Source of the DNA: an uncultured Saprospiraceae bacterium
GTDB taxonomy: Bacteria > Bacteroidota > Bacteroidia > Chitinophagales > Saprospiraceae
Direction of reading: 5' to 3'
NCBI GenBank assembly: GCA_937921595.1
Contig: CAKZTD010000016.1
Span: 1-40,236 of the forward strand
Length of the DNA: 40,236 nt
In this document: positions 1-40,236 of the stretch, piece after piece
How positions within the stretch are numbered: position 1 is the first letter of the stretch
How the letters are laid out: every line of letters starts with the position of its first letter
Position numbers and translations under genes: made by a program
The notes under the pieces: generated by a model
What the model saw: the letters and a program-made list of their open reading frames with translations, nothing else
Told to the model about the DNA's origin: nothing
Database searches by the model: none

Positions 1-231
1 AGATTGTATCAGCGCCCAATCTCTTAGGCAATCTCGGCTTTTATCTCTAGATGATGCAGGTAAACTTTGACCTTGATCCGGCCCAATACTAATAAATCCA
101 CCTCTCCCATCTTCTCCAAGAAATCGATCTCGGTAAGTCCAGTATTTCTCTAGATCTTCTTTATCTGTTTGCCCAAAACCTAGGTTCAAAGAAATTAAAA
201 CAAGACTGCAAATACAAAGTATAGTTTTCAA
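1..231 (-). CDS. Secreted protein of unknown function, N-terminal part only
   Basis: The open frame runs leftward off the window edge, so only the first 77 codons are present. Translation from a TTG codon at 231-229 gives a signal peptide (Lys2, a hydrophobic stretch, then GFGQ, with likely cleavage around residue 21) followed by a polar mature start with KYWTYRDRFLGEDGRGG and a Gly-rich, Asp-rich segment. No in-frame ATG lies upstream, so TTG is the best start. Similar YW-x-YR openings occur in large exported Bacteroidota proteins of unknown role, but that is a loose recollection. I do not recognise a family. Confidence 0.7.
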   Translation of the reverse strand, partial: MKTILCICSLVLISLNLGFGQTDKEDLEKYWTYRDRFLGEDGRGGFISIGPDQGQSLPASSRDKSRDCLRDWALIQS

Positions 232-353
232 AATATTTTTTGTTTTTAAAACTTGAAATTTGAAGTTTATATTGTTAAGACTTACTTGAGTTATCTGATA
301 TCAAATAATTAGTAAATGAGAAATCTCTAGGTAACTTTCCAATTGCTAATTTG

Positions 354-1364
354 CTAATTGACCTCCTCCCCTACCATCAAATTACATCCGCGGATATCAC
401 TTGCATCTAATCGTCCAAGCACTTCAAAAGCACCATCCAAATGCATTTTTCCTAGATCATCTGTTGCGATAAATGCACAAGTATCTAAATTTGCTAAGTC
501 AATAATATTAATCGCTCCATGCCTACCTTTTTTCAAAATAGTAAACGGATCCGAGATATCTCGAATCAATATCTCCATTGTTGGTGCAGAGGAAAATCGT
601 CCACCGCCTTTAGAGTAAGCCTGGCTAAACAACTCGGTCATTCCATATTCTGAATGAATATTTTCGACACCAAATCCTTTCTTCAAAGGTGCATGCAATT
701 CTCTTCGAGTCATCTCTTTTCTTCGGCCTTTCATGCCTCCGGTTTCCATGACGATTAATTCCGGAAAATCAATCTGGTGATTTTCTACAAAATCTAAGAG
801 TCCAAAACTTACGCCAATCAGGACTGTAGGTATTTTTTGTTCTTTTAAAAATGATAATCGTTTTGAAAGTTCTCCATGATTATCTAAAAAAAATCCACTC
901 TCTTTGTATTTTGATTGTTTAATAAAATGATCAGCCATTAATACCAAAGAAGATCCGGATCGTTCCAAATAAGAAGGAAGAAGTGCTAAAAAGCAAAAGT
1001 CTTTCGGATGACCATAAAAGTTTTGAAAGCCTGTCTCTGTATTTTTTGTGTACCAATCTATTGAACGAACTTCATGTTTGCTTGTTATCTGTTTAGTCGT
1101 TCCGCTACTTTCAAAAATTGCGGAAGATTGCCATGATCCAGTTTTGATTGTTTTGTTTTTAAAAAAACTGATCGGTAGAAAAGGAATTTCTTCTAAGTAC
1201 TCGATCTTAGAAGGATCTTTTTTCAACAAACTTAAAAAGCGCTCGTATAAAGGATTGAATCTAGATTGAAAAACGAACAAATCAAGGGCGAGTTCTTCAA
1301 AGTTAGAATCATCTACTTTTGAAATTCGATCTTGAAAAAAGATTCTTTGTTGTTCGAAAGTCAT
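354..1364 (-). CDS. LuxE/PaaK-like acyl-protein synthetase (AMP-forming)
   Basis: The 336-residue protein looks like a single-domain member of the adenylate-forming LuxE group, which activates a fatty acid with ATP and passes the acyl group to a thiol. Visible signatures are the phosphate-binding SSGTTK (residues 86-91), METGGMKGRRKEMTR, EYGMTEL (adenylate-binding region) and a C-terminal LGRLDASDIRGCNLM. Cys327, near the C-terminus, lies about where LuxE carries its acyl-accepting cysteine; that role is inferred. Length is slightly below LuxE. It is transcribed alone and divergently from the lipoprotein gene at 1615. A LuxC-like acyl-CoA reductase lies about 36 kb away (37427-38446), so the two could form a fatty-acid-reducing pair. 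Substrate is unknown. Confidence 0.85.
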   Translation of the reverse strand: MTFEQQRIFFQDRISKVDDSNFEELALDLFVFQSRFNPLYERFLSLLKKDPSKIEYLEEIPFLPISFFKNKTIKTGSWQSSAIFESSGTTKQITSKHEVRSIDWYTKNTETGFQNFYGHPKDFCFLALLPSYLERSGSSLVLMADHFIKQSKYKESGFFLDNHGELSKRLSFLKEQKIPTVLIGVSFGLLDFVENHQIDFPELIVMETGGMKGRRKEMTRRELHAPLKKGFGVENIHSEYGMTELFSQAYSKGGGRFSSAPTMEILIRDISDPFTILKKGRHGAINIIDLANLDTCAFIATDDLGKMHLDGAFEVLGRLDASDIRGCNLMVGEEVN

Positions 1365-1463
1365 TCAATCTTTTTGTTTAGTCGTGCTTCAAGCAATTAA
1401 CTAATATTTTCTGTAAATTGACGTTATATTTTAAAGCGTAAAATTACTGTTTTTATAATAATA

Positions 1464-1600
1464 AACTTTTAGACGGAATTATTCATAAATTATTATTTTT
1501 AAAGATATTTGAAATATCATCTCATAACTTCCTTCTAGTCAGCTATTTCAATATTTTTTCAAAATCAAAATAGCTTATGAATAATTTTGTTCCGTCACTT
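1464..1600 (+). repeat. 125-bp inverted-repeat element, copy 1
   Basis: The core at 1472-1596 starts GACGGAATTATT and ends TTTTGTTCCGTC, so the ends are inverted repeats (inner arms ATTATTCATAA and TTATGAATAAT). It is exactly as long as copy 2 at 3599-3723, and its middle (CATAACTTCCTT, then AGTCAG, then TATTTCAATA) is shared with the diverged copy near 5954-6070. The flank AAACTT just outside the left end is also shared with copy 2. It fills most of the gap between divergent genes and ends 18 nt before the start codon at 1615. A TAATTTTG box (1582-1589) in its right end matches the Bacteroidota -7 consensus. Confidence 0.8.
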
Positions 1601-1614
1601 AAAGACATTTTAAT

Positions 1615-2112
1615 ATGAAATCTTTCTTCCTCTACTCGCTAATTTTAATAAGTTTTTTGATCTCTTGTACTCAACCGCCGGATTATCCGATTGAACCAGT
1701 TATTGAGTTTACAAGCCTGAGCAGAAACTTTATGAACCAAGGTACAGGTTTAGAAGATTCCATAATTGTGACCTTTAGTTATACAGATGGTGATGGCGAT
1801 TTGGGAAGTATGAATGATTCTTTGGATGTCTACTTTGACGATATCCGGTTAACTGATGGTATTCCACTTACTTACAAACTACCTTTTGTTCCTTTGCAAG
1901 GAACGGGCAATGGTATCTCCGGTGAAATTGCTATTCAAATTCCTACTTCCTGCTGTATTGCTTTTGACAATCCTTTTCTAAATCTTTGTCTTACTCCTCT
2001 ACCGGATTTATATCCAATCGATACATTGGTTTACGCAATTTTCATTAAAGATCGGGCTGGCAATGAGAGCAATCATATTTTGACCGATGATATTATTTTG
2101 AATTGTAATTAA
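1615..2112 (+). CDS. Small lipoprotein of unknown function
   Basis: This 165-residue protein begins with a type II signal peptide: Lys2, a hydrophobic core and the lipobox LISC with Cys18 as the lipidated residue. The mature part has a predicted beta-rich segment with SYTDGDGDLGSMNDSLDVYF (about residues 63-82). This DGDGDLG pattern is common in Bacteroidota lipoproteins that resemble Ig-like or cadherin-like folds and may bind calcium. Four further cysteines (CC and others, about residues 120-135 and the C-terminus) could form disulfides. It stands alone, just downstream of the 125-bp element whose right end may carry its promoter. Function is not recognised; cell-envelope location is well supported. 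Confidence 0.8.
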   Translation: MKSFFLYSLILISFLISCTQPPDYPIEPVIEFTSLSRNFMNQGTGLEDSIIVTFSYTDGDGDLGSMNDSLDVYFDDIRLTDGIPLTYKLPFVPLQGTGNGISGEIAIQIPTSCCIAFDNPFLNLCLTPLPDLYPIDTLVYAIFIKDRAGNESNHILTDDIILNCN

Positions 2113-2118
2113 TTTTAT

Positions 2119-2154
2119 AATGAGTGAATGAGCAAATTTATAAATAAGTGAATT
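2119..2154. repeat. Degenerate 8-bp tandem repeat (ATGAGTGA type)
   Basis: Just after the lipoprotein stop codon the plus strand reads in octamers: ATGAGTGA, ATGAGCAA, ATTTATAA, ATAAGTGA. The same octamer vocabulary recurs at 5606-5634 and at both ends of 26040-26160. Confidence 0.65.
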
Positions 2155-2198
2155 ACGCTTCTTCATTTAAAAAGAACAAACTAAAAACTTAGAATTTC

Positions 2199-3122
2199 TT
2201 AAACCCAATCAATTTCTTTTCTTAGCAAACTAAGTGTTTCCATTTCTCGACTACCCTCTTCTGTTTGAAAATCATAGGTCCATTTTGCTGTTGGAGGCAT
2301 ACTCATCAAGATGGATTCCGTTCGACCATTCGTATCTAAACCAAACTTAGTTCCTTTATCCCATACTAGATTAAATTCTACATAACGTCCACGTCGATGG
2401 AGTTGCCAATTTTTTTCTTTTTCTGAAAAAGGAAGCTCTTTATTATTTTTTATAAAATGCGTATAAATCGGAGCAAAAGATTCTCCTACGTTTTTAACAA
2501 ACTGAAATAAATTTTCTTTTGATAAACCACTTTCTTCATTTAATCGGTCAAAGAAAATTCCGCCAATTCCTCGAGTTTCATTTCTATGTCGAATGAAAAA
2601 ATAATCATCAGCCCATTTTTTAAATTTAGGATAGAAAGTTGGATCGGAAAGATCACAAGCTGACTTTAGCTTTTGATGAAAAAACTGAGCATCTTCTTTA
2701 TTGACATAATGAGGTGTTAGATCAATTCCTCCACCAAACCACCAAGTAGTCACTGCTTTCGTTTCCGGATCTGTAATTTCAAAATACCGAACATTCATAT
2801 GAATAATTGGAACATGCGGATTGAATGGATGCAATACAATAGAAACACCACTAGCAAAAAAATTACTACCTGGAGAAAGCTTTAAGGCCGTTCCTATTTT
2901 CTCTGGTAACTCCCCTTCTACTGCAGAAAAATTTACACCTCCTTTTTCTATAACCTTCCCTTGAAAAACCCTTGTCCGGCCTCCTCCTCCTCCAGCTCTC
3001 GTCCAAAGGTCCTCTTCGAATGTACCACCGCCATCAGCCTCTTCCAATGCTGCACAGATATTATCTTGTAACGTTTCGAAATAAGTTTGGATGTCTTTTC
3101 TAGATGGTTTTGAATTACTCAT
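2199..3122 (-). CDS. hemF: Oxygen-dependent coproporphyrinogen III oxidase
   Basis: HemF oxidatively decarboxylates coproporphyrinogen III to protoporphyrinogen IX in heme biosynthesis, using O2, in the cytoplasm. The 307 residues match the family's usual length. Hallmark blocks are in order: WTRAGGGGGRTRVFQGKVIE near residues 41-60, a GVS-x-VLHPFNPHVP block, the MNVRYFEI strand, WWFGGGIDLTPHY, the FIRHRNETRGIGGIFFD loop, and GRYVEFNLVWDKGTKFGL near the C-terminus. It follows the ArsC/Spx-like gene by 27 nt on the same strand, so the two are probably cotranscribed. Use of the oxygen-dependent enzyme points to an aerobic or microaerobic organism. A HemN alternative, if any, is not in this window. 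Confidence 0.97.
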   Translation of the reverse strand: MSNSKPSRKDIQTYFETLQDNICAALEEADGGGTFEEDLWTRAGGGGGRTRVFQGKVIEKGGVNFSAVEGELPEKIGTALKLSPGSNFFASGVSIVLHPFNPHVPIIHMNVRYFEITDPETKAVTTWWFGGGIDLTPHYVNKEDAQFFHQKLKSACDLSDPTFYPKFKKWADDYFFIRHRNETRGIGGIFFDRLNEESGLSKENLFQFVKNVGESFAPIYTHFIKNNKELPFSEKEKNWQLHRRGRYVEFNLVWDKGTKFGLDTNGRTESILMSMPPTAKWTYDFQTEEGSREMETLSLLRKEIDWV

Positions 3123-3149
3123 TTTTTCTTTGTTATAAATTTGATGAAT

Positions 3150-3503
3150 TTATTCTCCTAACTTAGCGACCGCAGCAGCTACTACTTTTTTAGAATTCCC
3201 CACAAAAATTTCTCCGTCTATCCAAACCACTGGTCGTTTTAAAAAAGTATACTCTTCAAGAATAAGTTTTTTATAATCCTTCTCGTTGAGTGTTTTTTCA
3301 TGCAAGCCCAGCCCTCTGAACTTCATGGCTCTTCTACTAAAAAGGGATTCGTATGAGCCGGTTTTTTCAGCCATTTCCTCCAACTGCTTAGCCGTCATTT
3401 TCTCTTCTTTGATATTTTGAAGTTCAAAGCCTTCTCCATTGTTTAGCTCTTTGATAATTCGCGCACAAGTACTACAAGATGCCAAGTGATATATTTTCCT
3501 CAT
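3150..3503 (-). CDS. ArsC/Spx-family thioredoxin-fold protein
   Basis: The 117-residue protein has the small thioredoxin-like fold of the arsenate reductase (ArsC)/Spx/MgsR family. A CxxC pair, CSTC at Cys10 and Cys13, lies at the N-terminus as in Spx-type members. SRRAMKFRGLGL and YTFLKRPVVWIDGEIFVG follow, the latter aligning with the family's conserved L-x-RP-x-V segment. Classical ArsC uses one Cys plus three Arg; here the CxxC favours a redox or Spx-like role, so an arsenate reductase label would be too specific. It is the first gene of a likely operon with hemF. A TAAGTTTG box at 3595-3588 on the minus strand is a candidate -7 element, just outside the repeat element copy 2. Confidence 0.85.
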   Translation of the reverse strand: MRKIYHLASCSTCARIIKELNNGEGFELQNIKEEKMTAKQLEEMAEKTGSYESLFSRRAMKFRGLGLHEKTLNEKDYKKLILEEYTFLKRPVVWIDGEIFVGNSKKVVAAAVAKLGE

Positions 3504-3588
3504 TTGTATTAGATTTGAAAGATTTAGAACCTGTTTAAATTTTATGCAAATTAAATCATATTTTTACAAAATAGCCATCTTAAGTTAC

Positions 3589-3725
3589 AAACTTATTAGA
3601 CGGAATTATTGGATAAGCTATTTTTCTTAAGATATCCTAAAAAACATCCATTCAACTCCTTATACTCATTGAATGAATATTTTTCAGAATATCAAAATAG
3701 TTTATCCATAATTTTAATTCGTCCT
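3589..3725 (+). repeat. 125-bp inverted-repeat element, copy 2
   Basis: The core at 3599-3723 starts GACGGAATTATTGGATAA and ends TTATCCATAATTTTAATTCGTC, giving inverted ends. Compared with copy 1, the arm changed from CATAA/TTATG to GGATAA/TTATCC, so both sides changed together and pairing was kept. The left flank (AAACTT..TTAGACGG) is shared with copy 1. It lies between the divergent ArsC-hemF operon and the nucleoside phosphorylase gene, ending 24 nt before the latter's start codon. Its right end has TAATTTTA, one mismatch from the TAnnTTTG box. Confidence 0.78.
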
Positions 3726-3747
3726 ATAAGTAAAATTTGAAAAAATA

Positions 3748-4620
3748 ATGACACGAATTCCTGAATCTGAGTTAATTATCAATCCTGACCAAAGTATTTA
3801 CCACCTAAATCTACGACCAGAGCAGCTGGCCAATACGGTTATTACTGTTGGCGATCCAGACCGGGTTTCACAGGTTTCTAAGTTTTTTGACCGAGTAGAC
3901 ACCAAGATTCAAAAGCGAGAATTTGTTACTCATACTGGCGAACTAAATGGAGAACGGATCTCTGTTATTTCGACAGGTATCGGAACAGATAATATTGATA
4001 TTGTCTTAAACGAATTGGATGCCTTGGTTAACATCGATTTTGAAACTCGAATGGTCAAGGAAGAATTGACAAGTCTGAAGATAATCAGAATAGGAACTTC
4101 TGGTTGTTTGCAAAAAGATATTCCGGTAGATAGCATGCTTGTTTCTGAAATGGCGATCGGGTTAGATGGCTTGATGCATTTTTATGAACATTTTAATAAT
4201 GCAGATGAGACGATGTTTCAGCATGTATTTTTGAGATATGCCCAAGAGAAAACGGCTTTTCCACTTCGCCCTTATTTTGCTCAAGGTAATAAAGACTTGA
4301 TTAAAAAAATTGGCTACGACATGCATAAAGGCGTGACGGTAACCTGTCCTGGTTTTTATGCTCCTCAAGGTCGTCAACTTAGAGCTGCTACTTCAATCGA
4401 TGGCATGCTTGATGTACTTGCCGACTTTGATCATAATGGTCTGAGAATAACAAATTTCGAAATGGAGACTGCTGGAATTTATGGCCTTGCAAATGTCCTC
4501 GGCCATCATGCTATTTCCTGCAATGCATTATTGGCTAATCGAGCAAAAGGAACCTTTAGTGAAAAGCCGAAACAGTCGGTAGAGAAATTGATAGAAATTG
4601 TATTGGGGAGAATTGTGTAA
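3748..4620 (+). CDS. Nucleoside phosphorylase (uridine phosphorylase-like)
   Basis: This cytosolic 290-residue enzyme belongs to the PNP_UDP_1 superfamily, which cleaves nucleosides with phosphate to free base and ribose-1-phosphate in salvage. Signatures are VITVGDPDRV (phosphate-binding loop, about residues 31-40), ISTGIGTDN (about 74-82), RIGTSGCLQKDIPVDSMLVS (about 115-134) and NFEMETAGIYGL, which holds the EMExxA ribose-binding motif. The Gly-Asp-Pro-x-Arg opening favours uridine phosphorylase-like members over MTA/SAH nucleosidases, but base specificity cannot be fixed from sequence. The gene stands alone and is followed 140 nt later by a strong hairpin terminator. Confidence 0.9.
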   Translation: MTRIPESELIINPDQSIYHLNLRPEQLANTVITVGDPDRVSQVSKFFDRVDTKIQKREFVTHTGELNGERISVISTGIGTDNIDIVLNELDALVNIDFETRMVKEELTSLKIIRIGTSGCLQKDIPVDSMLVSEMAIGLDGLMHFYEHFNNADETMFQHVFLRYAQEKTAFPLRPYFAQGNKDLIKKIGYDMHKGVTVTCPGFYAPQGRQLRAATSIDGMLDVLADFDHNGLRITNFEMETAGIYGLANVLGHHAISCNALLANRAKGTFSEKPKQSVEKLIEIVLGRIV

Positions 4621-4756
4621 GAAAATAAAAAAGGTTTAAGCCTTAGAAAAATCTTAATTTTCCATTATAACTTAATTCTCTTTTACTACTTATGCTAATC
4701 GGGTTTGAAAGGTATTTGTAAAGTTTCAATTAGCTTAATTTTAGCCTGAGTGTAAG

Positions 4757-4818
4757 CGGTATTAGGTGTTCGGCATTCGGAGAGCCCGAAAACCTAATAC
4801 CTAATACCGTTTTTTTCT
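4757..4818 (+). terminator. Terminator built from heptamer repeats
   Basis: GGTATTAGGT-g-TTCGG pairs with CCGAA-ACCTAATACC, followed by CTAATACCG and a run of seven T. Read in 7-bp steps the stem is GGTATTA, GGTGTTC, GGCATTC, GGAGAGC, CCGAAAA, CCTAATA, CCTAATA, so it is also a degenerate heptamer array. A sister copy is at 33414-33477. The T-run makes it a rho-independent terminator for the upstream plus-strand gene. Confidence 0.8.
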
Positions 4819-4880
4819 TAGCTTAGAGCAAATTAAGAATAGCAATATTTTAAGTACTGATAGGTAATACTTATTATTTT

Positions 4881-5537
4881 TTACGCGTTTGACTTTTCGT
4901 AGTCTGCTAAGAATTTCGCTAATCCACTATCAGTCAATGGGTGTTTTAATAAACCTAACATTGAAGATAAAGGACAAGTCACGACATCAGCTCCAGACAT
5001 CGCTGCATCAACGATGTGTTTTGAATTTCTAACAGAAGCCGCTAAGATCTCTGTTTCATAACCTTGAATCGCGTATATTTCTGCAATCTGTTTGATCAAA
5101 TCCATTCCATCCCAACCAATATCATCGATTCTACCAATAAAAGGACTTAGGTAAGTTGCCCCAGCTTTGGCAGCAAGAATTGCTTGACCTGCACTGAACA
5201 CAAGCGTACAGTTTGTTCTAATTCCATTATCATAAAACCAACGAATTGCTTTCACACCATCTTGAATCATTGGTACTTTGACCACAATGTTAGGAGCGAT
5301 CGCTGCCAATACTTTTCCTTCTTCCACCATCCCTTCAAAATCAGTAGAGATTACTTCAGCACTTACATCGCCATCAACGATTTCACAAATTTGCTTGTAG
5401 TGATTCAAGATGTTTTCTTTTCCGGAAATTCCTTCTTTTGCCATTAAGGAAGGATTGGTCGTTACGCCATCTAAGATCCCAAGATCACGGGCTTCTTTAA
5501 TCTGTTCCAGATTTGCGGTATCAATGAAAAACTTCAT
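4881..5537 (-). CDS. fsa: Transaldolase / fructose-6-phosphate aldolase family
   Basis: The 218-residue protein is a short class I aldolase of the TalC/FSA group, acting on sugar phosphates in the non-oxidative pentose phosphate pathway. In order it shows [10 protein letters not shown] (Asp6), GVTTNPSL (residues 24-31), the Schiff-base lysine in KVPM (Lys87), [25 protein letters not shown] and LAASVRN. Short members can be true transaldolases or fructose-6-phosphate aldolases; sequence alone does not decide, although most Bacteroidota genomes use this type as their transaldolase. A -7 box TACCTTTG lies at 5581-5574 without a clear -33, giving a leader of about 30 nt. Confidence 0.93.
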
Positions 5538-5605
5538 GGATTAATTTTTTTTAGTGGTTATTGTAATTTCCCACAAAGGTAATCAGAAGATATTGAAATA
5601 TTGGT

Positions 5606-5634
5606 ATGAGTGAATTTATAAATGAGTGAATATA
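5606..5634. repeat. Degenerate 8-bp tandem repeat (ATGAGTGA type)
   Basis: The plus strand reads ATGAGTGA, ATTTATAA, ATGAGTGA, ATATAC, the same octamers as at 2119-2154. It lies upstream of the transaldolase promoter region. Confidence 0.6.
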
Positions 5635-5773
5635 CCTTCCAAAATGTAAAGGAGATGAGCTTCGGAGTCAGCAAATAAAAAATTCTGTATAATTAAAAAG
5701 AAAGGGTTGAATGGCTTTACAAGAAATCAAAGTGATTTAAATAAATAAGAAAAGAGGAAGAATTAGAATTGAT

Positions 5774-5880
5774 AAAAAAAAGGAGGTGAGAAATCATAAC
5801 GAACCGCTCAACTTTCTACCCTTGCTGCGTTTCCACCCTGGGGGAGTTCAAAAGGAGCTAGTCATATGACCCTCACCAGC
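5774..5880 (-). ncRNA. ffs: Signal recognition particle RNA (small bacterial type)
   Basis: On the minus strand the 5' arm GGTGAGGGTCATA pairs with the 3' arm TATGATTTCTCACC, closing a rod of about 95 nt. The apical part reads CCCCCAGGGTGGAAACGCAG followed by CAAGGGTA: a GGAA tetraloop and the AGCA internal-loop strand bound by the Ffh M domain. A run of eight T follows the 3' arm (5781-5774). A full promoter lies just upstream. SRP RNA with Ffh targets membrane and secreted proteins to the Sec translocon. The 5' end is placed at about 5880-5876 from the promoter distance; exact ends are estimates. Confidence 0.9.
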
Positions 5881-5882
5881 TG

Positions 5883-5914
5883 CAAAAGTAATTTGATTTT
5901 GTGAAAAAACAAGG
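5883..5914 (-). promoter_or_regulatory. Promoter of the SRP RNA gene
   Basis: On the minus strand TTG (5912-5910), 19 nt, then TACTTTTG (5890-5883). This fits the Bacteroidota primary sigma consensus TTG, 17-23 nt, TAnnTTTG. Transcription would start about 4-7 nt later, at the base of the RNA's terminal stem. Confidence 0.8.
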
Positions 5915-5953
5915 AAAAGAAGAGAAAAAATAAAGTTCTTTTTTAAACTAAGT

Positions 5954-6070
5954 GATGGGATGAAATTATTGATGAGTTCTTTTGATTTCTAAAGATTATT
6001 GAAATAACTGACTGTAAGGAAGTTATGGGATAACTACACAAATATCTTTAGAAAAATAACGTAGGAATAT
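5954..6070 (-). repeat. Diverged third copy of the 125-bp element
   Basis: The minus strand matches copy 1 through its core: AAAGATATTTG, CCATAACTTCC, AGTCAG, TATTTCAATA, AATCAAAA, and ends ATCACTTA like copy 1. The left terminal repeat has drifted beyond recognition. Instead an internal 11-bp inverted repeat, TTTCTAAAGAT and ATCTTTAGAAA, is present. In its own orientation it lies just upstream of the SRP RNA promoter. Confidence 0.75.
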
Positions 6071-6088
6071 TTTTTTAATAAATAAAAA

Positions 6089-6274
6089 TTATTCGGCTTC
6101 CTGAATAAAATCTTTATCCATAATTAGCATTACAGATACTAAAACAAGCAAAGAAATAATGCCCATTCCTAAGAAGTAATTAAAAGAAAGAACCTTAAAA
6201 AGGAAGAAAAAGAAAGAGACGCCAATTAAAGCTGAGATGAAGTAAGCTGAGATAGCAAGGAATGCTTTTTTCAT
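6089..6274 (-). CDS. Small two-helix membrane protein, unknown function
   Basis: This 61-residue frame encodes two hydrophobic helices (about residues 4-27 and 33-52) with a positively charged N-terminus (MKKA) and an acidic tail (DKDFIQEAE). The composition is that of a real membrane protein rather than chance AT-rich DNA, but no family is recognised. It lies alone on the minus strand between the third element copy and gldC. Upstream, TTTTCGTTA and TAACGAAAA (about 6284-6327) form a 9-bp inverted repeat that may be an operator. Existence as a gene is moderately supported. Confidence 0.55.
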   Translation of the reverse strand: MKKAFLAISAYFISALIGVSFFFFLFKVLSFNYFLGMGIISLLVLVSVMLIMDKDFIQEAE

Positions 6275-6475
6275 GGTTTTGGATATTTTCGTTAATAGTA
6301 AGATTATCGTACGTAAAAAAATAACGAAAAAAGCGTGCCAAGAAATCTTAAAATAATCGGTTTTGGGCTGCTTTTCAAAGTTAAAAATGTTAAAAAAATT
6401 AATACGTGCTACTCAACGACTTAAATATATACAAAATATGCTATTTATATAAATAAATTGTAAATAAATTAATGC

Positions 6476-6838
6476 CTATGCTTCCTCTTTTCCTGATTTA
6501 GGTAGAATCTCCGTTTCTTCTCCAAAAAACTGAACGAATCGTTGCATCTGACTCGCTAGTTTTTGGTTTTGAGTGGCTTTATAATAGGTATCAGCCATTG
6601 CTCTTAAGGTCTGAAAAAAGAATCGATCCATTTCATTGATTTGCATTTCTGTAGTCCAAATGTCAATTTTCATGGTGTCTTTAGTCTCCTTATCGAAGAT
6701 AGAAAGTAAAAAAGCTTTACATTCCTTTGCTCCTTCTCCATTTGGATTGTCTGAAGCTTCCCAATCTATCTGAACTGGAACTTTTGCTTCATCTAAACCT
6801 ACCTTAATTTTTATTTCTGAATTATGTTTGACGCTCAT
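6476..6838 (-). CDS. gldC: Gliding motility protein GldC
   Basis: GldC is a small soluble protein of Bacteroidota linked to the gliding motility/type IX secretion genes. This 120-residue protein has the family's features in order: SEIKIKVGLDEAKVPVQIDW near the N-terminus, the central acidic KIDIWTTEMQINEMDRFFFQ segment and a C-terminal ATQNQKLASQMQRFVQFF helix. There is no signal peptide. In Flavobacterium gldC is next to gldB, but gldB is not adjacent here; the upstream neighbour is a Rossmann-fold protein 51 nt away on the same strand. GldC also occurs in non-gliding relatives, so it does not by itself prove motility. Confidence 0.92.
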   Translation of the reverse strand: MSVKHNSEIKIKVGLDEAKVPVQIDWEASDNPNGEGAKECKAFLLSIFDKETKDTMKIDIWTTEMQINEMDRFFFQTLRAMADTYYKATQNQKLASQMQRFVQFFGEETEILPKSGKEEA

Positions 6839-6889
6839 GTTTATTTTTTTAATCGTGAAGAGACGAAAATAGGAAATCCTTTGGGAAAT

Positions 6890-7600
6890 CTACCTTCTGT
6901 TCTGGATTTTTTGATTTTCAGAAGCAGCGATGACCTGTAGATCATGAGAAGAATAAACCTTTATCCCCTTTTCTAAACGCTGTGCTGCAATCACCATTGA
7001 CTTCGCGACAACATCAGCTTCGACTGGTCTTATCTTCGTTAGCAAGCCTCCTGTTAATCGATCAAATCCTCTACCAAGTCTTTGGGCTAATGCTTCGCCC
7101 CAACGATTTTCATTTCGTTCACCAAGCAATAAAGAAGGTTGAAAAATATAAACGGCCCAATAAGGCATCCGCTTGATCTCTTCTTCTAATTCGCCTTTCA
7201 CTCTATTATAAAAAAAGAGAGAATCCTTATCTGCTCCTAGAGCTGAAACCAACAAAAATTGATTCACTTTGTTTTTAGCTCCGATCTCTGCTATCTGGTG
7301 GGTATAGGTATAATCTACTCGTCGAAAAGCTTCTTCACTTCCTGCTTTTTTCATCGTCGTTCCCAAGCAACAAAATAAATCATCGCCATTAATTAAATCC
7401 TTATGATCTTCTAGCTTTTCAAAATCGATGAGGTGTTCTTCTAATTTATCATGCTCCAGCTCGACCGACTTCCTTCCTAAAACCAAAACCTTATTATAGG
7501 CAGGAGAAGCTAGTAAGAAATTCAAACAATATTTTCCGACCAAACCACTAGCACCAATGAGAATTGCTGTCTTACTATTTTTTGTGATTTGAATATCCAT
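6890..7600 (-). CDS. NAD(P)H-binding Rossmann-fold protein (HTATIP2/TIP30-like)
   Basis: The 236 residues form an atypical short-chain dehydrogenase-like protein. ILIGASGLVGKYCLNFLL (residues 14-31) is a Rossmann glycine motif of GxxGxxG type, LGRK (about 42-45) is the end of the second strand, and FCCLGTTMKKAGSEEAF with DYTYTHQIAEIGAKN and FLLVSALGAD follow the order seen in HTATIP2-like proteins. A Y-x3-K pair (YNRVKGELEE) is the likely catalytic or structural pair. Substrate is unknown. A minus-strand -7-like box TAATTTTG sits at 7671-7664. It may be cotranscribed with gldC. Confidence 0.85.
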   Translation of the reverse strand: MDIQITKNSKTAILIGASGLVGKYCLNFLLASPAYNKVLVLGRKSVELEHDKLEEHLIDFEKLEDHKDLINGDDLFCCLGTTMKKAGSEEAFRRVDYTYTHQIAEIGAKNKVNQFLLVSALGADKDSLFFYNRVKGELEEEIKRMPYWAVYIFQPSLLLGERNENRWGEALAQRLGRGFDRLTGGLLTKIRPVEADVVAKSMVIAAQRLEKGIKVYSSHDLQVIAASENQKIQNRR

Positions 7601-8061
7601 ATCATAAAGTTATAAAAAGGAATTCAAAGAACTTGTACAAAATTTATCCTTCGATGTCGAAAACAAAATTAGGACAGGTTCTAACAAAAAAGGTGGCACC
7701 TCCTAAAAGAAGATGCCACTGCTTTAAAATCAGCATTTCTGCATTTAATTAATTTACACTATACAGTAACAGGTTGATTCGTTTACCATCCTAGCTACGG
7801 TTTCTTCAAGACACAAGCATACATCTTAAGAATTATACTTAAGTCCTATTTTATCTTTTCGGTTTATAATTATAAAAATTTAAGGAAGGAAAAATTATAC
7901 TCTCTCTCAGTCTAATTTACACATGCCTTTTAATAGCTAAGCGGATTTAAGGGTTAGATAGAAACCAATAGATAATTTTATTCCATCCAATAACCAAATG
8001 TAAAGAATATTTTAGAAACAGCATAACAAATTAGCGAAAATTCGCAAAACATTTTTTTTAC
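7601..8061. other. 460-bp gap: terminator and a Cys-rich micro-reading frame
   Basis: No normal-sized gene is visible. On the minus strand there is a strong terminator (7720-7685) and, upstream of it, a very short frame ending STCYCIV at 7754 (see findings). GCGAATTTTCGC near 8031-8046 is a small palindrome just after the DUF4249 gene. The rest is AT-rich sequence in which I see nothing further. Confidence 0.5.
7685..7720 (-). terminator. Rho-independent terminator
   Basis: On the minus strand GTGGCATCTTC pairs with GGAGGTGCCAC (G-U pairs included) around loop TTTTA and is followed by six T. It can end the transcript from the TonB receptor/DUF4249 operon, about 340 nt beyond its last stop codon, or attenuate the gene starting at 7600. 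Confidence 0.75.
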
Positions 8062-9000
8062 CTATTCGACTATTAAATTATAATAAAAAGAAGCATAGCC
8101 TCCCCATATTCCGATCCCCCCATCCACATTAGATTCGACTCGAGTGTACGTTGAAAAAGGCCCTTGATTGATTGCATTAAATTCCAAGGTATTCCAAAAA
8201 TTAAAATTAGCTTGATCGATGGTTGTCCATTTTACACTGACACTATCCCCTACTACGTATAAGCCAAAAGCCGTTGGGCCTGAAGTCGAATTTCTTGACT
8301 CACCCTTCGGCAAAGGAAACTCAAAAGTTTGACCATCAAACAGTGCATCATCTGCCACGGAATTAAATCCAGGAATAAATCGTTCGTCATTAATCGCTGT
8401 AAAATAACGATAGTAATTTATTTCATTTAGAGGATCATTAAATACAACTCGCAACTCTCTGAGCGTATCTGGCAAGTCACCTTCTGGGAGAATAAACTGA
8501 AATGAATCTAATGAAACTCGGTTTTGTAAAGTAGTGGACGCAGTAATCATTTTATCTTCAACTTCAATACTCAAGTCATATGTTTTTCCTAATTCGCCAA
8601 TCATCCCAAAACCTAAATCTATATACACACAAAAATTTCCAGGGATAGAATCTATTCCGCCAATCCCTGATTGTTCTAAAAGTTCACGAACTAACGTTTG
8701 TGAATTTGAATCTAAATTGTCCCAACAGATTTCTTCTAGGGAAACTGATTCTGAACCATTGGAAACATTCACAATTGCATCATGCACAAAGAAGTCATCT
8801 AAATTTCCAAGATCTATTTCTGAAAAAAATGGCTGGCTTCTAGTCAAAAAAACATAGGGTGGCAATTCTAAATCACCTGCTTCGATGTATCCTTCGACTA
8901 CAATATCTTGCGGATCTGTTGTAATGTCCGGAATAAACTCTTCTTCACAAGAGAAGAAGAAAATGGGTAAGAAAAAGATTAGAAGTATGCTTTTGTTCAT
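8062..9000 (-). CDS. DUF4249 family lipoprotein
   Basis: This 312-residue lipoprotein has the lipobox FFSC (Cys18) followed directly by Glu-Glu-Glu, resembling the acidic signal that sends Bacteroidota lipoproteins to the cell surface. The body matches DUF4249 features: DIVVEGYIEAGDLELPPYVFLTRSQPF, where the ligand is 'placed in' an early beta region, a VSNGSESVSL strand, a GKTYDLSIEVEDKMITASTTL segment and a C-terminal WNTLEFNAINQGPFS. DUF4249 genes are nearly always next to a TonB-dependent receptor, as here: only 2 nt separate them. The likely role is an outer-membrane partner of the receptor in substrate capture, by analogy to SusD; the ligand is unknown. Confidence 0.9.
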   Translation of the reverse strand: MNKSILLIFFLPIFFFSCEEEFIPDITTDPQDIVVEGYIEAGDLELPPYVFLTRSQPFFSEIDLGNLDDFFVHDAIVNVSNGSESVSLEEICWDNLDSNSQTLVRELLEQSGIGGIDSIPGNFCVYIDLGFGMIGELGKTYDLSIEVEDKMITASTTLQNRVSLDSFQFILPEGDLPDTLRELRVVFNDPLNEINYYRYFTAINDERFIPGFNSVADDALFDGQTFEFPLPKGESRNSTSGPTAFGLYVVGDSVSVKWTTIDQANFNFWNTLEFNAINQGPFSTYTRVESNVDGGIGIWGGYASFYYNLIVE

Positions 9001-9002
9001 GC

Positions 9003-11375
9003 TTAATTCTTTATTTTTATTTCTTCATCCTTCTTCTTTCCATTCCATGAAAAGTTCCAGGTTACGGACGGAATTATCGGAAACAAAGACACCTTAAAAG
9101 CAGAAGCTCTTGCTGTTGAATTGTCGGGACTAGTTTCCGTAAAATAGGATATAAAAAATGGATTTCTTCTATTGTATAAATTGTAAACAGAGAAGGTCCA
9201 ACTTGAGGTAAAGTTTTTATCGCTATAAGGCTTGGGGGTTAATGTCGCAGAAAGATCCATCCGATGATAAGCCTCAACCCGCGCACTATTTCTTCCTCCA
9301 TATTCTACATTCAAATTATTTTCAATAATGTACAAACTCTTAATGGGTGTAAAAGAGTTTCCAGTTCCATAAACGAAGACACCTCCGAATTGCCACTTGG
9401 GATTTACTTTATAATTAAAAACAACTGACAAATCATGAGTCCGATCGTAGGTGGCATTAAAACGTTTACCTTCATTGATGTCTTCAAATATTCGATCTGT
9501 CTTTGCAAGCGTATATCCGATCCATCCATTAAAATCGCCTTTGCTTTTCTTTAAAAAAAGTTCGATTCCAAAAGAACGTCCAGTACCAAAAACAAAATCA
9601 TTTTCTACATCTTCCGCTACATCATTGACATAATTTTCACCATAGTCAATTTGATTTTTTAAATCTTTATAATACACTTCGACGGAAGTTTCATATTTAT
9701 CATTTGCTAGGTTTTTAAAATACCCCAACGCATATTGAATCCCTTTTTGAGGTTTCACGATTTCGCTACTTGGCACCCAAATATCTGTAGGCAAAGTACT
9801 CGTTGAGTTACTAACCAAATGGATGTATTGATTATTCATGGTAAAACCAGCTTTGAGAGAAGAAGTTTTATCCAGACTATATTTTGCGCTAATTCTCGGT
9901 TCAATTCCTGTAAAGGTTTTTACTGGTTCCAAATTTTCAAATACCTTACCCGTAATAGAAGAAGTATAAGGTCCGACTAAGGAAAAGAGCGTAGCTCGAA
10001 GGCCATAATTAAGACTGAGCCTTTGAGAAACTTTAAAATCATCTTGAATATAAAGTGCTGCTTCATGAGCATATTTTATTTCTAAATCATTTTCAAAAAC
10101 GACATCTCCCGAAGTAGCATTCGCCAAATTCGGAGTCATTTTATGATAAGTATAATTTGCTCCAAACTTAATCGCATGTGATGGTTTCGGAAAAAAATCA
10201 AAATCAATTTTTGCATTATAATCTCTTACTCCTGAAACTACACCTACTGAAAAATCCGATTGAGATCCATTAAAAGCAAAATCGTAATCGTTATAAATAG
10301 CAGAGACATTCATGAAAAGTCGATCACTAAAAAGATGATTCCATCGCAGTGTTCCTGTTGCATTTCCATAAGGCATCTTAAACGAAAAACCTCTAAGATC
10401 CGATGCAAAATTTAAAACATCTCGACCGAAGTAACCACTTAAATATAAACGATCTTTATCCGAAAAACGATAATTTACTTTTGTGTTTAAATCATAAAAA
10501 TAATAGTTGGTCCCCGCAAAACTAGAATTTTCTAAGGCTGGCTGCGCCAGATCAAAAGCATAGGTTCTTCGTGCAGAAACCATAAAGGAACTTACCTCTT
10601 TTTGGATCGGTCCTTCTACTGTTAATCTCGATGCGATCAAACCAATACCTCCGGTAACTGCATAATTTTTATTATTCCCATCTTTCATTTGGACATCCAC
10701 AACCGAAGACAATCGGCCGCCGTAATAGGCTGGCATTCCTCCTTTGATCAAGGTTGTATTTTTAATTGCATCTGCATTGAAGACAGAGAAAAACCCAAGC
10801 ATATGTCCACTGTTGTAAACGACAGCTTCATCTAATAAAACCAAATTCTGATCAGGCCCTCCTCCCCTAACATAGAAACCAGCATTACCTTCTGCTGAAG
10901 ATAAAACACCTGGAAGTAATTGTAAGGTTTTTAGAATATCGACTTCTCCTAAAAGTGCCGGAAGCGTTTTGATATTATCGACAGGAAGATCTATCGTTCC
11001 CATTTCTGTACCAGAAACATTTTGATCTTTTGCTTCAGCAGTGACAATGATTTCTTGGATTTCTATACCTTCTACTAAATCAACTGTTAAGCGGGTATCT
11101 GCATTTAATTCGACTGTAAAATCCTTGCTGGTAAATCCTAAGTAAGAAAAGGAAAAAATATATTCTCCTTCAGGTAGAGTGAGAGAATAGAAGCCATAAA
11201 CATTGCTAGTCGTACCTTCTCCTGGATTATTTTTATTAAAAATATTTGCTCCAATCAGCGTCTCGCCATTGGAGCCGTCTCTGATGTAACCACTTAACGT
11301 AAAATTGTTTTGGGAATAAAGAAATTGACAAATAAAAATCAGTAAAAGAAAAATCCGGCATCTCTTGTTATTCAT
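9003..11375 (-). CDS. TonB-dependent receptor with N-terminal CarboxypepD_reg-like domain
   Basis: The product is a large outer-membrane receptor that imports a substrate with TonB energy. I chose the ATG at 11375 because it places MNNKRCRIFLLLIFICQFLYSQ as a proper signal peptide; an upstream ATG at 11405 would add ten polar residues. Next comes a beta-sandwich domain (LSGYIRDGSNGETLIGANIF to about residue 115), a plug (LPALLGEVDILKTLQLLPGV, FYVRGGGPDQNLVLLDEAVV) and a barrel ending in SVTWNFSW. It shares a DUF4249 operon with a 2-nt gap. This receptor/DUF4249 type is common in Bacteroidota but its ligands are uncharacterised. Length (790 residues) is typical. Confidence 0.93.
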   Translation of the reverse strand: MNNKRCRIFLLLIFICQFLYSQNNFTLSGYIRDGSNGETLIGANIFNKNNPGEGTTSNVYGFYSLTLPEGEYIFSFSYLGFTSKDFTVELNADTRLTVDLVEGIEIQEIIVTAEAKDQNVSGTEMGTIDLPVDNIKTLPALLGEVDILKTLQLLPGVLSSAEGNAGFYVRGGGPDQNLVLLDEAVVYNSGHMLGFFSVFNADAIKNTTLIKGGMPAYYGGRLSSVVDVQMKDGNNKNYAVTGGIGLIASRLTVEGPIQKEVSSFMVSARRTYAFDLAQPALENSSFAGTNYYFYDLNTKVNYRFSDKDRLYLSGYFGRDVLNFASDLRGFSFKMPYGNATGTLRWNHLFSDRLFMNVSAIYNDYDFAFNGSQSDFSVGVVSGVRDYNAKIDFDFFPKPSHAIKFGANYTYHKMTPNLANATSGDVVFENDLEIKYAHEAALYIQDDFKVSQRLSLNYGLRATLFSLVGPYTSSITGKVFENLEPVKTFTGIEPRISAKYSLDKTSSLKAGFTMNNQYIHLVSNSTSTLPTDIWVPSSEIVKPQKGIQYALGYFKNLANDKYETSVEVYYKDLKNQIDYGENYVNDVAEDVENDFVFGTGRSFGIELFLKKSKGDFNGWIGYTLAKTDRIFEDINEGKRFNATYDRTHDLSVVFNYKVNPKWQFGGVFVYGTGNSFTPIKSLYIIENNLNVEYGGRNSARVEAYHRMDLSATLTPKPYSDKNFTSSWTFSVYNLYNRRNPFFISYFTETSPDNSTARASAFKVSLFPIIPSVTWNFSWNGKKKDEEIKIKN

Positions 11376-11817
11376 AGATTGTTGTTGCGTACATAAGTAG
11401 GACAAAATAATGATAAGTACGTAGTTAGAAATTTATAGTCAAATAACATTCGTTCTAGAATATAGAGATAGTCATTTGGTCATATAGTTATAGAACCTAC
11501 ATTACAACATCACTATATCAATTAGAACAAAAACCATAGTACTCAATTTTGAAACTATTTTGTTTAATTACTTTCGCTATTGTGCTTACCTATAGAACGT
11601 TTCAGGATAAAAAATGTTAGTCCCAATAGAAATTTTAACCAGAAAAATTTAGATCCCCATTGTTAAACCATCATGATTTTGCAACGCTTAAGCCGAACTA
11701 GATCATGGCGATTTGCCCTTAGGCAAAATGCAAGGCGACTTATAAATACGACCTAGTACAAACGCAGTCCCCTTTAGCGGTTATTAAAATTTCAAGTATT
11801 GTCGTAACTGTTCTATC
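11376..11817. other. 440-bp gap upstream of the TonB receptor operon
   Basis: No gene is visible. It contains a tandem octamer repeat (11465-11496) and a palindrome TTTGCC-CTTA-GGCAAA near 11712-11727, within a GC-richer stretch (about 11685-11780). No clear TAnnTTTG promoter was found for the receptor. Confidence 0.5.
11465..11496 (-). repeat. 8-bp tandem repeat (AACTATAT type) upstream of the TonB receptor
   Basis: The minus strand reads AACTATAT, GACCAAAT, GACTATCT, CTATATTC in 8-bp steps. Same family as 17226-17265 and 24465-24495; each lies upstream of a start codon on the coding strand. Confidence 0.6.
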
Positions 11818-12591
11818 TTAGTTAGACATCCCAATTTCTTCATAAATTTCTTTTAATTCTGAATCGTAATTATGATCTAATGTACTCAATTCTCTAAAAT
11901 GTTCTTTTGCCTTTTCAAAGTCCTCATTAAAGTATGATATTAAGCCTAGGTAACATCTTGAATCTGCATCTAATCTATTGAATTCTATTAGCTCTTCAAA
12001 TAATTTTTCGGCTTTTTCCATTTCCTCCAAATGATAATAATTAGAAGCAAGAACAAATTTCAACGTTGGACTTTTTCCTGCACCATAGGCTCTAATATTA
12101 TATTTTAAAGCCCTCTTATAGTCGATATACTCTTCTCCATAAGTACCACTGTATAACAAGCCTACAGCATTATTTGCAACAACGTTCTCTGGATTTAGTC
12201 TTATCGCTTTTTTTAGATTTAATAACCCAAATTTGATATTTCCTGCGAGTAAGTCAATGTCACCAGAAATACAGTAATAATCAAAGGTGTTTTTAGGATA
12301 GAAATTCAATGCAGTTTTATAATAATAAACAGCAGAATCTTTTTGGTTTAAATCAAGAAATGTCAGTCCCAAATTTCTAATATATTGCCCTTTATTGTTG
12401 TCAGTATCATCTGAAAGTTCAACTGCTTTTTTAAATTCAACTATAGCTTCATCATAGAGAAAATAGTTTAAATAGCTACTTCCTCTTTCATTATGTTCAT
12501 ATGCTAGATGATTCTTGCTTGTTTTAGTAATAGATTCACAGCTAAAAATGTTAAATGCGATTAGTAAATAAAATAAGAAATATTTATTCAT
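11818..12591 (-). CDS. TPR-repeat lipoprotein
   Basis: A 257-residue lipoprotein: signal peptide with lipobox IFSC (Cys18), then at least five tetratricopeptide repeats from about residue 29 to the end. Repeat signatures include NERGSSYLNYFLYDEAIVEF, NLGLTFLDLNQKDSAVYYY, LNLKKAIRLNPENVVANNAVG, ASNYYHLEEMEKAEKLFEEL and CYLGLISYFNEDFEKAKEHF. TPRs mediate protein-protein contacts, so a scaffold role at the membrane is likely; the partner is unknown. It follows the TraB/GumN gene by 43 nt on the same strand, but a hairpin between them may separate the transcripts. Confidence 0.87.
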   Translation of the reverse strand: MNKYFLFYLLIAFNIFSCESITKTSKNHLAYEHNERGSSYLNYFLYDEAIVEFKKAVELSDDTDNNKGQYIRNLGLTFLDLNQKDSAVYYYKTALNFYPKNTFDYYCISGDIDLLAGNIKFGLLNLKKAIRLNPENVVANNAVGLLYSGTYGEEYIDYKRALKYNIRAYGAGKSPTLKFVLASNYYHLEEMEKAEKLFEELIEFNRLDADSRCYLGLISYFNEDFEKAKEHFRELSTLDHNYDSELKEIYEEIGMSN

Positions 12592-12614
12592 TCGTATTGT
12601 ATTTTAAAAATCTA

Positions 12615-12638
12615 CTAGGTCTTGATTACAAGATCTAG
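12615..12638 (-). terminator. Hairpin between TraB/GumN and TPR genes
   Basis: CTAGATCTTG and CAAGACCTAG on the minus strand form a 10-bp arm with one mismatch around TAAT, followed by TAGATTTTT. It is terminator-like but the T-run is short. Confidence 0.45.
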
Positions 12639-13450
12639 TCTGAATGTGAATCTCCTGTAGTTTTAATTTTTACAGGTTTCAATTTAAGACCTTTCTTTTT
12701 CAACAATCGGATCACACCTTTACCTCCACTTAAATGTCCAGCACCTACTGAGGCGAATATCGATTGTTCAGATGCGAGATTAGCAATTCGGTCTGCCATA
12801 ATTTTATTGCGATCATAGATCATCAATTTACGCATAGATCCTGCTTGTTTTTTTGAAGTCTTCCAAAGTTTTTGAATATCTCCTTGTTCGTACAGTTTGG
12901 TTAACTTTAATAATTGCTTTTTAAATTTTTTATAATTCTGAATCAAATCGATGAGTCCTTTAAGTTGATAATCCAAAGGAATATTAGTTAGGATTTCGAT
13001 TTGTTCTTCAAAGGTTTCAACACCTATGGTAACCTTTTCGTTTTCTTTTGCAAACTCCCAAAGTGTAGCGTCCAGAGACAAAGGCATATCCTTAGACAAT
13101 TGGCTTTCGGTCAATAGATTGGAAATCAAAAGCGGTTGACTACTCTCAAAATAACTCAATGGCATTCCTACTTGCTTGGCAAATAATTTCTCAAGACGTT
13201 TGTAAATCTTAGGCTTTAAAAGTGTGCTTAAACCAAGGTCATTATCTAGGTCCATGGTTTCTGCCATAGCCGCCTGATTGATTTCATCGAGATTCATCTC
13301 TGCCGCATAAATATCACATTCGAGGATTTTTTCTTCTACAATTTCTTTATGACGAAATGCTCTTTGATCCATGACGTGCATGGTTCCGAATAGGTAAGAA
13401 GATTTTGGATGAGGAGATTGGATTTTCCAGAGAAGTGTGTTTTTTTTCAT
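12635..13450 (-). CDS. TraB/GumN (Tiki-like) family protein
   Basis: The 271-residue protein has the diagnostic GTMH near the N-terminus (His25), an early acidic AAEMNLDE strand, and the C-terminal GAGHLSGGKGVIRLL motif (about residues 247-261). These define the TraB/PrgY/GumN/Tiki family, which contains proposed metalloproteases related to the EreA/ChaN fold. Many GumN proteins are secreted, but I see no signal peptide here (MKKNTLLWKIQ), so a cytoplasmic protein is likely. Substrate is unknown. It is followed 43 nt later by the TPR lipoprotein gene. Confidence 0.88.
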   Translation of the reverse strand: MKKNTLLWKIQSPHPKSSYLFGTMHVMDQRAFRHKEIVEEKILECDIYAAEMNLDEINQAAMAETMDLDNDLGLSTLLKPKIYKRLEKLFAKQVGMPLSYFESSQPLLISNLLTESQLSKDMPLSLDATLWEFAKENEKVTIGVETFEEQIEILTNIPLDYQLKGLIDLIQNYKKFKKQLLKLTKLYEQGDIQKLWKTSKKQAGSMRKLMIYDRNKIMADRIANLASEQSIFASVGAGHLSGGKGVIRLLKKKGLKLKPVKIKTTGDSHSD

Positions 13451-13512
13451 TGGTTTTCTTAGCAGGGTTGCGTAAAATAATCATTCCAGGGATAGAACCT
13501 GTTTAAAAAAAT

Positions 13513-13552
13513 AAAAAAGCCACTGTTCACAAAGAACAGCGGCTCCGTTTTA
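13513..13552 (-). terminator. Terminator downstream of the Lrp gene
   Basis: GCC-CTGTTC pairs with GAACAG-GGC (one mismatch) around ACAAA; the minus strand continues with TTTTTTATTTTTTT. It lies 15 nt beyond the Lrp stop codon. Confidence 0.85.
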
Positions 13553-13566
13553 TCTTAAAGATTAAC

Positions 13567-14040
13567 TTAGTCGTAAACGTAAGGTAAAAGTTTTGAGTCT
13601 TTTACGGTTGATAAAGTCATCAATGTTTTAAGTCTTTCGATCTCCTCGATTTGAGACAATGTCTTGAATAATAATTGCTCGTAAGTCGGGATATCTTTAC
13701 AGACGATTTTGATTAAAAAATCTGCTTCACCTGTGATGATATAACACTCTGTAATTTCTTCAATGGTTTTGATTTTCTCCATGAAGTTATTAAGTGCATT
13801 TTCTTTTTGCCAAGCCAAGGAAACTAAAACAAAAGTTTTGACACTAAGGCCAATCGTTTGAGGATTTACAATAGCGTGATAACTTTCTATAATGCCTGAG
13901 CTTTCCAGTTTCTTTACACGTTCAAGGGTTGGTGCTGGAGATAAACCAATTTTTTTTGAAAGATCGAGGTTCGTAATTTTACTATTCTGTTGCAAGATTT
14001 TCAAAATCTTCAAATCAATCTTATCTAACTTCTCTGTCAT
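13567..14040 (-). CDS. Lrp/AsnC family transcriptional regulator
   Basis: The 157-residue regulator starts at the ATG at 14040 (MTEKLDKIDLKIL); an upstream ATG at 14070 would add a non-conserved tail. An N-terminal winged helix-turn-helix (LKILQQNSKITNLDLSKKIG, then LSPAPTLERVKKLESSGII) is followed by the C-terminal RAM ligand-binding domain (ECYIITGEADFLIKIVCKDI). Lrp-family proteins sense amino acids. The gene is next to glutamate dehydrogenase on the same strand, so that enzyme is a plausible target; this is inference from position. It has its own full promoter (14113-14144) and terminator. Confidence 0.93.
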   Translation of the reverse strand: MTEKLDKIDLKILKILQQNSKITNLDLSKKIGLSPAPTLERVKKLESSGIIESYHAIVNPQTIGLSVKTFVLVSLAWQKENALNNFMEKIKTIEEITECYIITGEADFLIKIVCKDIPTYEQLLFKTLSQIEEIERLKTLMTLSTVKDSKLLPYVYD

Positions 14041-14112
14041 GAATTTGTTGGTTGAGTTTAAAAAAAACAAAAACCAAAGCTTACGGGAATTTCAATAGCT
14101 TTGATTGGAGCG

Positions 14113-14144
14113 CAAATATATCTACATAAAAAATAAATTGCAAA
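14113..14144 (-). promoter_or_regulatory. Promoter of the Lrp gene
   Basis: On the minus strand TTTG (14144-14141), 20 nt, TATATTTG (14120-14113): a full match to the Bacteroidota consensus TTTG, about 19-20 nt, TAnnTTTG. The predicted leader is about 65 nt. Confidence 0.85.
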
Positions 14145-14378
14145 CAAAATCTAAAAAAACCTTTGTTAATTTTATGTGAAAAGCATTTTTCAGTACATTT
14201 TGTAATAAAATTCGGTTAGCGCCAAACAAAAAAGAAAAATGAATCTTTAGTTTTTTAATAGAATAGGAAGGAAAAATCAGGTAGGAAAGACTATATGGAT
14301 AAGAAAATTGAAGGAAAATTAGTCATTAGTCATTGGTATCAAGACACCAATGTCTAATGACTAATAAACTATATTTAA
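14145..14378. other. Rest of the 338-bp gap between Lrp and gdh
   Basis: Besides the Lrp promoter, it contains a heptamer hairpin (14319-14365) next to the gdh stop codon. No gene is seen. Confidence 0.5.
14319..14365 (-). terminator. Heptamer-repeat hairpin after gdh
   Basis: The plus strand reads TTAGTCA, TTAGTCA, TTGGTAT, CAAGACA, CCAATGT, CTAATGA, CTAATAA. It folds into an arm TTAGTCATTAG-x-CATTGGT paired with its complement. On the minus strand the arm is followed by TTTT, so it may end the gdh transcript. Confidence 0.65.
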
Positions 14379-15800
14379 TTAAGGGAAAATCCCTAATGAT
14401 TCATAATCAGAACCGATTTTTTTAAGTGCACTTACAAAAGCCGCAGATCTAAGATCATTGATGCCTTTGTTACGCTTAAAGTTTGTTCGAATTTGATCGT
14501 AAGCTGTGATCATTGTTTCTTCCAAACCAGAACGAACTAAATCTACCTCATCTGCACCTTTAGTCAAAAAGTCTTTTTCTTTAGCACCGATGGTTTTTCC
14601 AGTCATTCTTTCAACTGTTTCAACCAGATTTCTGTATTTGTTAGCATTGAAACGCTTTTCCATACGACCGAAACGCATGTGAGAGAGGTTCTTCAACCAT
14701 TCGAAATAAGATACAGTAACACCACCTGCATTGATATACATGTCAGGGATGACCATTACACCTTTTTTCAATAAAATCTCTTCTGCGTCTGCAGTAACAG
14801 GACCATTTGCAGCTTCAGCAATAATCTTCGCTTTCACTTTATCAGCATTGACTTTGGTGATCTGACCTTCCAATGCAGCAGGAACTAAGATATCACAATC
14901 CACTTCTAAAACCCGCTTTCTCTGTTTCATATTTTTAGCCCCAGGGAAATCCAAAATAGATCCGGTTTTCTTTCTGTGCTTAAATAACTTCTTAATATCA
15001 ATACCATCTTTGTTGTAGACTGCACCTTCGTATTCCGCAACAGCGATGATTTTCACACCACCCTCTTCTTGAGAAATAACTCCCGCATGGTAACCTACAT
15101 TTCCAAGACCTTGAATAGCCATTGTTTTACCTTCCAAACCTGGTTTCAAACCAAGAGCTGCCATGTCATCTTTGTGGCTACAAGCCTCACGGATTCCATA
15201 ATATACTCCACGACCAGTCGCTTCTGTTCTACCTTGAATACCATTTTGATTAACTGGCTTACCAGTCACACAACCAGCAGCATCAATCTCTCCGCCTTTG
15301 AAAGTGATATAAGTATCCAGAATCCAAGCCATTTCACGACTGCCTGTTCCATAATCAGGTGCAGGTACATCGATACCAGGACCAATAAAGTTTTTACGGA
15401 TCAACTCCGTAGTATATCTTCTGGTAATTTTTTGTAATTGAGAAACAGTATAATCTCTTGGAGAGATTGCTACTCCACCTTTAGCACCTCCAAAGGGTAC
15501 ATCAACGATAGCACATTTGTAAGTCATCAGAGAGGCCAAGGCCATTACTTCTTCCTGATTTACTTTTTGGCTATAACGGATACCTCCTTTGGTTGGAAGT
15601 CTGTGGTGAGAATGTTGTACACGATAGGCCTCGATGACCTGGTACTCGCTTCCGATCTTTACAGGGAAACGCATTTGATAAACAGAATTACATGCTTTGA
15701 TCTGAGCTAAAAGACCTTTGTGCAATCCTGAATGAGGAGCTGCTTTGTCGAAGTTTCTACTTACACTTTCGAGGAAGCCTCCGTGAACGGATTTACTCAT
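14379..15800 (-). CDS. gdhA: Glu/Leu/Phe/Val dehydrogenase (glutamate dehydrogenase)
   Basis: This 473-residue enzyme oxidatively deaminates glutamate to 2-oxoglutarate and ammonia, or runs in reverse, in the cytoplasm. Signatures: KGGIRYSQKVNQEEVMALA (substrate region), VPFGGAKGGV with the catalytic lysine, GPGIDVPAPDYGTGSREMAW with the catalytic Asp, and the NAD(P)-binding AIQGLGNVG. The C-terminal half carries the Rossmann domain and a PDMYINAGGVTVSYFEW segment. The GDH signature is clear; a Leu, Phe or Val dehydrogenase is shorter and less likely. It starts 4 nt after ccmD, so it is cotranscribed or translationally coupled. The Lrp gene downstream may regulate it. Confidence 0.95.
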   Translation of the reverse strand: MSKSVHGGFLESVSRNFDKAAPHSGLHKGLLAQIKACNSVYQMRFPVKIGSEYQVIEAYRVQHSHHRLPTKGGIRYSQKVNQEEVMALASLMTYKCAIVDVPFGGAKGGVAISPRDYTVSQLQKITRRYTTELIRKNFIGPGIDVPAPDYGTGSREMAWILDTYITFKGGEIDAAGCVTGKPVNQNGIQGRTEATGRGVYYGIREACSHKDDMAALGLKPGLEGKTMAIQGLGNVGYHAGVISQEEGGVKIIAVAEYEGAVYNKDGIDIKKLFKHRKKTGSILDFPGAKNMKQRKRVLEVDCDILVPAALEGQITKVNADKVKAKIIAEAANGPVTADAEEILLKKGVMVIPDMYINAGGVTVSYFEWLKNLSHMRFGRMEKRFNANKYRNLVETVERMTGKTIGAKEKDFLTKGADEVDLVRSGLEETMITAYDQIRTNFKRNKGINDLRSAAFVSALKKIGSDYESLGIFP

Positions 15801-15804
15801 TTTT

Positions 15805-16011
15805 TTAATTAATTTGGTTCTCTAATTTAGTTAGACGTCTATCGAGATAGATTAGAAAAATTACTAATACAATAAAAATAACTACAATCACGCCATAAAC
15901 TACGTACATCTTTCCGATGGATCGCATAAAGTCTTGATTATCAGACTGTGCGATTAGATTATTTTGCATTAAAAACAATAACGAAAGTAAAACTGAAAAT
16001 GACTTTTTCAT
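15805..16011 (-). CDS. ccmD: CcmD-family protein
   Basis: A 68-residue protein with an N-terminal signal-like hydrophobic segment (about residues 4-21, NLIAQ) and a single strong transmembrane helix (YVVYGVIVVIFIVLVIFLIY, 35-54) followed by LDRRLTKLENQIN. This layout matches the Bacteroidota CcmD family. In cytochrome c maturation CcmD releases holo-CcmE from the CcmABC complex. It lies 143 nt downstream of ccmC. Family assignment rests on size, layout and neighbours. Confidence 0.82.
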   Translation of the reverse strand: MKKSFSVLLSLLFLMQNNLIAQSDNQDFMRSIGKMYVVYGVIVVIFIVLVIFLIYLDRRLTKLENQIN

Positions 16012-16154
16012 AGTTCTTTAATTGCGAGCCAAAACTCTTATTATTTTTTAATTAAAACAAATGTTTCTCCTCTTTTATTCAGCTAATTATAGTCGAATGA
16101 CAGATTTAGAATGATTGATCAAAATATGAGCCCTCTTAAATTCTAGAATAATTC

Positions 16155-17219
16155 TTAAAGATCGTACAACTTATCTCGAACTACTTGCATTCGATATACC
16201 AAACTAGTCATCCAAACACCAAAGAGTGTCCATCCGATAATTGCTGGATAGAACACCATCCGCATAGAGTTGTCTAAATCATCTGCACCTAATGCGGGAT
16301 TTCCCCCGCTTCCTGGATGTAGGCTACTTACCATTCTTGGTACCACATATAATAATGCGATCATAGCTCCGAAAGCAAAAATGCTATAAACGGCACTAAT
16401 TTTTGCTCTTCGCTCATCATCATCAAAACTCTGCCGGAGAATAAAATAAGAGAGGTAAATCAATAAGGCAATTGCGGTCATATTCATTTTGACTTCTTGC
16501 CAAGACCAATACGTTCCCCAGGTATCTTTTGCCCAAATCATCCCGGTAAATAATCCAATGATTCCAAAGATTGTCCCCACCATAGTAAAGGACATCGATT
16601 TATAATCATATTCTTGGTTTCCTGTTCTGAGGTATTGGATACTCTGAGAAATTCCAGCTATAAAGATGATAAACATTGCAAACCAGAATGGAACATGGTA
16701 ATAAAGGTTTCTAATGGTTTCTGACAATTGAACCCGAAAAGGGAAGTTGAATTGATCCTTTCCATGTATCCCCTGAATTTTTGATTGAGTCCACGATACA
16801 GAACCTAATTGAGTATTTTTATCAAGAGAATCCTGTTTAATAAAAATCGTTGATGGCATGACTGCAAAACCATCATGATCATCATCCACAATTAGAGACA
16901 TCACTCCTACCCGATCATTTGTTGGAAGATATTTTGGAATCTGAAAAGATGCTTCTAGTTTTCGATCATCCAATATCTTAACCTTAGTTGCAACAATATT
17001 ATGAATGCTATCATATTTCAACCAAACTCTAATCGGATCTTTTGCTTTTGTATAAAAGGTATTATAACCCGTAACTGACAAGGTATACGTTTGGCCAGTG
17101 TTCATTGATCCTGGATCATAACTATAAATCCCTGGTTTCAAAGGAACTAAAAGCCCTACCGTAAATGAATATACGATCAAAGCAACTCCAAGATATTTCC
17201 ACCAATATTTTCGCATCAT
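16155..17219 (-). CDS. ccmC: Cytochrome c assembly protein CcmC (heme handling)
   Basis: CcmC loads heme onto CcmE in cytochrome c maturation, in the inner membrane. The 354 residues include an N-terminal helix (LGVALIVYSFTVGLLVPL), a periplasmic domain of about 140 residues with an Ig-like beta pattern (about 25-165), and six further helices. The heme-binding tryptophan-rich motif is WGTYWSWQEVKMN (about 234-246) and a conserved histidine lies in the flanking loops (NLYYHVPFW; SSLHPGSGG). The extra N-terminal periplasmic domain is usual for Bacteroidota CcmC and absent in E. coli CcmC. The gene lies 79 nt after ccmB, with repeats in the gap. Confidence 0.92.
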   Translation of the reverse strand: MMRKYWWKYLGVALIVYSFTVGLLVPLKPGIYSYDPGSMNTGQTYTLSVTGYNTFYTKAKDPIRVWLKYDSIHNIVATKVKILDDRKLEASFQIPKYLPTNDRVGVMSLIVDDDHDGFAVMPSTIFIKQDSLDKNTQLGSVSWTQSKIQGIHGKDQFNFPFRVQLSETIRNLYYHVPFWFAMFIIFIAGISQSIQYLRTGNQEYDYKSMSFTMVGTIFGIIGLFTGMIWAKDTWGTYWSWQEVKMNMTAIALLIYLSYFILRQSFDDDERRAKISAVYSIFAFGAMIALLYVVPRMVSSLHPGSGGNPALGADDLDNSMRMVFYPAIIGWTLFGVWMTSLVYRMQVVRDKLYDL

Positions 17220-17225
17220 AGTATT

Positions 17226-17265
17226 TATATAGTTAGAAAGTTATGTGGTTATGTAGTTATATAGC
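17226..17265 (-). repeat. 8-bp tandem repeat (AACTACAT type) upstream of ccmC
   Basis: The minus strand reads AACTACAT, AACCACAT, AACTTTCT, AACTATAT in 8-bp steps, ending just before the ccmC start codon. Beside it TTATATAGC and GCTATATAA (17262-17290) form a 9-bp inverted repeat. Confidence 0.7.
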
Positions 17266-17298
17266 AATATCATTTTATGGCTATATAATCACATGAAT

Positions 17299-17958
17299 TT
17301 AGTCTCTCCATAAAAATGGAAACAGTATAAAGGCCATTGCGATCATCAATAAATCAATCGCTAATAAGGTAAGTATATCTTTCCAAATTGCCGTATCCTG
17401 CATTAAGCGAAGTGCATTAGCTGATAATTTTAATAAAGTCAGAATAATGGGAATCACCAATGGGAAACTCAAAATAGCCATCAGTGTCGCTGAATTATTC
17501 GCTTTTGCCGAAATCGCCGCGATAAAAGTAAACGTAATTGAAAAGCCAAGACTCCCTAAAAATATGGCAGCGAAAAACTGGCCGATGTCTTTTACCGGAT
17601 TTCCAGCAAACAAAATAAATGCTCCGTAGGATAACAAACTTAATAAAAGTAATAATCCGGAATTATAAATAATCTTGGCTAGAATGATTGCTGTCGGATT
17701 GGCCAAGGTATAATAATACAGTTGGCGGCTACTATTCTCCTGAATAAAACTTTTGACAAGCGCATTGACACTTGCAAATAGAATTACAATCCAGAATAAT
17801 GCATTCCAAACATTAGGGTCAACACTCTTGATTGCTGAGTATACCACAAAAATTGTAGAGATCACATAAAGCAATATTCCTCCAATGGCATGCTTCTGCC
17901 TCCATTCAATTTTAATTTCCTTTTGTAAAAGGATACCTATTTCTTTAGCAAGATTCAT
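17299..17958 (-). CDS. ccmB: Heme exporter protein CcmB
   Basis: CcmB is the membrane subunit of the CcmAB ABC complex used in cytochrome c maturation. The 219 residues contain about six helices; an N-terminal KEIKIEWRQKHAIGGILLY amphipathic segment and a SSRQLYYYTLANPTAIILAK loop are family features, and the ending LLMIAMAFILFPFLWRD fits. The ATPase CcmA is not next to it: the next upstream gene is a LEA-type protein on the opposite strand. CcmE and CcmF are also absent from this window. No clear promoter was found in the divergent gap. Confidence 0.92.
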   Translation of the reverse strand: MNLAKEIGILLQKEIKIEWRQKHAIGGILLYVISTIFVVYSAIKSVDPNVWNALFWIVILFASVNALVKSFIQENSSRQLYYYTLANPTAIILAKIIYNSGLLLLLSLLSYGAFILFAGNPVKDIGQFFAAIFLGSLGFSITFTFIAAISAKANNSATLMAILSFPLVIPIILTLLKLSANALRLMQDTAIWKDILTLLAIDLLMIAMAFILFPFLWRD

Positions 17959-18060
17959 AATTAGTGTAAAAATAACTATTTTCGGGACTATGAATATTCA
18001 TATAATTGTAAAGGTTTTCAAGGACAGTCAGTAATTTAAACCAACATATAAAACACTTAA

Positions 18061-18567
18061 ATGAAACGACTATTAACTATAATCACGATACTTGCGGCCC
18101 TTGGGTTGGCTGGTTATTACTTTTTTCAAAAAAATGGTGGCGTAAAGGATATAGAATTTGTAAAATTGGAGAAAATTAAAATCAATAAAGTAGTCCCTTT
18201 CCCTAAATTACTTTTACTTACAGAAGCCAAGGCCGTTTTAAAAAATCCAAACCCTTTTGGAGGAGAAATCACTTCATTGGACTTTGATGTATATGTTGAA
18301 GGTAAACATACAACAACTGTACATCAACCCGTTAGTATTCAAATGCCCGCAGATACGGAATTCAAACTCCCTATTAATTTTGAAATCCCTTTGGGAAAAT
18401 CCGGATTTTTCAAAGATGCAAAAGATATCATAACAGGAGCTTGGAAGAATAAAAAATTGAATATCCAAACAGTAGGTGAAATAACGATTAAGGTTTTGAA
18501 TTTTGAGTTTCAGATTCCTTTTGATGAGGAAGAGGGGTATTTGCTGAAGGATTATTTACCGGAATAG
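18061..18567 (+). CDS. LEA type 2 (water-stress/hypersensitive) family protein
   Basis: This 168-residue protein has an N-terminal hydrophobic anchor (residues 3-21) and then a beta-sandwich LEA14-like/WHy domain: KLLLLTEAKAVLKNPNPFGGEITSLDFDVYV with the characteristic NPNPF, and LPINFEIPLGK. Such proteins face the envelope and are linked to desiccation or stress in other organisms; here the function is only inferred. Its stop codon TAG (18565-18567) is part of the first unit of a hairpin repeat array, so its C-terminus (YLPE) appears to be set by the repeat. It is transcribed divergently from ccmB. Confidence 0.8.
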   Translation: MKRLLTIITILAALGLAGYYFFQKNGGVKDIEFVKLEKIKINKVVPFPKLLLLTEAKAVLKNPNPFGGEITSLDFDVYVEGKHTTTVHQPVSIQMPADTEFKLPINFEIPLGKSGFFKDAKDIITGAWKNKKLNIQTVGEITIKVLNFEFQIPFDEEEGYLLKDYLPE

Positions 18568-18668
18568 ATTCTCCCTGCGGTCGAATAGGGATAGATCACC
18601 TACGGTGATAGGAATAGATTCCGATAAATCGGAATAGGGATAGATCGTTCTGCGAACGATAGTGATAA
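18559..18668 (+). repeat. Hairpin repeat array A (GATAGAT type), four units
   Basis: Units start GGAATAGAT (18561), GGGATAGAT (18588), GGAATAGAT (18611) and GGGATAGAT (18637). Inside the last three are perfect stems: ATCACC-TAC-GGTGAT, ATTCCGAT-AA-ATCGGAAT and ATCGTTC-TGC-GAACGAT; the first stem is imperfect. Each unit closes with ATAG. It ends ATAGTGATAA. Stems differ between units but stay paired. Related heptamers GGAGTGA follow at 18682-18703. Confidence 0.85.
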
Positions 18669-18781
18669 GGGGTAGAGGCGACGGAGTGAGGAGTGAGGAG
18701 TGGAATTAATAAAAACTTAAAATAAATACTTAGATCAAATCTTTTATAATTAACTAACGTTTCAATCTTTTATGGCCTAAA

Positions 18782-18812
18782 TTGGATAAATCTGTTAATT
18801 ACGATATCTTTG
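18782..18812 (+). promoter_or_regulatory. Promoter of the amidase gene
   Basis: TTG (18782-18784), 20 nt, TATCTTTG (18805-18812) fits the Bacteroidota consensus. The predicted leader to the start codon at 18842 is about 25 nt. Confidence 0.8.
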
Positions 18813-18841
18813 GCCGCGAGAAAATAGAAAGACTCTAAAAA

Positions 18842-20164
18842 ATGTACAAATTCCTTTTATTATTTTTATTCCTTTTTTCCTCTTCTATTGCTTTATCAGC
18901 TCATGAGGAAGCCCCATACTACCATCAAGTAGCCGCTAAATCTGGCGATAATGTTAATTCATTATTGAAGAGGTATCATTTGGCAGGCTTTGATTGTAAC
19001 TTTGAGCAGTTTTATAAAATGAATAAACTGAAGAAAGGAGCAAAATTAACTTCTGGTAAAAAATATATTCTCCCGGTAGTCATCTACGAATATAATGGCA
19101 AGAGTATAAAAGTCTCTGTTGGTTTTTCAGATTGGGAACCTGCCCATCGGGTTAAGAAATATAATGAGCGAATAAAAAGGGATCGACTTAGAAGATCTTC
19201 ATTGGTGAAAAGTAAGATCATTTGGGTTCCATATCATGAGCTTTATTGTTTAAAATCAGCTCCAAAAAAGAAACCTGAACTACTCGCAGATAATACGAAT
19301 GTTTCTCCTCGAAAAGAAAGTGCCGCTGACAAGGCTAAAGCAAAAGCCAAAAAGAAAAAAGAAGAAGCTGCAAGAAAAACTGCAGCCACCGAGAAGATTG
19401 ATGATAGTGTTATTGAAAACTCAAAGAAACTTTCTGGCTATCGTAAATTTCCGATTTTCGGAAAAAAGAACGCTTATGTTCCATTGAAAGATAATAGCCT
19501 CAGAGGTAAAGTGTTTTATATCGTTAGTGGTCATGGTGGACCTGATGTAGGAGCTGTTGGAAAAAGAGGAAACATGCAACTTTGCGAAGATGAATATGCT
19601 TATGATGTTTCACTTCGAGTGGTTAGAAATTTATTGGAACACGGAGCAATCGCATACATGATTGTTAGAGATCCTAATGATGGATTAAGAGATGGAGAAG
19701 TTTTGCCTTGCGACTACGATGAATACTGTTGGGGTAATTTCAAGATTCCTAGAAACCAAAAAGCTCGTCTGTATCAACGATCAGATGCGATCAATGAACT
19801 TTTCGAACGTCATAAAAAACAAGGAATTAAAGATCAAACGGTCGTTACCATTCATATCGACTCTAATAACCAAAGTCACCAGACGGATGTATTCTTTTAT
19901 TATTTCCCTGGTAGCGATGTTGGAAAAAAATTGGCAGTAAAAGTCCGAGATACTTTAAAAGCTAAATACCAGAAAAACCGTAAAAACGGCAAATATAAAG
20001 GTACTGTCAAACCTCGAGATCTTCACATGTTACGAGAGCCAAAACCTACTTCTATTTTTATCGAGTTAGGGAACATTCGAAACAAGTTTGATCAAACTCG
20101 TTTTATTCGAGAAAACAATCGACAAGCTTTATCTAATTGGCTTTATGAAGGTTTGGTAAAATAA
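18842..20164 (+). CDS. N-acetylmuramoyl-L-alanine amidase (Amidase_3) with LysM-like N-terminus
   Basis: The 440-residue zinc amidase cleaves the amide between MurNAc and L-Ala in peptidoglycan and is exported. After a signal peptide (residues 1-20) comes a LysM-like region (YYHQVAAKSGDNVNSLLKRY, about 26-80), then a Lys/Ala-rich linker (residues 162-184). The catalytic domain has zinc ligands in SGHGGPDVGAVG (His231), Glu249 in CEDEYAYDVSLRV and His338 in TVVTIHIDSNN, and the catalytic Glu408 in IFIELGNIRN. The Amidase_3 motif set is complete. The class V aminotransferase follows 44 nt later, perhaps on the same transcript. Its role is probably cell division or wall turnover. Confidence 0.94.
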   Translation: MYKFLLLFLFLFSSSIALSAHEEAPYYHQVAAKSGDNVNSLLKRYHLAGFDCNFEQFYKMNKLKKGAKLTSGKKYILPVVIYEYNGKSIKVSVGFSDWEPAHRVKKYNERIKRDRLRRSSLVKSKIIWVPYHELYCLKSAPKKKPELLADNTNVSPRKESAADKAKAKAKKKKEEAARKTAATEKIDDSVIENSKKLSGYRKFPIFGKKNAYVPLKDNSLRGKVFYIVSGHGGPDVGAVGKRGNMQLCEDEYAYDVSLRVVRNLLEHGAIAYMIVRDPNDGLRDGEVLPCDYDEYCWGNFKIPRNQKARLYQRSDAINELFERHKKQGIKDQTVVTIHIDSNNQSHQTDVFFYYFPGSDVGKKLAVKVRDTLKAKYQKNRKNGKYKGTVKPRDLHMLREPKPTSIFIELGNIRNKFDQTRFIRENNRQALSNWLYEGLVK

Positions 20165-20208
20165 AATGATTTTAGTAGTTTGGGTTAGTCATCTCAAACC
20201 AAATTACT

Positions 20209-21363
20209 ATGCTAAATTGCCAAAAAGATCATTTCAATATTCCGGATGAAATCACTTATTTGAATTGTGCCTATATGGGGCCGATGCCTCAGCAGTCAGT
20301 AGCCATCGGCCAAGAGGAACTTCAAAAAAGACTTCAACCTTTTCAATATTCAAGAGACGATTTCTTCGCTCCTGTTGAAATTTTAAAAAAGAATTTTGCT
20401 GACTTAATTAATTGCTCTGAATCGGATCGGATTGTGCTAATTCCTGCTGCTTCATATGGAATTGCTAATGCTGCAAATAATATTGATTTTTCAAAAAAGA
20501 AAACCATCCTTGTCGTTGGTGAACAGTTTCCTAGTAACATCTATTCCTGGCAAAAGATTGTAGAACATAAAGGCGCTAAACTTAATGTCATCTCCGCTTC
20601 CCAAAACCCAGAGCGACGAACAGAACTATGGAATGAAGCGATCCTTGATGCGATCAACGAAGACACTGCTGTTGTGAGCATAGCTCATATTCATTGGGCT
20701 GATGGGACACTTTTTGATTTAAAAGCGATTCGTAAAAAAACGACTGAATTTGGAGCGCTGTTGATTATCGATGGTACTCAATCTGTTGGGGCACTTCCTT
20801 TTGATGTCCAGGAAATTCAACCAGATGCATTAATATGTGCCAGTTATAAATGGCTGCTAGGTCCTTATGGTTTAGGTCTAGCCTACTATGGTCCTGCTTT
20901 CGATAAAGGAACTCCAATAGAAGACAACTGGATCAATAGAAAAGATAGTGAACGTTTTGAAAACTTGGTCAATTACCAACCGGATTATAAACCTATGGCT
21001 TCCAGGTATTCGGTAGGAGAACAAAGCAATTTTATTTACGTCCCGATGTTGAATGCATCGATTCAACAATTAGGAGAATGGCAACCAAACCGCATTCAAG
21101 AATATTGTAAAAATTTGGTTTCAAAATATCTTCCAGAGTTTAAAGACCTAGGATGTTCTCTTTCTTCAGAGTCTGCAATGGCTTTTCATATGTTCGGAAT
21201 TCGTATGCCTGAGGGAATTGATATTGCCGCATTGAAAAAACAGTTTGATCAAAAAAAGGTTTTTATTTCAATAAGAGGAAATGCCATTCGGGTTGCTCCC
21301 AATGTTTACAATGAGGAAAAAGATATGATACGATTATTGGAATGTATGAAGGAGGCTTTGTAA
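20209..21363 (+). CDS. Class V aminotransferase-fold PLP enzyme (cysteine desulfurase-like)
   Basis: This 384-residue enzyme binds pyridoxal phosphate. Lys214 in ASYKWLLGPYGL is the Schiff-base lysine and Asp188 in LLIIDGTQSVGALPFDV pairs with the pyridine nitrogen; AASYGIANAAN (about 80-90) contacts the phosphate. HIHWADGTLFDL and the C-terminal ISIRGNAIRVAPNVYN complete the fold. The SYKWLLGP sequence is typical of the IscS/SufS-like and isopenicillin epimerase-like branch, but the cysteine loop of true cysteine desulfurases is not obvious, so the substrate stays open. It is followed by a gap of 680 nt. Confidence 0.88.
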   Translation: MLNCQKDHFNIPDEITYLNCAYMGPMPQQSVAIGQEELQKRLQPFQYSRDDFFAPVEILKKNFADLINCSESDRIVLIPAASYGIANAANNIDFSKKKTILVVGEQFPSNIYSWQKIVEHKGAKLNVISASQNPERRTELWNEAILDAINEDTAVVSIAHIHWADGTLFDLKAIRKKTTEFGALLIIDGTQSVGALPFDVQEIQPDALICASYKWLLGPYGLGLAYYGPAFDKGTPIEDNWINRKDSERFENLVNYQPDYKPMASRYSVGEQSNFIYVPMLNASIQQLGEWQPNRIQEYCKNLVSKYLPEFKDLGCSLSSESAMAFHMFGIRMPEGIDIAALKKQFDQKKVFISIRGNAIRVAPNVYNEEKDMIRLLECMKEAL

Positions 21364-22044
21364 AAAAGGGAGGACTTTTTATTTAGAAGTTGTTCATAAA
21401 AAATAGGTACGGCAAGTTTAAAAATTTAAACTCGCCGTATACCCATAAAAACTGCCCTGTAATCTTATTCTTTTAGCTTCGGGGAAAACGATTTACGTCC
21501 GACCACAAGTAATCGAAAACTCTTATTTCAATAAATAGATCGCACATAATTTTACATCTACTTTTAAGTAGAATAAAATTATTTTTGAATCAATTCTTTA
21601 GTTATATTTTTTATGGGAAAAAGATGCGAGTGATCTGAATCTCCATAGCTTTTTTGTTGTATACCTTTTTGCAAGGTACAAGTACAATATCTATTATATT
21701 ACGGAAAGATGCAATTTAAATTGTGTAAACTAGCTAACATTTTTTGTGAAAGCCGAGAATGATCGCTTAAACGAGAACCGCATTTATTTCAACTTATCTT
21801 TAAACTGCTTTTATATTTCTCTAATATAGTTTGACCTCAAAAGTAAGCCTTACTTTTAATTCTATCCTCTTTTAAAACTTTAGTTAGCACCAAATACGGT
21901 ATGAAGTTAAAATCTCGTTAAACTAGAAAACGATTCTAACTTACCGCATTTTTTATAGTCAAATGTCTTGAAGATTATATAACCGATAAACTAATAAAAA
22001 CAGGTCTTCCCTTTTAATTTTTACATTTTTAAAAGACCATTGTC
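21364..22044. other. 680-bp intergenic region rich in hairpins
   Basis: No gene-sized frame is visible. Inverted repeats: 21406-21443 (GGTACGGC-AGTTTAAA and complement), 21546-21582 (ATAATTTTA-TCTACTT and complement, followed by T5), a TACCTT..AAGGTA hairpin near 21660-21680, AAAAGTAAG-C-CTTACTTTT near 21838-21857, and a terminator-like arm at 21893-21954. A structured untranslated RNA ending at the last hairpin is possible but I see no known RNA family. Confidence 0.55.
21893..21956 (+). terminator. Possible terminator of an unknown plus-strand transcript
   Basis: CGGTA, AAGTTA and AATC on the left pair with GATT, TAACTT and ACCG on the right across a loop of about 20 nt, then CATTTTTT. It has mismatches and lies 90 nt before the next start codon. 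Confidence 0.5.
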
Positions 22045-22269
22045 ATGAGATATTATAATGAAGCAAAAAAAGAACAAACGATAAGACGAAAAGCAAGAAT
22101 ATTCACTTTTGTAACTATGTTTGTATTGGTGAGTGGAATCTATTTTGCCACCTCAGGTATGGCTACTGATCTTTGGGAGAATGAAATCAAGGAATGGTTG
22201 AAAGAAGAGGTAAATGATAAAGAAGCACCGACTAAAGCGAAACAGAAAAAGTCTAAGAATAGAGCTTAG
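22045..22269 (+). CDS. Small single-helix membrane protein
   Basis: The 74-residue protein has a basic N-terminus (MRYYNEAKKEQTIRRKAR), one transmembrane helix (about residues 19-37, FTFVTMFVLVSGIYFAT), a short amphipathic segment with WENEIKEWLKEEVND and a Lys-rich tail (KAKQKKSKNR). This is a coherent membrane-anchored layout, so it is probably real, but no family is recognised. It is convergent with the deoxynucleoside kinase, and a 102-nt hairpin fills the gap. Confidence 0.7.
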   Translation: MRYYNEAKKEQTIRRKARIFTFVTMFVLVSGIYFATSGMATDLWENEIKEWLKEEVNDKEAPTKAKQKKSKNRA

Positions 22270-22270
22270 G

Positions 22271-22372
22271 CAAGTTAACAAAGGAACAAAAGAAAAAGTT
22301 AGCAATGAGGCGAACCACCATTGCTAACTTTTTCGTTTGCTAACTTATTCCTTTCTTGACTTGTTAACTTGA
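22271..22372. terminator. Large bidirectional hairpin/octamer repeat between convergent genes
   Basis: The inner arm AAAAAGTTAGCAATG pairs with CATTGCTAACTTTTT (22294-22334), giving A- and T-tracts on both sides, so it can terminate both genes. The outer arm CAAGTTAACA pairs with TGTTAACTTG at the two ends of the gap. The minus strand reads in octamers: CAAGTTAA, CAAGTCAA, GAAAGGAA, TAAGTTAG, CAAACGAA, AAAGTTAG. Confidence 0.85.
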
Positions 22373-22373
22373 C

Positions 22374-23009
22374 CTATTGAAATAGACCGTGAAGTTCACC
22401 ACTTACGTTATTGATGATCTTCCCAAGGTCCGCAGGATTATTTTTAAAATCAATATCATCCGCATTAATCACCAAGAGATTTCCATCAGTATATCCATCG
22501 ATCCAAGTCTCATAACGTTCATTTAACCGCTTGAGGTAATCCAGACTCATAGAGCCTTCATAATCTCTTCCACGAGATTGAATGTGTGATACCAAAGTTG
22601 GGATACTCGCTTTCAGATAGATTAATAAATCTGGTGGTTTTACCTGAGACATCATCAATTCGAAAAGATCGCTATAGTTTTCAAAATCTCTCGTTGGCAT
22701 CAATCCCATATCATGCAAATTGGGAGCAAAAATATGAGCATCCTCATAAATTGTACGATCCTGAATAACTGTTCGATCACCATTCTGAATATTTAAAATC
22801 TGACGATACCTATTGTTAAGGAAATAAACCTGAAGGTTAAAGGACCAACGTTGCATGTCCGTATAGAAATCGCTCAGATAAGGGTTGTTATCAGTCGATT
22901 CATAATGGACATCCCAACCAAAATGCTTGGCTAAATGTTCACAAAGTGTTGTCTTTCCGGCGCCAATATTTCCGGCTATAGCGATGTGTCTAATCTCAGA
23001 ATTTTTCAT
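22374..23009 (-). CDS. Deoxynucleoside kinase
   Basis: The 211-residue kinase phosphorylates deoxynucleosides in salvage, in the cytoplasm. The P-loop is GNIGAGKT (residues 13-20), followed by the ESTDNNPYLSDFY substrate segment, WSFNLQVYFLNNRYRQI, the catalytic QDRTIYEDAHIF (an ERS-like DR motif) and SRGRDYEGSMSLDYL, the lid region. The family covers deoxyadenosine/deoxyguanosine kinases; base preference cannot be told. It is divergent from gatC. Confidence 0.92.
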   Translation of the reverse strand: MKNSEIRHIAIAGNIGAGKTTLCEHLAKHFGWDVHYESTDNNPYLSDFYTDMQRWSFNLQVYFLNNRYRQILNIQNGDRTVIQDRTIYEDAHIFAPNLHDMGLMPTRDFENYSDLFELMMSQVKPPDLLIYLKASIPTLVSHIQSRGRDYEGSMSLDYLKRLNERYETWIDGYTDGNLLVINADDIDFKNNPADLGKIINNVSGELHGLFQ

Positions 23010-23169
23010 ATGGAAGAAATCCAGGTTGATCCAATTAATTATCGGAAGTGTTTGTTTTTAAAATCTGCGGGGTGCTATTCAAGCTACAAAAAGTCTCACA
23101 TAGTTTGTGCGAAAATACAATTAGTCTGAATAATTTTGAAATAAGAGCCTAACAAAATTTTCATTTACG

Positions 23170-23177
23170 TAACTTTG
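23170..23177 (+). promoter_or_regulatory. -7 box of the gatC promoter
   Basis: TAACTTTG matches TAnnTTTG, 76 nt before the gatC start codon. No -33 TTG is visible at the right distance, so this is a partial match. Confidence 0.5.
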
Positions 23178-23253
23178 GTTCTAAGAAGCGTTAAGATTAA
23201 TAAATATTCACTCGTTTAACGATAAAATCAGGTCGATTATCTAAATAGTTATT

Positions 23254-23547
23254 ATGAAAATAGACAAAGTGCTAATATCGAAGTTGGAAAAACTATCTAG
23301 ATTGGAGTTGTCTGAGCAAGAGCGAGATGGTATTCAGAAGGATTTAAATGAAATTCTTTCTATGGTTGAGAAACTAAACGAAGTGAATACGGATAATGTG
23401 GAGCCTCTGATTCATATTTCTGAAGAGGAGCATGTGCTCAGAGAGGATGAAATTAAGCATCAGCTTTCACGTGAGGAGGCTTTGAAAAATGCACCGAAGC
23501 AGAAGGATGGGTATTTTTTGGTACCTAAGGTGATTGAGAAAGGATAG
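23254..23547 (+). CDS. gatC: Asp-tRNA(Asn)/Glu-tRNA(Gln) amidotransferase subunit C
   Basis: GatC stabilises the GatCAB complex that converts Glu-tRNA(Gln) or Asp-tRNA(Asn) to the amidated form during translation. The 97 residues match: ISKLEKLSRLELSEQER, a coiled helical segment IQKDLNEILSMVEKLNEVNT, then VEPLIHISEEEHVLREDE and the tail EEALKNAPKQKDGYFLVPKV. gatA and gatB are elsewhere. The TAG stop codon (23545-23547) is part of a hairpin repeat unit, giving a Gly-stop end (VIEKG). Confidence 0.95.
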   Translation: MKIDKVLISKLEKLSRLELSEQERDGIQKDLNEILSMVEKLNEVNTDNVEPLIHISEEEHVLREDEIKHQLSREEALKNAPKQKDGYFLVPKVIEKG

Positions 23548-23652
23548 ATCACCTACGGTGATAGGGATAGATCATCTACGACGATAGTGAATGATTCAAA
23601 CTCGCTATGCTTGTTTGAAGGGATAGATTGCCTGCGGCAATAGTGATAAAAG
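23541..23652 (+). repeat. Hairpin repeat array B (GATAGAT type), three units plus a longer hairpin
   Basis: GGATAGAT units start at 23542, 23564 and 23620. Stems are ATCACC-TAC-GGTGAT (identical to array A unit 2), ATC-x-TC-TAC-GA-x-GAT and ATTGCC-TGC-GGCAAT. Between units 2 and 3, ATTCAAAC and GTTTGAA flank an 11-nt loop holding TCGCTATGC. It ends ATAGTGATAA like array A. It starts on the gatC stop codon. Confidence 0.85.
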
Positions 23653-23718
23653 GTAATTCTTCTGTTTTCCAAAAAACTTTGAGCTATAAAAACATAATAA
23701 CAACAAAACCACAACAAT

Positions 23719-24453
23719 ATGCAAGAGATAATCTCTGTGAAAGATCTTAGAAAGACTTATGTGATGGGACTTGAAAAAGTTCATGCCTTGCAGTCTATTA
23801 CATTGGGTATCAAACGAAATGAATATGTAGCTTTAATGGGGCCTTCAGGTTCTGGTAAATCTACTTTGATGAATTTATTGGGTTGTTTGGATACACCGAC
23901 TAGTGGGGATTATATTTTGAATGATACCAATGTCAGTACAATGACGGATAGTGAACTGGCTGAAGTAAGGAATAAAGAGATTGGTTTTGTATTTCAGACC
24001 TTTAATCTATTGCCACGTCTTTCAGCTTTAGAAAATGTTGGTCTTCCTTTGGTATATGCTGGTCTTAGCAAATCTGAACGGATCGAAAAGGCAACGTTTG
24101 CTTTAGAATCTGTTGGACTAGGTGATCGAATTACACATAAACCCAATGAACTTTCTGGTGGTCAGAGACAAAGGGTTGCTGTTGCCAGAGCATTGGTTAA
24201 TAGTCCTTCGATTATTTTGGCGGATGAGCCTACGGGTAACCTGGATACAAAAACATCAATCGAGATCATGAGCCTTTTTGAAGAAATTCATCGCCAAGGA
24301 AATACAGTGATCATTGTAACTCACGAACCTGATATTGCAGAACATGCTCACCGGATTATTCGCCTTCGGGATGGATTGGTAGAAACAGATATCAAAAATG
24401 AGAATATTATCAAAGTCGGTGATCCATCTCATCGATATAATGTGGATAAATAA
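23719..24453 (+). CDS. ABC transporter ATP-binding protein (LolD/MacB type)
   Basis: This 244-residue ATPase has Walker [10 protein letters not shown] (residues 41-49), the Q-loop Q93, the LSGGQ signature (145-149), Walker B ILADE (166-170) and the switch His202. LolD/MacB/FtsE-like features are [20 protein letters not shown] and [13 protein letters not shown]. Such ATPases energise lipoprotein release or mechanotransmission by FtsX-like permeases. No permease is adjacent: the next gene encodes a cobalamin adenosyltransferase 42 nt away. It begins 66 nt after array B. Confidence 0.93.
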
Positions 24454-24464
24454 ATAGAAATCAT

Positions 24465-24495
24465 CTAGCTACATAGCTAAATAACCATACAATCA
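24465..24495 (+). repeat. 8-bp tandem repeat upstream of the adenosyltransferase
   Basis: The plus strand reads AGCTACAT, AGCTAAAT, AACCATAC, AATCA and ends at the start codon. It uses the octamer vocabulary of 17226-17265. Confidence 0.6.
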
Positions 24496-25059
24496 ATGTC
24501 TTTTAAAATATATACCAAAACAGGCGACAAAGGAGAAACAGGACTTTTTGGAGGAAAGCGCTTGCCTAAGAATCATATCAGAATTGAATCCTACGGTACC
24601 GTTGACGAATTGAATTCTTATATTGGAATGCTTAGGGATTTGGTTCCAACGGATCATCAAAAAACTATTTTAAAAGAAGTACAAGATCGTTTGTTTACTA
24701 TTGGTTCAAATCTAGCTTCAGATCCAGATAAGGAAATGATTACTCCGGATATTAATCCTTCAGATATCGAATTACTGGAGCAAGAAATGGATCAAATGGA
24801 TCAAAATCTTCCACCTCTTAAAAACTTCATTCTTCCTGGAGGGCACTCCACTGTTTCATTTTGTCATATTGCTCGTACTGTTTGCCGAAGAGCAGAACGT
24901 ATGGTTGTGGCACTTTTTCATAATGAGCCTCCGGTTGAGGAAATCATTATTCGCTATTTGAATCGCTTATCTGATTATCTTTTTGTTTTGGGTCGGCAAT
25001 TGTCCTTGGACTTAGGAGCGGAGGAAATTCCTTGGACTCCGAGAAAGAAAAGTGAGTGA
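24496..25059 (+). CDS. Cob(I)alamin adenosyltransferase, PduO type
   Basis: The 187-residue protein transfers the adenosyl group of ATP to cob(I)alamin, making adenosylcobalamin. Family marks are the N-terminal ATP-binding YTKTGDKGETGLFGG (residues 6-20), ESYGTVDELNSYIGML (31-46), and the helical block HIARTVCRRAERMVVAL followed by RYLNRLSDYLFVLGRQLS. This is the trimeric PduO/MMAB group, not BtuR/CobA. It supplies the cofactor for enzymes such as methylmalonyl-CoA mutase. Its start is preceded by an octamer repeat. Confidence 0.94.
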   Translation: MSFKIYTKTGDKGETGLFGGKRLPKNHIRIESYGTVDELNSYIGMLRDLVPTDHQKTILKEVQDRLFTIGSNLASDPDKEMITPDINPSDIELLEQEMDQMDQNLPPLKNFILPGGHSTVSFCHIARTVCRRAERMVVALFHNEPPVEEIIIRYLNRLSDYLFVLGRQLSLDLGAEEIPWTPRKKSE

Positions 25060-25102
25060 GTTAGCATAAAATCGATTTTAAACCAAGGATTAACGAGTAT
25101 AC

Positions 25103-25126
25103 ATCGTGGCAAGTTATAAACTTGCC
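25103..25126. repeat. Palindrome TGGCAAGTT/AACTTGCCA
   Basis: TGGCAAGTT, ATA, AACTTGCCA form a perfect 9-bp arm downstream of the adenosyltransferase. A related arm with AAGTTTAAA and a GGC/GCC base lies at 21406-21443. No T-run follows, so a terminator role is unclear. TTGATGC-ATA-GCATCAA near 25172-25188 is a second small palindrome. Confidence 0.6.
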
Positions 25127-25206
25127 ATTATAACCTAACTTTCAAGTTACAGCCCTTTTTGCTAACACCTTTGATGCATAGCATCAAGCCGATGCAAGGC
25201 TTAAAC

Positions 25207-25956
25207 TTAAAAGAGTGCCTTAATATTTTTTTCTACATCCTTAGATTCTGCTAACCGGATTATCCAGTTTATGATCTGCACAAAGCGACTGGGTTTTAAA
25301 ATCAACTTATTAAGTTCAACCACATAAAGATCTGTACTTTGAATAGCCTCTGCCCTACCCGATTGATCTACAAAAGCTAATCGTTGTGCAACCAACCAAG
25401 CATGATCTCTGGCTCCTTTCATACTAAATTTTGCAAGCTGTTCATCTTTGTCTTTTCCCAATAAATCTATCAATCCAAGAAAAGGAGAAACTTTTGAAAT
25501 ACTCCCTTGAACTTCTTCGATTAACTCAAACAGCAATTTGTTAATTTCTACAAAATCGTTTTTGATTTTTTCAATCGAAACTCCTGGGCATACATCTGCT
25601 GCTGCAATTCCTAAATCCAAATTAATATGGGCATTCATTCCAACAAAAAGATGTTGTAATAATATCAAATCTGATCTTTGCGCTGCATCAAAAGCTACTT
25701 TCCAAGATAAGGTAGGTTGCTGACCAGCCTTGTATTGATAATATGCTTCCAAGTAGCGATTGGCAAAAATCACATCCAATTTTTCCATCCTTGGGCCATC
25801 TTCAAAGCGTCCTTGAGCAATGCCTTCCTTTACTTTCAGCGTTACCTTTTGGTATAAAGCGGCGAATAAGCCAAGAGGATTCTTTTCATGAATCGTTTGA
25901 TCTAGAATTTTGTTTAGATGCTCAATAACTTCGTCTATAGATTTGGGGAGGATCAT
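25207..25956 (-). CDS. DUF5995 family protein
   Basis: The 249-residue protein lacks a signal peptide. HLFVGMNAHINLDLGIAAADVC (about residues 104-125) is the mark of DUF5995, with histidines (His103, His110) that could bind a metal. The remainder is helical (NPLGLFAALYQKVTLKVKEG; FDGPRMEKLDVIFANRYLEAY). Biochemical role is unknown. It lies alone on the minus strand, divergent from the HD phosphohydrolase. Confidence 0.85.
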   Translation of the reverse strand: MILPKSIDEVIEHLNKILDQTIHEKNPLGLFAALYQKVTLKVKEGIAQGRFEDGPRMEKLDVIFANRYLEAYYQYKAGQQPTLSWKVAFDAAQRSDLILLQHLFVGMNAHINLDLGIAAADVCPGVSIEKIKNDFVEINKLLFELIEEVQGSISKVSPFLGLIDLLGKDKDEQLAKFSMKGARDHAWLVAQRLAFVDQSGRAEAIQSTDLYVVELNKLILKPSRFVQIINWIIRLAESKDVEKNIKALF

Positions 25957-26039
25957 TGGTTGTTTTTTTAAAAGAAAAAAAGTTGTTATATATATTTCTA
26001 ATAAAATTTTGCTTTTTAGTGCTTACTTAATGTTCTTTG

Positions 26040-26160
26040 TCAAAATAAGTAAATGAGCGAATGAGTGAATATTTGGGGAACTCTAAGTCCTCAGCTTATT
26101 TCTTTTACAATTAGATCGGATATTCTCACTCATTTATGAATTTCCTCATTCGCTCATAAC
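26040..26160. repeat. Octamer repeats forming an inverted pair
   Basis: The left arm reads ATGAGCGA, ATGAGTGA, ATATTTGG; the right arm on the opposite strand reads ATGAGCGA, ATGAGGAA, ATTCATAA, ATGAGTGA. ATGAGCGAATGAG thus occurs as a 13-bp inverted pair about 85 nt apart, just upstream of the HD gene. Confidence 0.7.
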
Positions 26161-26202
26161 AATTTGGTCAAATCTCGAATCTATCCTATCTTACGAATAA
26201 TT

Positions 26203-28290
26203 ATGGCAAATAGATTTCAAACTACCTTACAAAACCTTCCACAGATCGTAAAATACATCTTAGTATTGCTTGTGGTGGTATTTATCAGCTATCTTTTTCC
26301 GAATAATACGAAGTTTAAGTATAATTTCGAAAAAGGGCAAAGTTGGAGATATGAGAATTTAAAAGCTCCTTTTGATTTTGCGATTGACAAACCTGCTGAT
26401 GAGTTGGAACAGGAGAAGGAATTATTGAAAAGTAATTTCAATCCATATTATGAAGTCAATAGTGATATTGCTGCAAATACCAACCGGGTTTTCCGACAAG
26501 AATTTGCCAATCAACTCAATATTGCAAATAATGATGGCCAATATGTCGATGTCACTCAAAATCCAGAACCCTATTTGAATTATGGTCTTCGATTTATTGA
26601 TCGAATGTATGAGGAAGGGTTTATCCAATTGGATGAAAAACATAGTGACCAGGAAGATAATTTCGTTATAAATCTTCGGACCGGAAATACGACTCAACAA
26701 CGTACTTTACAAAGTTTTATCGATTTAGAAAAAGTCGATCTGCTGATTACTGACTCTTTATTTAATAGTGGATTACGAGAAGCGGAATTTTTAATTCCTT
26801 TATTACAAAAACAATTTAGTGCTAATATTTTCTATGCTTCGGAATTGAGTAACAAGTTTTTAGATGATCAATTGATGTCGCTCTCTCCTACTTATGGTCT
26901 GGTCAAACAAGATGATTTGATCATTCAAGAGGATGGTGTAATCACCGATGAAATTTACCAAAAGTTAATTTCTTTTCGTTCAAAGTATGAAGAAGAAGTC
27001 AGTTCTAAAAAATCACATTGGGGAGTTTTCATAGGATACTTTTTATTAACCAGTTTAATCGTTGGCGTATTTTTATTGTATTTAAAATACCATTCAAAAA
27101 AAGTATTCCAAAGCTTTAGTCAATTACTCTTTATGCTGATGTGGCTGATGCTGTATAGTTATCTCGTTTATGTCGTGGAACAAAACAGCAGTCTGAGTTC
27201 TTACATTATTCCCTTTTGTATTGTCCCCATTGTCGTCAAGATATTTTTCAATGATCGGCTTGCCCTGTTTACTCATATTGTAGTAGTCTTGATTGCTAGC
27301 TTTTTGTCTTCACTTGGTTATGAATTCACATTCTTACAAATCCTTGCGGGTATAGTTGCTATCCTTGCCAATATTGAAGTTAGAAACTGGTCGAAGTTTT
27401 TTATTTCGATGCTCTTTATTTTTGCAGCATACGCATTAGGTTATCTTGGTTTATCCTTGATCAAAGAAGGTTCTCTCATGACCATTGATTGGTCTGTTTA
27501 CACCTGGATTTTCTTAAATGTATTTTTGACATTATTGGCTTATCCATTGATTCCTTTATTGGAAAGAGTTTTTGGATTCACTTCATCGATCACCTTGATC
27601 GAATTATCAGATATGAATCGCCCTTTGCTCAAAGAGCTATCTCTAAAAGCTCCCGGAACGATGCAACATTCTTTGCAGGTTGCTAACCTTTCTGAAGCTG
27701 CGGCTGATGTGATTGGAGCTGATGCTTTATTGGTCAAAGTTGCTGCGCTTTATCATGATGTTGGAAAAACTTTAAAGCCTCAACATTTTATTGAAAACCT
27801 GAGTGGTAAGGAAAGTCCGCATACGACACTCTCCTCTTTTGATAGTACCCGAATAATTATTGACCATGTAACTGAAGGTATTAAAATGGCAAAAAAAGCC
27901 AGACTTCCTGAAGTACTGATTGACTTTATTAGAACACATCATGGTACAACTAGAGTTGAGTATTTTTATAGAAAACAATTAAAAGAATTTCCTGATAAAG
28001 AATTTGATGAAAGTCTTTTTCGCTATCCTGGTCCTCGTCCGTCGAGCAAAGAACAAACGATATTGATGATGGCTGATTCTATTGAAGCGGCTTGTAAAAG
28101 TTTAAAAAATCCTACGGGTGAAGACATCGATCAATTTGTAGATAAAATCGTTTCTGGAAAAGTTACTTCTGGGCAATTCGTTGATTCGGAATTGACTTTT
28201 GAGGAATTAGGGAAATGTATTTTTGAATTTAAAAAGATGCTGAGAAGTATTCATCATGTTCGGATTGAGTATCCGGATGAGAAGAAATAA
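26203..28290 (+). CDS. 7TM-HD phosphohydrolase (PgpH-like)
   Basis: The 695-residue protein (start at ATG 26203; an upstream TTG is less likely) has one N-terminal helix, an extracytoplasmic domain of about 250 residues, seven helices (about residues 270-460) and a C-terminal HD domain. The metal-binding motif is ALYHDVGKTLKPQHF (His518, Asp519), with THHGTTRVEYFYRKQ and ADSIEAACKSLKNPTG further on. The layout matches the PgpH family, which hydrolyses c-di-AMP in Gram-positive bacteria; substrate here is inferred. No diadenylate cyclase gene lies in this window. The lipoprotein gene follows 21 nt later. Confidence 0.92.
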   Translation: MANRFQTTLQNLPQIVKYILVLLVVVFISYLFPNNTKFKYNFEKGQSWRYENLKAPFDFAIDKPADELEQEKELLKSNFNPYYEVNSDIAANTNRVFRQEFANQLNIANNDGQYVDVTQNPEPYLNYGLRFIDRMYEEGFIQLDEKHSDQEDNFVINLRTGNTTQQRTLQSFIDLEKVDLLITDSLFNSGLREAEFLIPLLQKQFSANIFYASELSNKFLDDQLMSLSPTYGLVKQDDLIIQEDGVITDEIYQKLISFRSKYEEEVSSKKSHWGVFIGYFLLTSLIVGVFLLYLKYHSKKVFQSFSQLLFMLMWLMLYSYLVYVVEQNSSLSSYIIPFCIVPIVVKIFFNDRLALFTHIVVVLIASFLSSLGYEFTFLQILAGIVAILANIEVRNWSKFFISMLFIFAAYALGYLGLSLIKEGSLMTIDWSVYTWIFLNVFLTLLAYPLIPLLERVFGFTSSITLIELSDMNRPLLKELSLKAPGTMQHSLQVANLSEAAADVIGADALLVKVAALYHDVGKTLKPQHFIENLSGKESPHTTLSSFDSTRIIIDHVTEGIKMAKKARLPEVLIDFIRTHHGTTRVEYFYRKQLKEFPDKEFDESLFRYPGPRPSSKEQTILMMADSIEAACKSLKNPTGEDIDQFVDKIVSGKVTSGQFVDSELTFEELGKCIFEFKKMLRSIHHVRIEYPDEKK

Positions 28291-28311
28291 TGAAAACTCA
28301 AAAAATAACAC

Positions 28312-29007
28312 ATGAACAGAATTCTTTTTTTAATGACTTTCTCATTTCTTTGTTTGATAACGGCTTGCCAAGATGCGCCTCAGTCAAAAGATGAAGCATC
28401 GTCTGCAAAAATGGAAAACAAACCTGCAGCAGAAACGAAAACTTTAGTAGCAGATTCAAAAACAGTATCTGCCGACAAAGAGGAAGCTGTACAAGAAAAA
28501 ACAGAAAATGTCAAGCCAACTTCCATCGAAGAGGACATTCAGTTTATCCGAGATAAATATGCGATTATCCGCAAAGCGACTCATTACAAAACGGTTCCTT
28601 TTAAAGCTCAATGTGATGAAAGGACAATGGTAAAATTAGATCGTAAATACAACGAAAAAGGAGAACTCAGCTATTTGCAATATCACGATTGTGGAGGTCA
28701 TGGTTGTTCAACTAAACACCATTATTATTGGGAAGGGGAATTGATATTTATTTTCCATGTAAATGATTATAGCCCAGGCTCTACCCACATTATCGAAGAG
28801 CATCGGACCTATTTTAAAAATGGCAAAATGTTTAGATGTTTGGAAAAGAAAGCACACTACTACGAAGGGCAAGCTCCGATGGCAGAATTGTTGAAAAAAG
28901 CTTCGAACGATGAAGTCGATTGTACTCCTGAAAAACGAACAAAGAACTTGTCGGAATTAGAAGATTTAGATATTGGTAAAGCCAAAGATTATTTCTGTAA
29001 TTTCTAG
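28312..29007 (+). CDS. Lipoprotein with a CxxxxC-His cluster, unknown function
   Basis: This 231-residue protein has a lipobox ITAC (Cys19) and then an Ala/Lys/Glu-rich linker of about 55 residues, a likely flexible tether. The folded part starts near residue 75 and carries DCGGHGCSTKHHYYWEGELI (about 127-146) with two cysteines and three histidines, a possible metal site or disulfide loop. Further cysteines (Cys94, Cys176 and near the end) could pair. No family is recognised. It lies 21 nt after the HD gene and ends at a bidirectional terminator. Confidence 0.75.
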   Translation: MNRILFLMTFSFLCLITACQDAPQSKDEASSAKMENKPAAETKTLVADSKTVSADKEEAVQEKTENVKPTSIEEDIQFIRDKYAIIRKATHYKTVPFKAQCDERTMVKLDRKYNEKGELSYLQYHDCGGHGCSTKHHYYWEGELIFIFHVNDYSPGSTHIIEEHRTYFKNGKMFRCLEKKAHYYEGQAPMAELLKKASNDEVDCTPEKRTKNLSELEDLDIGKAKDYFCNF

Positions 29008-29083
29008 GCACAAAATTAATCACTAGGTGAAGTAGGATATCTGGATTAGAAGAAATGAAGAATCTAGATAATAGGTATAAAAA

Positions 29084-29117
29084 AACTCGCTATGTAAATT
29101 GCATAGCGAGTTTTTTT
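29084..29117. terminator. Bidirectional terminator
   Basis: AACTCGCTATG pairs with CATAGCGAGTT around TAAATTG, with an A-run before and seven T after. It separates the convergent lipoprotein and barrel genes. ACTCGCTATG also occurs in array B. Confidence 0.9.
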
Positions 29118-29130
29118 GTATTCAATCCAA

Positions 29131-29751
29131 TTATAAATAGTATCTAAAAAACAATTGAAAGTATGCACTTTTAGTGCTTGTATCAAAGGTATCAAACCAC
29201 GATATCAATTCTTTATCGGTAAGACTATTCAATCCTTTATTATACTTTAGGCCTATTCCGTATTTACTTTTAATCCGAACCAGACCTCCTAAACTTATAG
29301 AGAAATCCACCTTCTTTATAAAAGGATCTATATAATCTTCTTGCTCTATTTCGGTGTATAAATTATAGCCAATTTCAGGCCCAATAAAAAAAACGAAATG
29401 TTTATTGGGATCGATGACAAGCATTACTGGCAAATTGAGAACATGAAGCTTCGCATCAAAATAACGTTCCATTACATTTATTGAAGTGACTGACAATGCT
29501 TTTACCGTATAACCAGGTTCAATAGATATTCCAACTTTATTTGGTTTGTACTCAATGTATGTATTCAGACTAAAGCTTATCTTAGAAGATATATCTCCAA
29601 AAACTAGATCTGGATGATAAAAATTTTCAGATTGAAAATCCGAACGATTAATCCCAATTTGGAATCCGTAATTTATTTTTTGCGCATTGCTTAATCCAGG
29701 GATTATTAACAAAAAAACAAAAGAAAGAATTAAAAATTTAATGTGTCTCAT
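29131..29751 (-). CDS. Outer-membrane beta-barrel protein (PorT-like family)
   Basis: The 206-residue protein has a signal peptide (cleavage after NAQ, residue 24) and alternating hydrophobic strands typical of an eight-strand barrel: YGFQIGINRSDF, NTYIEYKPNKVGISIEPGY, KHFVFFIGPEIGYNLYTEI, and an ending in aromatic residues (YFQLFFRYYL) as barrels need. It follows the WG-repeat lipoprotein gene with only 2 nt between them, so the two are cotranslated. The PorT-like assignment rests on size and strand pattern; barrel identity is more certain than subfamily. Confidence 0.8.
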   Translation of the reverse strand: MRHIKFLILSFVFLLIIPGLSNAQKINYGFQIGINRSDFQSENFYHPDLVFGDISSKISFSLNTYIEYKPNKVGISIEPGYTVKALSVTSINVMERYFDAKLHVLNLPVMLVIDPNKHFVFFIGPEIGYNLYTEIEQEDYIDPFIKKVDFSISLGGLVRIKSKYGIGLKYNKGLNSLTDKELISWFDTFDTSTKSAYFQLFFRYYL

Positions 29752-29753
29752 TT

Positions 29754-31817
29754 CTATTTTAGAATTTCAATATCTACTTGATTAACAATCTTAGCCTTTA
29801 GTTTCTTTCCATTTTGAACGACATAAAACGTTCCCGCAGCCGTGTAGATATTTTCATAATATGCTTTGGGTTCTTGCAGTAATCCATATTTACACAGACC
29901 TCTTTTTCCATCTTTGACAACAGTGACATACTCTTCTAAATGATCATTCATAAACGTTAGAAAACTATTCCCATACTTTATTTCAACTAAGGTTTCTCCT
30001 TTTAAATTTATGATCCCAGCTTTATCTCCTATGGTCACTTGAAAGCGGTATTTTTTTGGCGAAAACTGAAGATGAGTACCTGACCTTACATCATTAAAAA
30101 TAGAAAGTTTATCATATAAATTCGGTACCACGAATTTTCCCGAAAGATCAATGATTCCCCATTTATCATTTTGCTTTGCCATAATTTTATCGACAAAGGG
30201 TGGCATAAATTCAAAATCTTGAAAGATCGGCTCAATAATAATTTCTCCTGTGTGGCGATTTACAATTCCTGTTTTCTCCTCCTCATAAAATTCTATTAGG
30301 TTTGAATACATTGCCCCACTTCTTTCCTTATTGAGTACTTCGATCGGGTTTCCGAGGTTGTCAATATAGGTGTATTTAGAATTATATTTTCCATCGCTAT
30401 CATAATAAACTTCTTCTTTAGTATAGACTGCAGGATTTCTCATCCTTACTGGTCTTTTGGATTTTATAGAAACCAAAACGCCGTTCTCATCCATCGCCCT
30501 ATAAAGACTGTCTCCTTGTTCATTGTAACTATAGAAAACCTGATCTTTAAAAACGAGTCTTTCATACATTGGCTCCACTAAAATGTTTCCATCCATATCA
30601 ATGATTCCAAACTGATTATCTTTTTTTACGATGTAATTATTCTTATTTATCGAAGAAGTTAATTTAACTTCATCGTACTCGATCGGTAGACTGAGCGTTT
30701 TAGTTTGTGAATTATAAATACCCCATTTGTCATTTTTATTTACCAAAAAATGATGATGCCTTGAGTAGTCTATTCTATCATATTCAAAAGGAATCAAAAC
30801 GGCTCCATCATTGGCGATAAGTCCATGCTTATCATTTTTATTTATGAACCTAAAAGCAGAATTACAGTGCGGATAATCATTATAGGCATCTATTTGTTTC
30901 TCATTGATAGGACTCCAAAATTCCTTGTATTTAATCGGAATAATTACTTTATCATTTTTATCAATGGCTCCCCAGAGGTCATTTTTTTCAGCGATATAAA
31001 TGACACTTTTCTCTCCAGGTTTTTCAATCAAAGTCTGATACTTTAAAGGGACAATTACTTGATTCGTCTTTTTATCTTTTAAACCATATTTATTATCCAC
31101 AGAATAATTTTTATTGTCTGTGAATCTTTTTGAGGTAGGTATCAATTGTTTTTTTACTCCTGAATTATCAATCTTTTCGTTGTCAAATATTTCGATTAAA
31201 AAACCGGTGCTATTTGAGATCGCTACCTTTCCTGTACGGCCATCCTTTTTAAATTTTGCTCCTCCTTTTTTATAATTTTCTAATTCATCATAAATCAACC
31301 CGGTCGTTCTTCCTCCTTGCCATCCAAGTCCTAAATCTAAAAATCCGTATTTCCCATTTTGCCTTACTTTCAATAATCTTTTTGACTCACCAAAGGTTCC
31401 AATTTCATCATAGGTAAAAGGAAGCTTCATTAGATTGCCGGGATAAATCATGACGCCCCATTTTCCATTGCTATTCATTTTTAAATAAGTCTCACCAGAC
31501 GATTTATTTTCTATTGCAACAAGCTCTTCGTAAGCAGGAAAGAGTAATTCAATCGCATTGAAATCAATGAGTCCATATTTGTTATTCTTTTTTACTTTAA
31601 AATGCTTAAATGTTACATTTCCAATCGTAGAAACAGAATCATAAGGCAAAGGGAATAAGGAATTATTATCCTTATCGATTGCTAGATAGCCATCAGTCTG
31701 TTGAACCAGAAATAAATTATCATTAAGCTTTAGCTTTTCGTCATTAGAATAATCTGGTTGAGATTGACAATTTGCTAGTGTGATCAAGAAGAGGATAAGT
31801 ATAGCACTTAATCGCAT
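29754..31817 (-). CDS. WG-repeat lipoprotein
   Basis: The 687-residue lipoprotein (lipobox LANC, Cys17) is built from about a dozen WG repeats, each a short beta unit of roughly 25-45 residues: NNKYGLIDFNAIELLFPAYE, GKWGVM, GKYGFLDLG, NKYGLKDKKTNQVIVPLKYQ, DLWGAIDKNDKVIIPIKYK, DKWGIYNSQTKTLSLPIEYD, NQFGIIDMDGNILVEPMYER, DKWGIIDLSGKFVVPNLYDK and DKAGIINLKGETLV. WG repeats form extended beta structures whose function is unknown, probably binding. With the barrel protein 2 nt downstream it forms an envelope operon. The plain upstream region (31818-31845) has no clear promoter. Confidence 0.9.
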   Translation of the reverse strand: MRLSAILILFLITLANCQSQPDYSNDEKLKLNDNLFLVQQTDGYLAIDKDNNSLFPLPYDSVSTIGNVTFKHFKVKKNNKYGLIDFNAIELLFPAYEELVAIENKSSGETYLKMNSNGKWGVMIYPGNLMKLPFTYDEIGTFGESKRLLKVRQNGKYGFLDLGLGWQGGRTTGLIYDELENYKKGGAKFKKDGRTGKVAISNSTGFLIEIFDNEKIDNSGVKKQLIPTSKRFTDNKNYSVDNKYGLKDKKTNQVIVPLKYQTLIEKPGEKSVIYIAEKNDLWGAIDKNDKVIIPIKYKEFWSPINEKQIDAYNDYPHCNSAFRFINKNDKHGLIANDGAVLIPFEYDRIDYSRHHHFLVNKNDKWGIYNSQTKTLSLPIEYDEVKLTSSINKNNYIVKKDNQFGIIDMDGNILVEPMYERLVFKDQVFYSYNEQGDSLYRAMDENGVLVSIKSKRPVRMRNPAVYTKEEVYYDSDGKYNSKYTYIDNLGNPIEVLNKERSGAMYSNLIEFYEEEKTGIVNRHTGEIIIEPIFQDFEFMPPFVDKIMAKQNDKWGIIDLSGKFVVPNLYDKLSIFNDVRSGTHLQFSPKKYRFQVTIGDKAGIINLKGETLVEIKYGNSFLTFMNDHLEEYVTVVKDGKRGLCKYGLLQEPKAYYENIYTAAGTFYVVQNGKKLKAKIVNQVDIEILK

Positions 31818-31849
31818 TTGTGTTGATTTGTTTATGAAAATTTGAAAAT

Positions 31850-31888
31850 AAAAAAACAGATTTACTTTAAGTAATAAATCTGTTTTTT
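31850..31888. terminator. Bidirectional terminator
   Basis: AAAAAAACAGATTTA pairs with TAAATCTGTTTTTTT. It lies after the membrane-protein gene at 31946 and before the WG operon. Confidence 0.9.
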
Positions 31889-31945
31889 TAACTAAGCCTA
31901 GTCGTTTTTGAGATTAAATTCAGCCACCTAAGAATATCTATTCTT

Positions 31946-32449
31946 CTACCAAAACCCCGGATGTAATCGAACCAATAAAGCCGCAAAGACCAATAGTCGA
32001 GTCAATACATTTCTATAAAAAACGGAAGCTCGTTCATCTTTGAAATTTAGAATAAAAAAGATCAAACTCCCAACAAATATAATCGCTGATCCTATCAATG
32101 AAATATTAATCAAGGGTGCTGCAAATTGCCAGTTTTCATAATGACCAACCAAGCCGATGATTCCTATCGGAAAGATCAAACCAACTAAAATAGACACAGT
32201 CACTTCATTCCGTTTATACTCTGCGACTTTGAACATATACCAGGAAAAAAGCAAATAAAACAAAGATGCTAATCCTCCACCTACAATCAACAATTGGGAA
32301 CCACCAGGTTTACCTTCATTTTTCAAATACAAACCGATCACAATCAAAGTTATTGGAATAAGCTCTAACAAAGATCCTTTCCTTTTTGATTTTTTTTCCT
32401 CTCCTGGTGGAACGACTTCTTCGAAATCTAAGGGATTTCTATTTGACAT
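31946..32449 (-). CDS. Four-helix membrane protein, unknown function
   Basis: The 167 residues start with a polar, Pro/Glu/Lys-rich N-terminus (about 25 residues) and then four transmembrane helices (about 29-45, 50-70, 82-105 and 112-133), with a further weaker one at the C-terminus that ends LHPGFW. Arrangement around loops suggests an integral inner-membrane protein. I do not recognise a family. It stands alone on the minus strand downstream of the methyltransferase, separated by an octamer repeat (32465-32527). Confidence 0.75.
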   Translation of the reverse strand: MSNRNPLDFEEVVPPGEEKKSKRKGSLLELIPITLIVIGLYLKNEGKPGGSQLLIVGGGLASLFYLLFSWYMFKVAEYKRNEVTVSILVGLIFPIGIIGLVGHYENWQFAAPLINISLIGSAIIFVGSLIFFILNFKDERASVFYRNVLTRLLVFAALLVRLHPGFW

Positions 32450-32464
32450 AAATTAGACTTTTTA

Positions 32465-32527
32465 TCAAAGTAATAAGTTAGCAAAATAACAAGCGAATAA
32501 AACACAGCTAACTTGTTCTCTTGTTCA
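32465..32527. repeat. Octamer repeat with inverted AAGTTAGC arms
   Basis: The plus strand reads TAAGTTAG, CAAAATAA, CAAGCGAA; the minus strand reads CAATTGAA, CAAGAGAA, CAAGTTAG. AAGTTAGC and GCTAACTT form a loose hairpin. The vocabulary matches 22271-22372. Confidence 0.6.
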
Positions 32528-33289
32528 ATTGTTTCTAAAAGCTGCACAAACAATTCCAGTCGCAACAGCTGCATTTAAAGATTCAGCTCCTCCATCTGGA
32601 TGAGCAGGAATCGTTATTGGATGAGAAACGTATTCTTTTGTAGCTGCTGAAATGCCTTTTCCTTCACTACCAATAACAATGATTCCTTTAGATTCCAAGG
32701 AGGTTTTGAATAAATTTTCTCCTTCTAAAACTGTTCCATAGACAGGGAGATCTGGATAGGTCTCTTTCAATGCTGAAAAATCTGTTTTTATTACCGCTAC
32801 CCTAAGAAATGCTCCCATTGTTGCTTGGATTACTTTTGGATTGTAAAGGTCTACAGAATCTGGTGAGCAAAATACGGTTGAAATTCCAAACCAATCTGCG
32901 ATCCTGAGAATGGTTCCAAAATTTCCAGGGTTTTGAATGGTGTCCAAAAAGAGGGATAAATCCTGGCTTATCTTTTCAGCATCTGGCTCGGAATTGATTT
33001 GTTTTGCAACAACAAGAACCTCTGTTGCTGTCTTCAAAGCAGTGATCTGATCCATATCTTTCGGCTTAGCAATGAGGATTTTATCGCCAAAATCTCGTTC
33101 AATCCCTCCTTGCTTATCGATCCATTCTTGGGTACAAACAATGTTTTCAATTTCAATATTTGTCTGGGCGAGTAATTCTAATGCAATCTTCTCCCCTTCT
33201 ACTATAAAATTGTTATACATTTGTCGAAACTTGCTTAATTTCAAGGATCGCAAATATTTAGTTTTGCTTTTTGATAAAATTTGTAACAT
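32525..33289 (-). CDS. TrmH (SpoU) family RNA 2'-O-methyltransferase
   Basis: The 254-residue protein methylates ribose 2'-OH in tRNA or rRNA with S-adenosylmethionine. N-terminal LSKFRQMYNNFIVEGEKIALELL is the substrate-binding region. The SPOUT motifs follow: motif 1 QNPGNFGTILRIADWFG (Asn and Arg), motif 2 IVIGSEGKGI, motif 3 HPDGGAESLNAAVATGIV, which form the trefoil knot and SAM pocket. Target RNA is not known. It is divergent from TamL; this pairing of an RNA methyltransferase and the Omp85 gene is common in Bacteroidota. Confidence 0.93.
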   Translation of the reverse strand: MLQILSKSKTKYLRSLKLSKFRQMYNNFIVEGEKIALELLAQTNIEIENIVCTQEWIDKQGGIERDFGDKILIAKPKDMDQITALKTATEVLVVAKQINSEPDAEKISQDLSLFLDTIQNPGNFGTILRIADWFGISTVFCSPDSVDLYNPKVIQATMGAFLRVAVIKTDFSALKETYPDLPVYGTVLEGENLFKTSLESKGIIVIGSEGKGISAATKEYVSHPITIPAHPDGGAESLNAAVATGIVCAAFRNN

Positions 33290-33413
33290 TAAGAGATATT
33301 TAACGGTTTACAGGCCACTAAAAAAACTAATATTCCGTCTATATAAATAAGTAAGTGGACAATAATATTATTTATTAAAGGAACCTAAGCGTTTATTTTT
33401 ATACTAGAAGGAA

Positions 33414-33477
33414 ACGGCATTAGGTGTTCGGCATTAGAAAAGCTCGAATACCGAACACCTAATGCCGCTTTTTTTAA
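33414..33477 (+). terminator. Heptamer-repeat hairpin in a divergent gap
   Basis: CGGCATTAGGTGTTCGG pairs with CCGAACACCTAATGCCG, extended inward by ATT/AAT, then C and seven T. Seven-bp steps: GGCATTA, GGTGTTC, GGCATTA, GAAAAGC, TCGAATA, CCGAACA, CCTAATG. It is a sister of 4757-4818 but sits upstream of, not after, a plus-strand gene, so it may insulate rather than end a transcript. Confidence 0.75.
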
Positions 33478-33479
33478 GC

Positions 33480-33511
33480 TTGAGTCCAATTCAATTTTAC
33501 AATTATTTTTG
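33480..33511 (+). promoter_or_regulatory. Promoter of the TamL-like gene
   Basis: TTG (33480-33482), 21 nt, TATTTTTG (33504-33511) matches the Bacteroidota consensus. The leader is about 78 nt. Confidence 0.75.
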
Positions 33512-33594
33512 TCCATTAATTTCGTTCGATGGAATCGATCAATAAGTTATTTTAAAAGCCTGTAATTTACTTTACTAATTTGTTTTAATTATAA

Positions 33595-36006
33595 ATGAGC
33601 TCTGCAAATATAAAATACTTTTCAAGGTACATTATTTTTTCCATTTCCATTCTACTGGTTTTGGGATCTTGTAATACCCGAAAGTTTTTAGGAGAGAACC
33701 AAGTCTTATTGAAAGAAAACAAGGTTACTTTTTCTACTAAAGAAAAGATTTTTAAAAAGAGATCTCTTAAATACGAGCTACCTACCTTATACAAACAAAA
33801 ACCAAATACAAAGTCTTTTCGATTGACTAAATTCAATCTTTGGTTGTGGTATAAAACGGATTCATTGTCTAATCCTAATAAATTCCAACGTTGGATAAGG
33901 AAGAAAATCGCAGAACCACCAGCATTATATAACGACAATATCTCGAAAGAGACTGCTCAAACGATGCAGTATTACCTTCAGAATAAAGGTTACTATGATG
34001 CAGTTGTCAGATATGAGACGAAAATCAACAAAAAAAAGAAATTGGCTTCGGTCGAGTATATTGTTGATAATAAAAAGATGTACACTATTGATAGTGTTTT
34101 CTTTTCTGCTGAAGATCCGAAAATTCAACGCATCCTCAATGATTCTGAAAATGAGACTTTTTTAAAAAAGGGCAGCCCAGTCAGTAATGAAGTCTATGGT
34201 AAAGAAGTCAACCGAATTACTACGACTTTACAAAATCTTGGATTTGCATATTTTGATAGAAACTATGTCGATAAATTAGCAGGAGACAGTACTGGAACTA
34301 AAGTCAATCTTTATTTAAATGTCGCCAATCCTAAGAATCAATTTGAACATAAAATTTATCAAGTAGGAGAAATCAGCGTCAATGCGAATTTTATTCCAGC
34401 AGAAATTTTAAAACAAAAAAAGGATTCGATCATCGATGGGGTTAGATATATTCTTGATGAAAAAGGAACGGTTGTCAATCCTAAAAGCATCAATCGCGAA
34501 ATCTTTTTAAAACCAGGTACATTATATCGGCTAGAAGATTATACCAAGACGAATCGCCAATTAGGGAAATTAGATATTTATAAATTTGTTTCTATCAAAC
34601 CAACTCAGGATACAAGCGATCAGGATGTCATTAATTTTGAAATCCGACTGACGCCGAGAGACCGAATGGTTATTGGAGGAGATATTGAGTTTAATAATTC
34701 AAACTACACCTTCCAAGATAATAATAACTCATTGATCGGAACCTCTTTAAATTTAAATTTCCAAAATCGGAATTTTAGAAAAAATGCATCTACCCTCAGT
34801 TTGCAAGCAAGTAATGGTCTAGAATTAAATATCCTCCCAGATCAGGATCTAATATATTCTTTGGATATTTTAACACAGGCTGACTGGTACATTCCTAAGT
34901 TTGTTCAATTTCCAAAAATAATCTCTAGCCTCAACCAAGTAAAAATCATCAATGATAATTATTACCGAGACCTTCAAGAAAAAGCAGAAACAAAAGTAAG
35001 CCTTAGTTATAACCGATTATTACTGTTTAACTTTTACAATTATCATTCTTTCAACATGTCTTTTGGGTATGATTTGCAAAGAGATAAAAGTCATCGATAT
35101 ACTTGGAATCAAACTGGAATCAATTATTTATTACCAAGGTTCGAACTTCCTTTTTTGGAGATCATAAACAATAATCCTTTCATAGAAAATAGTTTTTCAG
35201 AGCAATTATTTACAGGTTTTTTATTTCGAGATATAAAATACACCTACACTGGAAAATCGAATTTATTTGGAAGTTCATGGAAATTTATTGGAGACCTTGA
35301 GCTCTCCGGAGGTGAAATATTTTTAACCAATTACTTTGCAAATGGCTTTAATCGAAAATCAGAATTTCTACTTTTCGATGAAGTTGAATTTTCTCAATAT
35401 GCTCGACTAAATCTTGACATTCGAAGATACCTTAGTACAGGAAAAAACAGCATGCTTGCATACAAGGCAGCAGTTGGTATTGCAACACCTTATGGCTTTT
35501 CTGAAAGTGTCCCATATGTCAAACAATTTTATGGTGGTGGACCTTATGGAAATCGTGCCTGGAGAATCCGGGAGCTTGGTCCTGGTGGCTATGATATTCC
35601 TATTGAAGCGGATACTTTTGATGTGTTTTATCAAACCGGAGATTTACGGATTGACCTAAATATAGAATACCGTTTTAACATCATCGCTGGGTTTAAAGGA
35701 GCAATATTTATTGATGGTGCAAATGTTTGGACACTTGAAGAAGACCCCTTGCGTCCAGGTGCTCAGTTCCTTTTAAAAGCTGATCCTGATGTTCCAGAGA
35801 GTGCTCCTTTTTACAAACAATTTGGAGTAGGTATTGGGTTTGGATTACGATATGATTTCTCCTATTTTGTCCTCGGCCTCGATCTCGGTATCAAAGCCAG
35901 GAATCCCTATCCCGACGCTCAAGGAAGACATTGGCTTTTCCATGAGTATAATAATTTGAATATTGGAGATGTGAATCCGAATTTGCTGATTGGCTTTCCG
36001 TTTTAA
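33595..36006 (+). CDS. tamL: Omp85-family outer-membrane lipoprotein (TamL-like)
   Basis: An 803-residue Omp85 protein with, unusually, a lipobox: VLGSC (Cys26), so it is a lipoprotein. Lipidated TamA relatives (TamL) are typical of Bacteroidota and are thought to act with TamB in outer-membrane assembly or lipid supply. Two or three POTRA-like beta-alpha domains (about residues 120-340, including a YLQNKGYYDAVVRY-type segment) are followed by a barrel with many Tyr/Phe strands; the C-terminal half has GGPYGNRAWRIRELGPGG, the Omp85 loop-6 VRGF/Y-like motif. It has its own promoter. TamB is not in the window. Confidence 0.92.
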   Translation: MSSANIKYFSRYIIFSISILLVLGSCNTRKFLGENQVLLKENKVTFSTKEKIFKKRSLKYELPTLYKQKPNTKSFRLTKFNLWLWYKTDSLSNPNKFQRWIRKKIAEPPALYNDNISKETAQTMQYYLQNKGYYDAVVRYETKINKKKKLASVEYIVDNKKMYTIDSVFFSAEDPKIQRILNDSENETFLKKGSPVSNEVYGKEVNRITTTLQNLGFAYFDRNYVDKLAGDSTGTKVNLYLNVANPKNQFEHKIYQVGEISVNANFIPAEILKQKKDSIIDGVRYILDEKGTVVNPKSINREIFLKPGTLYRLEDYTKTNRQLGKLDIYKFVSIKPTQDTSDQDVINFEIRLTPRDRMVIGGDIEFNNSNYTFQDNNNSLIGTSLNLNFQNRNFRKNASTLSLQASNGLELNILPDQDLIYSLDILTQADWYIPKFVQFPKIISSLNQVKIINDNYYRDLQEKAETKVSLSYNRLLLFNFYNYHSFNMSFGYDLQRDKSHRYTWNQTGINYLLPRFELPFLEIINNNPFIENSFSEQLFTGFLFRDIKYTYTGKSNLFGSSWKFIGDLELSGGEIFLTNYFANGFNRKSEFLLFDEVEFSQYARLNLDIRRYLSTGKNSMLAYKAAVGIATPYGFSESVPYVKQFYGGGPYGNRAWRIRELGPGGYDIPIEADTFDVFYQTGDLRIDLNIEYRFNIIAGFKGAIFIDGANVWTLEEDPLRPGAQFLLKADPDVPESAPFYKQFGVGIGFGLRYDFSYFVLGLDLGIKARNPYPDAQGRHWLFHEYNNLNIGDVNPNLLIGFPF

Positions 36007-36064
36007 CTTAGCAAACAGTCTACCCTATTGTAAACTTAGTCATCTGTTAACTCATTCACCTACT

Positions 36065-36697
36065 TTATAGCAAACTCTTTCTTCCATACTTACTACAGAT
36101 CGGACATACTTTCGGATCATGTCCTCTCGCCGGACAGTATTCTCTACCGAAGAAAATAAATTGCAAATGAAGTTTGTTCCAACTCTCTTTTGGAAATAAT
36201 CGCTTTAGGTCTTTTTCTGTTTTTTCTACATTTTTACCAGTACTGAGATTCCAACGATAAGCTAAGCGATGAATGTGAGTATCCACTGGAAAAGCTGGTA
36301 CTCCAAATGCCTGAGCCATCACCACCGAAGCAGTCTTGTGCCCTACCCCAGGTAGCTCTTCCAAGCCTTCAAAACTTTGAGGAACTTCACCATCATATTT
36401 GTCGAGCAGTATTTGGGAAAGATCGTAAATTGCTTTTGATTTCCTTGGAGACAAACCACAAGGTCGGATGATTGCTTTGATTTCTTCCACTTCGAGTTTG
36501 ATCATCTCTTGCGGCGTATCTGCTTTTTCAAAAAGAAACGGCGTCACTTGATTGACTCTGACATCCGTACATTGCGCAGAAAGCAAAACGGCAATTAACA
36601 AAGTATAAGGATCTTTATGATCTAAAGGGATTGGCGTTTCTGGATATAGTTCATTGAGGGTATTTGCAATGTCGTTTGCTTTTTCTTGCTTGGTCAT
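36065..36697 (-). CDS. nth: Endonuclease III
   Basis: The 210-residue DNA glycosylase/AP lyase removes oxidised pyrimidines. The helix-hairpin-helix is LEELPGVGHKTASVVMAQAF with the catalytic Lys121, and Asp139 lies in PAFPVDTHIHRLAYRW. The FeS loop of E. coli Nth is C-x6-C-x2-C-x5-C; here Cys188, Cys198 and Cys201 give C-x9-C-x2-C and the fourth Cys is absent (the protein ends SKYGRKSLL). The cluster is therefore altered or lost. The enzyme core is complete. It follows the DUF6090-like gene by 15 nt and is probably cotranscribed. Confidence 0.94.
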   Translation of the reverse strand: MTKQEKANDIANTLNELYPETPIPLDHKDPYTLLIAVLLSAQCTDVRVNQVTPFLFEKADTPQEMIKLEVEEIKAIIRPCGLSPRKSKAIYDLSQILLDKYDGEVPQSFEGLEELPGVGHKTASVVMAQAFGVPAFPVDTHIHRLAYRWNLSTGKNVEKTEKDLKRLFPKESWNKLHLQFIFFGREYCPARGHDPKVCPICSKYGRKSLL

Positions 36698-36712
36698 AGT
36701 AGTCTTTCGTTC

Positions 36713-37330
36713 TTAATTTTTAAGATACTTGGATTGAATTTCTCCTTTTAATCGATTTGCTTTGTATACACTTGATTCTGCTAAACCAGAAATAAAATCT
36801 GCATATTGTAAAAGTCTCTCGTATTTGAGCTTTATCTTTTTTGTTTCTGGATTGTAGAATTCGTCTACTCCTTTATCTAAATTTGGAAGTACTTGAGTTT
36901 CATAGTAACTATTGAAGCCTGAAATTTGATCAATGAAATTCTTGTGTACAGTATGAAATCTTGCTATGTCTTGAAATATTTCTGGGTCAATGTTGTTTAA
37001 TTTTCCAGATGTTAACATAGAGTTTATTAATTCAATATTCCAATAATCTCCAATCAAATTATATCCGATAGGTAAGTCTTGATTTTCAACCATAGTATCC
37101 ATTCCTAGTAACAATTCTTTAAAAAACACAACAAATCCATCCTTATTGTCTATTGTACCAGACTCATAAAAACTATCCAGATCTTCATAAATAATTTGAT
37201 AGAGCTCTGTTTCTTCACTTTTTTTGATTTGATTATTTCTATAATCATTTAACCAAAATGCTGCAAAAACTCCAATAAATATGATGAGTAATTCTTTGAT
37301 GAAGGGTAGTAAACGATTTTTGAGTTTCAT
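36713..37330 (-). CDS. DUF6090-like membrane-anchored protein
   Basis: The 205 residues begin with a short basic stretch and one helix (LLIIFIGVFAAFWLNDYRNN, about residues 14-33), then a long helical soluble domain. This pattern (an N-terminal helix ending in an Asn/Trp-rich turn, then a helical bundle) resembles DUF6090 proteins of Bacteroidota. Function is unknown. It lies 15 nt upstream of nth. A role in DNA repair is not implied by the neighbour alone. Confidence 0.7.
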   Translation of the reverse strand: MKLKNRLLPFIKELLIIFIGVFAAFWLNDYRNNQIKKSEETELYQIIYEDLDSFYESGTIDNKDGFVVFFKELLLGMDTMVENQDLPIGYNLIGDYWNIELINSMLTSGKLNNIDPEIFQDIARFHTVHKNFIDQISGFNSYYETQVLPNLDKGVDEFYNPETKKIKLKYERLLQYADFISGLAESSVYKANRLKGEIQSKYLKN

Positions 37331-37426
37331 TTTATTAGCTTTAGTTTTAGACTAATATATCAGACTTTATATCAACCGATTTTGCATCACAAAATACAAA
37401 GTAAAACCAAAATTGATTAACATTTT

Positions 37427-38446
37427 TTACTTCCCCACACCTACCAAAAACTCCAGCGTGTCCACCCCATCCGCATAATCGGTCAATTCAGGAGATTGTG
37501 CTTTCCCAAAAGGGATTGGTTCTAAGTCGCCGATTGGGTTGCCGACGATGCATTGAATTTCATCTTGAACAGCAGATAATTTAGATTTCAAATCATCTTC
37601 ATTTTCATAAAACTCATAATGGAGTTGCGCAATCCGAGATTGGAGCGCAGTATCTTCGGTCATTAAAATACAACCATTTGATTTGTGAGCAATCCCATTT
37701 AAAATGGTCATCGTATAATTATAATCGAAGTTATTTTTATACTTATCGTTAAGAACAATCTCCTTGTATTCATGTAAATTTTCAAGAAAGAACTCAAAAT
37801 CAAAATCTTGAGGAACATAAACTTTAGAAACATTCCTACATCCCAAACCGAAGTATTTAAAAATATCTTTTCCTAAATCTTCTAATTCTTTCTCGGTTTC
37901 TTTGCCGGTAAGAACAGCAACCGCATTTCTGTTTTTTCGAATGATGTTTGGATACTTTCCAAAATAGGCTTCAAAGTATCTGGCAGAATTATTACTCCCT
38001 GTTGCGATCACACCATCTAGATCAGTGAGTCGTTCTGAAAGATCAAAAAAGGGTTTTACTTTTCCTTCTGCTTCTTCCATTATTTTCAAAAAATGAGGAA
38101 TCAAGAATTTATCTTTTTCAGAAAGCTTGACATTAGAAATATGTCCACTGATAAAAACAGAAAGGAGATCATGGAACCCTACCAAGGGAATATTTCCGGC
38201 AAGGATCAAGCCTACCCTTTTCCCAGTCATTGCATCCGCTAAAGGATACTTTGCGGTCCAGTTTTCTAGGCGTTCTTTATTTAAAAAGGCATTAGAAATT
38301 GCATCAATGGCTTCTCTTGTATTCTCTTCCGTAAACCATTTATTATTATGGTAGGTTTTTCGAATTTCTGTATCCAATTGATCGCTTCCTTTTTTCAGGT
38401 AAGCACCGAGGTAGGCTAATAAGTCAATTCTTTCCGATAATTTCAT
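37427..38446 (-). CDS. LuxC-like acyl-CoA/acyl-protein reductase
   Basis: The 339-residue protein belongs to the aldehyde-dehydrogenase-like LuxC family, which reduces acyl thioesters to aldehydes with NAD(P)H. Features: VGLILAGNIPLVGFHDLLSV (nucleotide/substrate region), GVIATGSNNSARYF, RKNRNAVAVLTGKET, and the conserved active-site cysteine in FKYFGLGCRNVSKVYVP (Cys203). In luminous bacteria LuxC works with the LuxE synthetase; a LuxE-like gene is at 354-1364. Its start codon lies inside the end of the DUF1415 gene (23-nt overlap), which indicates translational coupling. Many Bacteroidota have this gene outside any lux context, so the in vivo acyl donor is uncertain. Confidence 0.88.
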   Translation of the reverse strand: MKLSERIDLLAYLGAYLKKGSDQLDTEIRKTYHNNKWFTEENTREAIDAISNAFLNKERLENWTAKYPLADAMTGKRVGLILAGNIPLVGFHDLLSVFISGHISNVKLSEKDKFLIPHFLKIMEEAEGKVKPFFDLSERLTDLDGVIATGSNNSARYFEAYFGKYPNIIRKNRNAVAVLTGKETEKELEDLGKDIFKYFGLGCRNVSKVYVPQDFDFEFFLENLHEYKEIVLNDKYKNNFDYNYTMTILNGIAHKSNGCILMTEDTALQSRIAQLHYEFYENEDDLKSKLSAVQDEIQCIVGNPIGDLEPIPFGKAQSPELTDYADGVDTLEFLVGVGK

Positions 38447-38972
38447 TTCTCTTTGATATTAAAGTTTCCGCACCGATGGCATTCATAGTCTTGATATTTT
38501 CGTGTGGGATTTTTTCTGTATTTGGATGCGAAGCTATTGCTTTTTCTACACTATTTTCTCTTAAAATATGGATCATTGGAAATGGCGAACGATTGGTAAA
38601 ATTTTCAGGATCGTTTATGTCCGTATCTTCGAATTGATAATCTGGATGGAAAGTAGCTAACTGAATTATTCCGTCCAATTCCAATTTTTCAAGATCTTCT
38701 TGCATCTGCACTAAGACAGAAATGTACTCATGAAAATCAGTTAGAATATTCGGATGAACAATTACTGTCGTTTCAATTATTTTCGGATCTATATTTTGTA
38801 ATTCCACACATTCTAAAAAAGTTTTTTCTACTAATACTCCGAGATCTTTTGTGTCTTCGAGTACGTATTTGATTTTGCCTTCGTTGAATGGTTTTGCTGC
38901 AAAAGGACAAAGGTTGTATCCGATGACGAATGCATCTATCCAGTTAGCAGTTTTCTTTAGTTGTTCGTTCAT
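38424..38972 (-). CDS. DUF1415 family protein
   Basis: The 182-residue cytoplasmic protein shows DUF1415 marks: NWIDAFVIGYNLCPFAAKPF (residues 10-29) and LATFHPDYQFEDTDINDPEN, then FTNRSPFPMIHILRENSVEKA, all conserved. The Cys in NLCPFA is invariant in the family as I recall it. Biochemical function is unknown. It overlaps the LuxC-like gene by 23 nt and probably shares its transcript. Confidence 0.88.
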   Translation of the reverse strand: MNEQLKKTANWIDAFVIGYNLCPFAAKPFNEGKIKYVLEDTKDLGVLVEKTFLECVELQNIDPKIIETTVIVHPNILTDFHEYISVLVQMQEDLEKLELDGIIQLATFHPDYQFEDTDINDPENFTNRSPFPMIHILRENSVEKAIASHPNTEKIPHENIKTMNAIGAETLISKRNEIIGKN

Positions 38973-38988
38973 GTTTTGTTTTTAGACC

Positions 38989-39023
38989 CAGAGCTCACAA
39001 AGGAGGTACAGAGTTCACAAAGG
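38989..39023. repeat. 20-bp direct repeat CAGAG-TTCACAAAGG
   Basis: CAGAGCTCACAAAGG (from 38989) and CAGAGTTCACAAAGG (from 39009) are repeated at a 20-bp step upstream of DUF1415. Sequences of the 'CCTTTGTGAACTCTG' type recur in many unrelated bacterial genomes. Confidence 0.7.
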
Positions 39024-39057
39024 TTTTTTAATTAAACGTGTGGTCTATTAAAATCGC

Positions 39058-39150
39058 CACTATTGCCGTAGGCAATCTATCCCTCACCACTCAATCACTA
39101 TTCTCCAGAAGGAAAATCTATCCTTACCACCGCAGGTGGTCTATCCCTGA
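39058..39150 (-). repeat. Hairpin repeat array C (GATAGAT type), three units
   Basis: On the minus strand: GGGATAGA with CCACC-TGC-GGTGG, GGATAGAT with an imperfect ATT-x-TCC/GGA-x-AAT stem, and GGGATAGAT with ATTGCC-TAC-GGCAAT. ATAGTG closes the second and third units. The first unit supplies the stop codon of the RluD-like gene (39143-39141). Confidence 0.85.
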
Positions 39151-40236
39151 TCAGCATCGCTCCAATCGACCCCTTCAATATCTTTTACATTTTCGACATC
39201 TGGTCCTTTTTTCACCAATTCTTTTCGGCCACCAACATAATTTCTCCACTTATCTAAAACGCTTTGAAAATCCTCTGGCAATTCCGATTCGAAATACATT
39301 TTATCTCCAGTCTTTGGATGAATAAACCCAAGAGATTTTGCATGAAGCGCTTGACGAGGAATCATTTTAAAACAATTATCTACAAACTGACGATACTTGG
39401 TAAAAACGGTTCCTTTAATAATTCGCGTTCCACCATATCTCGGATCACCAAACAAAGGATGACCAGCGTGTTTAAAGTGAATTCTTATTTGATGCGTTCG
39501 ACCAGTTTCTAATTGACACTCTACCAAACTCACATAATACAATCGCTCTAATACTTTGTAATGTGTGATCGCATGTTTCCCTCCATCTTCCTCATCAACG
39601 ACGGCTCTTAAAACTGCATTTTTCGGATCTCTCGCAATATTACCTGTGATCGTACCTTCATCATCATCCATCTCTCCCCAGATCAAAGCTTGGTATTTTC
39701 GCTCGGTCGTGTGATTAAAAAATTGCTTAGAAAGATGGGACATCGCTTCATCGTTTTTTGCAATAACCATTAGACCAGTGGTGTCTTTATCGATCCGATG
39801 AACCAATCCTGGACGGTCACTAAAATTTCCTTCTTTAATCGGTAGTTCATGGTTTTGAAAATAATAAACTAAACCGTTGACGAGTGTTCCATCTGGTTGG
39901 CCAACTCCAGGATGCACCGTCATACCTGAAGGTTTATGAATGATCATCAGATCATCATCTTCGTATCGGATATCGAGTGGAATATTTTGTGGTGTAACTG
40001 GTTGGTTTTCTTTTGGAGGTTTTGGAAGTGACATAGTCACCACCATTCCTGGTTTGACCTTATAGTTTGGTTTCACCTCTTTATCATTCACCAATATATC
40101 ACCGTTCTTGATCGCATTTTGAATACGATTTCGAGAAGCATTGCTAATTTTATTTAAAACAAACACATCCAAACGAATCGGCGTTTGCCCTGGATCAGCA
40201 ACAATCCGAAAATGTTCAAAAAGCTCATCTCCTCCT
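39141..40236 (-). CDS. RluD-like pseudouridine synthase, 5' end cut by the window
   Basis: The frame stays open to the right edge: residues upstream of the internal TTG at 40172 (FRIVADPGQTPIRLDVFV) are the normal beginning of the S4 domain, so the true start lies outside. The protein isomerises uridine to pseudouridine in rRNA. After the S4 RNA-binding region come DDDLMIIHKPSGMTVHPGVG and the catalytic HRIDKDTTGLMVIAKND with its Asp, then LETGRTHQIRIH. It ends WSDADQG-stop, and the TAG is the first hairpin-repeat unit of array C. RluD-type (large subunit rRNA) is the best label; RluA/RluC cannot be excluded. Confidence 0.93.
   Translation of the reverse strand, partial: GGDELFEHFRIVADPGQTPIRLDVFVLNKISNASRNRIQNAIKNGDILVNDKEVKPNYKVKPGMVVTMSLPKPPKENQPVTPQNIPLDIRYEDDDLMIIHKPSGMTVHPGVGQPDGTLVNGLVYYFQNHELPIKEGNFSDRPGLVHRIDKDTTGLMVIAKNDEAMSHLSKQFFNHTTERKYQALIWGEMDDDEGTITGNIARDPKNAVLRAVVDEEDGGKHAITHYKVLERLYYVSLVECQLETGRTHQIRIHFKHAGHPLFGDPRYGGTRIIKGTVFTKYRQFVDNCFKMIPRQALHAKSLGFIHPKTGDKMYFESELPEDFQSVLDKWRNYVGGRKELVKKGPDVENVKDIEGVDWSDADQG

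Follow-up and report, generated by a model that had tools for sequence, protein, structure and literature searches.

Results

Genes and hairpin arrays in the window

Three genes stand directly upstream of arrays of small hairpins in the window, by which we mean the whole stretch of 40,236 nucleotides analysed here, from an uncultured Saprospiraceae bacterium (Table 1). Pfam assigns their products to LEA_2 (26.2 bits, just above the cut-off of 25.4), to GatC, and to PseudoU_synth_2 with S4; for the last of these, the RluD-like protein, the best-scoring named relative of 14 comes from a Saprospiraceae MAG. The TAG stops and C-termini that a preliminary description of this DNA had given for the three genes were confirmed. 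It had also placed every stop in a GG(G/A)ATAG border of the first repeat unit, which is exact for the LEA and RluD-like genes, but gatC reads AGGATAG, which leaves two of the three with the complete border.

Table 1. Genes, stop codons and hairpin arrays at the three loci (window coordinates).
Feature	Position	Strand	Description
LEA_2-type gene	18061-18567	+	stop TAG 18565-18567 within GGAATAG; C-terminus Glu-stop
gatC	23254-23547	+	stop TAG 23545-23547 within AGGATAG (6/7 border positions); C-terminus Gly-stop
RluD-like gene, stop TAG	39143-39141	-	within GGGATAG 39147-39141; C-terminus Gly-stop
Array 1	18568..18660	+	four hairpins, 8-nt linkers AGGGATAG/AGGAATAG
Array 1 hairpins	18568-18586 (imperfect); 18595-18609; 18618-18635; 18644-18660	+	
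Array 2	23548..23641	+	four hairpins behind gatC
Array 2 hairpins	23548-23562; 23571-23585 (imperfect); 23595-23619 (long, imperfect); 23627-23641	+	
Array 3	39060..39140	-	hairpins 39140-39126, 39117-39100, 39076-39062

The predicted fold of array 1 forms the last three of its four hairpins, that of array 2 the first and the last of four with other pairings between them, and that of array 3 the first two of three. Since these whole-array folds are barely better than those of shuffled sequences (z -1.0 to -1.2), no claim is built on them. Above the gathering score Rfam matched none of the arrays, and its sole match in the window is a small SRP RNA at 5780-5885 on the minus strand (RF04183). 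A 16-bp tandem repeat of 2.1 copies lies at 22321-22354. Heptamers of the GTGAGGA type trail some arrays and are seen at 18683-18703 of the window and in the tails of the arrays at L081 and L088.

Anatomy of the repeat unit

Each array consists of small hairpins that follow one another in a single orientation; the stems vary yet are self-complementary, and the linkers are constant and poor in C (AGGGATAG; AGTGATGAGGGATAG), with 1 C in 355 bases. The linker preceding a hairpin is either AGGGATAG or AGGAATAG (8 nt), or else AGTGATGAGGGATAG (15 nt). Among 52 spacers measured, 33 were of 8 nt, five of 15 nt, one of 16 nt and 13 of 31-49 nt, and the last may hold an undetected hairpin. The palindrome conserved within a family, as expected of REPs, was not found: the 135 units detected by pairing comprise 90 different hairpins.

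Pairing was assessed in 58 units of 15 nt that had been picked by their flanks only. Watson-Crick pairs occupy the six stem positions in 56, 54, 51, 47, 57 and 45 of these units (56, 55, 54, 50, 57 and 52 with G-T allowed), and they drop to 0-30 of 58 when the frame is slid by 1-2 bases. At least two types of pair occur at stem positions 3-5, and the exchanges seen in the stems include T-A/C-G and G-C/A-T. For 118 hairpins in clusters, picked by their own pairing with no condition on the 5' side, we counted the tag at the foot, earlier searches having demanded ATAG. Directly 5' of these hairpins stands TAG in 104 cases, ATAG in 97 and GTAG in 5, in clusters that had been found via ATAG motifs, so that arrays with GTAG only would be missed. 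In common with REPs in general, the repeat is short and palindromic, has many copies and is mostly extragenic; 52 of the 154 motif clusters, single matches counted, fall within called genes.

Placement of the arrays

The genome to which the window belongs comprises 8.04 Mb in 465 contigs. It was sampled as 71 regions around motif matches and 9 further contigs picked without matches, with genes called by our own script, and because the regions were fetched for holding motif matches the rates below apply to the sample. One pattern search of the genome gave 102 matches, and the positions used are among the matches listed. The motif set for clusters is loose, with 35 matches in 0.67 Mb of G002, a genome of the same genus without these arrays, and a two-match rule was therefore applied. 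Filters differ between the counts: the first count held 77 clusters (64 with an upstream gene on the same strand), the placement count 75 clusters with called neighbours on both sides and a score above 10, and the stop-codon counts 63 sense clusters, with one misassigned gene (L090, 879 nt away).

In these regions 61 of the 75 intergenic clusters lie in sense behind a gene, 31 of them between codirectional genes and 30 behind one of two convergent genes, while 8 are antisense and 6 divergent. The list of arrays made for the sample bears out a tie to stop codons for the majority, but not for 14 of the 75. For the distance to the stop, clusters were formed without regard to genes; an earlier test was biased because it took genes with a motif no more than 150 nt past their stop. 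The first motif follows the stop at a median of 18 nt in codirectional (n=31) and 24.5 nt in convergent (n=30) settings, the corresponding distances to the gene that follows being 105 nt and 140.5 nt (p=2e-6 and 9e-6), and it is closer to the stop than to the next gene in 30/31 and 27/30 clusters, respectively.

The 14 antisense and divergent clusters have median distances to the upstream neighbour of 128.5 nt (8 antisense) and 234 nt (6 divergent), and showed no significant lean toward either neighbour and no stop proximity. Examples are found at L079 12334, L086 8839 and 4041, L050 9442 and 7526, and L107 18569; as judged by eye, several of the first hairpins in such arrays have no preceding TAG.

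Stop codons at the arrays

The genes in front of the 63 sense arrays end in TAG (38), TAA (14) or TGA (11), and the share of TAG is far above that in other called genes (203/833, p=8e-9). The stop lies inside GGRATAG at 11 of the 63 arrays and at 7 of the 833 other genes (Fisher p=2e-9, odds ratio 25). The preliminary description had held the common register of the three window arrays to be unlikely by chance. The tendency behind it is indeed far above chance but is not a rule, and "three of three" is a lucky draw out of a real tendency.

Of the 38 TAG arrays, 19 have the canonical start of a hairpin (AT[TC] or ACC) directly after the stop, compared with 16 among the 203 remaining TAG genes (p=5e-9), and in about a third of the sense arrays the unit's TAG doubles as the stop of the gene. 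Seven sense arrays have the border at most 15 nt after the stop, three have TAA or TGA before an AT(T/C) start, and 34 open with another leader sequence, in many cases a T-rich/A-rich hairpin at or near the next base; before these 34, too, TAG is raised (16/34, p=0.005). The GGRA part is missing in 27 of the 38 TAG arrays, which indicates that the border is not usually brought in as a whole. A motif search found array sequence coding the last residues in 4 of the 63 genes (L062, L070, L083 and L097), to which L100 was added by eye as a fifth.

A survey of 7-mers in the 3' flanks gave only A/T-rich words at the top. The first 32 nt after the stop have a mean predicted energy of -6.1 in the 63 array genes and -1.9 in 445 others, and pairing of -4 kcal/mol or better from at most 3 nt after the stop occurs in 27/63 and 30/445, respectively, the choice of genes being biased in both comparisons.

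Comparison with array-free relatives

Orthologues of the three window genes in four genomes of the same genus (G001-G004), where that of the LEA gene was found in two, are without arrays and end in TAA or TGA in 10/10 cases. The comparison of orthologue stops took in part of the loci (RluD 15/30, gatC 13/23, LEA 7/10), and among more distant relatives TAG occurs in gatC of G018, G015, G007 and G090, in RluD of G006 and in LEA of G007.

Eight array genes could be compared with G002, and seven of them, LEA and gatC included, end within one residue of the orthologous protein, as do 60 of 80 controls; the RluD-like protein is 22 residues longer here. With gaps measured between alignment ends, the gap here minus that in G002 has a median of +115.5 nt at 6 array pairs and -1 nt at 59 others. 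With native ends in seven of eight and longer gaps at array pairs, the most plausible reading is that arrays were added where the genes natively end, RluD and the few array-coded C-termini being exceptions. Replacement of the native 3' end by insertion, as the preliminary description had proposed, is not supported as a general rule.

The G002 orthologues of seven TAG-array genes stop with TAA (4), TGA (2) and TAG (1), so that TAG is kept in 1/7, against 7/17 control TAG genes (one further row, which ran off its contig, left out), numbers too few for significance. The one case is the L053 array gene ending in -GRK. L053 gene 4 was counted as an array gene on a single motif match, its array being plain by eye, while L075, with TAA in both genomes and unlike tails, was excluded for low coverage. 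Native ends inherited with their TAG had been named as a finding that would weaken the capture idea; the ends agree within one residue in 7/8, but the same-genus orthologues of the window genes have TAA or TGA throughout. Judged from these sequences, TAG at array genes would seem not plainly inherited, but stop codons vary a lot at this distance.

The motif ATAGGGATAGAT has 84 matches in this genome and 0-5 in each of 147 relatives, 83 of which hold at least one; a control with the reversed pattern gave 0-7 matches each. The strict motif (ATAGGGATAGAT with ATAG at unit distance) was found 38 times here and in none of 246 other genomes sampled from the class. A phage origin was considered and rejected, the three matches in viral_contigs all being of one shared stretch type that has one motif but no succession of units.

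Array-free G002 has a stop-adjacent repeat of its own at L224 (G002:C9), where much of the gap that separates the convergent stops of the L053 gene 4 and gene 5 orthologues is taken up by ACGAAAT-type heptamers. In G007 (L157), TGTTGATG-like repeats stand directly behind the TAG stop of gatC. Simple repeats next to stops may be a recurrent feature of this family.

Discussion

Our data suggest that the arrays are probably a lineage-specific, REP-like family of short hairpins, added directly 3' of native stops and in sense with the gene. This draws on what was observed: the build of the units, their bias in orientation and their anchoring at stops, the enrichment of TAG, the native protein ends and the lack of the repeat in the relatives searched. 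The unit would consist of a constant linker ending in GGGATAG and a variable self-complementary stem, with TAG at the hairpin foot. Where the first canonical unit abuts the stop, three bases would serve at once as the TAG of the unit and as the stop of the gene. The stop mostly sits at its native position and shares its identity (TAG) with the repeat. In the transcript a string of small hairpins would stand right behind the terminating ribosome. We infer that the array, if it acts at all, affects decay at the mRNA 3' end and ribosomes close to the stop, as E. coli REPs are reported to do, and that it may have spread through copying of single-stranded hairpin units. The mostly ATAG tag, the weak folds and the 14 of 75 arrays away from stops count against this interpretation, as does the fact that no mobilising enzyme tied to the arrays was found, the two Y1_Tnp genes being free of the motif in the 3.2-3.3 kb analysed around each.

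The closest known system appears in PMC3733652, the available text of which describes GTAG REPs as lying close to 3' ends, with termini that often supply the TAG stop codon; to the extent of that text, the TAG-stop observation has already been described for REPs. The likeness there extends to small hairpins (stems mostly of 6-9 bp in GTAG REPs), complementary stem changes within families, some grouped or tandem copies, and a position mostly between codirectional or convergent genes and near the 3' end of the upstream ORF (PMC3733652, same text). However, the tag of GTAG REPs (GTAG, or GYAG, GYRG, GTRG, GTMG, at the hairpin foot) is not typical of the 118 hairpins here, of which 97 have ATAG and 5 GTAG. 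The arrays also differ in running one way, with 8- or 15-nt linkers and stems varying widely inside one array. No array motif was found at the two Y1_Tnp genes, L191 (3342 bases) and L205 (3243 bases), that might have linked the repeat to a RAYT. At L205 1100-2000 the RAYT-like Y1_Tnp gene lies beside other hairpins (GCAAGTTT/AAACTTGC and CTCCGAC/GTCGGAG), possibly of another repeat family. The alternating orientation of BIMEs was not seen either, arrays on both strands, with clusters built strand by strand, being limited to 5/26 convergent and 3/35 codirectional array regions. The ATAG repeat looks REP-like; it departs from GTAG REPs in its tag, in flanking neither of the two Y1_Tnp genes at the loci analysed, and in forming mosaic arrays that run one way.

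Integron attC sites also sit behind stop codons. Ribosome stalling by E. coli REPs near stops was reportedly the subject of a study by Liang et al. 2015. According to the accessible part of PMC12306157 (its ref. 17), ribosomes can be stalled by E. coli REPs that lie no more than 15 nt from a stop, and these, too, place a hairpin close behind the stop in the transcript, whereas the arrays here consist of unlike units. TAACTGA heptamer repeats of Beggiatoaceae, Cyanobacteria and some Bacteroidetes, as presented in the available text of PMC4679880, share a patchy distribution and contain stop codons, some overlapping the stop of a gene, but they are direct repeats of a simple kind, found for the most part shortly before a start codon. 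Literature searches confined to open-licence papers turned up no description of the ATAG hairpin-array repeat.

The preliminary description had suggested that arrays are seeded at, or captured by, a TAG stop. Anchoring at stops and enrichment of TAG agree with it, but 25 of the 63 sense arrays follow TAA or TGA. In its explicit form, a single-strand (HUH-type) process would insert units 3' of TAG, the TAG at the unit end would re-create the target and so give one-way arrays, and stops would be the tolerated sense TAGs. We consider this unlikely, although TAG is enriched also before other leaders and precedes 104 of 118 hairpins that were picked without regard to it. From base composition, other intergenic TAGs would be expected as frequent targets, yet only 14 of 75 arrays are off stops; the low share of TAG in G002 at array genes (1/7 vs 7/17, too few for significance) points the same way, and no array-linked transposase was found at the loci around the two Y1_Tnp genes.

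It is very doubtful that units inserted at or just upstream of the native stop carried the GGRATAG border with them and so supplied a new stop, sometimes with new C-terminal residues. Such import would account for the excess of GGRATAG stops (11/63 vs 7/833), for the five genes with array-coded last residues (four from the motif search, L100 by eye) and for the longer RluD-like protein, but not for the protein ends that agree within one residue in 7/8 or for the TAG arrays lacking GGRA (27/38), and insertion in random frame upstream of stops should give more array-coded tails.

Very unlikely, too, is pure tolerance, by which units land anywhere and survive best behind stops, sparing coding sequence and the upstream signals of the next gene. 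Convergent regions are the richest in arrays (26/141, compared with 35/584 codirectional and 5/144 divergent, regions having been chosen for holding arrays), as tolerance would have it, but the bias to sense in codirectional array regions (27 with arrays in sense alone, 5 in antisense alone, 3 with both) and the enrichment of TAG are left unexplained. That the arrays are intrinsic transcription terminators is extremely improbable in spite of their hairpins at gene 3' ends, as a hairpin with a T-run is not enriched (4/60 array regions vs 41/445 others) and in G002 the genes that flank two of the window arrays here are separated by ~45 and ~90 nt (346 nt at the third).

Returning to the addition of REP-like hairpins at native stops, the preference for the sense strand and for TAG is compatible alike with target choice, with later conversion of the stop to TAG and with border import in some cases. 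It is tempting, if quite unlikely, to think of a repeat targeted to stops via the transcript or the termination site, growing unit by unit in sense and pulling the stop to TAG. An array-bearing genome with a syntenic array-free relative offers a case within a single lineage for testing why REP-like hairpins collect behind stops, mostly in sense, and suits equally the question whether stops at arrays are drawn to TAG. If targeting were true, the spread of the repeat would be linked to transcription or translation termination.
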